The notes beneath the pieces were generated by a model. That model saw nothing but the letters and a program-made list of their open reading frames with translations, had not been told where the DNA came from and made no database searches. Below, piece after piece: positions 1 through 64,000 of a DNA stretch of 64,000 bases. Numbering within the stretch: position 1 is the stretch's first letter; every line of letters starts with the position of its first letter. A program made the translations under genes and the position numbers. The DNA is from Anaeropeptidivorans aminofermentans (GTDB lineage: Bacteria; Bacillota; Clostridia; Lachnospirales; UBA5962), in assembly GCF_940670685.1 (NCBI RefSeq), contig NZ_OW711693.1, positions 744,001 through 808,000 on the forward strand, read 5' to 3'.

Positions 1-48
1 AAAGTCTTTCAAGAAATCTGTCGCAATTATTGCCAGCTCAGGCTGCAT
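1..48 (-). CDS. 5' end of an unidentified gene (runs off window)
   Basis: An ATG at position 48 on the minus strand opens a 16-codon frame that reaches the window edge without a stop. A purine-rich stretch (AGAGGGTG) lies about 7 bases upstream and could be the ribosome site. The residues (starting MQPELAIIATDF) look like the first strand of an alpha/beta fold, but this is too short to assign a family. Confidence 0.35.
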   Translation of the reverse strand, partial: MQPELAIIATDFLKDF

Positions 49-433
49 CTTTATTCACCCTCTGTTTATAGTCTTTTATATTTTAACACACAAACAATTA
101 AATTTATAGATATAAGAGATAGTAGATTGACTAAGCAATAAAAAATACCGAGAACGATTACCTGAATTTCTATATGCCTTGTACTATTCATTTCTTAAAG
201 TGACATGTTTAGAAAAAGGAGCTTAGCGTTACAAATTAGTCTCTTTGATATAAGTGTTACTTATTATCCTTCTGTATAAAAGAGAAAAAAATAATAATTT
301 GGTTTAATAAAGAAATCATAGAAAAGCATCGTTTTGATAGAAGATGCCATTAAATATTAAAACTATTTGTAAAATATGCCATAAAATAAGAAAAAATAAT
401 ACGAAATTATATAAATATAATATATAGGATTGA
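49..433. other. AT-rich gap without recognised genes
   Basis: About 385 bases of AT-rich sequence with stops in all frames. I see no RNA gene, no clear promoter and no copy of the TIR element found elsewhere in the window. It would be the upstream region of the partial minus-strand gene at the window edge. Confidence 0.5.
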
Positions 434-583
434 GCAAGCTATTTAATGGCTCATAAATACGGCTTGCCGCCCCATGGAGGCCTTGGTCTTGGCCTTGAAC
501 GCTTTACAGCAAAGCTTCTTGGCTTTCAAAACGTGCGCTATGCAACAATGTTTCCCAGAGATATTAATCGCTTAGAACCCTAA
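434..583 (+). pseudogene. Relic: C-terminal end of archaeal-type Asp/Asn-tRNA synthetase
   Basis: The frame preceding the TAA at 581-583 reads as the very C-terminus of a class II aspartyl/asparaginyl-tRNA synthetase: a KYGLPPHGG segment, then class II motif 3 (GLGLGLERF), then the family-typical end MFPRDINRLEP. An in-frame TGA at 431-433 and no matching sequence further upstream mean that the catalytic core and anticodon domain are absent; about 49 of the more than 400 codons remain. The motif 3 arginine is kept. The form resembles the short, archaeal-type (non-discriminating AspRS or AsnRS) enzymes, not the long bacterial AspS. No ribosome site precedes the internal ATG at 446. It is almost certainly a deletion remnant, not an expressed protein. 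Confidence 0.8.
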
Positions 584-687
584 TAGAAATAACTTCTTAG
601 AAAAAGACACAAGCGTAAACTTGTAAATCACAGGATAGACGTTTTCATGGGTTTGCCGTGACCAAAATAAAGTTTTGGCGATACACT

Positions 688-713
688 AGGGCGCGTCTGA
701 AAGGGCCAAAGCC
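688..713. repeat. Fragment of GGGCG-TCTGAAA repeat
   Basis: The segment GGGCGCGTCTGAAA followed by GGGCCAAAGCC resembles the start of the repeat at 40137 (GGGCGTATCTGAAAAATCC). It directly abuts the left end of the TIR element at 714. It may be the terminal part of an old transposable element. Confidence 0.4.
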
Positions 714-1013
714 TATAGTAAATTTCTTATAAGAAAGTAATAAAAAACGATTCACTACGGGATTCATCGTTACCAAACAAAAAACAAGTTTAATAACCAT
801 AAGAAATCGCGAACTTAAAAAAGATTTGCAGGCTTACGCCTGCATTCTTTTCCAAGTTCGCGTATAGACAATTTCATTTTAAACAGTAAGGCAGAATAAA
901 TTTCACCAAATCATTCATTCAAATAAAATGAAATTGTTTTGTTCCTATTTAAACTGCGGATTATTATAATATAAAAACACGGATTTCCTTCGGAAACATA
1001 GTGAAATTGCCTT
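714..1013. repeat. TIR mosaic element, composite copy
   Basis: Starts with TATAGTAAATTTC and continues with the module also found at 41475 and, inverted, at 58916: a GATTCATCGTTACC segment, a GATTTGCAGGC-TTAC-GCCTGC hairpin and a CCAAGTTCGCG segment. The right part carries a TTTCCTTCGGAAA hairpin and a CATAGTGAAATTGCC stretch that recurs at 46540. It has no clean right terminus and runs directly into the next element. No coding potential. Confidence 0.65.
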
Positions 1014-1245
1014 TATAGTAAATTTCACTGAAGGATGTAATAAAAATCTATTTTTTATAAACGGATTAAACATATAAAGTCCCTATGTTTAATCCATTCA
1101 TAGCCAACAAAGATTAAAATATCTTTGTTGGCTATAAGGGGACGTTTGCCTGAAAACACTTTAACAGTTTCCCAGCAAGTGTTTCCAGGTTCACTAAGCA
1201 TAAAATATACGATTTTTATTACTGTTTAATTTAAAATTTACTATA
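1014..1245. repeat. TIR mosaic element, 232 bp
   Basis: Bounded by TATAGTAAATTT and AAATTTACTATA. Inside are the subterminal GTAATAAAAATC and GATTTTTATTAC arms, the inverted GGATTAAACATA / TATGTTTAATCC pair and a GCCAACAAAGAT / ATCTTTGTTGGC hairpin. The whole copy can fold back on itself. No coding potential. Confidence 0.8.
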
Positions 1246-1324
1246 TACCGTAATAGATATAAGCCTTTCAATATATATAATCAAATAAAGGCAGTTTCAC
1301 AAAGGCGCTTTATTATATTTCTTC

Positions 1325-1519
1325 TATAGTTAAAGAGTTTAATTACAGTAATAAAAATCGTATATTTTGAATGGCTTAATATAAGTGTTTCTATTATATT
1401 AAGCCGTTTATGAAAAATAGATTTTTGTTACTTCCTGAAGGATATTTTACTCTAAAACGCATTTTTGAATCCTCGCGGATATACGGCTTTGTTACTGGTT
1501 AACTTTATAATTTACTATA
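1325..1519. repeat. TIR mosaic element, 195 bp
   Basis: Begins TATAGTTAAAG and ends AATTTACTATA. It carries the GTAATAAAAATCG arm, the hairpin GGCTTAATATAA...TTATATTAAGCC, and a right-end module (ATATACGGCTTTGTTACTG) shared with copies at 28811, 41475, 51656 and 58916 (inverted there). Confidence 0.75.
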
Positions 1520-1539
1520 ATCAATTTTACTATAAAAGC

Positions 1540-1665
1540 TTGGCTTCATCGTTGAAAGCCCTCAAAATATGGCCTGCAGTTTTGACTCATGGCGTAAAAT
1601 TTAGACTCAATATTTTTGCATAAAGCAGAAATGCAAAGGTATGCTATTTCTGCGGTTTTCCCATC
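1540..1665. repeat. Second dispersed repeat family, copy 1
   Basis: Shares the ordered blocks GGCTTCATCGTTGAAA, CCTCAAAATATG and GCTATTTCTGCGGTTTTC with 40190-40285 and, for the first block, with 32337-32400. It sits next to a TIR element. No coding potential. Confidence 0.6.
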
Positions 1666-1762
1666 AAATTGATTAAAGCACGAGCTGCTAAAATTAAAAT
1701 ATTTTTCAGTATTTTTTTGTGCCTTTGTTGAGCATAAAGCTTTTTTAAGTTTGATAGCTATA

Positions 1763-1804
1763 AAAGACGGTACCGCAAATTAAATTTTGCAGCACCGTCT
1801 TTTT
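1763..1804 (-). terminator. Rho-independent terminator of the VOC gene
   Basis: A strong inverted repeat (AGACGGTACCGCAAA / TTTGCAGCACCGTCT, nearly perfect) lies 16 bases past the stop of the VOC gene. T runs flank it on both strands, so it could act in both directions. Confidence 0.8.
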
Positions 1805-1820
1805 AGCGAAAGACCTCTAT

Positions 1821-2249
1821 TTACATATTCTTTTCATAATGGCTGACACGCTCTTCAAAGCTTACTTCACGAAGCACCTCATGAAGCATCCAAATATAGC
1901 CAAAGGGATCCGCAAACATGGAATTTTTCACTCCGTGGGTTTCTATTTCCATAATGGGCTGAATTTCTATACAGCCGGCTTCAAGGGCCTTTGCGTAAGT
2001 CTCTGCTATGCAAGGGACGACTACATTATACCAAATACTCTTCGGATCTCCCGGCTTAGGAGCGAACATTTGATATTCAGCATTTTCATCAAGCATATGA
2101 AAACGAGCGCCGTATATCGAAAATACCGCCTCATTATGGCCCTTTGGAAAGCTTGTAACCTCGAATCTCTGAACCTCGAAGATGCTTTCGTATAGCCTGA
2201 GTGCTTCTAAACTATCAGGTACAATCATATCAATTTCAACGCCTACCAT
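1821..2249 (-). CDS. VOC (glyoxalase/bleomycin-resistance fold) family protein
   Basis: A 142-residue protein of the vicinal-oxygen-chelate superfamily, PhnB-like branch. The N-terminal half (VEIDMIVPDS...ALRLYESIF) and C-terminal half (SMFADPFGYIWMLHE) show the paired beta-alpha-beta modules; the DPFGYIW segment before the last strand is typical of PhnB-like proteins. The putative metal position in the last strand is kept as E/H, but the substrate is unknown. The start is supported by AAAGGAGTG seven bases upstream. The gene stands alone and ends in a strong terminator. VOC proteins of this kind range from metal-dependent lyases to binding proteins; no specific activity can be claimed. Confidence 0.8.
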   Translation of the reverse strand: MVGVEIDMIVPDSLEALRLYESIFEVQRFEVTSFPKGHNEAVFSIYGARFHMLDENAEYQMFAPKPGDPKSIWYNVVVPCIAETYAKALEAGCIEIQPIMEIETHGVKNSMFADPFGYIWMLHEVLREVSFEERVSHYEKNM

Positions 2250-2354
2250 ATATTCACTCCTTTACATACTATTTCATATTGAATTAAGTATAACATACTT
2301 AAAAGATAAATAATCATGTTTTAAAATAATAAATATAGATTTTACTTATATTTA

Positions 2355-2390
2355 AAACTTCCCGTCTCCTCTGTAAAAAGAAGACGGGAT
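2355..2390 (-). terminator. Terminator of the atp-ktr operon
   Basis: On the minus strand, the inverted repeat TCCCGTCT / AGACGGGA is followed by AGTTTTAAAT. It lies about 100 bases beyond ktrA and is the first terminator-like hairpin after the ATP synthase operon. Confidence 0.6.
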
Positions 2391-2494
2391 TAAAAGATAC
2401 TGCCTGAGAAAATAGGATAGATATACATAAAAGCCTGCCGTGCTGAGACAGAATCCTTCAGATTGCTCTCCGGTTAGATTTTATTGCTCTGCTA

Positions 2495-3157
2495 TTAATT
2501 GCCGGTTTTTCTTACTACGATTAGTATGTCATTTTCATAGATAACGGTTTCAGAAGAGATATTTTCTACGAGCTTATCATTTCTGATGATACCAAGCACA
2601 TTAATACCGCTGGAATTCCTAAGGTCTAATTGGCTGAGAGATTTTCCAATCCATATTTTTTTTGCTGAAACCTGTTCTATATTGAATATATCAGATTCAT
2701 GAATATAGGTTAAAGGGTCGTTAAACATTAAAGCGTTTGCCAAACGTTCGCCCATTACCACCTCAGGTAAAATTACATAATCGGCTCCGATTTTTTCAAG
2801 CACTTTTTTATGCCTTTCGTCGGAAGCTTTAGCGATTACATAAGGCACCTTATACTCTTTTAATTTCATAACGGCAAGAACTGCGTCTTCAAAATTTTTA
2901 CTGAAGGAAATAACAACCACATCAAAATTTCCAATGCCAATGCTTTCAAGAAAATCGTCATCGGTTACGTCTGCCTGAATTACATGCTCGACGGTGCTTG
3001 ACAGTTCCTGAATTCTTTTACCGTTAATATCACAACAGAAAACATTTCTATTGTTTAGTATAAGCTCACTAACAATACTGCTGCCAAATTTCCCCAAGCC
3101 AAATACGGCAATTTGACTTTTATTATTTAAAGCTTTAGATATATTTTTTCTTTTCAT
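2495..3157 (-). CDS. ktrA: Potassium uptake regulatory subunit KtrA/TrkA (RCK protein)
   Basis: Cytoplasmic gating subunit of a Ktr/Trk potassium transporter; RCK rings bind nucleotides and control the membrane subunit. The N-terminal Rossmann fold has GLGKFG at about residue 20, an acidic residue after the second strand (CCDIN), and the ADVTDDDFL and VVVISF segments usual in RCK_N. The last ~75 residues form the RCK_C domain. Length (220 aa) is normal for KtrA. The first in-frame start is a GTG at 3166 abutting the ktrB stop, but the ATG at 3157 has AGGTGG five bases upstream and is preferred. Last gene of the atp-ktrB-ktrA series. Interaction with KtrB is inferred from family knowledge and adjacency. 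Confidence 0.92.
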   Translation of the reverse strand: MKRKNISKALNNKSQIAVFGLGKFGSSIVSELILNNRNVFCCDINGKRIQELSSTVEHVIQADVTDDDFLESIGIGNFDVVVISFSKNFEDAVLAVMKLKEYKVPYVIAKASDERHKKVLEKIGADYVILPEVVMGERLANALMFNDPLTYIHESDIFNIEQVSAKKIWIGKSLSQLDLRNSSGINVLGIIRNDKLVENISSETVIYENDILIVVRKTGN

Positions 3158-3166
3158 AATTGCCAC

Positions 3167-4546
3167 CTATCCAATTAAAACTTCTGTTTCTGCAAGAGTT
3201 ATGGCGTTATTTTTTTTCGTCCAGGAAAGAGAATAAATAGCCGTTATAGGCCCTATTCTTCCGATAAACATTGCTATGACGATGATTGCTTTGCCTGTTG
3301 TAGTTAAAAAAGGCGTTATTCCCGTAGTGAGGCCTACTGTCGCAAGCGCAGAAGCACATTCATACAGAATGTCTGCAAATGTGTGAGTAAAAGCGATAGA
3401 TTCCTCCGTAACCGATAAGAGGATTGAAAAGCTGATAAGCAAAGTACACATAATGCCTGCAATGGCCAAGGCCTTCTGAAGAACCTTTAAGGGAATAGAG
3501 CGGTTCATAATCTGTATGCCGTCTCTGCCTTTTATGATTGACCATATACTGAAAAATATAACTGCTACAGTAACTGTTTTTATGCCGCCGGCAATGCTTC
3601 CGGGAGAACCGCCGATAATCATAAGAATTGACGATATAAATTTTGACGATTCTTTTAAACCATGCTGGTTTATAGAGCTGAAACCGGCAGTTCTTAACGT
3701 TACTGATTGAAATAAGGAAGCCAAAGCCTTATGGCCTGTGGAAAAGCTGCCTATTGTATTCAGGTTATGATACTCAATAATAAAGAAATAAAGAGCACCT
3801 GATATAATTAAAAAAGCGGTTGTGTATAAGGCAAGCCTTGAAGTCACATGAAGCCGATGCCTTCGGTTTTTAATAAAAACCCATATATCCTGCCAGACAA
3901 AAAAACCGATGCCTCCGGTTATAATAAGAATCATCAAAACAGCATTGATATAAATACTGCCGGAGTATCGCTCTAAGCTGTCAATTCCTATAACATCAAA
4001 GCCGGCGTTGCAAAAGGCAGATATTGCATGAAAAACACCGTAATAAATCGATTTCAAAAATCCAAGCCTTTCAATAAAAAAGAAATGCAGAGAAAGGAGG
4101 AGGGCACCTGCGCCTTCAAATAAAAGGGTTCCTGATATTACAATTTTAGTTAGCTTTACCATGCCGCCCATATGATTTTGATTAAGAGAGTTCTGAATCA
4201 GGATTCTATCTTTAAAACCTATTTTTCTCCCTGTAATAACAAGGATAAAACCGGTTATTGTTATCATTCCCAGTCCGCCTATTTGAATGAGCGCTAATAT
4301 TACAATCTGGCCGAAAAGGCTCCAGTAATCTGCTGTAGGCACAACAACTAAGCCGGTTACGCATACGGCTGATGTAGCGGTAAAAATGTAATCAAAAAAC
4401 GGGAGCGCCTTTTCCCCTTCTGCTCTTGAAAGGGGAAAAGATAAAAGCACTCCGCCTATAAAAATAATCAATATATAACTGATAAATATGATACGCATAG
4501 GCGTAATTATTTTTTCTATTCTTATGGCCGATTTATTTTGTCTCAT
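3167..4546 (-). CDS. ktrB: Potassium transporter membrane subunit KtrB/TrkH
   Basis: A 459-residue polytopic membrane protein of the Trk/Ktr/HKT superfamily. The four pore loops are visible with their filter glycines: VCVTGL near residue 60, FCNAGFD near 180, LRTAGFS near 285 and ATVGLTTG near 400. Hydrophobic helices surround each. Family knowledge: KtrB imports K+, often stimulated by Na+, and is gated by KtrA, whose gene follows directly. The ATG overlaps the atpC stop (ATGA), so translation is probably coupled to the ATP synthase operon. That linkage is unusual and suggests that K+ uptake is made in step with the ATP synthase. Function is well supported; ion specificity is inferred. Confidence 0.95.
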   Translation of the reverse strand: MRQNKSAIRIEKIITPMRIIFISYILIIFIGGVLLSFPLSRAEGEKALPFFDYIFTATSAVCVTGLVVVPTADYWSLFGQIVILALIQIGGLGMITITGFILVITGRKIGFKDRILIQNSLNQNHMGGMVKLTKIVISGTLLFEGAGALLLSLHFFFIERLGFLKSIYYGVFHAISAFCNAGFDVIGIDSLERYSGSIYINAVLMILIITGGIGFFVWQDIWVFIKNRRHRLHVTSRLALYTTAFLIISGALYFFIIEYHNLNTIGSFSTGHKALASLFQSVTLRTAGFSSINQHGLKESSKFISSILMIIGGSPGSIAGGIKTVTVAVIFFSIWSIIKGRDGIQIMNRSIPLKVLQKALAIAGIMCTLLISFSILLSVTEESIAFTHTFADILYECASALATVGLTTGITPFLTTTGKAIIVIAMFIGRIGPITAIYSLSWTKKNNAITLAETEVLIG

Positions 4547-4947
4547 TTCGCATACCTTTGGGCTACATTTCTTCTATTTTCAGCACGTTTTAGCTTTTTA
4601 TTGAGCCTTATATATTCCGTATCGCTAATGCCGCCTTTTTCCAATTTGGCCTTTGTAGTGTTGTAAGCTTCAATAGTACGTTCCAAATCAATATCTTCCG
4701 CCCATTCAAGGGTTGTCAGAACTACGGTGACTTCTTCATCAATTATAGAAATAAATCCTTCGGTGCATGCGGCAAACCTGTCTTCTTCCTCTATTCTTAT
4801 ACAAAGCTCACCATAGTTGATTATACCTAAATAATTTGAATGCTTGCCGGAGATACCGATGTCCCCTGTTGATGTTCTTATTCTAAAAAAGGAGGCAGGC
4901 CCTTTATAGACAAAAGCGTCGGGGCAAAAAATGCTTATATTAAACAT
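4543..4947 (-). CDS. atpC: ATP synthase epsilon subunit
   Basis: A 134-residue F1 epsilon subunit: N-terminal beta-sandwich (residues ~1-85, with STGDIGISGKHSNYLG matching the family GxxGILPxH region) and a C-terminal helical hairpin (~90-134) that can inhibit rotation. Part of the central stalk in the F1 sector. The start has AAGGAGGAATAAG upstream. Thirteen bases separate it from atpD; its stop overlaps ktrB by four bases. Confidence 0.95.
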   Translation of the reverse strand: MFNISIFCPDAFVYKGPASFFRIRTSTGDIGISGKHSNYLGIINYGELCIRIEEEDRFAACTEGFISIIDEEVTVVLTTLEWAEDIDLERTIEAYNTTKAKLEKGGISDTEYIRLNKKLKRAENRRNVAQRYAK

Positions 4948-4959
4948 TCTTATTCCTCC

Positions 4960-7237
<2,278 letters not shown>

Positions 7238-7240
7238 ACA

Positions 7241-8761
7241 CTACACCTCTTTCGCTTTTTGTAAAAATTGTTCCGTAAATTTTTCGACGGATTTTCTTAA
7301 TTCCTCTACAGTGTCATTGGAAAAATCGTCTTGCCTGAGCTTTAATATTATGTTTTGGCCTTTGATTTTCATATATTCATAAAGCTCTGCTTCATAGGAA
7401 TGAATAAGGTTTAAAGGCACATCTTTTAAAAATCCGTTTAGTAAGGCAAAGAATATCATAATCTGATTTTCCAAAGCAATCGGGTCATGCTCGTCCTGTT
7501 TCAGTATTTCTACAATACGTTCACCTACGGCAAGACGCTTACGGGTATTTTCATCCAGATCGCTTCCGAATTCGGCAAAGTCTTTCAGCTCCAGATACTG
7601 GCTGTATAAAAGCTTCAAGCTGCCGGAAACCTTCTTCATTGCCTTTGTCTGGGCGGAACCGCCTACACGGCTTACAGAAATTCCAGGGTTTATGGCAGGC
7701 AGGATACCGGAGTTAAAAAGCTCGCTTTCTAAGAATATCTGTCCGTCTGTGATTGAAATGACGTTTGTAGGAATATAGGCGCTTATATTTCCAGCCTGGG
7801 TTTCAATAATGGGCAGTGCTGTAAGCGTACCGCCGCCTGATTCCTCTGAAAGGCAGGCTGCTCTTTCAAGGAGCCTTGAATGAAGATAGAAAACATCTCC
7901 GGGATAAGCCTCACGTCCAGGCGGACGGCTTAAAAGCAGAGATAAGGTACGGTATGCAACGGCGTGCTGTGTGAGATTGTCATAAACAATAAGAGCGTTT
8001 TTACCTTGCTCCATAAAAAATTCCGCCATACTGCAAGCTGCAAAGGGTGCAATATACTGCATGGAAGCAGAATCGGAGGCGGGGGCGGAAACTACGATTG
8101 TGTAGTCCATGGCGCCGCTTTTTTGAAGAATCTCTACAACCTCTACAGTTGCCTTTTGCTTTTGCCCTATCATTACATATACACAAAAAACATCTTTGCC
8201 CTTTTGATTAATAATGGTATCAAGGGCGATGCTTGTTTTTCCTGTTTGCCTGTCTCCTATAATAAGCTCACGCTGCCCCAAGCCTATAGGAATCATAGAA
8301 TCTATGGGTTTGATGCCTGTTTCAAGAGGCACGCTTACGCTTTTTCTTTCAATTATTCCTTTAGCGGAGCGTTCTATCTGATAAAACTCGCCTGCTTCTA
8401 TTTCACCCTGTCCGTCAATAGGTTCTCCCAGGGCATTAACTACCCGGCCAAGCAGATTGTAACCGACGGGAACGGATACGGTTTTATTTGTTCTTACGGC
8501 TTTGTCGCCTTCTTTAATACTTGCGTCGCTGAAAAACAATATTGCGAGAACAAGGCTTTTTTCAAGGTTCATTGCCATTCCGAAGCCTTTGCCGGGGAAC
8601 TCTATTAATTCATAAATCAGGCAGTCTTCAAGGCCGTATATTTGGGCAATACCGTCGCTGACTTTAACGACGGTTCCCGTCTCCTCAACTTTGGAACCAT
8701 ATTCAGACAACTCTAATTTTGCTTTAATATCTTTTGTCAGCTGACTAATGTCAAAGCTCAT
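7241..8761 (-). CDS. atpA: ATP synthase alpha subunit
   Basis: Non-catalytic nucleotide-binding F1 subunit. Walker A is GDRQTGKT; the arginine-finger region SVSRVGGSAQ is present; the N-terminal beta-barrel and C-terminal helical domain are complete. The frame opens at 8773, but the ATG at 8761 follows GTGAGGTGTACT and gives the usual MSFDISQL-type beginning (506 aa). Sits between atpH (15 bases) and atpG (3 bases). Confidence 0.97.
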   Translation of the reverse strand: MSFDISQLTKDIKAKLELSEYGSKVEETGTVVKVSDGIAQIYGLEDCLIYELIEFPGKGFGMAMNLEKSLVLAILFFSDASIKEGDKAVRTNKTVSVPVGYNLLGRVVNALGEPIDGQGEIEAGEFYQIERSAKGIIERKSVSVPLETGIKPIDSMIPIGLGQRELIIGDRQTGKTSIALDTIINQKGKDVFCVYVMIGQKQKATVEVVEILQKSGAMDYTIVVSAPASDSASMQYIAPFAACSMAEFFMEQGKNALIVYDNLTQHAVAYRTLSLLLSRPPGREAYPGDVFYLHSRLLERAACLSEESGGGTLTALPIIETQAGNISAYIPTNVISITDGQIFLESELFNSGILPAINPGISVSRVGGSAQTKAMKKVSGSLKLLYSQYLELKDFAEFGSDLDENTRKRLAVGERIVEILKQDEHDPIALENQIMIFFALLNGFLKDVPLNLIHSYEAELYEYMKIKGQNIILKLRQDDFSNDTVEELRKSVEKFTEQFLQKAKEV

Positions 8762-8776
8762 AGTACACCTCACAAT

Positions 8777-9211
8777 CTACATTATGCTTTTTTTAATTTC
8801 ATTAAGCTTGGCTTTTAAACTGCCGTCTATTTCATATTTGTCAAGCTTGATTATTATTCCGCCGAGAAGTGAAGAATCTACTTCACAAACCAAATCAACT
8901 TTCTTATGAGTTAAAACTTCAAGCTTATTTTTAATCGTTTCTTTTTCGCTTTCTTCAAGAGGGAAGGCGGAGATAATATTGATTGTAAGGCTATGATGAA
9001 TTTTATCATATTCCTTTATAAACCCTTGATATACTTTGTCAAAAGAGCCTAATAAGCTGTCGTTTATAGGCTCTAGAAAGCCGCTGATGCTTTCATTGGA
9101 TTTATATAGTTTATAGAGCTCATCCATTTGTTCTTTTAAGTTTTGATCTTCTTTTTGTTTAAAAGCCATGTGAAATAAGGCTTCGCCGTAATGACTTTCA
9201 AAATTATTCAT
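8777..9211 (-). CDS. atpH: ATP synthase delta subunit, short form
   Basis: Peripheral-stalk subunit (OSCP family) joining the b dimer to the top of F1. The C-terminal half is typical: ISAFPLEESEK then VDLVCEVDSSLLGGIIIKLDKYEIDGS (split here across two conserved strands). At 144 aa it is about 30-35 residues shorter than usual; the missing part falls in the N-terminal helical domain, between about residues 45 and 65. The ORF is otherwise intact and in normal position, so it is probably functional. The start overlaps atpF by eight bases. Confidence 0.9.
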   Translation of the reverse strand: MNNFESHYGEALFHMAFKQKEDQNLKEQMDELYKLYKSNESISGFLEPINDSLLGSFDKVYQGFIKEYDKIHHSLTINIISAFPLEESEKETIKNKLEVLTHKKVDLVCEVDSSLLGGIIIKLDKYEIDGSLKAKLNEIKKSIM

Positions 9212-9713
9212 GGTTTAACTCCAATTCGTTTACAAAATTTGAAACTATATCCTTATGTAATTCGATGTTTACCTCACGCTCAATTACTTTTTCCGCTATT
9301 GAAACAGCTACTTCTGCAACATTTTCCTGCATTTCTTTATACATTTGCTTACGTTTCATTTCTAAGTCTTTCAGGGTTTCTTTCCTTATTTTATCAGCGT
9401 CTGCCCTGCTTTCATTAATAATAGCGGAGCCTTTAATTTTGGCCTCTTCCTGAGCCTCTTTAATAATAATATCTTTTTCTGCCTGAATATTATTAATTTT
9501 ATTTTTATATTCTTCTTTTAATTTGTTGCTTTCGCTTAATGATAAATCTGCTTTTTCGTATATGCCTGTAACTTCACTTTCTCTTTTAGCGATAATTTTA
9601 TTAACAGGTCCGAAAAGGAATTTTCTTAAAATAATATACATTATAAAAATATTTGCAACAGATATAATCATTGTCGGAAAACTAATAGATATAAAATCCA
9701 AAAATGTACCCAT
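9204..9713 (-). CDS. atpF: ATP synthase b subunit
   Basis: A 169-residue peripheral-stalk subunit: one N-terminal membrane helix (about residues 10-30, MIISVANIFIMYIILRKFLF) followed by a long, charged, heptad-rich helix to the end. This is the normal form of bacterial AtpF. Lies between atpE and atpH; overlaps the atpH start. Confidence 0.95.
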   Translation of the reverse strand: MGTFLDFISISFPTMIISVANIFIMYIILRKFLFGPVNKIIAKRESEVTGIYEKADLSLSESNKLKEEYKNKINNIQAEKDIIIKEAQEEAKIKGSAIINESRADADKIRKETLKDLEMKRKQMYKEMQENVAEVAVSIAEKVIEREVNIELHKDIVSNFVNELELNHE

Positions 9714-9745
9714 TTATAAACCTCTTTTCAAATTTATGGCGAAAT

Positions 9746-10021
<276 letters not shown>

Positions 10022-10047
10022 TTATAATTATTTTATTGTTCTTATTC

Positions 10048-10773
10048 TTATTCTGCCGCGCTTTTTATATACATTGTAGTTAACATACAAAATATAAAAG
10101 CTTGCAGAACTGATGAAAATACATCGAAGTACATAGACAAGATACCGGGAATACCTATCTGAAAAAGTGGGAAACTTCCAATGGGATCAGGCAGCCAGCC
10201 TAAAATAAAATTGCTTAAAGCGCCTAACGCCGCATATAGCAAGGTCATTATAACGGAGCCTGAAGCGATATTCCCAAAATGACGAAACGCCATGGAAACA
10301 GGTGTCGAAATCTCGCTTATAATGTTAAAAGGCGTAAGCACGGCTATTGGCTTTGTAAAGCCTTTTAAATACCCTAAGAGCTTGTTTGTCTTTATTTTGG
10401 TATAGGTAATCATTACAAAGACAAGCGTACTCCAGCCAAGAGTAACCGATAAATCCGAAGTCGGTGAATATAAGCCTAAAACGCCAAGCAAGCTGCTAAG
10501 AGCTGACAGAGCAAACAGTGCAGAAACAAAGGGAATCAAGCTTCTATATTTTTCACCCATATTATTAATGGTAAAATTAGTTGCAGTTTTTACGATTAGT
10601 TCAACAACTACCTGCTTTTTTGATATGTTACTTGTTTTAAGCCCGCGGGTTAAGTAAATACATAAAATCAGAACGAATAACATTACAATCCACATGTTTA
10701 CAAGCGTAGCTGTTATCGGTATGCCGCCAATGTAAAAATATATTTGCGCCCCTTGTATTACAACGTCATTCAT
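10048..10773 (-). CDS. atpB: ATP synthase a subunit
   Basis: A 241-residue Fo stator protein with five or six hydrophobic helices. The essential arginine of the helix facing the c ring is seen in MAFRHFGN (R164), and the C-terminal helix (QAFIFCMLTTMY) is typical. It forms the half-channels for the coupling ion. Its start overlaps the subunit I gene by eight bases. Confidence 0.95.
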   Translation of the reverse strand: MNDVVIQGAQIYFYIGGIPITATLVNMWIVMLFVLILCIYLTRGLKTSNISKKQVVVELIVKTATNFTINNMGEKYRSLIPFVSALFALSALSSLLGVLGLYSPTSDLSVTLGWSTLVFVMITYTKIKTNKLLGYLKGFTKPIAVLTPFNIISEISTPVSMAFRHFGNIASGSVIMTLLYAALGALSNFILGWLPDPIGSFPLFQIGIPGILSMYFDVFSSVLQAFIFCMLTTMYIKSAAE

Positions 10774-11083
10774 TTATACCCCTCCTTCTTTTGAAATTTA
10801 TGGCGCTTATTACGATTCTTGGAAAAATAAGAGGAAGCAATATTGCCACAGGATTAAAAAGCTTTAAATAAAGGCCTATTGCCAAAATAATAAATAAGCC
10901 TATCATTCTATAGCTATACGATACCTGTATATATTGCTTCGCATTGGAAGCCTCTTTATTAACAGCCTTGTTTAAAGATAGACCCAGTAAGAAAAAATTT
11001 AATATTGCTAAGATTGCACCGATAAAAGCCGACAAAAAGACATAAAACGTAAGCTTTTTTAAAATTAAAAATACCAAAAGCAT
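10766..11083 (-). CDS. atpI: ATP synthase subunit I family protein; true start uncertain
   Basis: Small hydrophobic protein with four predicted membrane helices, first gene of the atp operon; subunit I proteins help c-ring assembly. The first in-frame ATG is 11083, but it lacks a ribosome site and would cut the first membrane helix in half: the in-frame codons upstream (11084-11158) continue the helix (NIAIGVSILTAIMLL) and a soluble leader. No ATG, GTG or TTG exists between the ATG and the upstream TAA. An ATT at 11158 or 11155 behind GGGGTGGG is a possible non-standard start, giving ~130 aa. Alternatively one G is missing in a run of four, which would join the frame to an ATG further up. Confidence 0.75.
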   Translation of the reverse strand: MLLVFLILKKLTFYVFLSAFIGAILAILNFFLLGLSLNKAVNKEASNAKQYIQVSYSYRMIGLFIILAIGLYLKLFNPVAILLPLIFPRIVISAINFKRRRGINE

Positions 11084-11285
11084 GATTGCCGTTAATATTG
11101 ATACGCCTATAGCAATATTCTTAGTTTCTTTAAAAACTATATTTTCTTCTCTAATAATTACCCACCCCGTTCCATATTAAAAAAGCTCTACGCTTCAAAT
11201 TCTTTCACCTGCTCGTAGAAAAGCAAACCTTGAAGCATAGTGCCTAAGTTAAATTTATTAACTTTTGTTGCTGATTTTGAAGAAA

Positions 11286-11314
11286 ATAATATCATATTTT
11301 GCAACTTATTGCAA
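11286..11314 (-). promoter_or_regulatory. Predicted sigma-A promoter of the atp operon
   Basis: On the minus strand, TTGCAA (-35, 11309-11314) and TATTAT (-10, 11286-11291) are spaced by 17 bases. They lie about 130 bases upstream of the atpI coding region, and no better match was found in this gap. Confidence 0.6.
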
Positions 11315-11317
11315 GAA

Positions 11318-11895
11318 ATATGTGCAAAACAGAGAAACAGTCAGAAGGCAAAGCCAAGGTGGAAATGTTCGCGATTTTGCAGGAATTTTGCAAAAATTTA
11401 TTGTGTTTTAAACAGGAGATTACAGGTGTTTGGACAAAAAAATATTGTCGAAATAAGTCAAAACGCCTTTTTTAAAAAGTTGCCGGATTAAAGCATGTTT
11501 ATAGGCAGATAAAGAACATTTTTATAGAATAACAATAGATTTTATTGGTTTAAATTTAAAATGCACATTTATAAGCCAAAAAGTATGCTTTATCATAAGA
11601 TATTAATTTATCTTCATTCAATCAGTTTATTTATCGGAAATATTTCTGATATACTTAATATTTCTATTGCTTTTTTAATCCTTCAGATAGAAAAGGGCAT
11701 AAGATACGAGGACAGCATGCAGAAAACCAGAAGGTCTTTTAAGCCCTAAAGATAATTAATTCACAAGGCTTTGGAAGAGAAGAGGGCCTTGTCCTTGTGG
11801 ATTTTCAACCCCTTTGCATATTTATAGAATGTTTTGCAATATATTGGGTATGTGTTAAACTTATTTTAATTAAGGGTATTTAAGGAGGAACGGCC
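11318..11895. other. Divergent gap between the atp operon and the OCD gene
   Basis: AT-rich region. Two short open frames (11240-11491 and 11561-11749) have no ribosome site and no family resemblance. An imperfect ACAAGGC / GGCCTTGT inverted repeat lies near 11765-11795. A possible weak promoter for the downstream gene (TTGCAA near 11835, 16-base gap, TAAACT) is seen but not certain. Confidence 0.4.
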
Positions 11896-12876
11896 ATGAA
11901 TCAAACATTAATAATCAATAAGAAAGAAGCGGAGGCGCTTCTTACCTTTGAGGACGCCATAAAAGCTATGAGAGAAGTTTTTGCTGCAATATCTCAAGGC
12001 GATGCAATAATGCTTCAAAGAGAGATGATAAAACATGAAAACGGCAATGCTCTTGCCGTAATGCCTGCTTCCATGAAAGATAAGGGTATAACGGGAAGCA
12101 AAATAATTATATTTCCCGGCAAAGAGACAAGGAAAGCAGGAACAAATCAGGGGGTGTTTCCTCTTTTTTCTATAGATACAGGAGCGCTTTTGGCCATAAC
12201 CGATGCAGAGGCAATGACTGTCATACGCACTGCCGCCGCAAGTGCCTTAGCTACGGATATACTTGCTTTAAAAGAAGCATCCTCCCTTTGCATCTTAGGC
12301 ACAGGAAAGCAGGGCCTTGCCCATGCTGAAGCAATCTGCCTTGTAAGAAATATAAAGAATATATATTTATGGAATAAAAATCACGATACGGGAAGGGCGG
12401 CTGTAAAGCGCTTTCAGGAGAAGCTCGCGATTCCAATTACTTATTTTGAAAATTCAGAAGATGCCGTTAAAAATGCCGACATTATTTGTACGACCTCTAA
12501 AGCCCATGAGCCTATCCTTTTGGGAAAGGATATAAAAGAAGGGGCCCATATAAACGCAGTAGGGGCATGCTCATCAAAAATACGAGAGATTGATACGGAA
12601 GTTTTAAAAAGGGCAAAGGTATTCTGCGATAAAAAAGAAGCCTGTTTTAAAGATGCAGGCGATTTATTGATTCCTCTTGAAAAAGGAGAAATCCATAAGG
12701 ATATTGTAATAGGGGAAATAGGCCAAATTATTTTAGGAGAGAGTCAAGGGCGCACCAGCAATGTAGAAATTACTCTTTTTGAAAGTGTAGGATTAAGCGT
12801 GCAGGATTTGGCGTCGGCGTGGCTTATTTATGAAAAGGCCCTTAAATCAGGCCATGGAATAAAAGTTGAGCTATAG
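11896..12876 (+). CDS. Ornithine cyclodeaminase / mu-crystallin family protein
   Basis: A 326-residue NAD(P)-dependent enzyme of the ornithine cyclodeaminase (OCD)/mu-crystallin family. The substrate segment with a conserved arginine-lysine pair (VMPASMKDKGITGSKII), the MTVIRTAAASALAT helix, the Rossmann motif GTGKQGLAH (about residue 135) and the C-terminal LFESVGLSVQDLASA are all present. Members convert L-ornithine to proline and ammonia or act as ketimine reductases or alanine/lysine dehydrogenases; the exact substrate cannot be read. Start supported by AAGGAGG. Single gene, with a TIR element directly after it. Fits an amino-acid-using metabolism along with alanine dehydrogenase at 54527. 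Confidence 0.88.
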   Translation: MNQTLIINKKEAEALLTFEDAIKAMREVFAAISQGDAIMLQREMIKHENGNALAVMPASMKDKGITGSKIIIFPGKETRKAGTNQGVFPLFSIDTGALLAITDAEAMTVIRTAAASALATDILALKEASSLCILGTGKQGLAHAEAICLVRNIKNIYLWNKNHDTGRAAVKRFQEKLAIPITYFENSEDAVKNADIICTTSKAHEPILLGKDIKEGAHINAVGACSSKIREIDTEVLKRAKVFCDKKEACFKDAGDLLIPLEKGEIHKDIVIGEIGQIILGESQGRTSNVEITLFESVGLSVQDLASAWLIYEKALKSGHGIKVEL

Positions 12877-12886
12877 AAAATTTATT

Positions 12887-13125
12887 AATAGTAAAATAAT
12901 TTAATTACAGTAATAAAAATCGTATACTTTATACTTAATGTACCTAAAAATACTTATAGGGAAGCTGTAAAAGAGTCTTCAGGTGAATGGTCTCTATAGT
13001 CAGCAAAGATCTTTTTATCTTTGTTGACTATAAATGGTTTAATATAAGTGCATAAGTGCTTCTATTATATTTAAGCCGTTTATGAAAAATAGCTTTTTGT
13101 TCCTGTCTTAAAGCTATCTTACTAA
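12887..13125. repeat. TIR mosaic element, ~239 bp
   Basis: Left end AATAGTAAAATAATTTAATTACAG, right end CTTACTA. It has the GTAATAAAAATCGTAT arm, an AGTCAACAAAGAT-type hairpin in the form GTCAGCAAAGAT / ATCTTTGTTGAC, and the TTAAGCCGTTTATGAAAAATAG block. It starts ten bases after the OCD stop codon. Closely related to 36930-37138. Confidence 0.75.
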
Positions 13126-13225
13126 AATATCTGGTTTCAGAGAAAACTTCTTCTTTTTAATAGGGCAGAGGAGGTCAAGACTATAAAGAATACCCATGAT
13201 ATACTGTCCTTATAAGGAGGTAGAT

Positions 13226-14128
13226 ATGATGTATGCATGGGAAGCGATACAAAAAACAATAAATTATATTGAAGCTCATATCAGCAGTGAGATTCAAATT
13301 GAAGAACTTTCGAAGGAGGCTTCACTTTCGCCTTTTTATCATCAAAGGCTGTTTTCACGCCTTGTAAAAAAACCGGTAAGAGAATATATCAAGCTTAGGC
13401 GCTTGGCTAAGGCTTGTAAATTGCTTGATAACAGGCAATGCCGCATTTTGGATATTGCCCTTGATTGCGGATTCGGAAGCCACGAAACATTTACCCGGTC
13501 TTTTAAAGAAGCCTATGGAATAACCCCTGAGCAATACAGGGAAAAGCCGGTGATGCTGAATCAATTTGATAAGCCTGATTTAATGCTTAATTATGCGATG
13601 ATTGATGAAGGCGTTCCTTTGATAAGTGACGGGCTTGTACTGGAGTTTAACCGTAAAACCCTTAAGGAACCGGTTTTATTTATGGGTGTAAAAGGGATTA
13701 TCCCCATTGAAGGGCAGATGCCTTTAGGAGAATCTACGGGACTTGATATGCCCGGAGCGGTATGGGAGCGGTTTCATCGGGAGAAAGTAAACATGCCCCG
13801 GATACCCTGCGGAAGAGAAATAGGCGTAGCCTATATGGGCGATGCCCCGGAAGGAAGCTTTACTTACTTTGCCGGAGGCGAGGTAAAAGCAGGAGCGGAA
13901 AATGCCGATTACGCTACATGGAGCCTTCCGGCAAGGGAATATGTAATCTGTGGATTTGAAGCGGAAGATTTTCAGACCCTTGTGACAGAAGCCCTTAATA
14001 AAGCCGTTAAATACAGCGTATTATGGCTTGAAAAGCATCATCTTACAATGGAAGTTTATTCTCCTGAGATTTATTATGACAGCTCCCCGGAAAGAAACTA
14101 TATGGAGCTGTGGATGCCGGTATCTTAG
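13226..14128 (+). CDS. AraC-family regulator with GyrI-like effector domain
   Basis: About 300 residues. Residues 1-105 form an AraC/XylS double helix-turn-helix (IEELSKEASLSPFYHQRLF and ILDIALDCGFGSHETFTRSFK); residues ~125-300 form a GyrI/effector-binding domain (EVKAGAENADYATWSLPAREY, then ELWMPV at the end). This is the SoxS/Rob-like layout with a small-molecule sensor at the C terminus. The frame opens at 13196, but AAGGAGG at 13214-13220 sets the start at 13226 (or 13229). Its target genes are not evident; the neighbouring dga-type cluster is convergent and ends at a shared terminator. Confidence 0.9.
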   Translation: MMYAWEAIQKTINYIEAHISSEIQIEELSKEASLSPFYHQRLFSRLVKKPVREYIKLRRLAKACKLLDNRQCRILDIALDCGFGSHETFTRSFKEAYGITPEQYREKPVMLNQFDKPDLMLNYAMIDEGVPLISDGLVLEFNRKTLKEPVLFMGVKGIIPIEGQMPLGESTGLDMPGAVWERFHREKVNMPRIPCGREIGVAYMGDAPEGSFTYFAGGEVKAGAENADYATWSLPAREYVICGFEAEDFQTLVTEALNKAVKYSVLWLEKHHLTMEVYSPEIYYDSSPERNYMELWMPVS

Positions 14129-14133
14129 AAAAG

Positions 14134-14167
14134 CAAAAAGGATTGTTCCGGGGAACAATCCTTTTTC
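14134..14167. terminator. Bidirectional terminator
   Basis: A perfect 15-bp stem (AAAAAGGATTGTTCC / GGAACAATCCTTTTT) lies between the convergent AraC and dgaF genes, with T runs on both strands. Confidence 0.9.
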
Positions 14168-14169
14168 TT

Positions 14170-14895
14170 TTATAATAGTTTTTCGAATATTTCCTTTATT
14201 CTTTTAACATCGGTAATCTTTGTTTTTCCGCTTTCCTTGTCTATGATTGAGGAATATACATGGACGATGACTTTAGGAACATTTTCTTCTATGCATATTT
14301 TAAGAATTTCCTCAATGTTTTCAAGGTCTATTCCCCCGGTAGGCTCAAGAATAAAATCTGATTTTCCGCAGGCTTTGGCAACGAGCTTAAATTCCTCTAT
14401 TGTTTTAAGGCCCCCCATAGGGAAGAATTTAAGGGAATTTCCCCCCATCTCCTTAACAAGGGCTATTGCCGTCTCTACAGGAATATTGCCGTCGGGAAGC
14501 TTTGTGCTTTCAGGGCCTGTGCTGATTTTCACAAGACCGGGGATTCCCGAAGGAGACACAAGGGCGTTTATATGGGCATCATTTCCAGATACCTTTTCTC
14601 TTGTGATTCCGACATAGGGGAAAACCTGATTTACATGGTTTGGCTTAAGTGCTCCGGAAAGTGCCGCAACCATAAGCCCCTGGGCAGGGTTTCCTGCGCC
14701 AAGGCCGATGGAAATATTATTTTCAAGGGCGGCTTGATATTTTTTCATATCTGAAAGGGCTTCGTCAAAATTTGGATAATTGCCTGAAAGAACGCCTATT
14801 ACGGCATTTTTATCCATTGCCTCATAGATTTCCAAAGCGTTTTCAATATCTTTTGTGAGACAGTTTAAACAAAGTCTGTTTTTATAGTAATTCAT
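14170..14895 (-). CDS. dgaF: KDGP aldolase, DgaF family
   Basis: A 241-residue class I aldolase of the 2-dehydro-3-deoxy-phosphogluconate aldolase family found in D-glucosaminate-type operons; splits KDGP to pyruvate and glyceraldehyde 3-phosphate. A TIM-barrel pattern is seen: AVIGVLSGNYPN, ISIGLGAGNP, LVSPSGIPGLVKISTGPES, GNSLKFFPMGG (with the lysine probably forming the Schiff base) and FILEPTGGIDLEN. Start has GGAGG eleven bases upstream. Last gene of the minus-strand cluster, two bases after dgaE, ending at a strong terminator. The exact substrate (stereochemistry) is inferred from the Salmonella Dga pathway. Confidence 0.9.
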   Translation of the reverse strand: MNYYKNRLCLNCLTKDIENALEIYEAMDKNAVIGVLSGNYPNFDEALSDMKKYQAALENNISIGLGAGNPAQGLMVAALSGALKPNHVNQVFPYVGITREKVSGNDAHINALVSPSGIPGLVKISTGPESTKLPDGNIPVETAIALVKEMGGNSLKFFPMGGLKTIEEFKLVAKACGKSDFILEPTGGIDLENIEEILKICIEENVPKVIVHVYSSIIDKESGKTKITDVKRIKEIFEKLL

Positions 14896-14897
14896 AA

Positions 14898-15986
14898 TTA
14901 GTCCTCCAGTATTTCTTTAAGCTTTTCTATAATTACTGGAATATCTCTTTTGCTCATAGGTCTTGGGTCAAATTCAAAATATCCGGAGGAGGCATGATGG
15001 CTTCTTGTATAAATAGCAGGATTGCCGTTTTTAAGAATATTAACGATTTCCACGGCGCTTTTTCCCGTAAGGCTTTTATCAGGGATCACTCTAAGCCTTA
15101 CAATAGCCCGGCCCATAGAATCGGGTATTTTTGATACCTTTATTCCGTTTATGCCGTTTAAATAATCTTCAAGAGGCGCAAAGAAGTCTTCGCCGGAAGG
15201 ACTGGCTTTGTCGGCATATTCCTCAATGGCCTTATAAAGCCCCATAATGGTTTCTTTTCCTACTTTAAAGGGGCGTCCCACGCCTTTCGACTGTTGATAG
15301 CACCAGTCAATATACGGCTGATTTCCTACGACACAGCCGGAGGTAGGACCGCCGAAAGCTTTCGCACCGCTGTAGATAACCATATCAGCCCCGAGAGCCA
15401 GATATTTTTTAAAATCTTCTTCCGCTGCGGCGTCTATTATAAGGGGTACAGCTTTTGCTTTGGCGACAGAGATGATATCTTCCAATGAAAGCATTCCGTC
15501 CTGAACGGCGTGATGGCTTTTCACGTAGAGAATTGCCGCTGTTTTTTCAGATATGGAAGCCTCGAATACGTCTTTTTCACATTTATTGGATACGCCTGCC
15601 ATAACAGGCTTTCCGCCGCCCAAAGTAATCATTTGGGCGATTTCTGCTCCGAAGTCTACGTTGTGGCCCATCTGAAGAAGGATTTCATTTTTTTCCGTTA
15701 AGGGATTGGGTATTTTTTTTATTTCAAGAGGGTTTCCCTTTGTTATTACTGCGGCTATCGATATAACGATGCCTGAGGAAGCTCCGCAGGTAATAAATGC
15801 ATCCTCTGCACCGGCATACTTCGCTATTTTTTTACCGGCTTCTTTTATAAGCTCATTCATATCGAAATAATTGGAGGCACCGTAATTCATAGCCTCAATG
15901 ACCCCTTCTGAAAGGGTTGAAGAGCCCAAATAAGTCATTCTTCCGCTGCAGTTTATCACTCTTTTTACATCTAATTCTTTTTCCAT
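14898..15986 (-). CDS. dgaE: PLP-dependent ammonia-lyase, DgaE family
   Basis: A 362-residue aminotransferase-fold (SelA-like) enzyme. The cofactor lysine lies in YSGAKAFGGPTSG (around residue 220), preceded by the aspartate in LIIDAAAEED that holds the pyridine nitrogen. The C-terminal RSHHASSGYFEFDPRPM is typical. In Salmonella, DgaE turns D-glucosaminate 6-phosphate into KDGP plus ammonia, which DgaF then cleaves. The gene starts four bases after DUF4310 with AGGAG overlapping that gene's end. Family assignment is firm; the substrate could be another 2-amino-2-deoxy-aldonate phosphate. Confidence 0.9.
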   Translation of the reverse strand: MEKELDVKRVINCSGRMTYLGSSTLSEGVIEAMNYGASNYFDMNELIKEAGKKIAKYAGAEDAFITCGASSGIVISIAAVITKGNPLEIKKIPNPLTEKNEILLQMGHNVDFGAEIAQMITLGGGKPVMAGVSNKCEKDVFEASISEKTAAILYVKSHHAVQDGMLSLEDIISVAKAKAVPLIIDAAAEEDFKKYLALGADMVIYSGAKAFGGPTSGCVVGNQPYIDWCYQQSKGVGRPFKVGKETIMGLYKAIEEYADKASPSGEDFFAPLEDYLNGINGIKVSKIPDSMGRAIVRLRVIPDKSLTGKSAVEIVNILKNGNPAIYTRSHHASSGYFEFDPRPMSKRDIPVIIEKLKEILED

Positions 15987-15990
15987 ATTG

Positions 15991-16677
15991 CTACGCTCCT
16001 ATTCCGAGAGTAGTAAGGCCCATAAGAAAGGCAATATATCCCACAATCATTGCGCCTAAGATTGCACCGCCGATAATAGGAGATTTACGTACGTGGAATA
16101 TAATAGCTCCAATCATTGCGCCTACGCCTACGTAAAAATCGAATTGAGCCGCCATAATCAGTATAATAGGGCCAAACCATTCGCCGACGATATTACCTGC
16201 ACCTACCATGATATCAGTACCCATAGAGCCGTATCCGCCGGGCATGAGCTTACGGATCAGCAGTATGATTGCACCGATGGCAAGGCCGATTGCGGCACCG
16301 GTTAAAAGGCTTAAAGGAAAGTTCTTAACAAGGTTTTCATAGCCCATGGAAAGGAAAAGGGCAGGAAGGCCTGCGCCTACGCCGGTCATAATAGAGCCGC
16401 CGATGTCAAGGATTCCTACAAGGGGACCTTCCAGGATACGGGCAAGAAGAAAACCGCCTGTATAGCCGATTAACGCCGCATAGCTTCCTGTTTTAAGGGC
16501 TTCGCTTAACATAACGGTAACCGATGTGGTTGAGAAATGGCCTGTGTTATATTGGATAAATATGGATGTTCCGGCAAAAACACCGGCGCATATCATCGCC
16601 ATAAATATAAGAAATGCTTTTTCCGTAAGCATAAAGCTTTCAATGGAGCTTCTTTTGTTTTCTGTAGTAGAGTTCAT
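15991..16677 (-). CDS. DUF4310 family membrane protein
   Basis: A 228-residue, glycine-rich integral membrane protein with about six or seven hydrophobic segments (near residues 18-38, 55-80, 88-110, 120-145, 155-180, 185-200 and 203-226). It belongs to the uncharacterised DUF4310 family, always seen beside DUF4311 and DgaE/DgaF homologues. AGGAGG precedes the ATG. The membrane location and company of catabolic genes suggest half of a transporter for the cluster's substrate; no transport motif of a known family is recognised. Function is inference. Confidence 0.85.
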   Translation of the reverse strand: MNSTTENKRSSIESFMLTEKAFLIFMAMICAGVFAGTSIFIQYNTGHFSTTSVTVMLSEALKTGSYAALIGYTGGFLLARILEGPLVGILDIGGSIMTGVGAGLPALFLSMGYENLVKNFPLSLLTGAAIGLAIGAIILLIRKLMPGGYGSMGTDIMVGAGNIVGEWFGPIILIMAAQFDFYVGVGAMIGAIIFHVRKSPIIGGAILGAMIVGYIAFLMGLTTLGIGA

Positions 16678-16740
16678 TTTTATCCTCCTGTATTATCTAT
16701 CGTAATTCTGCTTTAGCAATATTTCCATAAAACTAAAACT

Positions 16741-17445
16741 TTAGAAAGGAATCTTTCCTCTAAAATAAGCAATTGCAAAGAACATAATTGCCACAAAGAG
16801 CATCATAAAAAGACTTCTTCTGCTCTTTAATCCGCTGTCGGCAACGCTTTGGCCTATGAGAATACCGAGAACACAGCCGGGGGTAGCGTTTCCCATTATG
16901 TATTGAGCAAGAACACCGAATATGGTTGCAAACGTTCCCTGCCATTTTCCGGCACTTAATGCAGAAAGCCAGAATGCCACAGGAAGAACGGGGGAAAGAA
17001 TCAAATCCGCCGCCGGAGAAACCACCTTTTCTGCTATCAGAGACATGGTTTTTGGTATTAAGCTTGCAAGGGTATTTAAAACCGTTACTAAAACGGCACC
17101 GATTGCCATACCGCTTAACATCATTTTATAAGGGTTTTTAGAAGCCTCTCTGTCTTTTGCCGTAAAGTTTGAAAGACCTGCCGACCACTGGGGAATAATA
17201 CGGTGCAGTACGTCGGAGCTTAAAGAACCTGTTCCTACGACGGAACCTGCGGAACTGAAGAAAAATCCCAAGCCGTAGCTGAAATGGGAAAGGGGGTCGC
17301 CGTTGCAGGCGTTCATTTCGCCTAAGGTTCTGAAAGCGCCCATACCTTGAATTTCAGGGGCGTGATACATTCTCGCTGCGCCGCCGGCGGCTCCGCCTCC
17401 TGCAAGAGCGCCAACAATTATAGATTTTATTACAAGATCAATCAT
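16741..17445 (-). CDS. DUF4311 family membrane protein
   Basis: A 234-residue polytopic membrane protein of the DUF4311 family. It begins with a glycine/alanine-rich helix (VGALAGGGAAGGAARMYHA), has a conserved-looking loop (FRTLGEMNACNGDP, SSAGSVVGTGSLSSD) and four or more further helices. Strong ribosome site AAAGGAGGAGG. It precedes DUF4310 by 63 bases; the pair probably forms one membrane complex. The polar loop with GDP and GTG turns could be a substrate site. No biochemical role is known to me. Confidence 0.85.
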   Translation of the reverse strand: MIDLVIKSIIVGALAGGGAAGGAARMYHAPEIQGMGAFRTLGEMNACNGDPLSHFSYGLGFFFSSAGSVVGTGSLSSDVLHRIIPQWSAGLSNFTAKDREASKNPYKMMLSGMAIGAVLVTVLNTLASLIPKTMSLIAEKVVSPAADLILSPVLPVAFWLSALSAGKWQGTFATIFGVLAQYIMGNATPGCVLGILIGQSVADSGLKSRRSLFMMLFVAIMFFAIAYFRGKIPF

Positions 17446-17608
17446 TTTTGTCCTCCTCCTTTGAGTGCGGGGAATAAGCTTAAATAAACGGGGATATACT
17501 TATGAAACTTGAAAACTGCCTTTGGTTTTTTCAGTTTCATAAGGCTTTCTTAATACAGAACAAATAAACTTGATGCTTTTTAAGTTTATTTACCCTATCT
17601 TCCGTCCT
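17446..17608 (-). other. Intercistronic spacer with two hairpins
   Basis: The longest gap inside the cluster after the regulator. Two inverted repeats are present: ATGAAACT / AGTTTCAT around 17500-17544 and AAATAAACTT / AAGTTTATTT around 17563-17592. They could act as an RNA processing or attenuation site that sets different levels for the soluble (upstream) and membrane (downstream) genes. Confidence 0.45.
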
Positions 17609-17926
17609 TTACAGCTTATTTTCCCCAGTTGATATTATCTTTATTTCTACTTCCGCAGTAACTGAAATTCGATGAAATTCATGGGTTACGGGAAGTATTA
17701 ATCCTAAAAAGCGTTTTACAGTTTCCGTTTTTTCTTCCTTATCGATGAAAAGGGCCGTTACGTGAAGCTCCACTAAATAGCCGTCAGTTTCCTTATAGGC
17801 TTCGTTTCGTATATTTTTGAAAACGTCTGTCAGAGCTTCCCTGTGGCTTTTTCCCAGACCGGAAACTTTTAATGATTTATGGATGGTTTTTAAAACATTT
17901 TCGCTACTCAAATTATTCACGCCCAT
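17609..17926 (-). CDS. DUF4312 family protein
   Basis: A 105-residue soluble protein of the DUF4312 family. It has an alternating pattern of beta strands (YLVELHVTALFID, ISVTAEVEIKII) and one amphipathic helix, suggesting a small alpha/beta fold. Overlaps the upstream SFCGS gene by 14 bases and has no strong ribosome site, so translation is likely coupled. Role unknown; it co-occurs with DUF4310/DUF4311/SFCGS. Confidence 0.82.
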   Translation of the reverse strand: MGVNNLSSENVLKTIHKSLKVSGLGKSHREALTDVFKNIRNEAYKETDGYLVELHVTALFIDKEEKTETVKRFLGLILPVTHEFHRISVTAEVEIKIISTGENKL

Positions 17927-18281
17927 ATTTTTTATAATATGCTTCGGTTATGGCTTTTCCCAATTCTTCCGTATCCATAAAGCCAAAGCCTAAAGCAACG
18001 TATCCGTTATTAACTGCGTTTACGCCGGATACGACGGTTCTTAAATCGTATATTGCGTTATATCCATATTGATTTTTTGCAGCTAAAGCACCGCCGCCGC
18101 CGCCGCCGCAGAAGCTTATGCCAAGGTCTGCATTTTCATCATGCATTACCTTGCCAAGCTTCATGTCTGCGCCTATTCCGGGAATGACGATGGCTTCCCC
18201 GCCGGCGGCCTCAATACCTTTTGCCACGTTCTGGCCTTTTCCCATACGGTGTGCAATCACTATTTTTACCTTTTTTTCCAT
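17913..18281 (-). CDS. SFCGS glycine-rich family protein
   Basis: A 122-residue soluble protein named for its motif, here ISFCGGGGGGALAA at about residues 55-68. The N-terminus (KVKIVIAHRMGKGQNVAKGIE) resembles the first strand and P-loop-like turn of a Rossmann-type or PTS EIIB-like fold, but the usual EIIB cysteine after strand 1 is absent; the only candidate nucleophile is the cysteine in SFCG. The start overlaps the PRD gene stop by one base (TAATG). A carrier or binding role in the cluster's uptake step is conceivable but unproven. Confidence 0.85.
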   Translation of the reverse strand: MEKKVKIVIAHRMGKGQNVAKGIEAAGGEAIVIPGIGADMKLGKVMHDENADLGISFCGGGGGGALAAKNQYGYNAIYDLRTVVSGVNAVNNGYVALGFGFMDTEELGKAITEAYYKKYGRE

Positions 18282-18682
18282 TATAATTCCTCACCTTTCT
18301 CTTCTTTTAATCTAAGCTGCATTGCGCCTATATGTGTTGCTATTAAAGCTTCTTCGTTATCCGGTATTTTTCTGCCGTACTGGCCTTCCAGATGAGAAGC
18401 TATTTTTTTTGCAAGTTCAAGAGCTTCAGTGCTGATTTCATCTGCAAAACTCATATCCATATCCACAAACTCACCTTTTTTTAATCTGTTATAAAGGGTG
18501 ATGAGATGCGTTACAAATACGGGGCCTGCAACAGAGTCGAATACAACGCCTTCTTTTTCACAAAAATTCATAATATCTGTGAGCTTTTTTTCAAGGGCCT
18601 GGATTTCTTCTTTTTCTATATTCCACTCCTTTGTTCTTTCGTCAATTACTTTGCAAATTTCCTTATAATCAAATCTTTTCAT
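18281..18682 (-). CDS. Stand-alone PRD domain protein
   Basis: A 133-residue protein consisting of essentially one PTS regulation domain. Both PRD histidine regions are visible: FVTHLITLYNRL (about residue 55) and ATHIGAMQLRL (about residue 115). In antiterminators and activators PRDs are phosphorylated by HPr or EIIB. Here it has no RNA- or DNA-binding domain, so it may sense or buffer phosphoryl groups within this system. AGGTG precedes the ATG. Tightly coupled to the SFCGS gene. Confidence 0.82.
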   Translation of the reverse strand: MKRFDYKEICKVIDERTKEWNIEKEEIQALEKKLTDIMNFCEKEGVVFDSVAGPVFVTHLITLYNRLKKGEFVDMDMSFADEISTEALELAKKIASHLEGQYGRKIPDNEEALIATHIGAMQLRLKEEKGEEL

Positions 18683-18788
18683 TTTTTCACCTATGTATCG
18701 TAAGAATTATGGCATATGAAGCTGCCGTATTGCCGTTTTAATGCTATGAAGCAAATAATAATGTTTATATCGTTCATAAGCTTGCTTT

Positions 18789-19901
18789 TTAGTCTATTTG
18801 GAGTAAGCTTCCAAATTTATCTGTTGCATATAAGATATTGAAAGAAATAGGGGAAGAAAATACTTCTTCGCTGCTTTCCTCATAGACTGTTTCTTTGTTT
18901 ATAAGTTCAACCACTGCTAGGGAAGCCTTGTTTCCTTCTGAAATATCTGTATTATTGCCTGTAATAAAGCAAGGGTTTATAGTCACAGCTTTTAATACAG
19001 CTTCCTTTTCCATGCCGCATATAAGGCATTTTGTCATTACCTCGGCAAGGCTTTTAACTTTTGTTCCGAAATTTCTCGCATGAATATCGCTTGAAATAGT
19101 GAAGGGAGCAAGCCCTTCTTTAATGGCCTTTTCAGCAGTTTTAAAATCGAAGCTTGCAGCGCCGTGGCCAACGTCATATAAGACGCCCTCTTGATATTTA
19201 TTCTCTACAAGCTTTTTTACCTTGCCGTAATCGTCTAAAATACCGCCTTTTTTGCCGTGGAAAATATGGGTAATAATATCGCCTCTTTGAAGCAAAGGCA
19301 GAATTTCCTCAAGGGCCGGCGGAGCATTGCCCACATGAATCATTACGGGAAGATTTACTTTTCTTGCGAAATCGATTCCCCTTTTTACGGCTTCCATGCC
19401 TAAAGAGCCTACAACGCTTCCGCTTGCCCGAAGCTTTATGCCTACGATGGTTTCTTTAAATTCCCTAATGGTATTGAAAAGCTTTTCTTCATTAAAATAG
19501 GCAGTGTCAGAAAGTTCTTTACCATCTTTTGTAAGCCCTATTTTAGAATAATTAATAAAAGCTTTTACATTTGTAGATGATTTTTCTATGACCTCTTTAT
19601 AAAACTCAGGGTAATCGTCGCAGCCGGTGCTTCCTGCATCTATAACGGTGCTTACCCCCTGACGGATACCTATTTTGTCGGCAGATAGGCCAAGGGCGGT
19701 TTTTTCAGGAAAGGCATGTACATGGATATCTGTAAAAGAAGGAACAATAAGCTTTCCTTTACAGTCGATAGTTTCATCGCAGAGGATATCCTTTGCGTCT
19801 CCCACAAAGATAATGATGCCGTTATCTATAACGATATCCGCAGCTTTTCTGCTGTTTTCGGCAAGGTTCAGGATAGTTCCGTTTATAAGCTTTATTTTCA
19901 T
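18789..19901 (-). CDS. Amidohydrolase/deacetylase-family metallohydrolase
   Basis: A 370-residue TIM-barrel amidohydrolase (dihydroorotase-like/EF_0837 type). Metal ligands are visible: TDIHVHAF near residue 60, a probable carboxylated lysine region (VGIKLRASGS), MIHVGNAP, ITHIFHGK and the final aspartate in TISSDIHARN. Family members cleave cyclic amides or remove N-acyl groups. In this cluster the enzyme probably generates the free amino acid-sugar that DgaE then deaminates. The ATG at 19901 is preferred over a GTG at 19907 because AAGGAG is correctly placed for it. About 100 bases upstream of the PRD gene. Confidence 0.87.
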   Translation of the reverse strand: MKIKLINGTILNLAENSRKAADIVIDNGIIIFVGDAKDILCDETIDCKGKLIVPSFTDIHVHAFPEKTALGLSADKIGIRQGVSTVIDAGSTGCDDYPEFYKEVIEKSSTNVKAFINYSKIGLTKDGKELSDTAYFNEEKLFNTIREFKETIVGIKLRASGSVVGSLGMEAVKRGIDFARKVNLPVMIHVGNAPPALEEILPLLQRGDIITHIFHGKKGGILDDYGKVKKLVENKYQEGVLYDVGHGAASFDFKTAEKAIKEGLAPFTISSDIHARNFGTKVKSLAEVMTKCLICGMEKEAVLKAVTINPCFITGNNTDISEGNKASLAVVELINKETVYEESSEEVFSSPISFNILYATDKFGSLLQID

Positions 19902-20047
19902 TTTCACCTCTCCTTTATTTATTTTTTATATAGCAGAATTCATTTCAATCCGAAGCACCTGTCCCTTAAAACGTAAAATATCCTCTGATATTTTGCAGCA
20001 TTTTGTCACTTCGGTTTCTAAGTAATTCAGCTATAGCCGATAAAATC

Positions 20048-20185
20048 TATAGTAAACTTAAAGTAAAATGGGCACAAAACCGCATATTTACATGGTCCCT
20101 CAAATGTAGTATTTCCGAAGGGAATCCATGTTTTTGGGATTTTAGCAAATAGGTTTTGCTGCTTCTTTATAAGAAATTTACTATA
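20048..20185. repeat. TIR mosaic element, 138 bp
   Basis: Left end TATAGTAAACTT, right end AAATTTACTATA, with a TTTCCGAAGGGAA hairpin inside and the CTTCTTTATAAGAAATTT right arm. It lies between the BglG-type regulator gene and the amidohydrolase gene, 17 bases from the regulator's stop. Same internal layout as 28500-28638. Confidence 0.8.
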
Positions 20186-20202
20186 ATTTGCAGCTTCTTA
20201 CT

Positions 20203-22020
20203 TTAAGGTTTATGGCTATAGTAGGTTTTTATTGAATTTATATCATATTCCAAAACAGCTTTATGATGTTTTGAATAAAGAGGGCTTATGACTTCATATA
20301 TTTTCTTTTCTCTTCCTCTGAGATTTTCAGGGTTTACCTTTTTCATAGGGCCGGTATCATCTCTTTGCATACTCATCATAAGATGTATCGTAAGGCTTAT
20401 GAAAACCTCATTATCCACTTCTCCAAGGGCTTTGCCCATGGCCTGAACGATATTTGCACAGTCTGAAAGAAGCGCCATGTATTCGAAAAAGCCTTCGGAC
20501 CTGCCCTTTGAAGGGGGTGTGTCATTGATTACCGCATTGCTTTCAAGGAGGCTTTTTACTTTTTCTATATCTTCATCAAGAAGCAAAGGTGTAATTCTAA
20601 TGACAGGGATATAATCATGATAAAAATAAGTGGTTGAAAGGATGAAATCCGCATCATTTATCCCTAAGGCCATGGCTTCTTGCATATGGATAGCCCCTTT
20701 TACCTCGATTTGAGGAAACCGTCTTGAAACATTGGTTTTTAGAAGCTCTGCGCTTCCCTTTCCCGTGGTGCAGACAATATAGGCTTTTTTCTTGGGGCTT
20801 TCCGAATACATTTGGGCCGCCAGATACATCACGAGATAGCCTGTTTCATCGTCGGAGATTTCACCTAAAAATGGACGGAAAATAAATATTTCGTCTTTGC
20901 AGTCCATAAATAAATCGGGAAACCGTTCAAAAATCATTTTCTTTAGAGGATTGCTTTCTTCTATGCCTTTTTTGCGTCTTTCCGCCGAAACGTATAAGTG
21001 GGTGCGTATATTTTGAAAAAGCTCGTCGTTTCCTAAAAAGTTATAATTTCTTCTTTTTGACATATTTTTAAGAAATACAGCGATGGCGCTGTCTATGGAG
21101 CCTTCTTCCTGGGTTTGGGTATAGTAGTTTCTTCTTGTATTCTGATAGTGGGAGGAAAGATACATAATTTCTTCTTCTGAAAGATTAAATTCCTCCGTCA
21201 GATACCGCATTACCATCAGAGCCCAGCCGGATTTTATTTCAGGTACTTCTGAGGCCTTTAAAGAATGCCCCTTTTGAAACCTTGATACAGAAATTGCTGA
21301 AAGAATGATGATGAAGCTGTCTTCATGCCTGTACATATGCTGGGAGAGCCTGCTGTTCAGGTCCTTATCCATGGTGTAAAGGCGTTCGGCTATTTCCTTA
21401 ACGGTTAAAGGAGAGAGAACCGCCAAGTATTCGTCAAGCATGGCCTTTTTTTCGCTGCTGAGATAAATAAGCTGCTTTTCCTGCTGCAAAAGGCCTATGA
21501 CGTCGTAATGCTCGAAGCTTTGGAGTATTAAAGAAGCCATTGCCTCCCGTATATTTTCTTCCTTTCCGTAAAGGGCGGCTCCTGTTTCCTTATTGATTGA
21601 CGCTTTAAGGTGAAAGGTCTTAAGCCATTTTTTTACAAAAGGGAAATCCCTGTAAAATGTTGCCCTGCTGATACCTACTTTATTGCTGATTTTTTTAAGG
21701 CTGATGCCGTTTTCATTTACAAAAAGCAAGGTAAGAATAAGAAGAATCCTGCTGTATTGGTTTAAAGGCATCAGGCTTGGCCTGATATCTTTAATAAGCT
21801 CTTTTGCTTTTTCTATAGCACTTTCATCTTCAAAGGCAATGGTGTTTTCAGAATATTCCAGGCTTAATCTATTTTCCTTAGCCCATTCCTTAATGGCTTT
21901 TAAGTCTGCGTACACAGTTCTAAGGGCGATTCCTAAATCACTTGAAAGCCTTGAAGCTTCCGACGGAACGCCTGAAATAATCCTTTCTACAATTTTCTGC
22001 TGTCTTTGTGATAGCTGCAT
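20203..22020 (-). CDS. BglG-type PRD transcriptional regulator
   Basis: A 605-residue regulator. Order: HTH (residues ~1-60, SSDLGIALRTVYADLKAI), second HTH of Mga type (~90-150, ISLKKISNKVGISRATFYRDF), PRD1 (~185-290), PRD2 (~300-410, with FRPFLGEISDDETGYLVMYLAAQM), an EIIB-like domain with the active-site-like start IVCTTGKGSAELL (~418) and a C-terminal PRD-like part with TIHLMMSMQR instead of an EIIA domain. Such proteins are DNA-binding activators controlled by PTS phosphorylation. It probably controls the cluster downstream. AGGAG lies ten bases before the ATG. The missing EIIA distinguishes it from MtlR/LicR. Confidence 0.88.
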   Translation of the reverse strand: MQLSQRQQKIVERIISGVPSEASRLSSDLGIALRTVYADLKAIKEWAKENRLSLEYSENTIAFEDESAIEKAKELIKDIRPSLMPLNQYSRILLILTLLFVNENGISLKKISNKVGISRATFYRDFPFVKKWLKTFHLKASINKETGAALYGKEENIREAMASLILQSFEHYDVIGLLQQEKQLIYLSSEKKAMLDEYLAVLSPLTVKEIAERLYTMDKDLNSRLSQHMYRHEDSFIIILSAISVSRFQKGHSLKASEVPEIKSGWALMVMRYLTEEFNLSEEEIMYLSSHYQNTRRNYYTQTQEEGSIDSAIAVFLKNMSKRRNYNFLGNDELFQNIRTHLYVSAERRKKGIEESNPLKKMIFERFPDLFMDCKDEIFIFRPFLGEISDDETGYLVMYLAAQMYSESPKKKAYIVCTTGKGSAELLKTNVSRRFPQIEVKGAIHMQEAMALGINDADFILSTTYFYHDYIPVIRITPLLLDEDIEKVKSLLESNAVINDTPPSKGRSEGFFEYMALLSDCANIVQAMGKALGEVDNEVFISLTIHLMMSMQRDDTGPMKKVNPENLRGREKKIYEVISPLYSKHHKAVLEYDINSIKTYYSHKP

Positions 22021-22162
22021 AATAATCCAACTCCTATATTGATTATAGCATCTGATTCCTGTGAATAAAGAAAATGTCTATCTCATTTTCTGCAACGGCA
22101 GTGGAAACTATGAGACTGAAAGAAAAAAGATACTTTAATTTTCCATAAAAGAAAAAATCATA

Positions 22163-22191
22163 TTGACAAAATAATATTGATACCATATAAT
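22163..22191 (+). promoter_or_regulatory. Perfect sigma-A promoter
   Basis: TTGACA (22163-22168), 17-base spacer, TATAAT (22186-22191). It drives the DUF6323-DUF6179 pair; transcription would start near 22198, about 155 bases ahead of the first start codon. Confidence 0.88.
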
Positions 22192-22354
22192 TAAAAGGTT
22201 AAGTATGAGAATAAATTTAATGCTTTTGCAGGCGTAAATAATGTAAAATGTGGACATTGTCAGACATTTTTATAAACAATACAGAGTGATTTCTATTGCT
22301 CTGTATTTTATTTACCCCAAAATGGCTAATATTAATACAAGGGGAGTGATTCTA

Positions 22355-22834
22355 TTGGAATTTAATCTTATTCCTTTTGCTTCGGAAATCGTAAAGGAAA
22401 AAGCGATAGCAGAGATATTGAAATGCAACGATTTAACTGAAAAATACGGTCTTGTCCTCAATGAAAAAGAGGCTCTGGAGCTTGTTGAAATTCGTACCGC
22501 TTCTTTGAAAAATAACGGGCGTATGGAATTCGGTGCAGGAATTATAGATAAGCTCATAAAAGAATTTTGTGACTCCCCTTATATTTCACAAAGAGACTAT
22601 CAAAAAATCTTGCAGGAGCTTATTGATATTTTTTATTATTATAAAAACGAAACCATGGATTTAATAAGCGATGACGACCTTATTAAATTCATGAAAAAAT
22701 CCTTTGACGGTGTATGCGGAGGCTCGCTTGAGCTTCTTTCAGGAAGAGAGCTTCATAAGCTTGCCGAAAACCTTCGGTTTGGATTTTCCAAAGATTCTTC
22801 TGATGAAGAGGAGGAGGAAGACGATGAAGAATGA
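22355..22834 (+). CDS. DUF6323 family protein
   Basis: A 159-residue soluble protein resembling the uncharacterised DUF6323 family. A mostly helical middle (ISQRDYQKILQELIDIFYYYKNE) is followed by the conserved FDGVCGGSLELL segment and a very acidic C-terminus (SSDEEEEEDDEE). The frame is open from 22250, but the TTG at 22355 has GGGGAGTG six bases upstream and is the likely start. It overlaps the next gene by 11 bases. Function unknown. Confidence 0.75.
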   Translation: MEFNLIPFASEIVKEKAIAEILKCNDLTEKYGLVLNEKEALELVEIRTASLKNNGRMEFGAGIIDKLIKEFCDSPYISQRDYQKILQELIDIFYYYKNETMDLISDDDLIKFMKKSFDGVCGGSLELLSGRELHKLAENLRFGFSKDSSDEEEEEDDEE

Positions 22835-24188
22835 ATTAAAAAGCATCTCCAAAATAGAAAAGAATGAGCTTATAAGCGACGCATATTTTGAGTCTTTAAT
22901 AGAGCAGGCTTTGTTAAAAGGCGTTCTGGAAAGAGCAGAATTTGAAAGAATACAATATGAATGCATTAATCTTTTGGCGTTTAAGGTAGAACGGTTTAAT
23001 CTTGGGGAAAGCAGCTCTATACCCACAGACAAGGCAAAGGCTATTATGGCTTCCAATTTATTTACATTAAGCCTGTGGCTTAAAACCTATGAAGAACCGG
23101 AAGAGGCCCTAAGGCTTTTGAGAAAAGAAAGCATTTTTGAACTATATAAAAAGGGCCGAAAGCGGATTGATAGAATGGTTATGTCAGCAAAATCCCTTCA
23201 TGCTAAGCTTTTAGAGAAGCTATTAGAGACGGAAAATGAATATTACGCTTTAACCATAGATGACGGAATAAAAGGTTTTTTCAAGCTTTATTATCCTGAA
23301 TTTTCAGCCCAGGAGATTCATATTACTGCCGATTATCCTATTTATAATCCCATGGAGCGGCTTTCAGGCATTGAATTTATAAAGCGCTATGTTGAATGCT
23401 TATATAATGAAAACCAATTTTGTATTAATTTTAATAAAGAAGATATTCATTTTCTTTTAAAAGGATATGATAAAGGATATAAGCAATTACTTATAAATAT
23501 TTACGGAGAAGTGCTCACTGCGGCTATAGGCTGCATCTTATCTGGGGAAAATGTAAGAAGGCTTCATATATCTTTTCAAGGGGTTTCATATTTGAACGGG
23601 ATTTTTAAAGAGGCTACGGATAGAGCGGTTTTTTCATATCTCAACGATGCTTTTTCTGAACTTAAAGAGACTTTCGGTCTTTCGGAGGGCCTTTCCAAAT
23701 ACATGGAAGAAAGCATCAAAATTATATATAAAAGGATAATAGACGCCAAAAGAACGGATACATGGAACATATTTTATTCTCCATATTTCCCGGAAAATAA
23801 TCCTAAAATCCATTTTTCCTTCGGCAATAAAATGGATAATGAAAAATACAGGCATATTTTAGATGAAATTATACAATGCCGTTTTTTTGAGGATAAAATG
23901 TCTATTATTAAGAAAAATGTCCATTCTTTCGGGGATTTAGAAGATATTTTGCTTGACGGCAGATGGGCCTATGACGAAATGACCCGAATTATTAAAGGCC
24001 TCAGCTTGCCTGAAATTTCAGCTCTTTCAAATAAATACGGGTTAGATAAAAATATAGACGAACAGGAATTACGGGACGAAGAAAAGCTTTTACGAAAATG
24101 CCTTTTGGAATTTATTTATACATTTTCCGAAGACCAAAGGAAATTAATTTTAAAAGCCATAGAGTCCATAGAATACGAGGACAGTTAG
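22824..24188 (+). CDS. DUF6179 family protein
   Basis: A 454-residue, largely helical soluble protein resembling DUF6179, the usual partner of DUF6323. No signal peptide, membrane segment or catalytic motif is seen. The ATG at 22824 lies inside the acidic end of the preceding gene and follows GAGGAGGAAG, whose bases serve both as acidic codons and as the ribosome site. Translation is thus coupled. The pair's role is not known to me. Confidence 0.75.
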   Translation: MKNELKSISKIEKNELISDAYFESLIEQALLKGVLERAEFERIQYECINLLAFKVERFNLGESSSIPTDKAKAIMASNLFTLSLWLKTYEEPEEALRLLRKESIFELYKKGRKRIDRMVMSAKSLHAKLLEKLLETENEYYALTIDDGIKGFFKLYYPEFSAQEIHITADYPIYNPMERLSGIEFIKRYVECLYNENQFCINFNKEDIHFLLKGYDKGYKQLLINIYGEVLTAAIGCILSGENVRRLHISFQGVSYLNGIFKEATDRAVFSYLNDAFSELKETFGLSEGLSKYMEESIKIIYKRIIDAKRTDTWNIFYSPYFPENNPKIHFSFGNKMDNEKYRHILDEIIQCRFFEDKMSIIKKNVHSFGDLEDILLDGRWAYDEMTRIIKGLSLPEISALSNKYGLDKNIDEQELRDEEKLLRKCLLEFIYTFSEDQRKLILKAIESIEYEDS

Positions 24189-24371
24189 TAAATTTACCTA
24201 TTATTTTACAGTAAAAAGTGTTATGATACTTTAGAAACAATTACGAAACTTTAAAACACATAGGAATTATGATGAAATAATATCGCTGTCAATTTACTTT
24301 TATTTTATTCTAAGTCTTCTGCGGCCTTACACTTATAGCGGAGTAAAGGTAAATTGGCCCATAGGTGCTTT

Positions 24372-25754
24372 ATGCTTGAAAAGGTAAGAAAAACCATCAT
24401 GGATAATCACATGATAAATATGAATGACCATATTGTTGCAGGTCTTTCCGGCGGGGGGGATTCCTGCGCTCTTTTGCATGTCCTTAAGGCCCTTCAGGGC
24501 GAGTATGCCCTTAGCTTTACGGCGGTTCATATAAACCACGGTATTCGGGGAGACGAAGCTTTAAGAGACGAAAACTTCGTTTTGGATCTGTGTAAAAACC
24601 TCGGCATAGAATGCAGAATATTCCGGTTTGATATGGCGGAATATGCAAAGGAGCATAAGATTACCCTTGAGGAAGCGGGAAGGGAATTCAGATACCGTGC
24701 TTTTAATGCTGTTTTGACGGAAAAGGGCAGGGGGAAAATAGCGGTTGCCCATAATTTAAACGACAGGGCAGAAACCGTATTCATGCGGTTTATAAGAGGA
24801 ACAGGCTTAAAGGGGCTTGAAGGCATACCGAAAACAAGAGACAATATCATAAGGCCCTTGATAGACTGCAAACGCTCTGAAATAGAAGAGTATCTTCATA
24901 AAAACAATATTTCCTACGTTCACGACAGCACAAATGCCATGGATATCTATACAAGAAATTTTATAAGGCTTAACATCCTCCCTCTTATTGAAGAAAATCT
25001 GAATCCGTCGGTGATTGATACCCTACGTAAAAGCTCCGACGTTTTTGCCTTGGAAAACGCTTACATGGAGGAAGAAGCCTTAAAAGCTTTTAAAAATCTT
25101 GTGACTATTGAAAAAAATACCCTTAGAATTGAAAAGGAGGGCTTTTCAAAACTTCACAAGGCCCTCAGGCTTCGTATAGCAAGGCTTTCTATAAATGAAA
25201 TGACAAATAGCCTTAAAGATTATGAAATAAGCCATGCGGAAATGATTTCAGAAGCCTTTCAATATGCCACGGGAAAAGAATTTCATATTCCCGGGGACCT
25301 GATTGTTCAAAATTCATACAAAGATATTATTTTATACAGAAAGGATATAAAACCTTTCAAGGATATAAGCCTTAAAGACGGGGACTTTATATACTTAGAT
25401 GAAATAGATGCGTATTTAAGCATTTCTTATTTTAGGCCCGAAAATAAAGAAAACTTTATTAAGACTTGTACTAAGGTTTTTGATTATGATAAAATAAAGG
25501 ATAAATTATTCCTGAGAACGAGGCGCCAAGGAGACCGGATTTATATTAAGGAAGTTGGGGGAACAAAAAAACTGAAAGACTACTTTATAGATAATAAGGT
25601 AGAGAAATTCAAAAGAGACCATATCCCGCTTCTTGCTTCGGAAAAGGATATTTTATGGATATTTGACGGCAAGAATATTACAGACAGCAGGTTTTTATCT
25701 ACCGGCAGTCAAAGAGAAATATATATTAACCTTTGGAGGAAGAGCAATGAATGA
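24372..25754 (+). CDS. tilS: tRNA(Ile)-lysidine synthase
   Basis: A 460-residue enzyme that converts C34 of tRNA-Ile(CAU) to lysidine using ATP and lysine. The PP-loop GLSGGGDSCALLH sits near residue 23, followed by VHINHGIRGDEA and VAHNLNDRAETVFMRF; the C-terminal TilS domain (FLRTRRQGDRI...KKLKDYFID) is present. The ATG at 24372 (AGGTG upstream) gives the usual MLEKV-type beginning; an upstream in-frame TTG at 24354 is unlikely. First gene of tilS-hpt-ftsH, a classical Firmicutes arrangement. Confidence 0.95.
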   Translation: MLEKVRKTIMDNHMINMNDHIVAGLSGGGDSCALLHVLKALQGEYALSFTAVHINHGIRGDEALRDENFVLDLCKNLGIECRIFRFDMAEYAKEHKITLEEAGREFRYRAFNAVLTEKGRGKIAVAHNLNDRAETVFMRFIRGTGLKGLEGIPKTRDNIIRPLIDCKRSEIEEYLHKNNISYVHDSTNAMDIYTRNFIRLNILPLIEENLNPSVIDTLRKSSDVFALENAYMEEEALKAFKNLVTIEKNTLRIEKEGFSKLHKALRLRIARLSINEMTNSLKDYEISHAEMISEAFQYATGKEFHIPGDLIVQNSYKDIILYRKDIKPFKDISLKDGDFIYLDEIDAYLSISYFRPENKENFIKTCTKVFDYDKIKDKLFLRTRRQGDRIYIKEVGGTKKLKDYFIDNKVEKFKRDHIPLLASEKDILWIFDGKNITDSRFLSTGSQREIYINLWRKSNE

Positions 25755-26280
25755 CAATATCAAAGTAATGATTTCGGCAGAGGAGCTTGATAAAAAAGTA
25801 AGCGAGCTTGCAAAGCAGATAAACGAGGACTACAAGGGAAAAACAGTGTCTCTTTTATGTGTTCTGAAAGGCGGCGTGGTTTTTACGGTGGATTTGGCGA
25901 AAAAGCTTGATCTTGACATAGAGATTGACTTTATGGATATTTCCAGCTACGGAGACGGAACAGAATCTACAGGGGTAATAAAAATCAATCTTGATTTAGA
26001 GCAGCCCATCACAGGAAAGCATGTTCTTTTGGTTGAAGACATTATTGACAGCGGAAGAACCTTAAGCCGCGTTAAAAAGCACCTTCTCGGCCAGAGGCCT
26101 GCCTCCTTTAAAATATGTACTTTGCTGGATAAGCCGGACCGCAGGGTGGTTAATGATGCAAAGCCGGATTATACGGGCTTTGTTATCCCCGACGAATTTG
26201 TTATAGGCTATGGCCTTGACTATGCACAAAAATACAGAAACCTTCCTTACATAGGCGTATTGCAGCCTTCAGAGGAATAA
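25747..26280 (+). CDS. hpt: Hypoxanthine phosphoribosyltransferase
   Basis: A 177-residue purine-salvage enzyme. The PRPP-binding motif VLLVEDIIDSGRTL is present near residue 97, along with the SYGDGTESTG loop and the C-terminal VIGYGLDYAQKYRNLPYIG. The ATG at 25747 has GGAGG six bases upstream and overlaps the tilS stop by eight bases. It converts hypoxanthine and guanine to IMP and GMP. Confidence 0.95.
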   Translation: MNDNIKVMISAEELDKKVSELAKQINEDYKGKTVSLLCVLKGGVVFTVDLAKKLDLDIEIDFMDISSYGDGTESTGVIKINLDLEQPITGKHVLLVEDIIDSGRTLSRVKKHLLGQRPASFKICTLLDKPDRRVVNDAKPDYTGFVIPDEFVIGYGLDYAQKYRNLPYIGVLQPSEE

Positions 26281-26292
26281 TTAATTTTGACT

Positions 26293-26320
26293 TTGGTTTT
26301 TGCCTATGGTACCATATAAT
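26293..26320 (+). promoter_or_regulatory. Possible promoter of ftsH
   Basis: TTGGTT (-35), 16-base spacer and TATAAT (-10, 26315-26320) lie in the 160-base gap between hpt and ftsH. The -35 is weak, but the -10 is perfect. Confidence 0.45.
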
Positions 26321-26444
26321 GAATTAAATTTTATACACTGGGAAAATGCTGTCGGATTGGCCTAAGACCAAATAAATTTTAGTTCACAAAGAATTTTTGG
26401 TTAGGGCTGTTAAATAATTATAGAGGTTTTTAGGAGGTATATGG

Positions 26445-28394
26445 TTGAGAAAACACGCTAGAGTCATGAGCATATACATGATAATATTGCTTTTTATTAT
26501 AATGATTTATATGGCTTTACAGATGACTACGGCTTCTAATGTAAAGGAGCCGTATACTTACAGCGACCTTGTAAGAGACATAAAGGACGGAACAATTAAA
26601 AAGGTCGAAATCTCAAAAAGCGCAGAAGTAAGCAATGCCGGAAACGTAAGAGCATATTTTGAAAGCACCGTAGTGAACGGCAGAACAGAACAAAGAGTTG
26701 AAAATATAGAAGTCCTATGGATGGATAGCTTTGCCGAGCTTGCGGAAACAGCAAGCGTTGAAAACGGCCTGCAGGTTATCACAAAGCAAATACCGAAAAC
26801 AAGCGTCCTGCTTGAAATACTGCCCTTTGCTTTGGTGATGATGGTGCTTGTATTTCTCATGTTTATTGTGATGCAGCAGGTTCAGGGCGGGGGCTCCGGC
26901 GGCTCCAAGGTAATGAATTTCGGAAAAAGCCGCGCAAAGCTCACGGTTGATGATAAAAAGAAGGTCACTTTTCAAAACGTTGCCGGTCTTGACGAAGAAA
27001 AGGCGGAACTTCAGGAACTTGTGGATTTCTTGAAATCCCCTAAGAAATACGTAGATATCGGTGCGAGGATTCCTAAGGGCGTGCTTCTTGTGGGCCCTCC
27101 GGGAACAGGAAAGACCCTTCTTGCAAAGGCAGTTGCCGGCGAAGCCGGCGTACCGTTTTTTTCCATATCCGGTTCCGACTTTGTTGAAATGTTCGTTGGT
27201 GTTGGAGCCTCCAGAGTAAGAGACTTATTTGAACAGGCGAAGAAAAATTCTCCCTGTATTGTATTTATAGACGAGATTGACGCCGTAGGAAGGCGCAGAG
27301 GCGCAGGCCTTGGCGGCGGTCATGATGAAAGAGAGCAGACCTTAAACCAGCTTCTTGTTGAAATGGACGGCTTCGGTGTAAATGAAGGCGTTATTATCCT
27401 TGCGGCTACAAACAGGGTTGATATATTGGACCCAGCCCTTTTAAGACCCGGCAGGTTTGACAGAAGGGTTACCGTAGGCCGCCCTGACGTTAAAGGCAGA
27501 GAACAGATTCTTGAAGTTCATGCTAAGGGAAAGGCCATCGGTCCAGACGTTGACCTTAAAGTAATTGCCCATTCCACCTCTGGTTTTACAGGTGCCGACC
27601 TTGAGAATCTTCTGAACGAAGCGGCGCTTCTTTCCGCAAGGCATAATAAGAAGGAAATTGACATGGAGGAGCTTAGAGCGGCCTTCATAAAAGTAGGCAT
27701 GGGAACAGAGAAAAAATCCCGTGTCATCAGCGATAGAGAAAAGAATATTACCGCTTATCACGAAGCGGGCCACGGTATTTTATTCGAGCTTCTTGAAAAG
27801 CTTGATCCTGTTCATATTATATCCATTATCCCCGTAGGCTCTGCCGGAGGATATACAATGCCTCTTCCGGGAGACGACAAATCCTATCTTTCCAAAAGCT
27901 ATATGGAACAATATATTGTTTCCCTATTAGGCGGAAGGGTTGCCGAGGAAATCGTCCTTAAGGATATAACAACCGGAGCGTCAAACGACATTGAAAGAGC
28001 AACGGCCATGGCAAGGGATATGGTTACGAAATACGGTATGAGCAGTGAGCTTGGCCCTATACAGTTTGGAAACGACAATGACGAGGTATTTATCGGAAGA
28101 GACCTTGCCCATACGAGAAATTACGGGGAAAAGGTAGCTTCACAAATAGATACCGAGATTAAAAGCATTATAGAAAAGGCCCATGAAACGGCAAGGACGC
28201 TTATTACAAAGCATATAGACGTTCTCCATAAAACGGCGGACCTTTTAAAAGAAAAAGAAAAAATAACAGGGGACGAATTCAGAGCGCTTTTCCCGGAAGG
28301 TTCCCTTCCCGATAAGAAAAGAACCAGCGAATTTTTTGAAGAAAAAAATATCGTTGCTCCTGAAGAAGCACCAGTACCCAAAGAAGCCCAATAA
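26445..28394 (+). CDS. ftsH: ATP-dependent zinc metalloprotease FtsH
   Basis: A 649-residue membrane AAA+ protease. Two N-terminal membrane helices (about residues 8-26 and 122-148) flank a small extracytoplasmic domain; Walker A GPPGTGKT, Walker [14 protein letters not shown], second region of homology [19 protein letters not shown], and the zinc site HEAGH are intact. A TTG start seven bases after AGGAGG is favoured; the ATG overlapping it (26441) is out of frame and the next in-frame ATG (26466) would enter the first helix. Degrades misfolded and regulatory proteins. Confidence 0.96.
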
Positions 28395-28400
28395 AAGCAT

Positions 28401-28436
28401 AAAAAAGGACCGAATATTCGGTCCTTTTGTTTTTGT
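28401..28436 (+). terminator. Terminator after ftsH
   Basis: AAAAGGACCGAAT / ATTCGGTCCTTTT stem followed by GTTTTTGTTTT, seven bases after the ftsH stop. Confidence 0.9.
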
Positions 28437-28499
28437 TTTAAAATATATTTTAAAGTTAAATAAGCAGACACAGCAATAGATAATGAAAATTTCAATATA

Positions 28500-28638
28500 T
28501 ATAGTAAATTTAAAGTTAAATAGTAGCAAAGCCGTATATTCACGAAGGCTCAAAAATGTACCGTTTCCGAAGGAAATACGTGTTTTTGAGCCTTAAGGGA
28601 ATAGGCTTTTGCTGCTTCTTCATGATAAATTTACTATA
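28500..28638. repeat. TIR mosaic element, 139 bp
   Basis: TATAGTAAATTT at the left and AAATTTACTATA at the right, with a GGCTCAAAAA / TTTTTGAGCC pair around a TTTCCGAAGGAAA hairpin. Layout like 20048-20185 and like parts of 54386 and 51656. Confidence 0.85.
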
Positions 28639-28810
28639 AAATCAAATGAAAACAATTATATAAAATACGAATTAAGGCGTGTTCACCCTAATCTAAGCAG
28701 GCATCTAAAATGACATTATTGCGTCCTCCTTTGTCAGCATTTCTTAGCAGATACCTTCCGGTATACGTTGTCAGCATTTCTTAGTATATTTTTCTAAATT
28801 GCATTTTTAA

Positions 28811-28860
28811 GTCCGCGTGAATATACGGTTTTGTTATCATTTCACTTTAAATTTACTATA
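28811..28860. repeat. Right end of a TIR element touching the DUF1697 stop
   Basis: GTCCGCGTGAATATACGG, then TTTTGTT and TTTAAATTTACTATA: the same right-end module as in other copies. Its TATAG (read on the minus strand) supplies the TAG stop codon of the DUF1697 gene. The left part of this copy is not clear; the sequence 28675-28800 contains a repeated GTCAGCATTTCTTAG but no gene. Confidence 0.65.
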
Positions 28861-29401
28861 ACATTTCATGCAGTTTATTTACGGTTTTCCAGTTTCTTGC
28901 CGTAGAGGACATAAAAAGCTTTGATAACTGGGCGGCGGCTTTTGATTTACGGATGCTTTGCTTACATAGAAGGTAAATTTCTCTTTTTCCTGTCCGTATA
29001 ATATCAGAGTCTGTACAATTTTTGCATAAGGCTTCTATTTTTGACCGCTCCGGCGGATTTTCTAAGAAATATACATAGAGATGTTCAACAGTCGGGTCGG
29101 CAGCTTCCGCTTCTGAAATTTCCTCCTGAGAAAAAGGCAAGTGCTCAATCAAACTGCTTATTTCATCTATATTACGTATTGTTACGCTGCTTTTAAAACC
29201 AAACTGCTTAGAAAATCCTTCTTCAATAATCTCTTGCAGCGGCTTCTCCTCAAGATCTGCCTCAAAAACAGCATTTCCGCTTTGGATATAAGTTTCCGGG
29301 TTTTTAAATCCCAAGTCAAAAAACAACTGCTTTAAATCATTCATTTTTACAATGTTTTTGCCGCCTACATTGATTCCCCTGAAAAGTACAGCATATTTCA
29401 T
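28856..29401 (-). CDS. DUF1697 family protein
   Basis: A 181-residue protein of the DUF1697 family: N-terminal YAVLFRGINVGGKNIVKM, AETYIQSGNAVFE-type middle (ETYIQSGNAVFEAD) and C-terminal TARNWKTVNKL. Normal length. The stop codon TAG is formed by the terminal bases of an adjacent TIR element, yet the family's C-terminus looks complete. The function of DUF1697 is unknown; some members occur with resistance or stress genes. It is downstream of a small ribbon-helix-helix gene on the same strand (about 50 bases). Confidence 0.88.
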   Translation of the reverse strand: MKYAVLFRGINVGGKNIVKMNDLKQLFFDLGFKNPETYIQSGNAVFEADLEEKPLQEIIEEGFSKQFGFKSSVTIRNIDEISSLIEHLPFSQEEISEAEAADPTVEHLYVYFLENPPERSKIEALCKNCTDSDIIRTGKREIYLLCKQSIRKSKAAAQLSKLFMSSTARNWKTVNKLHEML

Positions 29402-29450
29402 TTTACTTACCTCAATTCACCTTAGTTTAAATGATTTTATAATACTTTTA

Positions 29451-29627
29451 TTATTGTTTGCCGGAATCAAGCTTTATTTCCCCATGCTCTTTTTCGTATT
29501 TATTTATACAGTCTCTTATTAATATTAATATCTGGCTGTTTGCGGAGCGGCCTTCATAGTCCGCCACTACATGGAGCTTATTTAAAAGCTCTTTATCTAT
29601 CCTTATGGAAAGGCTTTTTATAGACAT
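29451..29627 (-). CDS. Small ribbon-helix-helix (Arc-type) DNA-binding protein
   Basis: A 58-residue protein. The N-terminal strand KSLSIRIDKEL, helix LNKLHVVADYEGRSANSQ and helix ILILIRDCINKYEKEHGE form a canonical ribbon-helix-helix fold, as in Arc/CopG/antitoxin proteins. TAGGAGTG lies five bases before the ATG. It is divergent from a 53-residue gene at 29753 across a short gap holding a perfect palindrome, and precedes DUF1697. It probably represses its own promoter. Confidence 0.8.
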   Translation of the reverse strand: MSIKSLSIRIDKELLNKLHVVADYEGRSANSQILILIRDCINKYEKEHGEIKLDSGKQ

Positions 29628-29694
29628 ATAATCACTCCTAAATGAGTTTAATATGTATCTATTTTATGTTTATTATGTGTCAATATGTTCAATA

Positions 29695-29713
29695 TAGATA
29701 TAAAATATATCTA
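29695..29713. promoter_or_regulatory. Palindromic operator candidate
   Basis: Perfect 8-bp inverted repeat TAGATATA-AAA-TATATCTA between the divergent ribbon-helix-helix gene and the 53-residue gene. A TATCTATTTTATG copy near 29655 resembles the right arm. It is a likely site for the adjacent repressor. Confidence 0.5.
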
Positions 29714-29752
29714 AAATGAATCTACGTAAAAATGATTTTAGGAGTGAATTGT

Positions 29753-29914
29753 ATGGTAGACTATGAAAAAATGTATTTTGAATTGTTTAATAAATTAACA
29801 GATATACTTTTAGACATACAGAAGATTCAACAAAGCATGGAAGAAATATACATTGGAAATGCAGGTAAACTTACCGCAATGCAAGAGCCTGTTATTAAAA
29901 ATCGCAATAGATAA
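29753..29914 (+). CDS. Small protein of unknown function (53 aa)
   Basis: The ATG at 29753 follows AGGAGTG by six bases; the same ribosome-site context is used by the divergent ribbon-helix-helix gene. The 53 residues form one amphipathic helix (YEKMYFELFNKLTDILLDI, continuing QKIQQSMEEIYI) and a polar tail. No family recognised. It could be the partner of the adjacent DNA-binding protein. Confidence 0.6.
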   Translation: MVDYEKMYFELFNKLTDILLDIQKIQQSMEEIYIGNAGKLTAMQEPVIKNRNR

Positions 29915-30030
29915 ATTTATAAAAATGCATATAAATGGAAAAATTTTAACGCCTTACTTGATTATATACCTTTTATAGTATAAACTTTAATTACAAAATA
30001 CGGATGAATCCGAAAAAGGAGCGTGCATGA

Positions 30031-32019
30031 ATGGAAAAGATTAAGCGTTCAGACTTTATGGAGTACAAATTTCTTTCTCAGCTTAAATTAAGCCCAAGCG
30101 GCTTAAAAACAGCCGTTATAGCAAAAAAGGCAAGCGACAGCAATTCATATTATTCTGTAATATATGTTGATAAGGGCGAGGGTTTTTATCCTCTTACGAG
30201 AGAAAAGGGAAATGTTGGATTTTTCCAATGGCTTGACGATGAAAATATAATTTTTTCTGAGCAAAGATGCCCTAAGGTTAAAGAGCTTAAAGAAAAAGGA
30301 TATGAGATTTCAACATTATATAAAATAAATATAAACGGCGGAGAAGCTTCCGAAGAATTAAGGCTTGATGTTACGGCAAAGGGCGTTGAGCTTATTGCTC
30401 CCGGAAAATACCTTGTTTTAGCCGATTATAATAATGCTCGTCCTGATTTGACAGGCAAAACAGATAAGGAAAAGGAAGAGCTTTTAAAAGAATACAAGAA
30501 AGAAGCAGACTATCAGGTAGTAGACGAGCTTCCTTACTGGTATAACGGAAAAGGCTTTACCAATAAAATGAGAAACCGCCTTTATATTTATTCCGAAGAG
30601 GGATTAAAGCCTGTTACGGGAGAACTTACTTATTTAAGCTCTTATGTCCTTTCAAAATGCAAAAAGTACATTGCCTATGAAACCCAGTGCTTTGAAACTG
30701 GCGTTCTCGACATTAAGAGCAGCCTCTATTTATACGACATAGAAAAAGGTGAATCAAGAAAGATTCTTGGTGATACATACTTCATAAAGAGTTATGATTT
30801 CTACAACGGAAAGCTTGTAATTGCCTTATCCGAAGGGGCTAAATACAATTTCCATCAGCATCCGGAATTTTATTTTCTCAGCCTTGAAGACGGAAGCCTT
30901 GAAAAAATCATGGATACAGATTTCTCTGTTCCAAGCGGCGTAGGAAGCGACTGCAAGCTTGGAGGCGGCTATGATTATAAGGTGTTTGGCGACGATCTTT
31001 ACTTTATCACCATTATGGGCTACCGTTCCGACGTATATAAATTGAACCTTACAGGAAGCCCTGAAATAAAATGCGTCACATCAAATGCAGGCAGCACAGA
31101 TATGTTTGACATCAGCGAAAAAGGCATTACTGCCGTAGCCATGTATGACGACAGGCTCCAAGAGGTTTATACCTATGAAGACGGCAAGCATATTCTTAAA
31201 AGTGCCTTTAATGCCCATATCTATGAAAATAAAATTTATTCCAAGCCCCAGTATTTTACGATTAAGGATGCTGACGGCTTTGAAATAGATTGCTGGGTAA
31301 TAGAGCCTGTAGGCTATGAAAAGGGTAAGAAATACCCTGCCATATTGGATATTCACGGCGGTCCGAAATCAGCCTATGGAGACGTATATTTCCATGAAAT
31401 GCAGCACTGGGCAAGCGAAGGCTATTTCGTTCTTTTTTCAAATCCCAGAGGAAGCGACGGCAAAGGCAACGAATTTGCTGAAATAAGAGGAAGATACGGA
31501 ACCGTTGATTACGATAATATTATGCAGTTTACCGACGAAGCCCTTAAGAGATACCCCGATATAGATTCTGAAAAGGTGGGCGTTACAGGCGGCTCTTACG
31601 GCGGATTTATGACAAACTGGATTGTAGGCCATACAGATAGATTTAAGGCAGCAGTTTCTCAAAGAAGTATCGCCAACTGGGTAAGCTTTTCAAATATCTG
31701 TGACATCGGCTATTATTTTGGGCCGGACCAGCAGCAGGCGGATACTTGGGGTGATGTTGAGAAGCTTTGGTGGCATTCTCCGCTTAAATATGCAAACAAC
31801 GTAAAAACGCCTATTTTATTCATTCATTCCGACGCGGACCACAGATGCTGGATACCGGAAGCATACCAGATGTTTACGGCTGTGAAGCTCCACGGCGTAG
31901 ATGCAAGATTATGCATTTTCCACGGAGAAAACCATGAGCTTTCCCGTTCAGGAAAGCCTGAACACAGGGATAGAAGGCTTAAGGAAATAATTGAGTGGAT
32001 GGATAAATATCTGAAATAA
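30031..32019 (+). CDS. S9-family prolyl oligopeptidase / acylaminoacyl peptidase
   Basis: A 662-residue serine peptidase. An N-terminal beta-propeller region (about 1-390) is followed by an alpha/beta-hydrolase domain. The nucleophile lies in GVTGGSYGGFMTNW (about residue 528), the acid in FIHSDADHRC and the histidine in HGENHELSR. No signal peptide, so cytoplasmic. Such enzymes release N-acyl amino acids or degrade oligopeptides. AAAAGGAG precedes the start. A strong terminator follows. Consistent with a peptide-using organism. Confidence 0.92.
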   Translation: MEKIKRSDFMEYKFLSQLKLSPSGLKTAVIAKKASDSNSYYSVIYVDKGEGFYPLTREKGNVGFFQWLDDENIIFSEQRCPKVKELKEKGYEISTLYKININGGEASEELRLDVTAKGVELIAPGKYLVLADYNNARPDLTGKTDKEKEELLKEYKKEADYQVVDELPYWYNGKGFTNKMRNRLYIYSEEGLKPVTGELTYLSSYVLSKCKKYIAYETQCFETGVLDIKSSLYLYDIEKGESRKILGDTYFIKSYDFYNGKLVIALSEGAKYNFHQHPEFYFLSLEDGSLEKIMDTDFSVPSGVGSDCKLGGGYDYKVFGDDLYFITIMGYRSDVYKLNLTGSPEIKCVTSNAGSTDMFDISEKGITAVAMYDDRLQEVYTYEDGKHILKSAFNAHIYENKIYSKPQYFTIKDADGFEIDCWVIEPVGYEKGKKYPAILDIHGGPKSAYGDVYFHEMQHWASEGYFVLFSNPRGSDGKGNEFAEIRGRYGTVDYDNIMQFTDEALKRYPDIDSEKVGVTGGSYGGFMTNWIVGHTDRFKAAVSQRSIANWVSFSNICDIGYYFGPDQQQADTWGDVEKLWWHSPLKYANNVKTPILFIHSDADHRCWIPEAYQMFTAVKLHGVDARLCIFHGENHELSRSGKPEHRDRRLKEIIEWMDKYLK

Positions 32020-32033
32020 AAGCTGATTATATG

Positions 32034-32078
32034 AAAGCATACAGGTAGATGACTTTATATCACCTGTATGCTTTTTTA
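32034..32078 (+). terminator. Terminator after the S9 peptidase gene
   Basis: AAAGCATACAGGT / ACCTGTATGCTTT, 13-bp perfect stem, 15-base loop, T6 run. Confidence 0.92.
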
Positions 32079-32592
32079 TTTTTAAAAGATAGTTTTACCT
32101 TTATTTAAAAAAGCAAAAATATAGACAGAGAAGCCTTTTATTTGTACATAAGAGATTTAGAAGATGGTATAAAGATAAGATTTTTAAATTGTTTTCTAAA
32201 AAGATTTCCTAAGATGGGATATTATGTATATCAGTATTGGCGTAAGAGTATAATAAATGTATTTTAATTTATATACAGATGATGTATAATGAATACATTT
32301 CTTGAAGAGAATTATTCAACCAGCCTTATATTAGAGCATGCCCAAAAGTCCATTTTGCCATAGAAATGCGGCTTCATTGTCGAATTTTATTGCAAATAAT
32401 ACTCTATAAGCTTAAAGCTTATAAATGTATTTCTGATGTAAAATGTAAAATTAACCTTATTTTATATCCTTGTTGATTTAACTATTTTCAGACACTCCTA
32501 GGGTATATAAATATGTTTTCAAAAATAAATATATAAGCAGGAATTTGTATACAATAAATTAAAATATCGCAGTATTTAAAGGAGTAAATATT
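32079..32592. other. AT-rich gap with a repeat fragment
   Basis: No coding frame found. Positions 32337-32400 match part of the second repeat family (TTTTGCCATAGAAATGCGG then CTTCATTGTCGAA). The rest is AT-rich and unstructured; the lipoprotein promoter could not be located with confidence. Confidence 0.5.
32337..32400. repeat. Second dispersed repeat family, partial copy
   Basis: Aligns by eye with 40155-40205 and 1525-1560: CATTTTGCCATAGAAATG, CGGCTTCATTGTCGAA. No inverted ends seen. Confidence 0.45.
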
Positions 32593-33069
32593 ATGAAAAA
32601 AGCCATATTAAAAATAATTATAACAGCCCTTTCTGTAATGACAGTAACTGCAGGCTGTACAGGTTCAATGAATGCTTTAGAAAGCATACAGCCGCCGGTT
32701 CCGGCTGCGGAAAACATAGAGCAAAGCACTGTAGCAGCGGAGCCTAAGTCTTTAAAAGAATATGTTGACCTTAATAAAGAAAACGGTAAGTTTGACCCTT
32801 TGCTTACAAAAGAGAATGATACGGTTACAGGCGAGCTTGACGCTACGGAAGATACGCTTATATTTACTTTTAAATATAAAGAAGGGGCAAAAATAAGCCA
32901 AGATATGAAAAAGCATCTTTCCGAAGGCTTGAATCAGGTGGAGGAGCTGTATAAATCTTTTGCATCTACCATAGCAAAGAACATCGGAAGCGATATCGTG
33001 AAAATAGAAATTAAATATATTGATTATGAGGGAAATCCTTTAGCTGAAAAAGTATACAGCAATAAATAG
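32593..33069 (+). CDS. Lipoprotein, DUF4854-like
   Basis: A 158-residue secreted lipoprotein. Residues 1-21 are a type II signal peptide (MKKAILKIIITALSVMTVTA) with lipobox TAGC. A Pro/Ala/Glu-rich linker leads to a ~100-residue domain with the pattern SLKEYVDLNKEN...LIFTFKYKEGAKISQDMK...IEIKYIDYEGNPLAEKVYS, which resembles DUF4854. AAAGGAG lies before the ATG. Function unknown; surface-exposed. Confidence 0.75.
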   Translation: MKKAILKIIITALSVMTVTAGCTGSMNALESIQPPVPAAENIEQSTVAAEPKSLKEYVDLNKENGKFDPLLTKENDTVTGELDATEDTLIFTFKYKEGAKISQDMKKHLSEGLNQVEELYKSFASTIAKNIGSDIVKIEIKYIDYEGNPLAEKVYSNK

Positions 33070-33285
33070 GGCTTGCTCTTGAAGTTTATATTATTGCAGT
33101 AAATCCTTGGTGTAAATATTAATACGGCAAGCCTATGAAAAAAATGGAATAAGCTTTTGATTTTAGCATTCGGGCTTTAATCAATTTAATGAAAAAGTAT
33201 TTGGCCGTAGTGTCTTGCCAGAATTTCATCTTGACGAGAGGCCAAACGCTCTCATGGGTTTGGGCCTAAATATTAACAAAACAGC

Positions 33286-33314
33286 TTGACAAAATAACAG
33301 TATTGTTATACAAT
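33286..33314 (+). promoter_or_regulatory. Promoter of tRNA-Ser
   Basis: TTGACA (33286-33291), 17-base spacer and TACAAT (33309-33314), 48 bases ahead of the mature tRNA. Confidence 0.8.
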
Positions 33315-33361
33315 TATCTGCGTTGCTTAGTTCAGCCTAAGTATCTATAATTTAATACTGT

Positions 33362-33447
33362 GGAGGGTTACCGAAGTGGTCATAACGGGGCGGTCTTGAA
33401 AACCGTTTGTCTTAACGGGCGCAAGGGTTCGAATCCCTTACCCTCCG
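33362..33447 (+). tRNA. tRNA-Ser (anticodon UGA)
   Basis: An 86-base type II tRNA with a long variable arm. Acceptor GGAGGGT pairs with ACCCTCC; the anticodon arm GCGGT-CTTGAAA-ACCGT shows anticodon TGA, reading UCA and related serine codons; T arm AAGGG-TTCGAAT-CCCTT. Discriminator G, as in serine tRNAs. No encoded CCA. A terminator follows. No integrase or att duplication is seen next to it. Confidence 0.97.
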
Positions 33448-33453
33448 TAAAAG

Positions 33454-33489
33454 AAAAACTCATAAATCTTAGATTTATGAGTTTTTTTG
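33454..33489 (+). terminator. Terminator after tRNA-Ser
   Basis: AAAACTCATAAATCT / AGATTTATGAGTTTT stem with a T7 run, 7 bases after the tRNA. Confidence 0.9.
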
Positions 33490-33699
33490 TGTCTAAAAAT
33501 ATTACCCTTACGGGTTTAAAATGTTTTTGAGAGACTTCTTGCTTTTCGTAGGTTCTTTATTTATTTTGCTATGTTTAGTTCATGTAGTATTTTACCTAGA
33601 GAATTTCAAAACATATAAAGTAAAGAAATGGGAAAGCTTCCACACAATAAGCCTTTTCTTGGTTTATTGCAGAGAGGGTAAAATAATGCTATGATGCTT

Positions 33700-33829
33700 T
33701 ATAGTCAATTTCAAATGAAACAGTAATAAAAATCGTATATTTTGAACGGCTTAAACATAGGGATTCTATATATTTAAGCCGTTTATGAAAAATAGACTTT
33801 TATTGCATCCTTCTGTGAAATTTACTTTA
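33700..33829. repeat. TIR element, minimal 130-bp form
   Basis: TATAGTCAATTTC at the left and GAAATTTACTTTA at the right. It differs from 54124-54253 at about seven positions over 130 bases, making these the two most similar copies. The central GGCTTAAACATA...TATTTAAGCC hairpin and flanking AATAAAAATCG / AGACTTTTATT arms give one long foldback. Confidence 0.88.
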
Positions 33830-33892
33830 ACTGACACTATTGCTGATTGCAAAGAATTGCGGCACATAATTCTTAATTGGGGGGATATTCAT

Positions 33893-34459
33893 ATGAAGAG
33901 TGAGAAATCGGAGCTGTCATTCAATCAACGGGAAGCGCTGCTTAAAACATTAAAGAACCGCTTTGAGAAAAACAGAAATCGGCATCAGGGCCTTGAATGG
34001 GATAAAATACAGGAAAAATTAGAAGCAAATAGTGGGAAACTATGGTCCCTGAATGAAATGGAAATCACCGGCGGAGAGCCTGATGTTGTGGGGTTTGACC
34101 ATGAGACAGGAGAATATATTTTTTATGATTGCGCAGGGGAAAGCCCAAAAGGCCGCAGAAGCATTTGCTATGACCGTGAGGCACTGGAGTCGCGAAAGGC
34201 TCATAAACCGGAGCATAACGCTGTCGATATGGCAGAATTTATGGGCATTGAATTATTAACGGAAGAACAATACCGGCAATTACAGGGGCTTGGGAATTTT
34301 GATACAAAAACCTCAAGCTGGATAAAAACCCCTGCTAATATCAGAAAGCTCGGCGGGGCGCTCTTTTGTGACCGCCGCTATGATACAGTCTTTGTATACC
34401 ATAACGGAGCAGAATCTTATTATGCCGCCAGGGGCTTTCGCGGTTTTATAAAGGTTTAA
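33893..34459 (+). CDS. DUF4256 family protein
   Basis: A 188-residue protein of the DUF4256 family. Typical segments: LKNRFEKNRNRHQGLEW near the start, MEITGGEPDVVGFD, FYDCAGESPKGRRSICYD and the C-terminal GALFCDRRYDTVFVYHNGA with RGFRG. The longest frame begins at 33785 inside a TIR element, but the ATG at 33893 behind GGGGGATATT fits the family's N-terminus. The family's role is unknown. Followed by an imperfect hairpin at 34569. Confidence 0.85.
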   Translation: MKSEKSELSFNQREALLKTLKNRFEKNRNRHQGLEWDKIQEKLEANSGKLWSLNEMEITGGEPDVVGFDHETGEYIFYDCAGESPKGRRSICYDREALESRKAHKPEHNAVDMAEFMGIELLTEEQYRQLQGLGNFDTKTSSWIKTPANIRKLGGALFCDRRYDTVFVYHNGAESYYAARGFRGFIKV

Positions 34460-34840
34460 ATTTTATGCGGCGGGAAAAACTGTGACAATGGCTTTATAAC
34501 TTCTCTGGTATCAGAGAGGCGATTTGGCGCTGTAAAGATTTTCCTCTTTCTGAAGGATTGCTGTAAAGGTGTGATGTCTGTTGGCCCAACAGGCATCACA
34601 CTTTAGATTTAATAAAATTCATGATGCAGGTTTTTCATATAAGTATTAAAGATTCGGAAACTTTATCCTGCTTAATATATATTTCATTGTAAAACTCAGA
34701 TGTTTAGTTGTTAATTAACCTTACTTCTTCACTCGTATAGGATATAGCTGCCGCCGGCTTTTTATAATGCTATTGCTGCCGAATCTCAAGCAATGGGATT
34801 TGCAGATGGGATATATCTTTAAGCCTATTATAAATCAGTT
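34460..34840. other. Convergent gap with hairpins
   Basis: Between the DUF4256 and DUF2200 genes, which face each other. It holds a TCTCTGGTATCAGAGA hairpin near 34502 and a strong inverted repeat GTGTGATGTCTGTTGG / CCAACAGGCATCACAC at 34570-34602. No open frame of interest. Confidence 0.5.
34569..34604. terminator. Terminator-like hairpin
   Basis: Sixteen-base stem with one mismatch, followed by CTTTAGATTT rather than a long T run. It may end transcription of DUF4256 or protect RNA ends. Confidence 0.5.
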
Positions 34841-35194
34841 TTATGATTTTCTTAATATTTTTTCCATGCTTTTCCCTTTCGCTAATTCATCGATAAGTTT
34901 ATCAAGATAACGTATTTTTTGCATCATTTTATCCTCTATTTCTTCAACACGGTATCCGCATATAGAGCCTGTAATCAGTGAAGCGTTAGGGTTCATTTCC
35001 GGTGCGTTTTCAAAAAAGTCTTCAATGTTAATATCACTATCCAACTGCCTTTTTAAGCCTTCCTCATCATATCCTGTCAGCCAAAGAATAATTTGGTCGA
35101 CCTCAGCCTTGGTACGGCCTTTATTCTCTGCTTTTTTTACATAAAGGGGATAAACACTGTTAAATGGTGTTTTAAAAATTCTTGGGTTTTTCAT
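34841..35194 (-). CDS. DUF2200 family protein
   Basis: A 117-residue protein of the DUF2200 family: [53 protein letters not shown] and [15 protein letters not shown] are characteristic. Full length. Members are small cytoplasmic proteins of unknown function. The start is the ATG at 35194; an AAGATGGGAGAAAAAAG context precedes it, with GGGAG as a likely ribosome site. Confidence 0.9.
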
Positions 35195-35497
35195 CTTTTT
35201 TCTCCCATCTTAAAATAAATACAATATATAGAAAGCGAAATAATAGCTTGTCTTACTATAGAATACTATTATAATTTTATAGTATTCTTTGATAGCCGGC
35301 AAGATAATCAAGGGTTTTAATAATTCTTATGTGAAAACCAAGATTATTTATTAAACGCACTTTATTCTTTCAATTTTCTGTCAAACATGCTAGAATAGGC
35401 TAAAAATTGAATACATCAGCCAAAGACTTTATATAAAAGGCATAAAGCCGGCATAAACGCGAACTTTACTTAATTTGTAAATTCATATATTTTCCCT

Positions 35498-35606
35498 TAA
35501 ATGATGTTAAGGGATATTAGCCGTGGTGATGTTAACGGTCACAAGAGCTTAAGTCCTTTCCTATCGTTAATAGCGGCACATTTCGTATATGAAATGTGCT
35601 TTTTAT
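35498..35606 (+). promoter_or_regulatory. Structured 5' leader, possible riboswitch or attenuator
   Basis: Hairpin CCCTTAA-ATGATG-TTAAGGG is followed by a larger stem: GCCG plus GTTAACG can pair with CGTTAAT plus CGGC across about 30 bases. A final stem GCACATTTC / GAAATGTGC with TTTTTAT looks like a terminator, and its first bases overlap the right arm of the previous stem, so the two could exclude each other. No known riboswitch class was recognised. Confidence 0.4.
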
Positions 35607-35624
35607 ACGGAGGGAGCTTAAAAA

Positions 35625-35714
35625 ATGATGCAGAAGCCAGCCTATAAATTGTTTTTTAGTGAGTGCCCTATTATGGTTAGCAGACATTTTTTCATCTTTA
35701 TTAACCTAATTTAA
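35625..35714 (+). CDS. Possible 29-residue peptide
   Basis: Two tandem ATGs follow GGAGGGAGCTT; the frame ends with TAA 22 bases before the Nudix gene. The peptide (begins MMQKPAYKLFFSECPIM) resembles no family I know. It could be a leader peptide or a decayed gene start. Confidence 0.35.
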   Translation: MMQKPAYKLFFSECPIMVSRHFFIFINLI

Positions 35715-35736
35715 GATTTAGATAAGGAGTGCAGGT

Positions 35737-36150
35737 ATGCAGGTATATAATTTAATAGCCGTATTTGATTTTTCATGTGAAAAGCTTCTGATGTGCGAAA
35801 GGAAAAAAGACCCCTATATAGGCCTTTTTAATTTCGTAGGAGGAAAAAAGGAAGAACATGAGCACTCCGATGAGGCAGCATATCGTGAATTATTTGAGGA
35901 AACGGCTATAAAGAAAGAGGATATAGCATTAACCCATTTGATGGACTTTGTATATTATTTAGGCGATTGCAAAGTAGAGGTATATGCGGGAAGGCTTAAC
36001 AGAACTTTATCCATATTCGGCGATGAAAATAAGCTTTATTGGTCCGGGATAGACTGTGACTTTTTTGATATGTCTAAATATGCGGGAGAAGGCAATATAG
36101 GCCATATTATGGAGCAGATTAAAATATATAGAGAGCATATTTTTAAATAA
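35737..36150 (+). CDS. Nudix hydrolase
   Basis: A 137-residue pyrophosphohydrolase acting on a nucleoside diphosphate linked to another group. The Nudix box starts at GKKEEHEHSDEAAYRELFEE (about residue 36): G-x5-E-x7-REL-x-EE are all present, with alanine in place of the last glycine. Fold elements before (FDFSCEKLLMCERKK) and after are normal. TAAGGAGTGCAGGT precedes the ATG. It heads a run with the pyrophosphatase-like gene (26 bases on). Substrate unknown. Confidence 0.9.
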   Translation: MQVYNLIAVFDFSCEKLLMCERKKDPYIGLFNFVGGKKEEHEHSDEAAYRELFEETAIKKEDIALTHLMDFVYYLGDCKVEVYAGRLNRTLSIFGDENKLYWSGIDCDFFDMSKYAGEGNIGHIMEQIKIYREHIFK

Positions 36151-36176
36151 TAGAGGCCTTTTCATAGGAGGTATTT

Positions 36177-36524
36177 ATGAGCTATAAAGAGGAATTTTGG
36201 GAAATGATAGATAAATTAGTTGAAAGTTCAAAAATAATCATCGACAGGCCAAAAGGAAGCGCTCATCCCAAATATCCTGATTTCATATATAAAGTAGACT
36301 ACGGCTATCTGGAAAACACCGCTTCCATGGACGGAGGCGGCATAGACGTATGGGTAGGAACAAGGCAGGAAGCCGCAGCAGATGCTATCATATGCACTGT
36401 AGATTTAACAAAACGCGATTCCGAAATAAAAATACTCATTGGCTGTACGGAAGAAGAAAAAAATCTTGTATATGAAATTCATAACGAAACGGAAATGATG
36501 AAGGGCATTCTCATAAAAAGATAA
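36177..36524 (+). CDS. Inorganic pyrophosphatase-like protein
   Basis: A 115-residue protein similar to the short clostridial family annotated as inorganic pyrophosphatase. Seen: IIIDRPKGSAHPKYPDFIY, VDYGYLENTASMDGGGIDVW. The YGYL and D-x-D-like (GGGIDVW) elements recall the active-site region of family I pyrophosphatases, but several metal ligands of the full enzyme are missing and the protein is much shorter. A true activity is uncertain. Ribosome site AGGAGG six bases before the ATG. Lies beside the Nudix gene, whose reaction could release pyrophosphate. Confidence 0.78.
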   Translation: MSYKEEFWEMIDKLVESSKIIIDRPKGSAHPKYPDFIYKVDYGYLENTASMDGGGIDVWVGTRQEAAADAIICTVDLTKRDSEIKILIGCTEEEKNLVYEIHNETEMMKGILIKR

Positions 36525-36633
36525 AATCGAACTCAGGAAGAAGCTGCGCCGGATGATGTTAAAGCGCCCTTTCTATTTGGAAATGCCCGATGAATACAGG
36601 AAAGAGACACGGAATAAGGAGGTGTAATGCAAA

Positions 36634-36930
36634 ATGAGCAAAAAAATCTATGAATACGATACATTGATTCAAGCCTCCGAAGCAGGCAAGGGAGGGGCTT
36701 ATGTATGCTTTCCATACGATATCCGTGAGGAGTTCGGAAAAGGCAGAGTAAAGGTTCATGCGACCTTCGACGGAGAACCGTATGATGGAAGCATTGTTCA
36801 TATGGGCATAAAAAATGCCGATGGCTCTGTGTGCTATATTATAGGTATCCTTAAGGATATTCGTAAAAAAATCGGTAAGGAGCCGGGGGATAGGGTGCAC
36901 GTTACGATAAGAGAGCAGTCTTTCGAATAA
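36634..36930 (+). CDS. DUF1905 family protein
   Basis: A 98-residue small beta-barrel protein of the DUF1905 family (KGGAYVCFPYDIREEFGKGRVKVHATFDG split over the first strands, then GDRVHVTIRE). It consists of the DUF1905 domain alone, without the C-terminal YdeI-like helix bundle often fused to it. AAGGAGGTG precedes the start. The upstream 110 bases hold a short frame ending in MPDEYRKETRNKEV that may be a gene remnant. The stop codon is followed immediately by a TIR element. Confidence 0.87.
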   Translation: MSKKIYEYDTLIQASEAGKGGAYVCFPYDIREEFGKGRVKVHATFDGEPYDGSIVHMGIKNADGSVCYIIGILKDIRKKIGKEPGDRVHVTIREQSFE

Positions 36931-37138
36931 AGTAAAATAGTTTAATTACAGTAACAAAAATCGTGTATTTTATACTTCGTAAACCTGTAAAAGTGTTTTC
37001 AGGCGAACGCCCCCTTATAATCAACAAAGATATTTTCAGCTTTGTTGATTATGAATGGCTTAATATAAGGGTTTCTATTATATTAAGCCGTTTATGAAAA
37101 ATAGTTTTTTGTTACTGCCTTAAAGCTATTTTACTATA
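36930..37138. repeat. TIR mosaic element, ~209 bp
   Basis: Left end AAAGTAAAATAGTTTAATTACAG, right end TTTTACTATA. Contains AATCAACAAAGAT / AGCTTTGTTGATT and TTAATATAAG...TTATATTAAG hairpins. It begins at the DUF1905 stop codon and ends 25 bases before the MBL gene. Sister of 12887-13125. Confidence 0.78.
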
Positions 37139-37163
37139 AAACTAAAAGTGAGGTATCAAAGAT

Positions 37164-37865
37164 ATGCAATATAAAATCTTACCCCTTAGCATAACCATGC
37201 AATTTGGAGATATTCCAAATACAATACACCCTGTTCTCTTATGGGATGAGGAGAATATTATATTAATTGATTGCGGCTTTATTGGGTCCTTGCCGATGAT
37301 TGAAAAGGAACTCCAATTCCACGGGCTTTCTCTTAAAGATATTACAGGGCTTGTACTGACGCATCACGACCATGACCATATGGGGGCGGCTGCGGCACTG
37401 AAAAGCGTAAATCCCAAAATACAAATATACAGTTCCCCCGAGGAAGCGCCCTTTATTTCGGCAGAGGAAAAACCCCTTCGCCTTTGTCAAGCGGAAGAAA
37501 TGCAAAATAATCTTCCGCCGGACCAGCAGGCCTTTGGAAAGGCATTCTGCGATATGCTTCGAAGGGTTGAGCCGGTTCCGGTAGATAGGCTGATTAATGA
37601 CAGGGAGCGTTTTGATTGGTGCGGAGGCTGTCTTGTTATTGCGACCCCGGGCCATACCCCGGGCCATATCTCGCTGTTTTTGGAAGAAGAATCTATTGTT
37701 ATAACAGGAGATGCCATTGCTTTAGAAGACAGGCTTCCGGTTATTGCAAATCCGCAATTTACATTGGATATTATAAAGGCTCAAAAATCAATGGAGAAAC
37801 TGCTTGCAATGAATGTGAAGGCCTATTACTGCTATCACGGCGGCATCTACCAACCGGAAAACTAA
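37164..37865 (+). CDS. MBL-fold metallohydrolase
   Basis: A 233-residue metallo-beta-lactamase-fold hydrolase. Zinc motif THHDHDHMGA (about residue 70), ATPGHTPGH (about 165), ITGDAI (about 185) and the last histidine in YCYHGG are all present. Such enzymes hydrolyse thioesters, phosphodiesters or lactones; the substrate cannot be told. AGTGAGG precedes the ATG. It is 75 bases upstream of the cat pseudogene on the same strand. Confidence 0.92.
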   Translation: MQYKILPLSITMQFGDIPNTIHPVLLWDEENIILIDCGFIGSLPMIEKELQFHGLSLKDITGLVLTHHDHDHMGAAAALKSVNPKIQIYSSPEEAPFISAEEKPLRLCQAEEMQNNLPPDQQAFGKAFCDMLRRVEPVPVDRLINDRERFDWCGGCLVIATPGHTPGHISLFLEEESIVITGDAIALEDRLPVIANPQFTLDIIKAQKSMEKLLAMNVKAYYCYHGGIYQPEN

Positions 37866-37940
37866 GCCATACGCATAAAATATAAAAGGATGAAAATCCA
37901 TTTATAAATTCTGCACTTAATATAGAGGGGCCAAGGCAAT

Positions 37941-38585
37941 ATGAAATTTCAACTTATTAATATGGCTGATTATCCAAGGCGTGAAGCCTTTGAGCGGTTT
38001 TACAAAATGCAGTGCTGTTACAGCTTGACCATTCAGCTGGATATTACAAAGATACGGAATGTAATAAAGGAACGGGGCATTCAGCTATATCCGGCGCTTA
38101 TATGAATATTATCAAAAAATGCAAATAGCCTTAAGGAATTTAGAATGGCCCTTGACGAAGAAAACCGCTTAGGTTATTGGAATATTGTTCACCCGTTGTA
38201 TACGTCAATGAATGAAGGTTCAGAAGTGTTTTCTGGCATTTGGACAGAATATAATGATGATTTTAGTGTGTTTTACCGCAATTGTATAAAAGACATTGAG
38301 TAATTTACAAACGGAAAAGACCAGCCAAAGCCCTATTATCCTCCGAATATTTTGAATATATCTTCTTTGCCGTGGCTCCATTTTACGGGAATGAACATTA
38401 ATGTACCTGACCAGGGATTTGCTCCTATTTTTACTTTGGGGAAGTTCGAAAAAGATAATGATAAAATACTGCTTCCTATCGCAATCCAAGTTCACCACGC
38501 TGTCTGCGACGGTTATCACGTTGGAAAGTTTGCAGAAGGATTGCAGGCATTAGCAAATGATTGTGAAAGGTTATTGAAAATATGA
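37941..38585 (+). pseudogene. Chloramphenicol acetyltransferase (CatA-type), two internal stops
   Basis: The 215-codon frame from ATG 37941 to TGA 38585 aligns along its whole length with type A chloramphenicol acetyltransferases: FRMALDEENRLGYWN, PLYTSMNEGSEVFSGIW, LPWLHFTGMNI and the catalytic QVHHAVCDGYHVG near the C-terminus. It is interrupted in frame by TGA at codon 55 (38103-38105) and TAA at codon 121 (38301-38303). No frameshift is needed; length and catalytic histidine are kept, so inactivation is recent or the enzyme is made only as fragments. The last bases overlap the downstream aph start (ATGA). The TAA excludes a selenocysteine explanation for the whole gene. Confidence 0.9.
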
Positions 38586-39367
38586 TTCTAAAACCTATAA
38601 TTCCCGATTTATCTATATATCCCGCCGAGCTTCGCTCTTTTATTTCCGGAGCCAAACTATACGACAGCAGCAGCTCAAAAGAGACCCAGGTAATTTTCAT
38701 AGAGAAGGGCAGGGGATACTTTTTAAAGTCTGCGGCAAAAGGTGCTTTAGAGCGGGAAGCCCAAATGACAAGGTGTTTTCATAGCAAAGGGTTGTCTGCC
38801 GAGGTCCTTTATTATCTTTCCAAGGAGCGTGACTGGCTGCTTACGGAAAAAATCAGCGGAGAGGACTGTACGGCAGAAAAATATTTAGCAAAACCGGAAC
38901 GGCTTGCAGATACGCTTGCAGAGTGCCTTGCCATGCTTCACGCCATGGACTTTTCTGATTGCCCTGTTCCAAACCATACCAAGGACTATCTGGTTAAGGC
39001 TCAACAGAATAAAAGCGCCGGTGTTTTTAATAAAAGGCCAATGCCTGATGAATTAAGCTATAAAAGCAAAGAGGAAGCATGGTCGGTGGTAGAGGCTCAA
39101 GGGCATCTTTTGAAAACGGATACATTTCTTCACGGAGATTACTGCCTTCCAAACATTATACTGGAGGATTGGAACTTCAGGGGCTTTATTGATGTTGCCG
39201 ATGCAGGTATGGGGGATCGCCATGCGGATATATTTTGGGCCACTTGGTCGCTCTTTTTTTATCTTAAAACAGATCAATACCGTAAACGCTTCATAGACGC
39301 TTACGGCCGGGAGAAAGTCAATGAGGATATGCTTCGCGTTATTGCAGCGGCGGAGGTGTTTGGATAA
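38582..39367 (+). CDS. Aminoglycoside phosphotransferase, APH(3')-like
   Basis: A 261-residue kinase of the APH family. The catalytic loop HGDYCLPN (about residue 182) and the metal-binding DVADAGMGDRHADIFW (about 200) match APH(3') enzymes; the N-lobe lysine is probably in YFLKSAAKG. Length is normal for APH(3'). The ATG overlaps the stop of the broken cat gene by four bases, so the two were one translational unit. It may confer kanamycin/neomycin resistance or phosphorylate another small molecule. No transposase is near. Confidence 0.88.
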   Translation: MILKPIIPDLSIYPAELRSFISGAKLYDSSSSKETQVIFIEKGRGYFLKSAAKGALEREAQMTRCFHSKGLSAEVLYYLSKERDWLLTEKISGEDCTAEKYLAKPERLADTLAECLAMLHAMDFSDCPVPNHTKDYLVKAQQNKSAGVFNKRPMPDELSYKSKEEAWSVVEAQGHLLKTDTFLHGDYCLPNIILEDWNFRGFIDVADAGMGDRHADIFWATWSLFFYLKTDQYRKRFIDAYGREKVNEDMLRVIAAAEVFG

Positions 39368-39966
39368 TGCCTGTTGTTCAAATTTTATTTCTTATTTTGT
39401 GGGCCGTTTTCTATGGTGCCTATATTTTGAAAAACCTTATGCTTAGGCGGCAGGGGATTGAAGCCGATATTCTGGGAAAAGGGGAGAAGCCGAAAGAACG
39501 AGCTGCCTTTGAAACTGCCCTTAAAATTGTTACTTACACGGGGGCAGGGGTCCAACTATTTAGCATCGCCTTCCCAAAAGCTCTTTGGTCTTTTCCTGTG
39601 TTTCCTTTGATGAAGAATTGCGGTTTAATTTTAGTTTTATTGGGTAATGTGTATTTCATTGCGGCTGTGGTGGTTATGGGGCGTAATTGGAGAGCGGGAT
39701 TCAGTACCCAGCAGGATACTAAATTGGTGACGGGGGGCATTTATAGTTTCAGCCGTAATCCGGCATTTTTAGGCTTTGATTTGCTGTATATAGGCTGCGG
39801 CTTGGCCTTTCCCAATTTACTTCATATTGCCTTTGGGGCCCTGGCAGTTACGCTTTTTCATTTTCAGATTTTAGGAGAAGAAAAGTTTCTTTCCGATGCC
39901 TTCGGAGAGGAATACCTTAATTATAAAGCCAAAACCCAGAGATATTTTGGGCAGCGAAAAAATTAA
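39367..39966 (+). CDS. Isoprenylcysteine carboxyl methyltransferase-family membrane protein
   Basis: A 199-residue protein with four or five membrane helices and the ICMT/PEMT-type C-terminal signature: GGIYSFSRNPAFLGFDLLY, then LGEEKFLSDAFGEEYLNYK and RYFG. Family members methylate small molecules or lipids at the membrane. The ATG overlaps the aph stop by one base (TAATG), placing it in the same operon as cat and aph. Confidence 0.85.
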   Translation: MPVVQILFLILWAVFYGAYILKNLMLRRQGIEADILGKGEKPKERAAFETALKIVTYTGAGVQLFSIAFPKALWSFPVFPLMKNCGLILVLLGNVYFIAAVVVMGRNWRAGFSTQQDTKLVTGGIYSFSRNPAFLGFDLLYIGCGLAFPNLLHIAFGALAVTLFHFQILGEEKFLSDAFGEEYLNYKAKTQRYFGQRKN

Positions 39967-40590
39967 TATGCAGGAATATATAAGTAAAATATAAACAGCT
40001 CATTTTTATTTTTCGGTTTATATTGTAATATCTGTATTTTTATATCTGAAAAATAGCTTTATGAAGTATTTTATAAAAAAATAAAGGTAAAATAAAGATA
40101 TACCATTATTTAAACGTAAATACTATTAAGTATATTAGGGCGTATCTGAAAAATCCAAAAGCCAGCCTATTTTGCTATAAAAAAAGACTTCATTATCGAA
40201 ACCCCTCAAAATATGCGGCATAGTTTTGGGGAGTTGCATCAAAATATTAAAGCAGGCTATTTCTGCGGTTTTCTCCTCAGGATTTTTGCTTCGCAAAAGC
40301 CTTGTGCATAATATCTTCGGTATATGCTATGGGGTTGGACTTTTGACGTTTCAGTAGGATTTACTTTTTCTTGAAAATATATTTTTGAGGTCTCTGTTTA
40401 ATAAATTTGAAAAGTTTACTGAATATATGTGGTTTGATTATTTTCAGGCATTGTATGGAAATAGTTAAATCTGCCTCTTTTTTTAGTAAATGTATAAATT
40501 ACTATTGAAATTTTTTTTATTATGATTTAATATATAAATATGAACGTTACGACACGTGGTTTTAAATACTATATAAGTAAGGGGTTTTTT
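39967..40590. other. Gap with second-family repeat
   Basis: AT-rich. Positions 40137-40285 hold the best copy of the second dispersed repeat. The remainder shows no gene; an in-frame extension of the degV frame to 40540 has no ribosome site. Confidence 0.5.
40137..40285. repeat. Second dispersed repeat family, copy 2
   Basis: Starts GGGCGTATCTGAAAAATCC and includes GACTTCATTATCGAA, CCTCAAAATATG and GCTATTTCTGCGGTTTTC, in the same order as 1540-1665. No terminal inverted repeat was evident. Confidence 0.6.
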
Positions 40591-41421
40591 ATGAAAATAG
40601 TAGTTGACAGCGCCTGTGATTATAATATTGATCTTTTAAATAAACTTGGCATAAAGGTTGAGAGAATCCCCTTTAACCTCCAGCTGGACGATAGTCTTTA
40701 CGTAGATGATGAAAACCTTGATGTGAATAGTTTTATAGATCATATGCTTAAAAGCAATGTAGTTAAGACTTCCGCCCCGTCACCAGAGCTTTTTCTGGAA
40801 AAGTACAAGGGCGATGAAAGTGTATTTGTTATAACCATTTCTCAGCATTTAAGTGCCGCCTACAGCAATGCGATACTTGCAAAACAAATGTATCTTGATG
40901 AATTTGGAGAAAAATTCATACATATATTTGACTCCACTGCCGCAGGAGCAGGAGAAACAATTCTGCTTGTAAAGCTTGCGGAATGTATAAAGAAAAATTT
41001 ATCTGAGTCTGAAATCGTAGAGGAAGTAGATAATTTTTTGAAGAATTCTAAAACGTACTTCATTCTTGAAAGATATGATAATCTTGTTCGAAACGGCAGA
41101 ATGAATGCTATGGTTGCCAAGGTTGCCTCATTTTTATCTATTAAGCCTATATGCGCCGCAATAGAAGGAAGAGCGGAAATGATAGACAAGGCCATGGGAA
41201 CCCAAAAGGCTTATATGAAAATTGCTTCGCTTATCGGAGCGGATAAGGAAATATGCAAGGACAGAACCCTTTCCATAAGCCACGTAAGGTGTAAAGACAA
41301 GGCAGAGCTTATTAAAAATGAAATATTGAAGCAGGCAAGCTTTAAAGAGGTTTTAATTATAGATACTTTTGGCCTTTGCTCAACCTACGCAAATGACCAG
41401 GGACTTATAATTGCATTTTAA
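40591..41421 (+). CDS. DegV family fatty-acid-binding protein
   Basis: A 276-residue protein. N-terminal KIVVDSACDYN, the SAPSPELF and ITISQHLSAAYSNA segments around the lipid carboxylate, and FDSTAAGAGE are typical of DegV/FakB, which bind fatty acids for the kinase FakA. The first-domain serine in TISQHLSA and the arginine in LVRNGRMNA are conserved. The ATG at 40591 with AAGGGG upstream is preferred to the longer frame from 40540. A strong terminator follows. No fakA is seen in the window. Confidence 0.9.
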   Translation: MKIVVDSACDYNIDLLNKLGIKVERIPFNLQLDDSLYVDDENLDVNSFIDHMLKSNVVKTSAPSPELFLEKYKGDESVFVITISQHLSAAYSNAILAKQMYLDEFGEKFIHIFDSTAAGAGETILLVKLAECIKKNLSESEIVEEVDNFLKNSKTYFILERYDNLVRNGRMNAMVAKVASFLSIKPICAAIEGRAEMIDKAMGTQKAYMKIASLIGADKEICKDRTLSISHVRCKDKAELIKNEILKQASFKEVLIIDTFGLCSTYANDQGLIIAF

Positions 41422-41474
41422 AAAAACCGGCTTTCGCCGGTAATAAAAAACTGGCGAAAGCCGGTTTTTTATTT
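41421..41474 (+). terminator. Terminator after the degV gene
   Basis: AAAAAACCGGCTTTCGCC pairs perfectly with GGCGAAAGCCGGTTTTTT over 18 bp. Confidence 0.93.
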
Positions 41475-41789
41475 TACAGTAAATTTCTTATAAAGAAGTA
41501 ACAAAAACCGATTCGCTATGGATTCATCGTTACCAAACAAAAACAAGTTTGATAACAACAAGAAAACGCTCACTAAAAAAGATTTACAGGCTTACGCCTG
41601 TATCCTTTTCCAGCCCGCTTAATAAAAAATATATTTTTGAATTCTCGTATAATTAATTTTCTTTTATACCTTTATAAGCATTTGCTTTAGGGGTATAAAA
41701 CAAGAAAAAAGCAAATTGCTAATGCTGCTATTTCATATGAATTCAAGGAATATACGGTTTTGTTATTGTCTAACTTTAAATTTACTATA
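41475..41789. repeat. TIR mosaic element, 315 bp, longest copy
   Basis: Left TACAGTAAATTTC, right AAATTTACTATA. It carries the GATTCATCGTTACC and ACAGGCTTACGCCTGT modules of 714-1013 and 58916-59162, plus an insert with the third repeat family (GCAAATTGCTAATGCTGC) and a GTATAAAAGAAA-type hairpin around 41660-41700. It ends ten bases from the rqcH stop. Confidence 0.78.
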
Positions 41790-41798
41790 ATCATTATC

Positions 41799-43571
41799 TT
41801 ATAAACTTATCCCGTCTTTATTAAGTTCTTTTATAATGTTGATGTCCGGGGTAATGTATGCGGTTTTATTTGTTTCATATATAACCATTCCGGGTTTTGC
41901 GCCGGCCGGCTTTTTAACGTTTTTCTTATAGGTATAGTCAACAGGCACCATAGAGGAGGACTGGCCCTTTGAAAAATAGGCGGCAAGCATGGCGCCGTCT
42001 TCTATGGCCTTGTCGGTGATTTCACGGCCCATGGATTTGATGATGACGTGAGAGCCGGGAATATTTTTAGTGTGAAGCCATATATCGTTATTTGAAGCGA
42101 TTTTCAATGTAAGCTCGTCATTTTGTTTATTGTTTTTTCCTACATAGATATCAAAGCCGTCTCTTGATACAAAATGCATGGGCTTAAGCTTCATGGATTC
42201 GGATTTTTTGCCCTTTTCCTTATGCTTTTTAATATAGCCTTCTTCGGAAAGCTCGGCTCTGATTTCCTTTATGTCTCTTTCTTCAAGCTTGCCTGAAAGA
42301 TAGCTCATGACAGAATCCAGATAATAAAGCTCTTCATCGGTTTGAACCATTTGCTCCTGCAGGGCGGCAAATGTTCTTTTGGCTTTATTGTACTTTTTGA
42401 AGTATTTCTGGGCGTTTTCCGAAGGTGTCATATTGGGGTCAAGCTCTATGGCTAGTTCGGCCATATTTTCATCATAGAAATTAACTGCGGTAAAGCTTGT
42501 CATTCCTTTTTCAACAGAATGAATATTTGAAGTAAGAAGCTCTCCTTTTATTCTGTAGGCTTCCCTGTTTTCAACTTCTTTCAGGGTTTTAATCTGTATT
42601 TCCTTTTTCTTTACTAATCTGTCGATATGGTTTTGAACAAGTTTTCTTAAATCCTGTGTTTTCTGCTTTGTTCTGTAGAGCTTGTCCTTATCGATATAGA
42701 AGTTTTCGATAAGAGAGGAAATACTGCCAAACTCTTTTTTAGGGTTATTTTCATAAACTGAAATGGGAAAGGAATAAAAATCCTTTACCTCCTCACCGGA
42801 AGCTTCATAGATAAGCTGCGGGGCGTATTTTTCCTGCAAGACATTTTCCATGGCTTTAGAAAACGCATTATAAAGCCTGTAGATGCCTTCTTTTTCAATT
42901 TGCGCTATAAAAAGAGAAGGGTCTAATTGGGCATTGATGCATAGATGGCTTGCCATTACGGGGCTTATGCCGTTATAGGATTTATAAATGGCCTCTTGAA
43001 GCTTCATAGGGCCTGCTTCTTCCATTTTTTTAAGAAATTCATCTTCCGAAAGTAAAAGGGGGTTCAGCTTTTGCTGGGAAGGTGGGTAAAAATAATCTCT
43101 TCCCGGAAGAACCTGCCTTACAGAGCTTTTATCATAGGATATATGCTTTATGGAGTCGATGATGGTGTTATTTTTCCCCACAAGAATAATATTGGAGTGT
43201 TTTCCCATGATTTCTATGATAAGGCGTTTTTCGTATATATCCCCCATTTCATCGGGGGCTTCGATGAAAATTTCTACGATTCTTTCAAAATCCGGCTGAT
43301 GGATAGCAGTTATTTTTCCGTTTGAAAGATGTTTCCTTAAAACCATACAGAAAAGAGGGGGCGTCTTAGGATTTTCCTTTGATATTTCAGTAAAATGGAT
43401 TCTTGGGTTCTGGCTTGTAGCCGTAAGCAATAGCCTGTAGCTTTCCCCGTATCCCCTTATAATCAGCACGATTTCATCGGTTTCCGGCTGGTGTATCTTA
43501 TCTATTCTTGCTCCTTTTAATTTGAGAAGCTCGGATTTTATATTTGATATTACAATACCGTCTAATGGCAT
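41799..43571 (-). CDS. rqcH: NFACT family ribosome quality-control protein RqcH
   Basis: A 590-residue protein of the Rqc2/NEMF family (formerly fibronectin-binding protein A). The N-terminal NFACT-N domain (ELLKLKGARIDKIHQPETDE), a coiled-coil middle (about residues 290-450) and the C-terminal NFACT-R domain (FDIYVGKNNKQNDELT, DIWLHTKNIPGSHVII) are present. In Bacillus, RqcH recruits tRNA-Ala to stalled 50S subunits and adds alanine tails. The frame opens at 43643, but AGGAGG seven bases before the ATG at 43571 fixes the start. Stands alone on the minus strand. Confidence 0.94.
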   Translation of the reverse strand: MPLDGIVISNIKSELLKLKGARIDKIHQPETDEIVLIIRGYGESYRLLLTATSQNPRIHFTEISKENPKTPPLFCMVLRKHLSNGKITAIHQPDFERIVEIFIEAPDEMGDIYEKRLIIEIMGKHSNIILVGKNNTIIDSIKHISYDKSSVRQVLPGRDYFYPPSQQKLNPLLLSEDEFLKKMEEAGPMKLQEAIYKSYNGISPVMASHLCINAQLDPSLFIAQIEKEGIYRLYNAFSKAMENVLQEKYAPQLIYEASGEEVKDFYSFPISVYENNPKKEFGSISSLIENFYIDKDKLYRTKQKTQDLRKLVQNHIDRLVKKKEIQIKTLKEVENREAYRIKGELLTSNIHSVEKGMTSFTAVNFYDENMAELAIELDPNMTPSENAQKYFKKYNKAKRTFAALQEQMVQTDEELYYLDSVMSYLSGKLEERDIKEIRAELSEEGYIKKHKEKGKKSESMKLKPMHFVSRDGFDIYVGKNNKQNDELTLKIASNNDIWLHTKNIPGSHVIIKSMGREITDKAIEDGAMLAAYFSKGQSSSMVPVDYTYKKNVKKPAGAKPGMVIYETNKTAYITPDINIIKELNKDGISL

Positions 43572-44068
43572 AGTATAACCTCCTGAGTGTGACGCTTTAA
43601 AATAGTATAGCATAATACTAAGGGAATATAAAAAATTATACAAGCATAAGCGTGCAAATATTTTTTAAGTGAGGGTTTTTTTATGGCTGAATGGGTGTTT
43701 TGTTTAAGGCCTTCTATATGATATTAAAATCTTTTATTTACAGCTATAAAGATAAAGGAAATATTTGCTTCTATCCATAAACCTATTTTACTATAAAATT
43801 ATAGTATAAAAAACTTTAAAAAGTGACGGGACTTTAAACGTTTTGACGGAATTTATTTGCATAAAAATGAGGAAAAAGTAATATTTTCAAATTGAGCTAA
43901 GAGAAATGATAAAAATTTTACTTTTGTCCTGCAGCGTCCGGTAAAAACTTCATTTTTGCGGCAGTGAAACCCCTTTAAGCCTTTGCTCCAAAGACATGAT
44001 GAGGTTGACGTAAAGTAAGTGTTAATATATAATATTATGAAATAAAATGAGGATTAGAGGGGTAAAAA
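43572..44068. other. Divergent gap between rqcH and yicC
   Basis: AT-rich. A partial right end of a TIR element (CCATAAACC then TATTTTACTATA) is seen at about 43770-43797. The yicC promoter is at 44005. No coding frame. Confidence 0.5.
44005..44033 (+). promoter_or_regulatory. Promoter of the yicC-remA-gmk-rpoZ operon
   Basis: TTGACG (44005-44010), 17-base spacer, TATAAT (44028-44033), 35 bases before the yicC ATG. Confidence 0.85.
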
Positions 44069-44956
44069 ATGTTAAAAAGCATGACTGGCTATGGCCGTGG
44101 TGAATGCACGCTGTATAACAGAAAAATCATAGTTGAGATCAAATCTGTAAACCATAGGTATAACGATGTAAATATAAAACTGCCCCGAATTATGTCTTCT
44201 CTTGAAGACGGCGTTAGAAAAACCATATCAAAGCAGGTTTTCAGAGGAAAAACCGACGTTTATATTTCCTACGAGACACTTTTTAAAGACGATATAAAAA
44301 TCACCTTTAACGAGGCTTTGGCAGATTCTTACGTTAGTGAACTTAGAAAAATAGCGGCCCGTTACAGCCTGAAGGACGAGCCCAGCCTTTCTTTAATCGC
44401 TCATTTTCCTGATATCATTAGTATAGATAAAAATATGGACGACGAGAAAACTCTTTCTGAGGTTTCAGAAACCTTGGACAAGGCCTTGGAGGCCGCTCTT
44501 TCGGAGTTTATATCTATGAGAATTCAAGAAGGGGACGCATTAAAAAGAGATATTTTGGAAAAGCTTTCTACCATAAGAGCTTTGACGGAAAAGGTTTCCG
44601 AAAGAGCTCCTTATGTAAGTGAAAATTACAGCCAGAAATTAAGCCAGAAATTAAGCGAGGCCCTTTCAGGGGTGGAATACGACGAAGGAAGGTTTCTTAC
44701 AGAAATCACCATATTTGCCGATAAATCCTGCATTGACGAAGAAATCACAAGGCTTAAAAGCCATATCGTTCAGATGGACGAAATCATAAACGAGAAAATT
44801 TCCGTAGGCAGAAAATTAGACTTTCTTGTACAGGAAATGAACAGAGAAGTGAATACCATAGGCTCCAAGGCAGGAGACATTGAAATAACAAAGCTGATTG
44901 TGGAAATGAAAAGCGAAATAGAAAAAATAAGAGAGCAGGTACAGAACATAGAATAA
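44069..44956 (+). CDS. YicC/YloC-family endoribonuclease
   Basis: A 295-residue protein: N-terminal SMTGYGRGECTLYNRKI, EIKSVNHRYNDV, and C-terminal DELGRKLDFLVQEMNREVNT-type segment (here SVGRKLDFLVQEMNREVNT) with DIEITKLIVEMKSEIEKIREQVQN. YicC proteins are RNA endonucleases involved in mRNA turnover. Ribosome site GAGGGG. First gene of a conserved Firmicutes series. Confidence 0.94.
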   Translation: MLKSMTGYGRGECTLYNRKIIVEIKSVNHRYNDVNIKLPRIMSSLEDGVRKTISKQVFRGKTDVYISYETLFKDDIKITFNEALADSYVSELRKIAARYSLKDEPSLSLIAHFPDIISIDKNMDDEKTLSEVSETLDKALEAALSEFISMRIQEGDALKRDILEKLSTIRALTEKVSERAPYVSENYSQKLSQKLSEALSGVEYDEGRFLTEITIFADKSCIDEEITRLKSHIVQMDEIINEKISVGRKLDFLVQEMNREVNTIGSKAGDIEITKLIVEMKSEIEKIREQVQNIE

Positions 44957-44988
44957 ATAGCCCTTAGAGGTTAACGAAAGGACATTTT

Positions 44989-45303
44989 ATGATTAGCTAC
45001 GGCAGTCAAGTAAAGCTTATTAATATAGGCTTTGGAAACATCGTTATGGCAGATCGGATTATTGCCATCATAAGCCCTGAATCGGCTCCAATAAAGCGGA
45101 TTATTCAAGAGGCAAGAGAAGATAAGCTTTTAATCGACGCAACCTACGGCAGAAGAACAAGAGCGGTTATCATAACCGACAGCAACCACGTAATACTTTC
45201 GAGTATCCAGCCGGAAACAGTTGCAAACAGGATGATTTCTAAGGAGTTTTCCGATTGCGGAGGAAGCTTTGAGCAGAAGGAAGAAACCGTGGAGGGTTTA
45301 TAA
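44989..45303 (+). CDS. remA: RemA-family regulatory protein (DUF370)
   Basis: A 104-residue protein. [29 protein letters not shown] and [15 protein letters not shown] are highly conserved RemA segments. In Bacillus, RemA is a ring-shaped DNA-binding activator of matrix and osmoprotection genes. The C-terminal ~15 residues are family-variable. The stop is followed directly by the gmk ATG. Confidence 0.92.
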
Positions 45304-45975
45304 ATGAACAGTAAGGGAATGCTTGTAATAATATCCGGGCCTTCAGGCTCAGGCAAGGGTACTGTGGTTAAAAGGCTGGACCCTGAAAAGGGATATGCCT
45401 TATCCATATCCATGACAACAAGGAAAAAAAGACCTATGGAAGTAGACGGCAAAGACTACTTTTTTTGCACCGAAGAAGATTTTACGAAAAAAAGAGATAA
45501 TAACGAGCTTTTAGAACATGCCGTATTCTGCGGAAATCTCTACGGAACCCCAAGGTTTTATGTTGAAGAACAAATAGCAAAAGGGAAGGCGGTAGTTCTT
45601 GAAATAGATGTTGAAGGTGCTCTCCAGGTAAGGAGAAAATTCGGAAGAGACTGTGTGCTTATATTTTTAATGCCGCCTACTATGGAGGAGCTTACAAGAA
45701 GGCTTTTCAACAGAAATACAGAAGATATGCTGACCATAGAACAAAGAATAATACGAGCCAGCAATGAAATAAAATTTATAAACGAATACGACTATCTTGT
45801 GATTAACGATGAGGTTGATACAGCCGTTAAAAAGATAGATACTATAGTTGAGGCTGAATATTTGAAGCCCCACAGGAATTTATTCGATATTGATAATTTT
45901 AAGGGAGATGAATTTGATGTTACGTCCTTCTTATACGGAGCTGATGAATTTACTGAACAAGTCAGAAAAGCTTGA
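45304..45975 (+). CDS. gmk: Guanylate kinase
   Basis: A 223-residue nucleotide kinase (GMP to GDP). P-loop GPSGSGKGTV at residues 11-20; GMP-binding SMTTRKKRPMEVDGKDY-type segment; LEIDVEGALQVRRKF and the lid RRLFNRNTEDMLTIEQR are present. It is about 20 residues longer than usual at the C-terminus, where it overlaps rpoZ by about 59 bases. Zero-base spacing from remA. Confidence 0.95.
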   Translation: MNSKGMLVIISGPSGSGKGTVVKRLDPEKGYALSISMTTRKKRPMEVDGKDYFFCTEEDFTKKRDNNELLEHAVFCGNLYGTPRFYVEEQIAKGKAVVLEIDVEGALQVRRKFGRDCVLIFLMPPTMEELTRRLFNRNTEDMLTIEQRIIRASNEIKFINEYDYLVINDEVDTAVKKIDTIVEAEYLKPHRNLFDIDNFKGDEFDVTSFLYGADEFTEQVRKA

Positions 45976-46234
45976 TAATAAAATTACCAGCCGTTATACC
46001 ATAGTTATGGCAGTAGCCAAAAGGGCAAGACAGATTATAGCAGGAAGCGAATCTTTGGCTGAATGCAAGGTAGATAAGGCGGTAAGCGTAGCTGTTGCAG
46101 AACTTGCGGAAGGAAAGCTTTTCGTAACTACGCTGGATGCAGGAGAAGCCGGGGAAAACAGAAATGAAGATTCCTACGTTCCCGAGGAAGCTTATGAAGA
46201 CACTGCTGCAGATTCTTCCTACAGCGAAGAATAG
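45917..46234 (+). CDS. rpoZ: RNA polymerase omega subunit
   Basis: A 105-residue omega: MLRPSYTELMN at the start, KITSRYTIVMAVAKRARQI and the KAVSVAVAELAEGKL helix are conserved. The start at 45917 follows AAGGGAG by nine bases; a longer frame from 45890 lacks support. The last ~30 residues are an acidic tail. It overlaps the gmk 3' end. A small terminator follows. Confidence 0.93.
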   Translation: MLRPSYTELMNLLNKSEKLDNKITSRYTIVMAVAKRARQIIAGSESLAECKVDKAVSVAVAELAEGKLFVTTLDAGEAGENRNEDSYVPEEAYEDTAADSSYSEE

Positions 46235-46283
46235 TTCTAAAAATCAATGCTTTATTGAGATAAACCGTAAGCCGATAATCTTT

Positions 46284-46310
46284 GCCCCGCTTATTCTGCG
46301 GGGCTTTTAA
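46284..46310 (+). terminator. Terminator after rpoZ
   Basis: GCCCCGC-TTATTCT-GCGGGGC stem followed by TTTTAATT. Confidence 0.85.
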
Positions 46311-46329
46311 TTACAGGAGCTATTAATTT

Positions 46330-46435
46330 TATAGTAAATTTCTTACAAATCAGGAACAAAAACCGATTCACAAGAGAATAAAACTTGGATATATAGTAAA
46401 ATAATTTGTTACTGCCTTAAAGCTACTTTACTATA
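46330..46435. repeat. TIR mosaic element, 106 bp
   Basis: TATAGTAAATTTC left; TACTTTACTATA right. It includes an internal ATATAGTAAAATAATTTG, suggesting a fusion of the left part of one copy with the right part of another. Confidence 0.7.
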
Positions 46436-46499
46436 TTTATACGGGTTTTGTCCTGCTGTCTAAGAAACAGGGTATCTTTAAGACACAGCTGCCCTGTTT

Positions 46500-46658
46500 G
46501 CTAGGTACTGCTTAAAAACACGGATTGCAGCAGGAAGCATAGTGAAATTGCCTTTACAATAAATTAACCTGTAAAGTAAGAGTTAATTTATTGTATTATA
46601 TTTTTAGCCTGTGTGAATGTGCGGTTTTGCTACTGCTTAACTTTAAATTTGCTGTATA
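46500..46658. repeat. Degenerate TIR element before priA
   Basis: Has the AAAACACGGATT...CATAGTGAAATTGCC block also found at 976-1010 and the right-end GTGCGGTTTTGCTACTG...TTTAAATTTGCTGTATA. The left end is unclear. It fills the place between rpoZ and priA where coaBC is found in many relatives. Confidence 0.55.
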
Positions 46659-46697
46659 GAGCAAAATGGCCTTAGCTCCGGAAAATGAGGAATAAAA

Positions 46698-49139
46698 TTG
46701 AAGGGTAATGAAAAGATAAACTATGCGAAAGTAATAGTTTCAATTTCAAATAAACAGGTGGACAGAGCCTTTACTTATAAGGTTCCAGAGGAGCTTGCGC
46801 CTTTTATTGATAAAGGTGCAAGAGTTGTCGTGCCCTTCGGCCGAAGCAACAAAAAATACGAGGGGTACGTGGTGAGTCTTTCAGATAGGACAAGCGCTCC
46901 GGAGAATTTTGAGGTAAAGGAAATCATATCCCTTCTTGATACGATGTTTACTCCTGAAATGCTTGCTCTTGCAAAGTGGATGAGCGATAAATATTTCACG
47001 TCCTATTCCGAATGCCTTAAATGCATTATGCCTGCGGGAATCTCTTATAAAAATTCCTATATATATGAAATTAATCAGGCTATTCCGGAAAACGCAACCT
47101 TAAGGCAGAAGGAAATTTATGACTATATTTCAGATAGAAAAGAAGCAAGCCATCAGGATATTATCGCTTCATTTGGAGCAAATGCTTCAAATATACTGAA
47201 TGGGCTTATAAAGAACAAGATAATAGTAAAAAAAGAAAAGCAGACCATGAAGGATTTGGCAAGACTCGTTAAATATGCGGCTCTTTCGGAAAAGGTCTCC
47301 AAAGAATCTATTAGAAAAGGGACTGCCCAAGAGAAGGTATATGATTTTCTTTTGGAAAAGGGAGAAACTCCTGTCAAAGCCTTAAAAGAGAGCCTTGGCA
47401 TTACTGATTCTCCTATTCAAAGCCTTGTAAAAAAAGGGATTGTGAAGCTTTTTGAGAAAGAAGTAAGAAGAGAAACCGCAAGGCCTTCTTCCGAAGTAAT
47501 AGAAAAGAATATTATATGGAATGATGAGCAAAGAGAAGCAATCGAGCGAATCAAAGCCCTTATGAAAGAAAATAAAAGTGTAAAAAGGCCTGTTCTTATC
47601 CACGGGGTTACAGGGAGCGGAAAAACAGAGGTCTACATGAGCATCATAGAAGAGGTTTTAAAAGAAGGAAAAGAAGCTATTGTTCTCGTTCCGGAAATTT
47701 CTCTTACGCCCCAGACAGTTGGAAGATTTGTAGACCGCTTCGGTGAAAAGGTAAGCGTAACCCATTCAAGGCTTACCATGGCAGAACGGTACGACCAGTG
47801 GAAAAATGCCGCCGAAGGAAAGGTTTCTGTTATGATAGGCCCTAGAAGCGCTGTGTTTACACCCTTTCATAATTTGGGTATAATAATTATTGACGAGGAG
47901 CATGAGCATACTTATAAATCCGAAACCTCTCCCAAATACGATGCAAGAGAAATTGCCTTTAAACGGGGCGAAATCAGCAATGCTTTGGTGGTTTTAGGCT
48001 CGGCTACCCCATCGGTGGATACGTATTTCAAGGCGGAAAACAAGGACTATGAGCTTATTCATATGAGACAAAGGGTAAAGGGGGAAATGCCCCAAGTTGA
48101 TATCATAGACATGCGAAAAGAGCTTGTAGAAGGGAACCGCTCTATATTTTCAAGGGCCCTTTACGAAGCCATGAAGGAAAATATAGAAAAGGGTCGCCAG
48201 ACCATTCTTTTTTTAAACAGGCGCGGCCATTCCACTTTCGTATCCTGCCGCCAATGCGGCTATGTAGTAAAATGCGAGGACTGCAGTATCAATTATACAT
48301 ACCATCTTTATTCAAATAAGCTTATATGCCATTACTGCGGGAAAGAGGAGCAAAACCCTGAATACTGCCCTCAGTGCGGCTCAAAATATATAAGATATTT
48401 CGGTGTGGGCACTCAAAAAATAGAAGATGAAATCAAGTCTCTTTTTCCTGATGTTCCTGTTTTAAGAATGGATATGGATACCACCTCAGGAAAAAACAGC
48501 CATGATAAAATACTTTCGGCATTTAGAAAAGGGAAGGCTAAAATACTCATAGGTACCCAAATGATTGCAAAAGGCCTTGATTTTCCAAATGTTACTCTCG
48601 TAGGGGTTGTTGCGGCGGATGTTTCTCTTAATGCCGGCGATTATAAAAGCGGGGAGAATACATTTCAGCTTCTGACTCAGGTTTCCGGCAGAGCAGGAAG
48701 AGGAGACGGTCTCGGCAAAGTTTTCATCCAGACCTATAGCCCCGAGCATTATGCCTTGGAGTATGCCAAAACAGGGGATTATGAAGGATTTTACAGCCAT
48801 GAGATTGCCCTTAGAAGACAGATGGATTATCCGCCCTATTGCCATATTTTCACGGTATTGTTTACGGGGGAATCTGAGAAAAAGGTAATAGAGCTTTTGT
48901 TTAAGCTAAGCGATATTATGAAGGTATATAATAAAAGCGGTGATTTTGAGGCCCTGGGCCCTGCCCCTGCTTTAATATCAAAAATAAAAAAGAGATTCAG
49001 ATGGAAAATTATAATAAAATGCAAAGATGAAGAAAGACTTAAAAACTATGTTCTTTACTGCGTAGAAAAGCTTAAGGAGAAAGAAAATTTAGAGGGGATT
49101 AACGTTAATTTAACCCTCGACCCTCTTGTAAGCGTATAG
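46698..49139 (+). CDS. priA: Primosomal protein N' (replication restart helicase)
   Basis: An 813-residue superfamily 2 helicase. N-terminal 3'-DNA-end binding domain; Walker A GVTGSGKTEVY (about residue 300), DEEH box (IIIDEEHEHTY), a zinc-binding insert with eight cysteines (CRQCGYVVKCEDC ... CHYCG ... CPQCG), GTQMIAKGLDFPNVT and QVSGRAGRG. It restarts stalled forks. The TTG at 46698 is the best start (AATGAGG upstream). Followed by def and fmt. Confidence 0.96.
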   Translation: MKGNEKINYAKVIVSISNKQVDRAFTYKVPEELAPFIDKGARVVVPFGRSNKKYEGYVVSLSDRTSAPENFEVKEIISLLDTMFTPEMLALAKWMSDKYFTSYSECLKCIMPAGISYKNSYIYEINQAIPENATLRQKEIYDYISDRKEASHQDIIASFGANASNILNGLIKNKIIVKKEKQTMKDLARLVKYAALSEKVSKESIRKGTAQEKVYDFLLEKGETPVKALKESLGITDSPIQSLVKKGIVKLFEKEVRRETARPSSEVIEKNIIWNDEQREAIERIKALMKENKSVKRPVLIHGVTGSGKTEVYMSIIEEVLKEGKEAIVLVPEISLTPQTVGRFVDRFGEKVSVTHSRLTMAERYDQWKNAAEGKVSVMIGPRSAVFTPFHNLGIIIIDEEHEHTYKSETSPKYDAREIAFKRGEISNALVVLGSATPSVDTYFKAENKDYELIHMRQRVKGEMPQVDIIDMRKELVEGNRSIFSRALYEAMKENIEKGRQTILFLNRRGHSTFVSCRQCGYVVKCEDCSINYTYHLYSNKLICHYCGKEEQNPEYCPQCGSKYIRYFGVGTQKIEDEIKSLFPDVPVLRMDMDTTSGKNSHDKILSAFRKGKAKILIGTQMIAKGLDFPNVTLVGVVAADVSLNAGDYKSGENTFQLLTQVSGRAGRGDGLGKVFIQTYSPEHYALEYAKTGDYEGFYSHEIALRRQMDYPPYCHIFTVLFTGESEKKVIELLFKLSDIMKVYNKSGDFEALGPAPALISKIKKRFRWKIIIKCKDEERLKNYVLYCVEKLKEKENLEGINVNLTLDPLVSV

Positions 49140-49176
49140 AATTAATTTTTAAGACATATAAATAAGGAGGATTACC

Positions 49177-49662
49177 ATGGCACTGAGAAATATAAGACTT
49201 GAAGGCGATGAAATATTAAGAAAAATATCAAAGCCTGTTAAAAAAATAGATGAAAAAATAATAACTCTTTTAGATGATATGGCGGAAACCATGTATGCTG
49301 CCAACGGCGTAGGCCTTGCGGCACCTCAGATTGGGGTTTTAAAAAAGGTTGTGGTAGTTGATATAAGCGAAGATAAAAATGAAGTTATAGAGCTTATAAA
49401 CCCTGAAATATTAGAGGTGGAAGGCTCCCAGATTAATATAGAGGGCTGTCTTAGCATACCCGGCAAAAACGGCTATGTAGAAAGACCTGAAAGAATGAAG
49501 CTTAAGACCCTTGACAGACATGGAAACGAGCTTGAATTAGAGGTTGAAGGAACATTGGCCATTGTGTTTTCCCACGAAATAGACCATTTAAACGGCGTTC
49601 TTTATACGGATAAGGTAATAGAAGGCTATGAAGAAGAGGACGACGACGAAGAGGAAGAATAG
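49177..49662 (+). CDS. def: Peptide deformylase
   Basis: A 161-residue metalloenzyme removing the formyl group from nascent proteins. All three motifs are intact: [18 protein letters not shown] and [12 protein letters not shown] run of acidic residues ends the protein. AAGGAGG precedes the ATG. Adjacent to fmt, which adds the formyl group. Confidence 0.96.
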
Positions 49663-49674
49663 AGGTAGAAGGCT

Positions 49675-50610
49675 TTGAAAATAATATTTATGGGAACCCC
49701 TGAATTTGCGGCTGCCGCTCTTAAAAGACTGATGGAAGCCCACGAGGTTTTAGCTGTTGTTACCCAGCCCGACAGGCCAAAGGGCAGAGGGAAGAAGCTT
49801 CAGCCGCCCCCGGTTAAGGAAGCGGCCTTAGAAAAAGGTATAAAAGTTTATCAGCCTGAGAAAATAAAGAAAGAAGGCTTTATTTCGGTGCTTAAACAAT
49901 ATGACGCCGATGTTTTCGTTGTGGCGGCATACGGGCAGCTTCTTTCGGAAGAAATATTATATATGCCGAAATACGGCTCAATCAATATCCATGCTTCTTT
50001 GCTTCCCAAATATAGGGGAGCTTCGCCCATTCAGCAGGCCATCATAAACGGGGAAAAATATTCCGGCATTACCATCATGCAGATGGATAAAGGCCTTGAT
50101 ACAGGGGATATGATACTGAAAAAGGAAACGGAAATACTTCCCGAAGATAATTTTCAAACCCTCCATGATAAGCTTGCTTTATTAGGCGGCGACGCCATTA
50201 TAGAGGCATTGGATTTAATCGAAAAGGGAGATGCAGAAAGAATAAAGCAAGAAGACAGTTTCAGCACCTATGCCCCTCTGATTAAAAAAGAAGACGGCAT
50301 AATAGACTGGAGTCAAAGCGCTGAAACAATAATAAATAAAATAAGGGGCTTTGATCCATGGCCTGCCGCTTTTTCTTATATGAACGGAGAAATGCTTAAA
50401 ATATTTAAGGCAGAGTTTACAGAAGGCTATGATAAAGGTTCTCCAGGAGAAATAATAGATATTCTTAAAAGTAAGGGTATTGTGGTAAAAACCGGAGACG
50501 GAGCGGTAGTCCTTACGGAAATTCAAGCCCTAAACAAAAAAAGAATGCTTGCGGCCGACTATTTGAGAGGCCATGAAATATTAAAAAACACGATTTTAGA
50601 GAATAAATAA
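49675..50610 (+). CDS. fmt: Methionyl-tRNA formyltransferase
   Basis: A 311-residue enzyme. The formyl-donor domain shows FMGTPEFAAAALK, the catalytic SINIHASLLPKYRGASPIQ with the N-H-(D) residues, and GITIMQMDKGLDTGDM; the C-terminal OB-like domain includes RGFDPWPAAF. A TTG start at 49675 is read, with AGAGGTAG upstream; it gives the normal MKIIFMGTP beginning. Twelve bases after def. Confidence 0.95.
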   Translation: MKIIFMGTPEFAAAALKRLMEAHEVLAVVTQPDRPKGRGKKLQPPPVKEAALEKGIKVYQPEKIKKEGFISVLKQYDADVFVVAAYGQLLSEEILYMPKYGSINIHASLLPKYRGASPIQQAIINGEKYSGITIMQMDKGLDTGDMILKKETEILPEDNFQTLHDKLALLGGDAIIEALDLIEKGDAERIKQEDSFSTYAPLIKKEDGIIDWSQSAETIINKIRGFDPWPAAFSYMNGEMLKIFKAEFTEGYDKGSPGEIIDILKSKGIVVKTGDGAVVLTEIQALNKKRMLAADYLRGHEILKNTILENK

Positions 50611-50725
50611 GACGTTTTCATTTTTTATACGTATATAATTATAGTGAATAAATCTATACAGCTTACAGCCAATGCTTTGAACTTAAGGCATTGCAGGACT
50701 CGCTTTCCCGAAAGGAGGAAAATAT

Positions 50726-51418
50726 ATGTTTTATCCGTTTTATTTTGATTATACTTATATAATTCTTATACCTGCACTTATTCTTGTAATGATTGCCCAG
50801 GCGAAGGTAAGCGGAAATTATAATAAATATTCTAAAATAGCTAACAGAAGAGGTTACACAGGAGCAGACGTCGCAAGACAGCTTTTGCTTGAAAACGGCA
50901 TAACGGATGTTTCCGTTGAAGGCATAAGGGGACAGCTGACAGACCATTATGACCCTAGAAGCAAGGTTCTTAGGCTTTCTGAGGGCGTATATAATTCCAG
51001 AAGCATCTCTGCTTTAAGCATTGCCGCTCATGAAACAGGCCATGCCCTTCAGGATTATATGGGATATGTTCCTCTCGGTATAAGAACAGCCCTTGTTCCT
51101 GTAGTTAATTTTTCTTCAAGTGCGGCAATCCCTGTATTTATTATAGGTTTAATATTCGGCGGCGGTTTTTTGCTGGATTTAGGATTGTTTCTTTTTTTAG
51201 GGGCCGTTGTTTTTCAGATAATTACTTTGCCAGTGGAGTTTAACGCTTCTAAAAGAGCTATTCGGATGCTTGAAAACGGAAATTATTTATATCCCGATGA
51301 AATAGCACCTGCCAAAAAGGTTCTGAATGCTGCTGCCATGACTTATGTAGCCGCCTTGTTTTTAACCATCTCCCAGTTTTTAAGGCTCCTTGCCCTTTCA
51401 GGAAGGCGAAGAGATTAA
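50726..51418 (+). CDS. Zinc metallopeptidase, YugP family
   Basis: A 230-residue membrane peptidase. Zinc motif AAHETGHALQD near residue 95; hydrophobic helices at ~5-22, ~120-165 and ~195-215; PVEFNASKRA after the third. The place after fmt is the usual Firmicutes location. Strong AAAGGAGG. In relatives the next gene is rsmB; here the series stops, and a terminator and repeat-rich gap follow. Confidence 0.93.
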   Translation: MFYPFYFDYTYIILIPALILVMIAQAKVSGNYNKYSKIANRRGYTGADVARQLLLENGITDVSVEGIRGQLTDHYDPRSKVLRLSEGVYNSRSISALSIAAHETGHALQDYMGYVPLGIRTALVPVVNFSSSAAIPVFIIGLIFGGGFLLDLGLFLFLGAVVFQIITLPVEFNASKRAIRMLENGNYLYPDEIAPAKKVLNAAAMTYVAALFLTISQFLRLLALSGRRRD

Positions 51419-51492
51419 TTTTATTTATGAAGATATTTCTTAAAGAGAAATGTATGAACAGAAACTGTAATCAAAAACAGCATATTAAAAAA

Positions 51493-51532
51493 CCATACTC
51501 CTTGCGGTTTTACGCAGGGGGTATTTTTTGTT
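51493..51532 (+). terminator. Terminator after the yugP-type gene
   Basis: ATACTCCTTGCG / CGCAGGGGGTAT stem (with G-T pairs) followed by T6. Confidence 0.8.
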
Positions 51533-51607
51533 TTTATTCTTATTAGACTTATACAGTATAGCCGATTTGCTTTTATACTAAAGTAAATATTTGGATTGAG
51601 ACAGCTT

Positions 51608-51660
51608 AAAATAAGAAAAAGTAAATTGACAATGATACTATTTCATATTAAATCAAGTAT
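51608..51660 (+). repeat. Third repeat family, copy
   Basis: AAATAAGAAAAAGTAAATTG, ACAATGATACTATTTCATA and AATCAAGTATA recur in the same order at 62410-62466, within 41703-41750, and inverted at 54051-54107. Confidence 0.6.
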
Positions 51661-51793
51661 AACTTTTCATAAAGGAGTAACAAAGGCCTATTCACTAATA
51701 GACTAAAAAGCACAAATTCCTTTTGGAAACGATACATTTTTGAGCCTGCGCGAATATACGGTTTTGTTACTATTTAATTTTAAATTTATTATA
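51656..51793. repeat. TIR mosaic element, ~138 bp, degenerate left end
   Basis: Left arm AAGGAGTAACAAAGGCC, internal ATAGACTAAAAAGC and TTTTGAGCCTGCGCGAATATACGG modules, right end AAATTTATTATA. Layout like 54386-54521. Confidence 0.7.
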
Positions 51794-51910
51794 AGCGTGT
51801 CATTTTTTGGAGTTTTATTTGTACAAGTTCTTCTGTAAATTTAATATTTTTATCGGTTTTATACTTTCCCTCACATACAAAATATGGTAAGCTATATTTA
51901 CCATATTTTA

Positions 51911-52202
51911 TATTAAAGTAAATTTCAAGAAAGAAACAAAAACCTAAAGCAAAACGAGATTAAGGCAGTAACAAAACGCTATTTTTCATAAACGGCTTTT
52001 GCTGCTGTAATTAATTTGTTTCGCTGTATTGCCATTGGCTCAAAATACGGACATAATAGATTTAGATTGATACAGGCTATACATATGAACCCTTAGAGTA
52101 TATAAATCCAGTAAATCTAAATTAGGAACAGCACGATAGTGTATTTTTGAACTGCAATGAAGATATGGTTTTTTGTTGCCCTTTAATTTGAAATTTACTA
52201 TA
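51911..52202. repeat. TIR mosaic element, composite, ends in a ribosome site
   Basis: Left TTAAAGTAAATTTC, right AAATTTACTATA. The interior has a CGCTATTTTTCATAAACGG segment like other copies but inverted, then the right-end module. The terminal TATA is followed directly by GGAGGG, the ribosome site of the 5'-nucleotidase gene. Confidence 0.65.
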
Positions 52203-52213
52203 GGAGGGTAAAG

Positions 52214-54013
52214 ATGAGTATAAAAAGATTCAAAAAGCTTGTATCTGTATTCACAGCTCTTTCACTTGTGTTCTCAATGGCTTTTCCTGTGTTTGCCGCA
52301 GAAGAGTCTAAGGAGACAAGCCTTGTAGTAGTTCATACCAACGACGTACATTCAAGAGTTGACGGAGAAGCATATGTTTCAAGCTATGTAAAGGGTTTAA
52401 AAGCTGAGGGTAAAAATGTTCTTTTAATTTCAGCAGGCGACGTAATTCATGGACAACCCTTTGCAACAATTTCAAGAGGGAAAAGTGTAGTTGACGTTAT
52501 GAATGCTGCAGGATATGATTTTATGACTGCCGGAAACCATGAATTTAATTACGGCTACCTTCGTTTGAAAGAGCTTGAGCAATCAATGAATTTTGACCTT
52601 CTTGTTGCAAACATAATGGTAAAAGAAAGCAATCAATCCTTATTTAAAAAATATGAAATCAGAGAAATTGACGGTGTTAAGGTTGGCTTTTTCGGTCTTG
52701 CAACTCCTGAGACAGTCACTAAAACAAATCCTAAAAACGTTGTAGGGCTTGAATTTTTAAAACCGGTTCCCGTTGCAGAGGAAATGGTGAAAACTTTGAA
52801 AGCCGAAGGCGCAGAGGTCATTATAGCAATTGCCCATTTAGGCGTTGACGGTGAAACCCTTGCCGAAGAAAGAGGCGACGCTGTTGCAGCGGTAGAAGGA
52901 ATCGACCTTGTAATAGACGGACATTCCCATACTGAGCTTCCCGAGGGAAAAATGGTAGGCAATTGCCTTTTAGTTCAGACCGGCGAATATTTAAACAATA
53001 TCGGTACAGTGACTCTTAATATAAAAGACGGAAAAGTTATATCTAAAAAGGCAGAACTTATGAAGACGCCTACTGCCGAACAAAGCAGCATGGCTCCTGA
53101 TACAGCTGTCACTGAAGTAATTGAAAAAACCAAGGTTGAAAATGAAAAAATTACTTCCGAAGTTATAGGAAAAACACCTGTTAAGCTTGAAGGCGCAAGA
53201 GAAGTGGTTAGAACAACAGAATCTAATCTTGCGAACTTGATAACAGACGCTATGATGGAAGCTACCGGTGCTGACATAGCTATAACAAACGGCGGCGGTG
53301 TAAGAGCATCTATAGAAGCAGGCGATATTACAAAGGGAAGCGTTCTTACAGTTCTTCCTTTCGGAAACTTTATCTGTACTGTAAACGTTAAAGGCTCTGC
53401 AGTATTAGAAGCTTTGGAGCACGGCGTAAGCGCGTACCCTGAAACAGCAGGCCATTACTCACAGGTAGGCGGTATGAAGGTAACAATGGATTCTACAAAG
53501 TCAGCAGGCAGCAGAATCACATCTGTTAAGCTTAACGACGGCACAGCCCTCGACCCTGAAAAAACATATAAACTTGCAACCAATGACTTTATGGTAGCAG
53601 GCGGAGATAATTATACAATGCTTGCAGTTACAGACGGATATATGGAATACGGCTCTCTTGACGAGGCCCTTATCAGCTATATTGCTTCCGGCGCAGACCT
53701 TACAGCAGTTGAAATGGGAAGAATAGCAGACCTTAAGAGCGAAGAAGCCGCAGAAGAAGTTCCGGCAACTGAAACACCGGCAGAAGAAGTTCCTGTAAGT
53801 GAACCTGCCCCAGAAGAAGAAGAAAAGCCTGTTGATGAACCGGCTGCAGCAGCAGAAGTGCTTACTGATGAATACATAGTAGTTTCCGGCGACTATTTAG
53901 TTAAAATAGCCGAGAAATTCAATACTACATGGAGAGCAATTGCAGACATTAATAAGCTTGCAAATCCCCATCTTATTTTCCCGGGACAGAAGCTTCTTCT
54001 TCCGCAAAACTAA
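52214..54013 (+). CDS. Secreted 5'-nucleotidase / UDP-sugar hydrolase with LysM domain
   Basis: A 599-residue secreted protein. Signal peptide at residues 1-28 (ends PVFAAE). Metallophosphatase domain with VVHTNDVHSR, ISAGDVIHGQ, TAGNHEFNYG and DGHSHTE; C-terminal 5'-nucleotidase domain (about 315-500) with SNLANLITDAMMEATG, ITNGGGVRAS and VAGGDNYTML; then a Pro/Glu-rich linker and a LysM domain (about 553-598, YIVVSGDYLVKIAEKFNTTW). It releases nucleosides and phosphate outside the cell; LysM should hold it to peptidoglycan. GGAGGG next to a TIR element is the ribosome site. Confidence 0.94.
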   Translation: MSIKRFKKLVSVFTALSLVFSMAFPVFAAEESKETSLVVVHTNDVHSRVDGEAYVSSYVKGLKAEGKNVLLISAGDVIHGQPFATISRGKSVVDVMNAAGYDFMTAGNHEFNYGYLRLKELEQSMNFDLLVANIMVKESNQSLFKKYEIREIDGVKVGFFGLATPETVTKTNPKNVVGLEFLKPVPVAEEMVKTLKAEGAEVIIAIAHLGVDGETLAEERGDAVAAVEGIDLVIDGHSHTELPEGKMVGNCLLVQTGEYLNNIGTVTLNIKDGKVISKKAELMKTPTAEQSSMAPDTAVTEVIEKTKVENEKITSEVIGKTPVKLEGAREVVRTTESNLANLITDAMMEATGADIAITNGGGVRASIEAGDITKGSVLTVLPFGNFICTVNVKGSAVLEALEHGVSAYPETAGHYSQVGGMKVTMDSTKSAGSRITSVKLNDGTALDPEKTYKLATNDFMVAGGDNYTMLAVTDGYMEYGSLDEALISYIASGADLTAVEMGRIADLKSEEAAEEVPATETPAEEVPVSEPAPEEEEKPVDEPAAAAEVLTDEYIVVSGDYLVKIAEKFNTTWRAIADINKLANPHLIFPGQKLLLPQN

Positions 54014-54025
54014 TAATAAACTATG

Positions 54026-54053
54026 AATTGGGATTGCTTCGGCAATCCCAATT
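54026..54053 (+). terminator. Terminator after the 5'-nucleotidase gene
   Basis: AATTGGGATTGC-TTCG-GCAATCCCAATT, perfect 12-bp stem with a UUCG loop; the T run is weak. Confidence 0.75.
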
Positions 54054-54107
54054 ATATACTCAAATTCATAATGAATAAACAGCATTGCCAATTTGCTTTT
54101 ACTTTAG
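54051..54107 (-). repeat. Third repeat family, inverted copy
   Basis: On the minus strand, AAAGTAAAAGCAAATTGGC, then AATGCTG, TTCATTATGAATTTGAGTAT: the same block order as 51608-51660 and 62410-62466. Confidence 0.55.
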
Positions 54108-54123
54108 GCTTGCCGGAGACAAC

Positions 54124-54253
54124 TATAGTAAATTTCAAATGAAACAGTAATAAAAATCGTATATTTTGAATGACTTAAACATAGGGATTCTATATGTTTA
54201 AGCCGTTTATGAAAAATAGATTTTTATTGCTTCCTTCTGTGAAATTTACTATA
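54124..54253. repeat. TIR element, minimal 130-bp form
   Basis: Perfect 13-base terminal inverted repeat TATAGTAAATTTC / GAAATTTACTATA. Centre: ACTTAAACATAGGGATTCTA...TATGTTTAAGCC (a hairpin) and GTAATAAAAATCG / AGATTTTTATTGC arms. Best-preserved copy in the window. Confidence 0.9.
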
Positions 54254-54354
54254 CCTGTACAGAATAAAAGCAAAAGGGCCATAGGTTCTAAACTTACAAT
54301 CAACCCTTGAAGCATGAGGTACCTTGTTTTCTAAGTTTTACCTTTTCACAAAAA

Positions 54355-54384
54355 TAAAAGGAGCGGATATCCGCTCCTTTTTTA
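54355..54384. terminator. Strong hairpin terminator
   Basis: AAAAGGAGCGGAT / ATCCGCTCCTTTT, perfect stem with T7 on the plus strand and A-rich flank (T on minus). It probably serves both the plus-strand nucleotidase transcript and the convergent ald gene. Confidence 0.85.
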
Positions 54385-54385
54385 T

Positions 54386-54521
54386 ACGCAGTAAATTTCT
54401 TATAAAGAAGTAATAAAACTTTATTCAATAGACTAAAAAGCCGGTTTTCCTTCGGAAACAGCATATTTTTGAGCCTAAAAGAATAGATGGTTTTTTACTG
54501 TTTAATTTTAAATTTACTATA
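54386..54521. repeat. TIR mosaic element, ~136 bp
   Basis: Left TACGCAGTAAATTTC, right AAATTTACTATA, with AATAGACTAAAAAGCC and TTTCCTTCGGAAA inside. Ends five bases from the ald stop codon. Confidence 0.8.
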
Positions 54522-54526
54522 ATTTA

Positions 54527-55639
54527 TTAAATTAATGAATCAATATCCTTATGGCTTCTTCCGAAGGAAGCAGCAACTTCTTTGCAGGTAAGCTCGCCGT
54601 TATATACATTGATACCTTTTTTGATTCCGCTGTCTAATTGAGCGGCGGCTTCCAAGCCCTTGTCGGCGATTAAAAGGCCTCTGCTTAAAGTAGCGTTTGT
54701 AAGGCCGAGTGTTGCTGTTCTGGGGGTTGCGCCAGGCATATTTGCAACACAGTAATGAACGATGCCATCCACAACGAATGTAGGATCGTCGTGGTAAGTA
54801 GCATGTGTAGTTTCGCAGCAGCCGCCTTGGTCTACAGCGATGTCTACGATAACGCTTCCAGGTCTCATGTTTTTGAAATATTTGCGTTTAATCAATTTTG
54901 GTGCAGCAGCACCGGGTACAAGAACTGCTCCTATAACTAAATCGGCAGCAGCAACTTCCTTTTCTATAGCAGCGTCTGTACTGTAAACAGTTTTGATGGC
55001 GTTGCCGAAAAGGTCATCAAGATAAGTAAGCCTGTCAAGAGATAAGTCGATAATCGTAACGTCGGCGCCCATGCCTATGGCTATTTTAGCCGCATTTGTT
55101 CCAACTACACCGCCGCCTACAACAACAACCTTTGCCCTTGGTACACCGGGGATACCGCTTAATAATACGCCTGAACCGCCCATAGGCTTTTCAAGGCATT
55201 TTGCGCCTTCCTGAACGCTTAAGCGCCCTGCGATTTCACTCATGGGCTTAAGAAGAGGCAATGCGCCATTTCTATCGGTTATGGTTTCATAGGCAACGCC
55301 CTTTACGCCTGATTTAAGACATGCGTCGGTAAGCTCTTCGCTTGCTGCAAGGTGAAGATAAGTGTAGAGGATTTGACCTTCGCGCATTAAAGGATACTCT
55401 TCTGCTAAAGGCTCTTTAACCTTAATTATCATATCACTCTTTGCCCAAACTTCAGCCGCGGTATCTAAAATTACAGCGCCTGCTTCAGCGTATTGTTCAT
55501 TGGTGAATCCTGAGCCTAAGCCTCCGTCTTTTTCGATGAAAACTTCATGATTTCTGTTTACGTAAGCCTTAACATTATCAGGGGTCATACCTATTCTGTA
55601 CTCATGTTTCTTGATTTCTTTGACACATCCGATTTTCAT
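54527..55639 (-). CDS. ald: Alanine dehydrogenase
   Basis: A 370-residue NAD-dependent enzyme interconverting L-alanine and pyruvate plus ammonia. N-terminal IGCVKEIKKHEYRIGMTPDN, catalytic lysine in IIKVKEP and histidine in YLHLA, the Rossmann motif VVGGGVVGTNAA and VDIAVDQGGCCE are all conserved. GGAGGGAATATTA precedes the ATG. Single gene. In amino-acid fermenters it links alanine to pyruvate. A weak TTGACT-15-TATAAA promoter candidate lies at 55665-55691. Confidence 0.96.
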   Translation of the reverse strand: MKIGCVKEIKKHEYRIGMTPDNVKAYVNRNHEVFIEKDGGLGSGFTNEQYAEAGAVILDTAAEVWAKSDMIIKVKEPLAEEYPLMREGQILYTYLHLAASEELTDACLKSGVKGVAYETITDRNGALPLLKPMSEIAGRLSVQEGAKCLEKPMGGSGVLLSGIPGVPRAKVVVVGGGVVGTNAAKIAIGMGADVTIIDLSLDRLTYLDDLFGNAIKTVYSTDAAIEKEVAAADLVIGAVLVPGAAAPKLIKRKYFKNMRPGSVIVDIAVDQGGCCETTHATYHDDPTFVVDGIVHYCVANMPGATPRTATLGLTNATLSRGLLIADKGLEAAAQLDSGIKKGINVYNGELTCKEVAASFGRSHKDIDSLI

Positions 55640-56178
55640 TAATATTCCCTCCTTGTATACCCATTTTATAATCGTGATTTGAAAAAGTCAACCGGATATT
55701 TAACCATGTTTGGAAATATTTAATATTCCATATCTTGAATATACTGAATAAGTCAAATGATTTTTATGCAATATGACAGAAAGCTTTACTTATGCATTGT
55801 GTCAGGAAGCTTATGTTTATTGAGATTTGGTTTCATAGAAATGCCCTGGACTTTAAATATAATACAAAACATTTAGTTATTAATACGAAATAAGTAAAAA
55901 TATCAAAAAAAATACAGTATACATGCTCTTTTTATATTCAAGTTTTCGGTGTATTTTTATAATCGTCTGAATAGGCCAATGCCTAAGTTCATGTATTTTT
56001 TTTATGAATAAATAGATTGAGAATGTTTCTTTGAATATTACCTGTTGATGATAGGCATATGTTATGGTATTCTTTAAAGATGGAACAGAGAGCGAATAGA
56101 TTATGGCCTTCCATGTTTATGCGCTTCAATATAAAACAAAACCCAGCATAAGGCGATTTACTATAAGGAGGAAATAAC
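55640..56178. other. Divergent gap between ald and dcd
   Basis: AT-rich, about 540 bases. No TIR element, RNA gene or coding frame is evident. An imperfect duplication (ACAGAAAGCTTTACTTATGC and GTCAGGAAGCTTATG) lies at 55768-55815. The candidate dcd promoter is at 56045. Confidence 0.45.
56045..56073 (+). promoter_or_regulatory. Possible promoter of dcd
   Basis: TTGATG, 17-base spacer, TATTCT, about 105 bases ahead of the start codon. Confidence 0.4.
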
Positions 56179-56697
56179 TTGATTCTTTCAGGACTTGAAA
56201 TAGAAAAGCGAATGGGAAAAGACATTATAATTGAGCCTTTCGACAAAAAAGCCCTTAATCCCAACAGCTATAATTTAAAATTACATAACGAAATGCTTGT
56301 ATATGAAGAACATAATCTGGACATGAAAAAGAAAAATGAGGCAAAATTGATTGAGATACCGGAGGACGGCCTTTGGCTTGAGCCGGGTAAGCTTTATCTC
56401 GGCAGGACCCACGAATATACGGAGACGCTTAATTGTGTTCCCATGCTTGAGGGCCGTTCCTCAGTGGGCAGGCTCGGGCTTTTTATCCATGTTACGGCAG
56501 GGTTTGGCGACGTCGGGTTTAAAGGCTATTGGACCCTTGAAATCCACTGTGTTCAGCCTGTTAAAATATATCCCTATGTAGAGGTATGCCAAATTTATTA
56601 CCACACCATATGTGGCGATTATATTGAATACAAATCAGGGAAATACCAAAATAACAGCGGTATTCAGCCAAGCATGCTTTATAAGGACTTTCAATAA
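56179..56697 (+). CDS. dcd: dCTP deaminase
   Basis: A 172-residue trimeric nucleotide deaminase that makes dUTP (or dUMP). LEGRSSVGRLGLFIHVTAG and the catalytic glutamate in YWTLEIHCVQP are present; LNPNSYNLKLH is the usual N-terminal substrate segment. A TTG start nine bases after AAGGAGG gives the typical MILS beginning. First of three close genes with the two unknowns at 56748 and 57059. Confidence 0.92.
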   Translation: MILSGLEIEKRMGKDIIIEPFDKKALNPNSYNLKLHNEMLVYEEHNLDMKKKNEAKLIEIPEDGLWLEPGKLYLGRTHEYTETLNCVPMLEGRSSVGRLGLFIHVTAGFGDVGFKGYWTLEIHCVQPVKIYPYVEVCQIYYHTICGDYIEYKSGKYQNNSGIQPSMLYKDFQ

Positions 56698-56747
56698 GCT
56701 TACTTTAAAACTAATTAGGCATAAAACGCAATAAGGAGTTATTTTTT

Positions 56748-57029
56748 ATGAATAATGTTGTTTCAAAATTCAATGATTCAAAGGCGGAGCTTTTAAAGGC
56801 CTTTGGCTGCCCGGATGAATATTTCATAAGATATATGAAAGGCTTCAGCTATCAGATAACAGAAGACGACGGCATATTTTTCCTAAGCTATTGGCAGGAC
56901 GAAAAAAATAAGACAACGGCAATCGTAGTAAAAAGAGATGACAAGCCGTTACTTTATAAGCATAATAATCATACTATGGTAATAGCCATAGATTGTGTTA
57001 AAATTGGCTTTATATTTGAGAAGAAGTAA
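56748..57029 (+). CDS. Hypothetical protein (93 aa)
   Basis: A 93-residue soluble alpha/beta protein (helix SKAELLKAFGCPDEYFIRYM, then strands YQITEDDGIFFLSYW, TTAIVVKRDD, TMVIAIDCVKIGFIF). No family recognised. AAGGAG precedes the ATG. It is 50 bases after dcd and 29 before the coiled-coil membrane protein. Confidence 0.75.
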   Translation: MNNVVSKFNDSKAELLKAFGCPDEYFIRYMKGFSYQITEDDGIFFLSYWQDEKNKTTAIVVKRDDKPLLYKHNNHTMVIAIDCVKIGFIFEKK

Positions 57030-57058
57030 AGTGTATATCTTCTTTTGAGGTGAATCTA

Positions 57059-58423
57059 TTGGAAGAATATTCTGGCGAAACAAAAAGAACCCTATTTTTT
57101 GGAATTCTTAACTTTATAAATAAGCTTATGCCCAAAAGGCTAAAAAAGGCTGAAAAAACCCAGTTTGACAAATACCTTAAATCCCTCGATAAAAAGGATC
57201 CCATGTATGACAGGGCCCAAAAAACCTCTGAGCTTTGCAATGAGGCTGTTACTGTTGCCAAGCAGAGAATATTTCTCATACGTAAAATCCATGAAATAGA
57301 TGAGCAGATGGCGGAGCTTTCGGCATATGACAAGCTTACGGAAGAAGACGTAGTATACCTTAAGAAACTCATGGATCGATTTTCCTCTTTAAGCAAGGAT
57401 AAGAGCAATTTGATTTATCAGATGACTTCCTTTGATAAATCCCTTGAAAATATGCATTATATGGTTGACGATGCAAAATATATCGTAGACTATATTCCCG
57501 AAGCCGAAAGAAATCAGAAAATATTAAAAAAAGATATCAGCCTTTTGCAGGGAGAAAAGGCGGAGCTTGAATTTGAGTATAATCAGATGATTAATGCCCA
57601 TACTTTTATATACAGAAGCTCTATAGGGCTTGTAATCCTGTTTGGTTTTATACTTCTTCTTCTTTCTTATTTATTCTTATTTAAAAATGTATCTATATTC
57701 CTTCCGGCGGCTTCGCTTTCGTTTTTTTTGATTATTATTATAACCCTTGTCTATATTTTTAGAAAAAGAATCAAAGCAGAGCTTAAAATCAACAGGCTTA
57801 AATATGATAAAATTATTGGTATTATTAATAAGAAAACAGCAGTATACGCTCATTATACTAATTTTTTGAATTATGTGTATAAAAAATATAATGTAAGAAG
57901 CTCGGAAAAGCTTAAGAAAAATATAGCCGACTTCAACAAATATAAAACCATGGCCAACCGCTTTGATAAGCTTAAAAACAGCATGTATGAAACCGAGAAG
58001 GAAATATCTGCATTTTTAAGAGAGAAGAAGCTTGGGAATACTGTAATAACAGTTGAAGGCCTTGCTAAGACTTTGAATATAGACGATAAAAGAAGAACTT
58101 ACGGCAATTATGAAAAAGAGAAGAAAAGACTTGAAGAAAGGCTTTCCCAGCTCGATGAAATCCATGAAAGTATATGGAATAATCTTGTTATTCTTCATGA
58201 TGAAGATAAAACAGAGGATGAAATCATCGGAAGCATTATCGAAGCCTATATTGAGGAAGTGGGAAACATTGCCAATATAAGCCTTGATGACTTCTCAAAA
58301 GGGTATAAAAATGATATGGAAGAAAGCGACATGAGTAAGCTCTTTAAAAAGATAGCGGAAATAAATAACTCTATTGAAAAAGAGAAAAAGCCGGAGGAGC
58401 AAACAGAAGCAATTAAATCATAA
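57059..58423 (+). CDS. Coiled-coil membrane protein of unknown function
   Basis: A 454-residue protein. Residues ~20-180 are charged helices with coiled-coil character, two adjacent membrane helices follow (about 188-212 and 217-240), then another ~200 residues of coiled coil. A TTG at 57059 behind GAGGTG is the likely start (a GTG at 57050 is inside that site). No family recognised. Both long soluble parts should be on the same side if the two helices form a hairpin. Its stop lies 35 bases before the valS leader promoter. Confidence 0.78.
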   Translation: MEEYSGETKRTLFFGILNFINKLMPKRLKKAEKTQFDKYLKSLDKKDPMYDRAQKTSELCNEAVTVAKQRIFLIRKIHEIDEQMAELSAYDKLTEEDVVYLKKLMDRFSSLSKDKSNLIYQMTSFDKSLENMHYMVDDAKYIVDYIPEAERNQKILKKDISLLQGEKAELEFEYNQMINAHTFIYRSSIGLVILFGFILLLLSYLFLFKNVSIFLPAASLSFFLIIIITLVYIFRKRIKAELKINRLKYDKIIGIINKKTAVYAHYTNFLNYVYKKYNVRSSEKLKKNIADFNKYKTMANRFDKLKNSMYETEKEISAFLREKKLGNTVITVEGLAKTLNIDDKRRTYGNYEKEKKRLEERLSQLDEIHESIWNNLVILHDEDKTEDEIIGSIIEAYIEEVGNIANISLDDFSKGYKNDMEESDMSKLFKKIAEINNSIEKEKKPEEQTEAIKS

Positions 58424-58458
58424 AATTACTTGCTATAGGCTTTCAATATTCACAGGTA

Positions 58459-58487
58459 TTGACAATAAAGATACAATAACATATAAT
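58459..58487 (+). promoter_or_regulatory. Perfect promoter of the valS T-box leader
   Basis: TTGACA (58459-58464), 17-base spacer, TATAAT (58482-58487). Confidence 0.9.
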
Positions 58488-58499
58488 ATTACAAATTAA

Positions 58500-58773
58500 T
58501 AAGATAAAAGCTGAGAAAAAGAGGAGTAGGCATTCACGATTTTTAGAGAGAGGCGTTCACCGGCTGAAAGGCGCCTTATTTACGGACTGCTGAAGGTAGC
58601 TTTGGAGCTTTTATATTGAAAATGGGTTAATGCCCAGTAGATATAAACGTTGGCTGCGTTAAAAGCCGGATATAGGCTTATTTTATTTGCTTATGTCCAT
58701 AAGAGCTTGATTATTCAAGAATTAAGGTGGTACCGCGATGCTTTCGCCCTTTTCTAAGGACGGGAGCTTTTTT
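58500..58773 (+). promoter_or_regulatory. T-box leader, valine specifier
   Basis: The invariant T-box sequence AAGGTGGTACCGCG is at 58724-58737 and is followed by a terminator (GCTTTCGCCC...GGGAGC, T6) ending near 58773. Stem I begins around 58540 (AGAGAGAGGCG); the specifier loop GAAG-GTA-GC puts a GTA valine codon at 58596-58598. Uncharged tRNA-Val should stabilise the antiterminator and allow valS expression. Confidence 0.92.
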
Positions 58774-58781
58774 ATTGGCGT

Positions 58782-58850
58782 CGTCAAAACAAAGTTTTGA
58801 CGGGTTTTCACGGTAGGCAGGTTTAGCAAGTTCCTAAAGAAACTTTCTAA
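58782..58850 (+). other. Two hairpins between T-box and TIR element
   Basis: CGTCAAAAC-AAA-GTTTTGACG at 58782-58802 and AGGTTTAG...CTAAACCT at about 58819-58855. Neither has a T run; they lie in the read-through part of the valS leader. Confidence 0.5.
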
Positions 58851-58915
58851 ACCTCGCATTTTGGCAGAAGTAAATGCCGCAAAAATGATTAAAATCTACG
58901 ATGTTCAACACAAGA

Positions 58916-59162
58916 TATAGTAAATTTAAAGTTAAACAGTAACAAAACCGTATATTTGCAAGGATTCAAAAATGTACCGTTTCCGAAGGAAATCCGTATT
59001 TTTATACTACGCGAACTTGGAAAAGGATGCAGGCGTAAGCCTGCAAATCTTTTTTAAGTGAGCGATTTCTTATCGTTATCAAACTCAAACTTGTTTTTGT
59101 TTGGTAACGATGAATCCGCAGTGAATAGGTTTTTGTTACTTCTTTATAAGAAATTCACTATA
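58916..59162. repeat. TIR mosaic element inside the valS leader, 247 bp
   Basis: Left TATAGTAAATTT, right AAATTCACTATA. It carries, in opposite order to 41475, the ATATTTGCAAGG/TTTCCGAAGGAAA, GCAGGC-GTAA-GCCTGC, GTTATCAAACT...TTTGGTAAC and GATGAATCC modules. It lies between the T-box terminator and the valS start, so every valS mRNA contains it. Confidence 0.85.
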
Positions 59163-59316
59163 TTTTATAGAATATTCCTGTGAAGGGTTAACTTAAATGC
59201 AGGTAATTGAAATATAACGAATTTACAGTTACGAATATTCTTATGGCTTTTCATTAACCGCATAAGGAAAATGATATATTATTATTTTATGAGCATAGAA
59301 AACAGGAGGAGTTTAT

Positions 59317-61953
59317 ATGAAGGAATTGGAAAAAACCTATAATCCTAAGGAAATAGAAGATAGAATTTACAGCAACTGGCTTGAAAAGAAATACTTTGCA
59401 GGAAAAATAGATAAAAATAAAAAGCCCTATTCAATTGTGATACCGCCGCCGAATATTACAGGCCAGCTCCATTTGGGGCATGCCTTAAATTGTACCATGC
59501 AGGATATTTTAATCAGGTCTAAGCGTATGCAGGGCTATTCTGTTTTATGGCTTCCGGGCACAGACCATGCCAGCATTTCAACAGAGGTAAAAATCGTTGA
59601 AAAAATGGCCAAGGAAGGCGTTACCAAGGCGGACATCGGCAGAGAAGGCTTCCTTGAAAGGGCTTGGGAATGGAGAAACGAGTTCGGCGGAAGAATTGTT
59701 TCCCAGCTGAAAAAGCTCGGCGGTTCCTGCGACTGGGACAGGGAACGGTTTACCCTTGATGAAGGCCTAAACAATGCCGTTAACGAGGTTTTCTTAAAGC
59801 TTTATAAAAAAGGCTGGATTTACAAAGGAGAAAAGCTGATTAACTGGTGCCCCAAATGTAAAACCACTATTTCCGACGCGGAGGTTGACCATGAGGAAAA
59901 AACCGGCGGCTTCTGGCACTTTAAATATCCTATTGAAGATACAGAGGAATATCTGGAGTTTGCCACAACAAGGCCTGAAACCATGCTTGGAGATACGGCT
60001 ATCGCAGTAAACCCTGAGGATGAAAGATATACCCATCTTGTAGGTAAATTTGTTACGGTGCCCATTGTAAACAGAAGAATTCCCATTATTGCTGATTTCT
60101 ACGTGGAAAAGGATTTCGGAACAGGCGTAGTTAAAATAACCCCTGCCCACGACCCCAACGACTATGAAGTAGGTCTTAGGAATCAACTTGAAACCATCAA
60201 TATTATGAATGATGACGGCACTTTAAATAAAAACGCCGGCCCTTATGAAGGGTTAGACCGGTACGACGCAAGAAAGAAAATCATCGAAGAATTTAAGGAC
60301 ATGGGCCTTTTCGTAAAGATGGAAGAAATCAAGCATTCCGTTGGAGTTCATGAAAGATGCCATGAAGTTATAGAACCTTTAATCAAGCTCCAATGGTTTG
60401 TTAAAATGGAGGAAATGGCAAAGCCTGCCATTGAAGCCGTTAAGGATAAAAGCCTTAATTTTGTGCCCGAACGGTATGAAAAAACGTATTTGAACTGGCT
60501 TGAAAATATCAGAGACTGGTGTATTTCCCGTCAGCTTTGGTGGGGTCACCGTATCCCCGCTTATTACTGTCAGGAGTGCGGTCATATTAATGTTTCTGTT
60601 CATGCACCGGAAAAATGTGAAAAATGTAGCAGTACAAATTTAAAGCAGGACGAGGACTCTCTGGATACCTGGTTCAGCTCTGCCCTCTGGCCTTTTTCTA
60701 CCCTTGGCTGGCCGGAAAAGACGCCGGAGCTTGAATATTTCTACCCGACGAATGTTCTGGTAACGGCTTATGATATTATTTTCTTCTGGGTTGTAAGAAT
60801 GGTATTTTCAGCCATTGAACAGACAGGAGAGCTGCCGTTTAAAGATGTTTTAATTCATGGCCTTATTAGAGACGCTCAGGGCAGAAAAATGAGCAAATCT
60901 TTAAATAACGGTGTGGACCCGCTGGAGGTTATTGATAAATACGGCGCAGATGCTTTAAGGTTTTCTCTTATGATGGGCAATTCCGCAGGAAACGACCTTA
61001 GGTTCTCCGAAGAAAAGGTTGAGTCTGCAAGAAACTTCATCAATAAAATATGGAATGCTGCAAGGTTCATTATGATGAATTTCGACGAGGAAATAAAAGA
61101 GCCCGAAAGCCTTGACCATACGGATAAATGGATACTTTCAAAATGCAATACCTTAATAAAAGAGGTTACTTATAATCTCGAAAATTACGACCTTGGTGTT
61201 TCTCTCCAGAAAATATATGATTTTGCATGGGATGAATACTGTGACTGGTATATAGAGATGGTTAAGCCAAGGCTCTATAATAAGGAAGACCCTACGAGAG
61301 GCGCTGCTCTTTATACCCTTCATAAGGTGCTTATTCAAATCCTTAAGCTTTTGCACCCTTATACGCCTTTTGTTACTGAGGAGATATTTATGACCCTCCA
61401 AAGTGAAGAAGAAACCATTATGCTTTCAAAATGGCCTGAATATGACGAGGCTATGTGCTTTTCCGAAGACGAAGAGGCCATAGAACTTATAAAAACAGCA
61501 GTAAAGGGTATAAGAAATATCAGAGCGGAAATGAATGTTGCCCCTTCTAAAAAGGCGAAGATGATTATAGTTACGAAAGATCAAACCATAGGAAGCCTTT
61601 TTGAAACCCAAAGTTCTTATATAAAGAATTTGGCTTCGGCTTCTGAAATTATTATTCAGGAGGAAAAGGCAGGTGTTTCCGACGATGCGGTATCTGTTAT
61701 CATACCGAATGCCAATATATATCTTCCTTTTGAAGAGCTTGTGGATATTTCTAAAGAGATAAAAAGACTTGAAGCAGAGCTTGATAAAATAGAAAAAGAA
61801 ATCAAAAGAGCAGAAGGCAAGCTTTCAAACGAAGGCTTTACCTCAAAGGCCCCCCAATCTCTTATAGACGCTGAAAACGAAAAGAAGGAAAAGTATATCG
61901 GCCTTTATGACCAGGTTAAAAGACAGCTTGACAATATAAAAGAAAAAATGTAA
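59317..61953 (+). CDS. valS: Valyl-tRNA synthetase
   Basis: An 878-residue class I synthetase. HIGH motif in NITGQLHLGHALN (about residue 47), KMSKS in GRKMSKSLNNGVDP (about 525), editing domain with FATTRPETMLGDTA, anticodon-binding domain, and a C-terminal coiled-coil arm (about 805-878). AGGAGG precedes the ATG. Controlled by the upstream T-box. A terminator follows. Confidence 0.97.
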   Translation: MKELEKTYNPKEIEDRIYSNWLEKKYFAGKIDKNKKPYSIVIPPPNITGQLHLGHALNCTMQDILIRSKRMQGYSVLWLPGTDHASISTEVKIVEKMAKEGVTKADIGREGFLERAWEWRNEFGGRIVSQLKKLGGSCDWDRERFTLDEGLNNAVNEVFLKLYKKGWIYKGEKLINWCPKCKTTISDAEVDHEEKTGGFWHFKYPIEDTEEYLEFATTRPETMLGDTAIAVNPEDERYTHLVGKFVTVPIVNRRIPIIADFYVEKDFGTGVVKITPAHDPNDYEVGLRNQLETINIMNDDGTLNKNAGPYEGLDRYDARKKIIEEFKDMGLFVKMEEIKHSVGVHERCHEVIEPLIKLQWFVKMEEMAKPAIEAVKDKSLNFVPERYEKTYLNWLENIRDWCISRQLWWGHRIPAYYCQECGHINVSVHAPEKCEKCSSTNLKQDEDSLDTWFSSALWPFSTLGWPEKTPELEYFYPTNVLVTAYDIIFFWVVRMVFSAIEQTGELPFKDVLIHGLIRDAQGRKMSKSLNNGVDPLEVIDKYGADALRFSLMMGNSAGNDLRFSEEKVESARNFINKIWNAARFIMMNFDEEIKEPESLDHTDKWILSKCNTLIKEVTYNLENYDLGVSLQKIYDFAWDEYCDWYIEMVKPRLYNKEDPTRGAALYTLHKVLIQILKLLHPYTPFVTEEIFMTLQSEEETIMLSKWPEYDEAMCFSEDEEAIELIKTAVKGIRNIRAEMNVAPSKKAKMIIVTKDQTIGSLFETQSSYIKNLASASEIIIQEEKAGVSDDAVSVIIPNANIYLPFEELVDISKEIKRLEAELDKIEKEIKRAEGKLSNEGFTSKAPQSLIDAENEKKEKYIGLYDQVKRQLDNIKEKM

Positions 61954-61956
61954 AAA

Positions 61957-61990
61957 TAATAAAAAGGGCCTAAGGCCCTTTTATTATTTT
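61957..61990 (+). terminator. Terminator after valS
   Basis: AATAAAAAGGGCC / GGCCCTTTTATTATT stem ending in TTTTT, four bases after the stop. Confidence 0.9.
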
Positions 61991-62495
61991 TTAAACTTTC
62001 TATGAAAAATGGGTGAACTTTGTTAAGGCGTGAACTTTTACCAAAAAAATCCCGATAATTATGAACTTTCATTAAGAAATTATTAAAATAGAATAATAGT
62101 CAATATGCAGTATTGTAAATAAAGGCGGATTAAGTGTATAATAAATTTATATGTTTAATATATAGTTCATGAATTTAAAAATTTGCTTATTAATGATAAG
62201 AGGATGTGTATTTAAAAAACGATTTACAAGCTGGGGATTGTATAATTTTTTAGTTTGTTTAGTACAGTATGGACATATTCTTAATTTCGATTGTATTATA
62301 TTTAACAGGTTTGAAAAGGGCTACAAGATACCTTGCGTCTTTTTTCAAGTTCGTTTAAGTATATAGTCTGTTTACTTTATGCTCCTGCAGATTTGTCTTT
62401 AGAAGGTTTAAAATAAAAAGCAGAAGTAAATTGACAATAATATTATTCATAGGAATTCAAGTATACATAAATAGTGATGGATTTAGGAGGCTTTT
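61991..62495. other. AT-rich gap
   Basis: Three GTGAACTTT/ATGAACTTT repeats lie at 62012-62092. A possible promoter (TTGTAA, 18, TATAAT at 62137-62142) precedes a long leader. The third repeat family is at 62410-62466. A frame at 62169-62366 has no ribosome site. Confidence 0.45.
62410..62466 (+). repeat. Third repeat family, copy
   Basis: AAAATAAAAAGCAGAAGTAA, ATTGACAATAATATTATTC, ATAGGAATTCAAGTATA: same blocks as 51608-51660. Lies 30 bases before the next gene. Confidence 0.6.
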
Positions 62496-62648
62496 ATGAT
62501 AGATTTTATGGAAGAAATAAGCAAGTATAAACCTATTTTGGGAATAGGCGAGGTAGGCTCCTCTATACAGACAGACGAAATAAAGGACATGATGGATTTG
62601 CTTCAGTATATTACCGATCAGGTCGCCCAGAAAAGTGACAAGGAGTAG
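62496..62648 (+). CDS. Small hypothetical protein (50 aa)
   Basis: ATG preceded by AGGAGG at a spacing of five bases; 50 residues (begins MIDFMEEISKYKPILGIGE) with a predicted C-terminal helix (DEIKDMMDLLQYITDQVAQ). Its final codons (AAGGAG) form the ribosome site of the next gene, so the two are coupled. No family recognised. Confidence 0.65.
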   Translation: MIDFMEEISKYKPILGIGEVGSSIQTDEIKDMMDLLQYITDQVAQKSDKE

Positions 62649-62654
62649 ATAAAG

Positions 62655-64000
62655 TTGAATTGTCCCAATTGCAAGCAGGAAATCAAAGACAGTAATATCT
62701 GCCCCAGCTGCGGAATCGATGTAGTTTTGTTTGAAAAGACCCTTAAAATATCCGACGTTCTTTATAATAAGGGGCTGAACCTTGCTAAGGTAAGGGATTT
62801 GTCCGGGGCTTCAGACGCTCTTATGAAGAGCATACAGTTTAACAAAAACAATTATTATGCCAGAAATCTTCTCGGTCTTGTTTTTTATGAAACAGGGCAT
62901 ATTGGTGATGCCTTAAAGCAATGGGTCATAAGCGCCTCTTTAATGAGCGAGATGAACCCTGCCGTGAAGTATATAGAAAGGGTTCAAAAAAGCCCTAAAG
63001 ATATGGACATGCTGGATGATGCCATAGAAATGTATAATAATGCCCTTGGCTATATAGACCAGAAATCCGACGATATCGCTATTATACAGCTTAAAAAAGC
63101 GATAGAGCTTAGCCCTAAATTTATTGATGCGATGAACTTATTGGCATTTTGCTATTTAATTCAAAATGAAAAGCAAAAGGCTTCTCAGCTTATCGTCAAG
63201 GTTCTTGAGCTTGATATTAATAACCCCATAGCATTAAATTATTATAATGAAGTATTTCCCAATAGACAAAGGCCGAAGCCTTCGGAAAAGAAAGAGCCAA
63301 AGAAGGTATCTCCCGTTACGTCAACAGCCATGCTTACGCCCGAAAGCAGAAAGAAGCTTTTTGGAAACAATTTTTACTTTGCCGAGTTTGTAAGCTTTTT
63401 TGCAGGCTGTATTTGCGTTCTTGCCCTTATGTATATCCTTGTGATTCCCGGGGCTACGGAGGAAAGGGATAATAAAATAACACAGCTCGAAGATAAAATA
63501 ACTTCCATGGAAGAGGCCCAAAAGACAAAAGAAACAGAACTTAACGACAAAATAACAGCTCTTACGGAAGAAAATACAAAAGTTAAAGAAGAAAATGCCC
63601 ATTTAAATTCAGAGGTTACGGTGCAGAGAAAGGTAAGTACATTAAACTCTGCGCTGGAGCTTTATTCTAACGGAGAAACGGGAGAAGCGGCGTCGGTTAT
63701 ATATTCCATCGACCCTACAGGGCTTGACGAAGAAAACATGACAAAATATGAAAATGCCAAGGAAGAGATATATAAGAAGGCGGCCTCTACTTATTATGAT
63801 CAAGGCGTATCAAGCTTCAATAAAGCTGAATATGAAGACGCAAGGCGCTCTTTTGAATCCTGCATTATCTATGCGGCGGAAGATGCCAACTTTATAGACG
63901 ATGCCGCCTATTTTCTCGGCCGTATAGCTGAAGAGGATAAGGATTTGGAAAAAGCCAAGCTTTATTATAATATGGTTTTGGAAAAATACCCTAATTCCAA
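62655..64000 (+). CDS. Zinc-ribbon, TPR and coiled-coil membrane protein (3' end outside window)
   Basis: Open from a TTG at 62655 (AAGGAG nine bases upstream) to the window end, at least 448 codons. Order: zinc ribbon with CPNC and CPSCG (residues 2-20), cytoplasmic TPR-like helices (about 30-200: YYARNLLGLVFYETGHIGDAL, FIDAMNLLAFCYLIQNEKQKA), one membrane helix (about 238-260, FVSFFAGCICVLALMYILVI), a coiled coil (about 265-320) and outside TPRs (about 330-448: ASTYYDQGVSSFNKAEYEDAR, AAYFLGRIAEEDKDLEKAK). Family unknown; the layout suggests a scaffold spanning the membrane. Confidence 0.82.
   Translation, partial: MNCPNCKQEIKDSNICPSCGIDVVLFEKTLKISDVLYNKGLNLAKVRDLSGASDALMKSIQFNKNNYYARNLLGLVFYETGHIGDALKQWVISASLMSEMNPAVKYIERVQKSPKDMDMLDDAIEMYNNALGYIDQKSDDIAIIQLKKAIELSPKFIDAMNLLAFCYLIQNEKQKASQLIVKVLELDINNPIALNYYNEVFPNRQRPKPSEKKEPKKVSPVTSTAMLTPESRKKLFGNNFYFAEFVSFFAGCICVLALMYILVIPGATEERDNKITQLEDKITSMEEAQKTKETELNDKITALTEENTKVKEENAHLNSEVTVQRKVSTLNSALELYSNGETGEAASVIYSIDPTGLDEENMTKYENAKEEIYKKAASTYYDQGVSSFNKAEYEDARRSFESCIIYAAEDANFIDDAAYFLGRIAEEDKDLEKAKLYYNMVLEKYPNS

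Follow-up and report, generated by a model that had tools for sequence, protein, structure and literature searches.

An operon of Anaeropeptidivorans aminofermentans with a candidate phosphorylating permease for amino-sugar acid catabolism

D-Glucosaminate is imported in Salmonella by DgaABCD, a PTS of the mannose family, and the phosphate site of the Salmonella lyase DGL contains a cluster of three arginines (Arg301/332/346) (PMC9529869). The ong pathway of Pseudoalteromonas acts on N-acetylglucosaminate (PMC9537276). TIGRFAM groups a further set of families as the "EF_0829-EF_0839 / AHA_3910-3917" cluster, defined by members of TIGR03577-03583 plus selA_rel (TIGR01437). This set is annotated just as conserved hypothetical, with no function given and no mechanism proposed.

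The window analyzed here, a stretch of 64,000 nucleotides from A. aminofermentans (contig NZ_OW711693.1), contains an operon built from the same gene families and is a divergent member of the set. Every family of the TIGRFAM set was matched. TIGR03577, TIGR03581 and TIGR01437 exceed their cut-offs, while the TIGR03578/79/80/82/83 matches lie under the NCBIfam cut-offs, and PF14187/14188/14189/00874/01979 were found over the Pfam cut-offs. The cluster as such is therefore already recognized, a point of difference from the original prediction; what is new here is the set of functions proposed for its parts. Literature searches turned up no publication about DUF4310/4311/4312 or the SFCGS family. 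The nine genes at 14170-22020, all on the minus strand, have the order and domains first described, and the operon does end at one strong terminator:

20203..22020, minus strand: R, regulator of 605 aa, Mga-HTH/PRD (Pfam PRD 60.9 bits, Mga 44.5, HTH_11 37.2; two PRD matches)
18789..19907, minus strand: A, amidohydrolase/deacetylase-family metallohydrolase, probable N-deacylase (PF01979 over cut-off)
18281..18682, minus strand: P, small stand-alone PRD protein, candidate phosphocarrier (PF00874 45.7 bits)
17913..18281, minus strand: S, SFCGS protein, RpiB/LacAB-like predicted fold, invariant Cys58 (TIGR03577 169 bits, over cut-off)
17609..17926, minus strand: 2, DUF4312 protein, dodecin-like predicted fold (PF14189 37.1 bits, over cut-off)
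16741..17445, minus strand: 1, DUF4311 membrane protein (PF14188 267.6 bits)
15991..16677, minus strand: 0, DUF4310 membrane protein (PF14187 226.3 bits)
14898..15986, minus strand: E, DgaE-family PLP ammonia-lyase (TIGR01437 454 bits, over cut-off)
14170..14895, minus strand: F, KDGP aldolase, DgaF (NF047796 347 bits, cut-off 300)
14135..14166, minus strand: bidirectional intrinsic terminator (14-pair stem, 4-nt loop, T run on both strands)

Genes described as mostly overlapping or a few bases apart are so at four of the eight junctions (E-F 2 nt, DUF4310-E 4 nt, SFCGS-DUF4312 14-nt overlap, PRD-SFCGS 1-nt overlap), but not at the remaining four (63, 106, 163 and 295 nt). An EIIB-like motif in R, CTTGKGSAELL, was spotted by eye.

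The same gene set was found together in 84 distinct loci, a recurrence that places the grouping far from chance. Five of the genes, PRD-SFCGS-DUF4312-DUF4311-DUF4310 (PS210), form a near-constant block, with the gene order kept in nearly all of these loci. The position of the amidohydrolase and of DgaE-DgaF varies relative to PS210 (before, after, around, or elsewhere in the genome); together, amidohydrolase-DgaE-DgaF (AEF) make up a second block that can change place. Some PS210 loci lack AEF, and there SFCGS still accompanies the membrane genes; a natural PRD-SFCGS fusion is present at one locus (L012). A genome scan confirmed at least 470 SFCGS-encoding stretches. A role for PS210 other than uptake, such as secretion, sensing or storage, is very improbable: the fold of DUF4311/4310 is unmatched, which leaves room for such a role, but the block is tightly linked to a catabolic pathway, and in a sample of 398 Bacillota genomes KDGP aldolase occurs in 7/7 genomes with DUF4310, compared with 13/398 overall.

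The enzymes of the AEF block are recognizable to different degrees. The amidohydrolase scores 339 bits with NF006689 and 303 bits with TIGR03583, both under the curated cut-offs, and has solved relatives (2ogj, 8wzy, 2ics). A place for it as deacylase ahead of DgaE, as originally suggested, also fits. DgaE exceeds the cut-off of the subfamily TIGR01437 with 454 bits, but its 385 bits with the DgaE equivalog NF047797 stay below the cut-off of 600. Its active-site residues are present, including the His pair and PLP Lys (H158, H159, K209) and R297, R328 and R342, which match Arg301/332/346 of Salmonella DGL in an alignment to 7lc0. The three arginines are invariant in relatives, including kinase-linked DgaE; they do not separate kinase-linked from PS210-linked enzymes, as had been considered, and are therefore silent on the timing of phosphorylation. 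DgaF exceeds the cut-off of its family model NF047796, with 347 bits. N-acetylglucosaminate or another N-acyl amino-sugar acid is the probable substrate.

A Pfam search of the nine proteins gave no match at E<1 to a domain of the EIIA/B/C, ABC, symporter or kinase kind. The predicted absence of a kinase or known permease thus holds for this operon; it does not extend to all relatives, since some AEF cassettes are kinase-linked. Within three genes of DgaE, a PfkB or FGGY kinase gene is present in 0/58 cassettes directly joined to PS210, and in 23/26 loci without a direct AEF-PS210 join. The evenly drawn sample of 398 Bacillota genomes gave the same contrast (0/6 for PS210-joined cassettes, 6/6 for the others). 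The DgaE tree requires at least five switches between the kinase-linked and PS210-linked states, and an independent-pair test on this tree was one-directional but small (p about 0.06). At one locus (L156), an SSF sodium symporter, an FGGY kinase, DgaE and DgaF occupy the place of PS210. Because PS210 in its relatives takes the position in which an importer and a kinase for sugar would otherwise be required, it probably both imports and phosphorylates an oxidized amino sugar. The presence of a kinase in AEF cassettes that lack a directly joined PS210 is the best evidence for a phosphorylating permease.

Linkage to general PTS components points the same way. The HPr gene adjoins the operon in 18/84 loci, nine of which carry EI as well, and a Bartonella plasmid has the arrangement PS210-AEF-R-(HPr-EI fusion), with no further EII or sugar kinase annotated on that plasmid. 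In the proposed survey of co-occurrence with PTS genes, EI was present in 49/49 PS210-module genomes searched; in the Bacillota sample, EI was found in 7/7 module genomes and in 157/398 overall. The genome from which the window is taken encodes one EI and several HPr, so that phosphoryl donors for a PTS-dependent system are available. Genomes with EI/HPr and no other EIIs were also considered as evidence and rejected: two MAGs lack three EII families, but a Dha PTS is present in one of them, and both assemblies may be incomplete.

HPr and EI could serve the PRD regulators alone. PS210 would then be a non-phosphorylating transporter of the free sugar acid, driven by another energy source; control by HPr would run via the PRD proteins, and the DgaE product would be phosphorylated by a general KDG kinase whose gene lies at another place in the genome. 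Such a regulatory role, under phosphorylation by the PTS, is the normal one for PRD domains, and a KDG kinase encoded elsewhere could supply the phosphate. The ong pathway offers a precedent, combining a symporter, a deacetylase, a PLP deaminase and KdgK (PMC9537276). We consider this alternative rather unlikely: it leaves kinase genes missing beside all 58 PS210-joined cassettes while they are present in nearly all others, and for control alone, dedicated HPr and EI genes, or a fusion of the two as in Bartonella, would be costly.

The two soluble proteins at the head of PS210 offer candidate relay residues. The small PRD protein exceeds the PF00874 cut-off (45.7 bits) and belongs to a family with a solved member (3nuf). 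Among 83 relatives, H59, R66, E110 and H117 are its only strictly invariant positions. SFCGS has a single invariant Cys, Cys58 (83 sequences), aligned with the CGTG Cys of RpiB/LacB. The EIIB fold envisaged for SFCGS was not found; the model of a relative matches RpiB 3k7p (Z 11.9, rmsd 3.6, 128 residues), and an RpiB/LacAB fold is predicted instead. This fold, together with the Cys alignment, would also suit an isomerase or epimerase of the RpiB/LacAB kind with a sugar phosphate as substrate; PS210 would then combine a transporter with a catalytic step in the use of some unusual amino-sugar acid. We regard that as improbable, as SFCGS accompanies the membrane genes rather than AEF, also where AEF is missing, and scores 12.8 bits with LacAB_rpiB (PF02502), against a cut-off of 24.7.

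AlphaFold gave a confident model of a DUF4311/DUF4310 pair. Against the PDB, the model gave no Foldseek match at E<=0.001 and a best VIA Z of 4.0, with no EIIC among the matches listed, and the pair appears to have no recognizable solved relative; this outcome does not exclude an EIIC relative all the same. In Pfam, the P, S, 2, 1 and 0 proteins contain no recognizable EIIA, EIIB or EIIC domain (E<1). The lack of an EIIC-like match in both comparisons also suits a transporter that does not phosphorylate. The model of a DUF4312 relative resembles dodecins (Z 7.6), over 65 residues only.

Taking these results together, we favor, with moderate confidence, PS210 as the uptake system of the operon, most likely a PTS-type phosphorylating permease that feeds A, DgaE and DgaF. 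The original idea of DUF4310/4311 as a new, possibly phosphorylating permease with small partners gains from three independent lines, the kinase exclusion, the HPr/EI linkage and the invariant PRD histidines, and loses from the missing EIIC match and the predicted non-EIIB fold of SFCGS. From the gene content, block structure, residue conservation and predicted folds, as well as the kinase and HPr/EI patterns, we infer the transport, phosphorylation, relay order and exact substrate as follows. DUF4311 and DUF4310 would form the membrane part. EI and HPr would pass a phosphoryl group to a His of the small PRD protein, and from there it would move onward, probably via the SFCGS Cys, so that the sugar acid would enter the cell as the 6-phosphate. 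The amidohydrolase would strip the N-acyl group, converting N-acetylglucosaminate-6-P to glucosaminate-6-P; DgaE would eliminate ammonia from the latter to give KDPG, and DgaF would cleave KDPG to pyruvate and glyceraldehyde-3-P. Four of the five PS210 families lack a function, being DUFs or glycine-rich proteins, and the kinase-exclusion pattern assigns the block a testable job. If correct, this scheme would explain the use of oxidized amino sugars (e.g. from LPMO attack on chitin) by many Firmicutes and some enterobacteria.

Compared with Salmonella dgaABCDEF, the window operon shares the DgaE-family lyase, the DgaF aldolase and the expected 6-phosphorylated intermediate, but has PS210 in place of the PTS DgaABCD, and an extra amidohydrolase. 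With the Pseudoalteromonas ong pathway it has in common an amidohydrolase-superfamily deacetylase, a PLP deaminase and KDPG as product, whereas OngB is of the D-aminoacylase type and the SSS symporter and KdgK kinase of that pathway (PMC9537276) have no counterpart gene in the window operon. The yhf operon of E. coli appears to be a sister system. As in PS210, it encodes a small PRD protein (YhfY), an SFCGS-like protein (YhfU; hhalign E 8.7e-8 with SFCGS) and a membrane protein (YhfT), and its other products include Php, a member of the amidohydrolase superfamily, and the PLP-type enzyme YhfS, but no DUF4312. YhfT is a single protein of 434 aa; profile comparison showed no significant similarity between it and DUF4311/4310, and gave no support to the idea, plausible by eye, of a DUF4311-DUF4310 fusion (P 0.2-0.4). 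We tentatively suggest, with less assurance than for an uptake role, that PS210 may represent a new class of PTS permease, with the PRD protein as EIIA, an RpiB-fold Cys protein as EIIB and the non-EIIC pair DUF4311/DUF4310, and with yhf (YhfY-YhfU-YhfT) as its second branch. If so, the PRD domain would hand on phosphate instead of serving as a target of regulation, a class would be added to the PTS permeases, and the uncharacterized yhf operon of E. coli K-12 would have its first hypothesis.

The original prediction described nine same-strand genes ending at one terminator, and the window sequence and domain matches confirm them, on the minus strand. Their tight spacing holds in part: four junctions are overlaps or gaps of 2-4 nt, and the remaining gaps measure 63, 106, 163 and 295 nt. 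The operon and its surroundings contain:

13196-14128, convergent with the operon: gene for an AraC-type regulator, which has its bidirectional terminator in common with the operon
14135-14166: strong bidirectional terminator, operon end
14170-22020, minus strand: nine-gene operon
19929-20035: inverted repeat of 27 nt, imperfect (78%), within the 295 nt that separate the regulator and amidohydrolase genes; a possible operator or antiterminator site

These genes come from the same families as TIGRFAM's EF_0829-EF_0839/AHA_3910-3917 cluster, which is already known, with its function undescribed. Several window proteins fall under the NCBIfam yet over the Pfam cut-offs, and the operon therefore belongs to a divergent branch.

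Of the 398 Bacillota in the sample, 7 have a DUF4310 match above the cut-off. Related loci were taken from an SFCGS scan (80 named loci kept of at least 470 confirmed stretches) and the first sample (six), giving 86 loci, 84 of them distinct. Among the matches listed, the order small PRD protein (P), SFCGS (S), DUF4312, DUF4311, DUF4310 (PS210) is constant with few exceptions. The amidohydrolase (A), DgaE (E) and DgaF (F) genes vary in position relative to the regulator (R): 24 loci read RAPS210EF and 32 RPS210AEF, and others carry AEF ahead of R or elsewhere in the genome. In the vicinity of PS210, four listed loci lack AEF and one keeps F alone; the genomes of all of these encode DgaE at a second site. 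PS210 and AEF are thus two units. Natural fusions join P to S (L012, 11134-11883) and A to P (L073, 790-2289). In another locus (L157, 9390-10217), a KDGP aldolase gene without DgaE adjoins ABC transporter genes.

For 84 DgaE genes we recorded whether a PfkB or FGGY kinase gene lay no more than three genes away and whether PS210 was directly linked, counting as not directly joined both kinase cassettes that a PTS EIIC-MupG set separates from an upstream PS210 and those adjoining a separate PS210 operon. PS210 occurred without a kinase in 58 cases, a kinase without direct PS210 in 23, neither in 3 and both in none. Across well-supported branches of the DgaE tree, this state underwent five or more changes, and independent-pair tests ran in one direction throughout, with few pairs (p about 0.06). 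In the evenly drawn 398-genome sample, the kinase was absent from 6/6 PS210-linked EF cassettes and present in 6/6 others. In a non-PTS version of the pathway (L156, 9358-15379), the genes for DgaE and KDGP aldolase are clustered with those for a sodium:solute symporter (SSF) and an FGGY kinase. The simplest reading of these results is that PS210 performs the jobs of importer plus kinase. Four loci (L134, L135, L136, L160) hold AEF with a PTS EIIC, a small membrane protein, a MupG-like hydrolase and a PfkB kinase, and could act on an oxidised disaccharide without phosphorylation of its acid end.

Among the 84 distinct loci listed, 18 have an HPr gene adjoining the operon, and nine of these also carry EI. 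In most Paenibacillus loci these PTS genes precede R, and in Brevibacillus, Anoxybacillus, Amazonia and Mobilisporobacter they follow F; the linkage therefore arose more than once. On a plasmid of the bat isolate Bartonella sp. HY761 (L158, NZ_CP104889.1, 7630-17420), P-S-2-1-0-A-E-F-R is followed by an HPr-EI fusion gene, and the plasmid annotation contains no other EII or sugar kinase; the system adjoins a type VI secretion cluster. EI was found in 49/49 module genomes searched, and in 7/7 DUF4310 genomes of the sample vs 157/398 overall (p 0.0014). Both linkage and EI presence could reflect control of the PRD regulators, but the kinase pattern favours phosphorylation over such control alone. 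As for the predicted new, possibly phosphorylating permease, a transport role for PS210 is very probable, and we lean slightly towards a phosphorylating, PTS-type system.

H59, R66, E110 and H117 are the only strictly invariant positions in 83 P proteins, a family that includes 3nuf (L. casei LSEI_2718); they match the pattern of phospho-histidine sites in PRDs. S has an invariant Cys58 aligning with the CGTG cysteine of RpiB/LacB. An AlphaFold model of the natural P-S fusion in L012, read through to DUF4312 (pLDDT 90), comprises a PRD that matches 3nuf with Z 15.1, along with domains resembling RpiB (Z 11.9) and dodecins (Z 7.6). A relay from PRD to SFCGS is a tentative proposal. Window DUF4311 and DUF4310, modelled by AlphaFold as one chain with intergenic stops read through in frame, formed a compact pair (pLDDT 88, pTM 0.86) for which structure searches listed no usable solved match; the complex is only a prediction, because artificial joining could favour contact.

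Window DgaE keeps the His pair, the PLP lysine and the three phosphate-site arginines, which are placed at the phosphate of Salmonella D-glucosaminate-6-P ammonia-lyase (PMC9529869). The amidohydrolase is a metallohydrolase of the deacetylase family, and a Klebsiella relative has an extra lactonase-family gene. In the Pseudoalteromonas ong pathway, symporter uptake precedes conversion of N-acetylglucosaminate to KDPG by a deacetylase, a PLP deaminase and KdgK (PMC9537276). On these grounds, the substrate is most likely N-acetylglucosaminate or a closely related compound.

The E. coli yhf operon (L107, 3033-8423) parallels P-S-2-1-0, with a small PRD protein (YhfY), an SFCGS-like protein (YhfU) and a membrane protein (YhfT). 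Comparison established no link between YhfT and DUF4311/4310. YhfU matches the SFCGS profile (E 8.7e-8) and has a conserved Cys in GAC.TG (L107-L112), and in Bacillota relatives (L108-L112) the genes for the PRD protein, YhfU and YhfT are adjacent.
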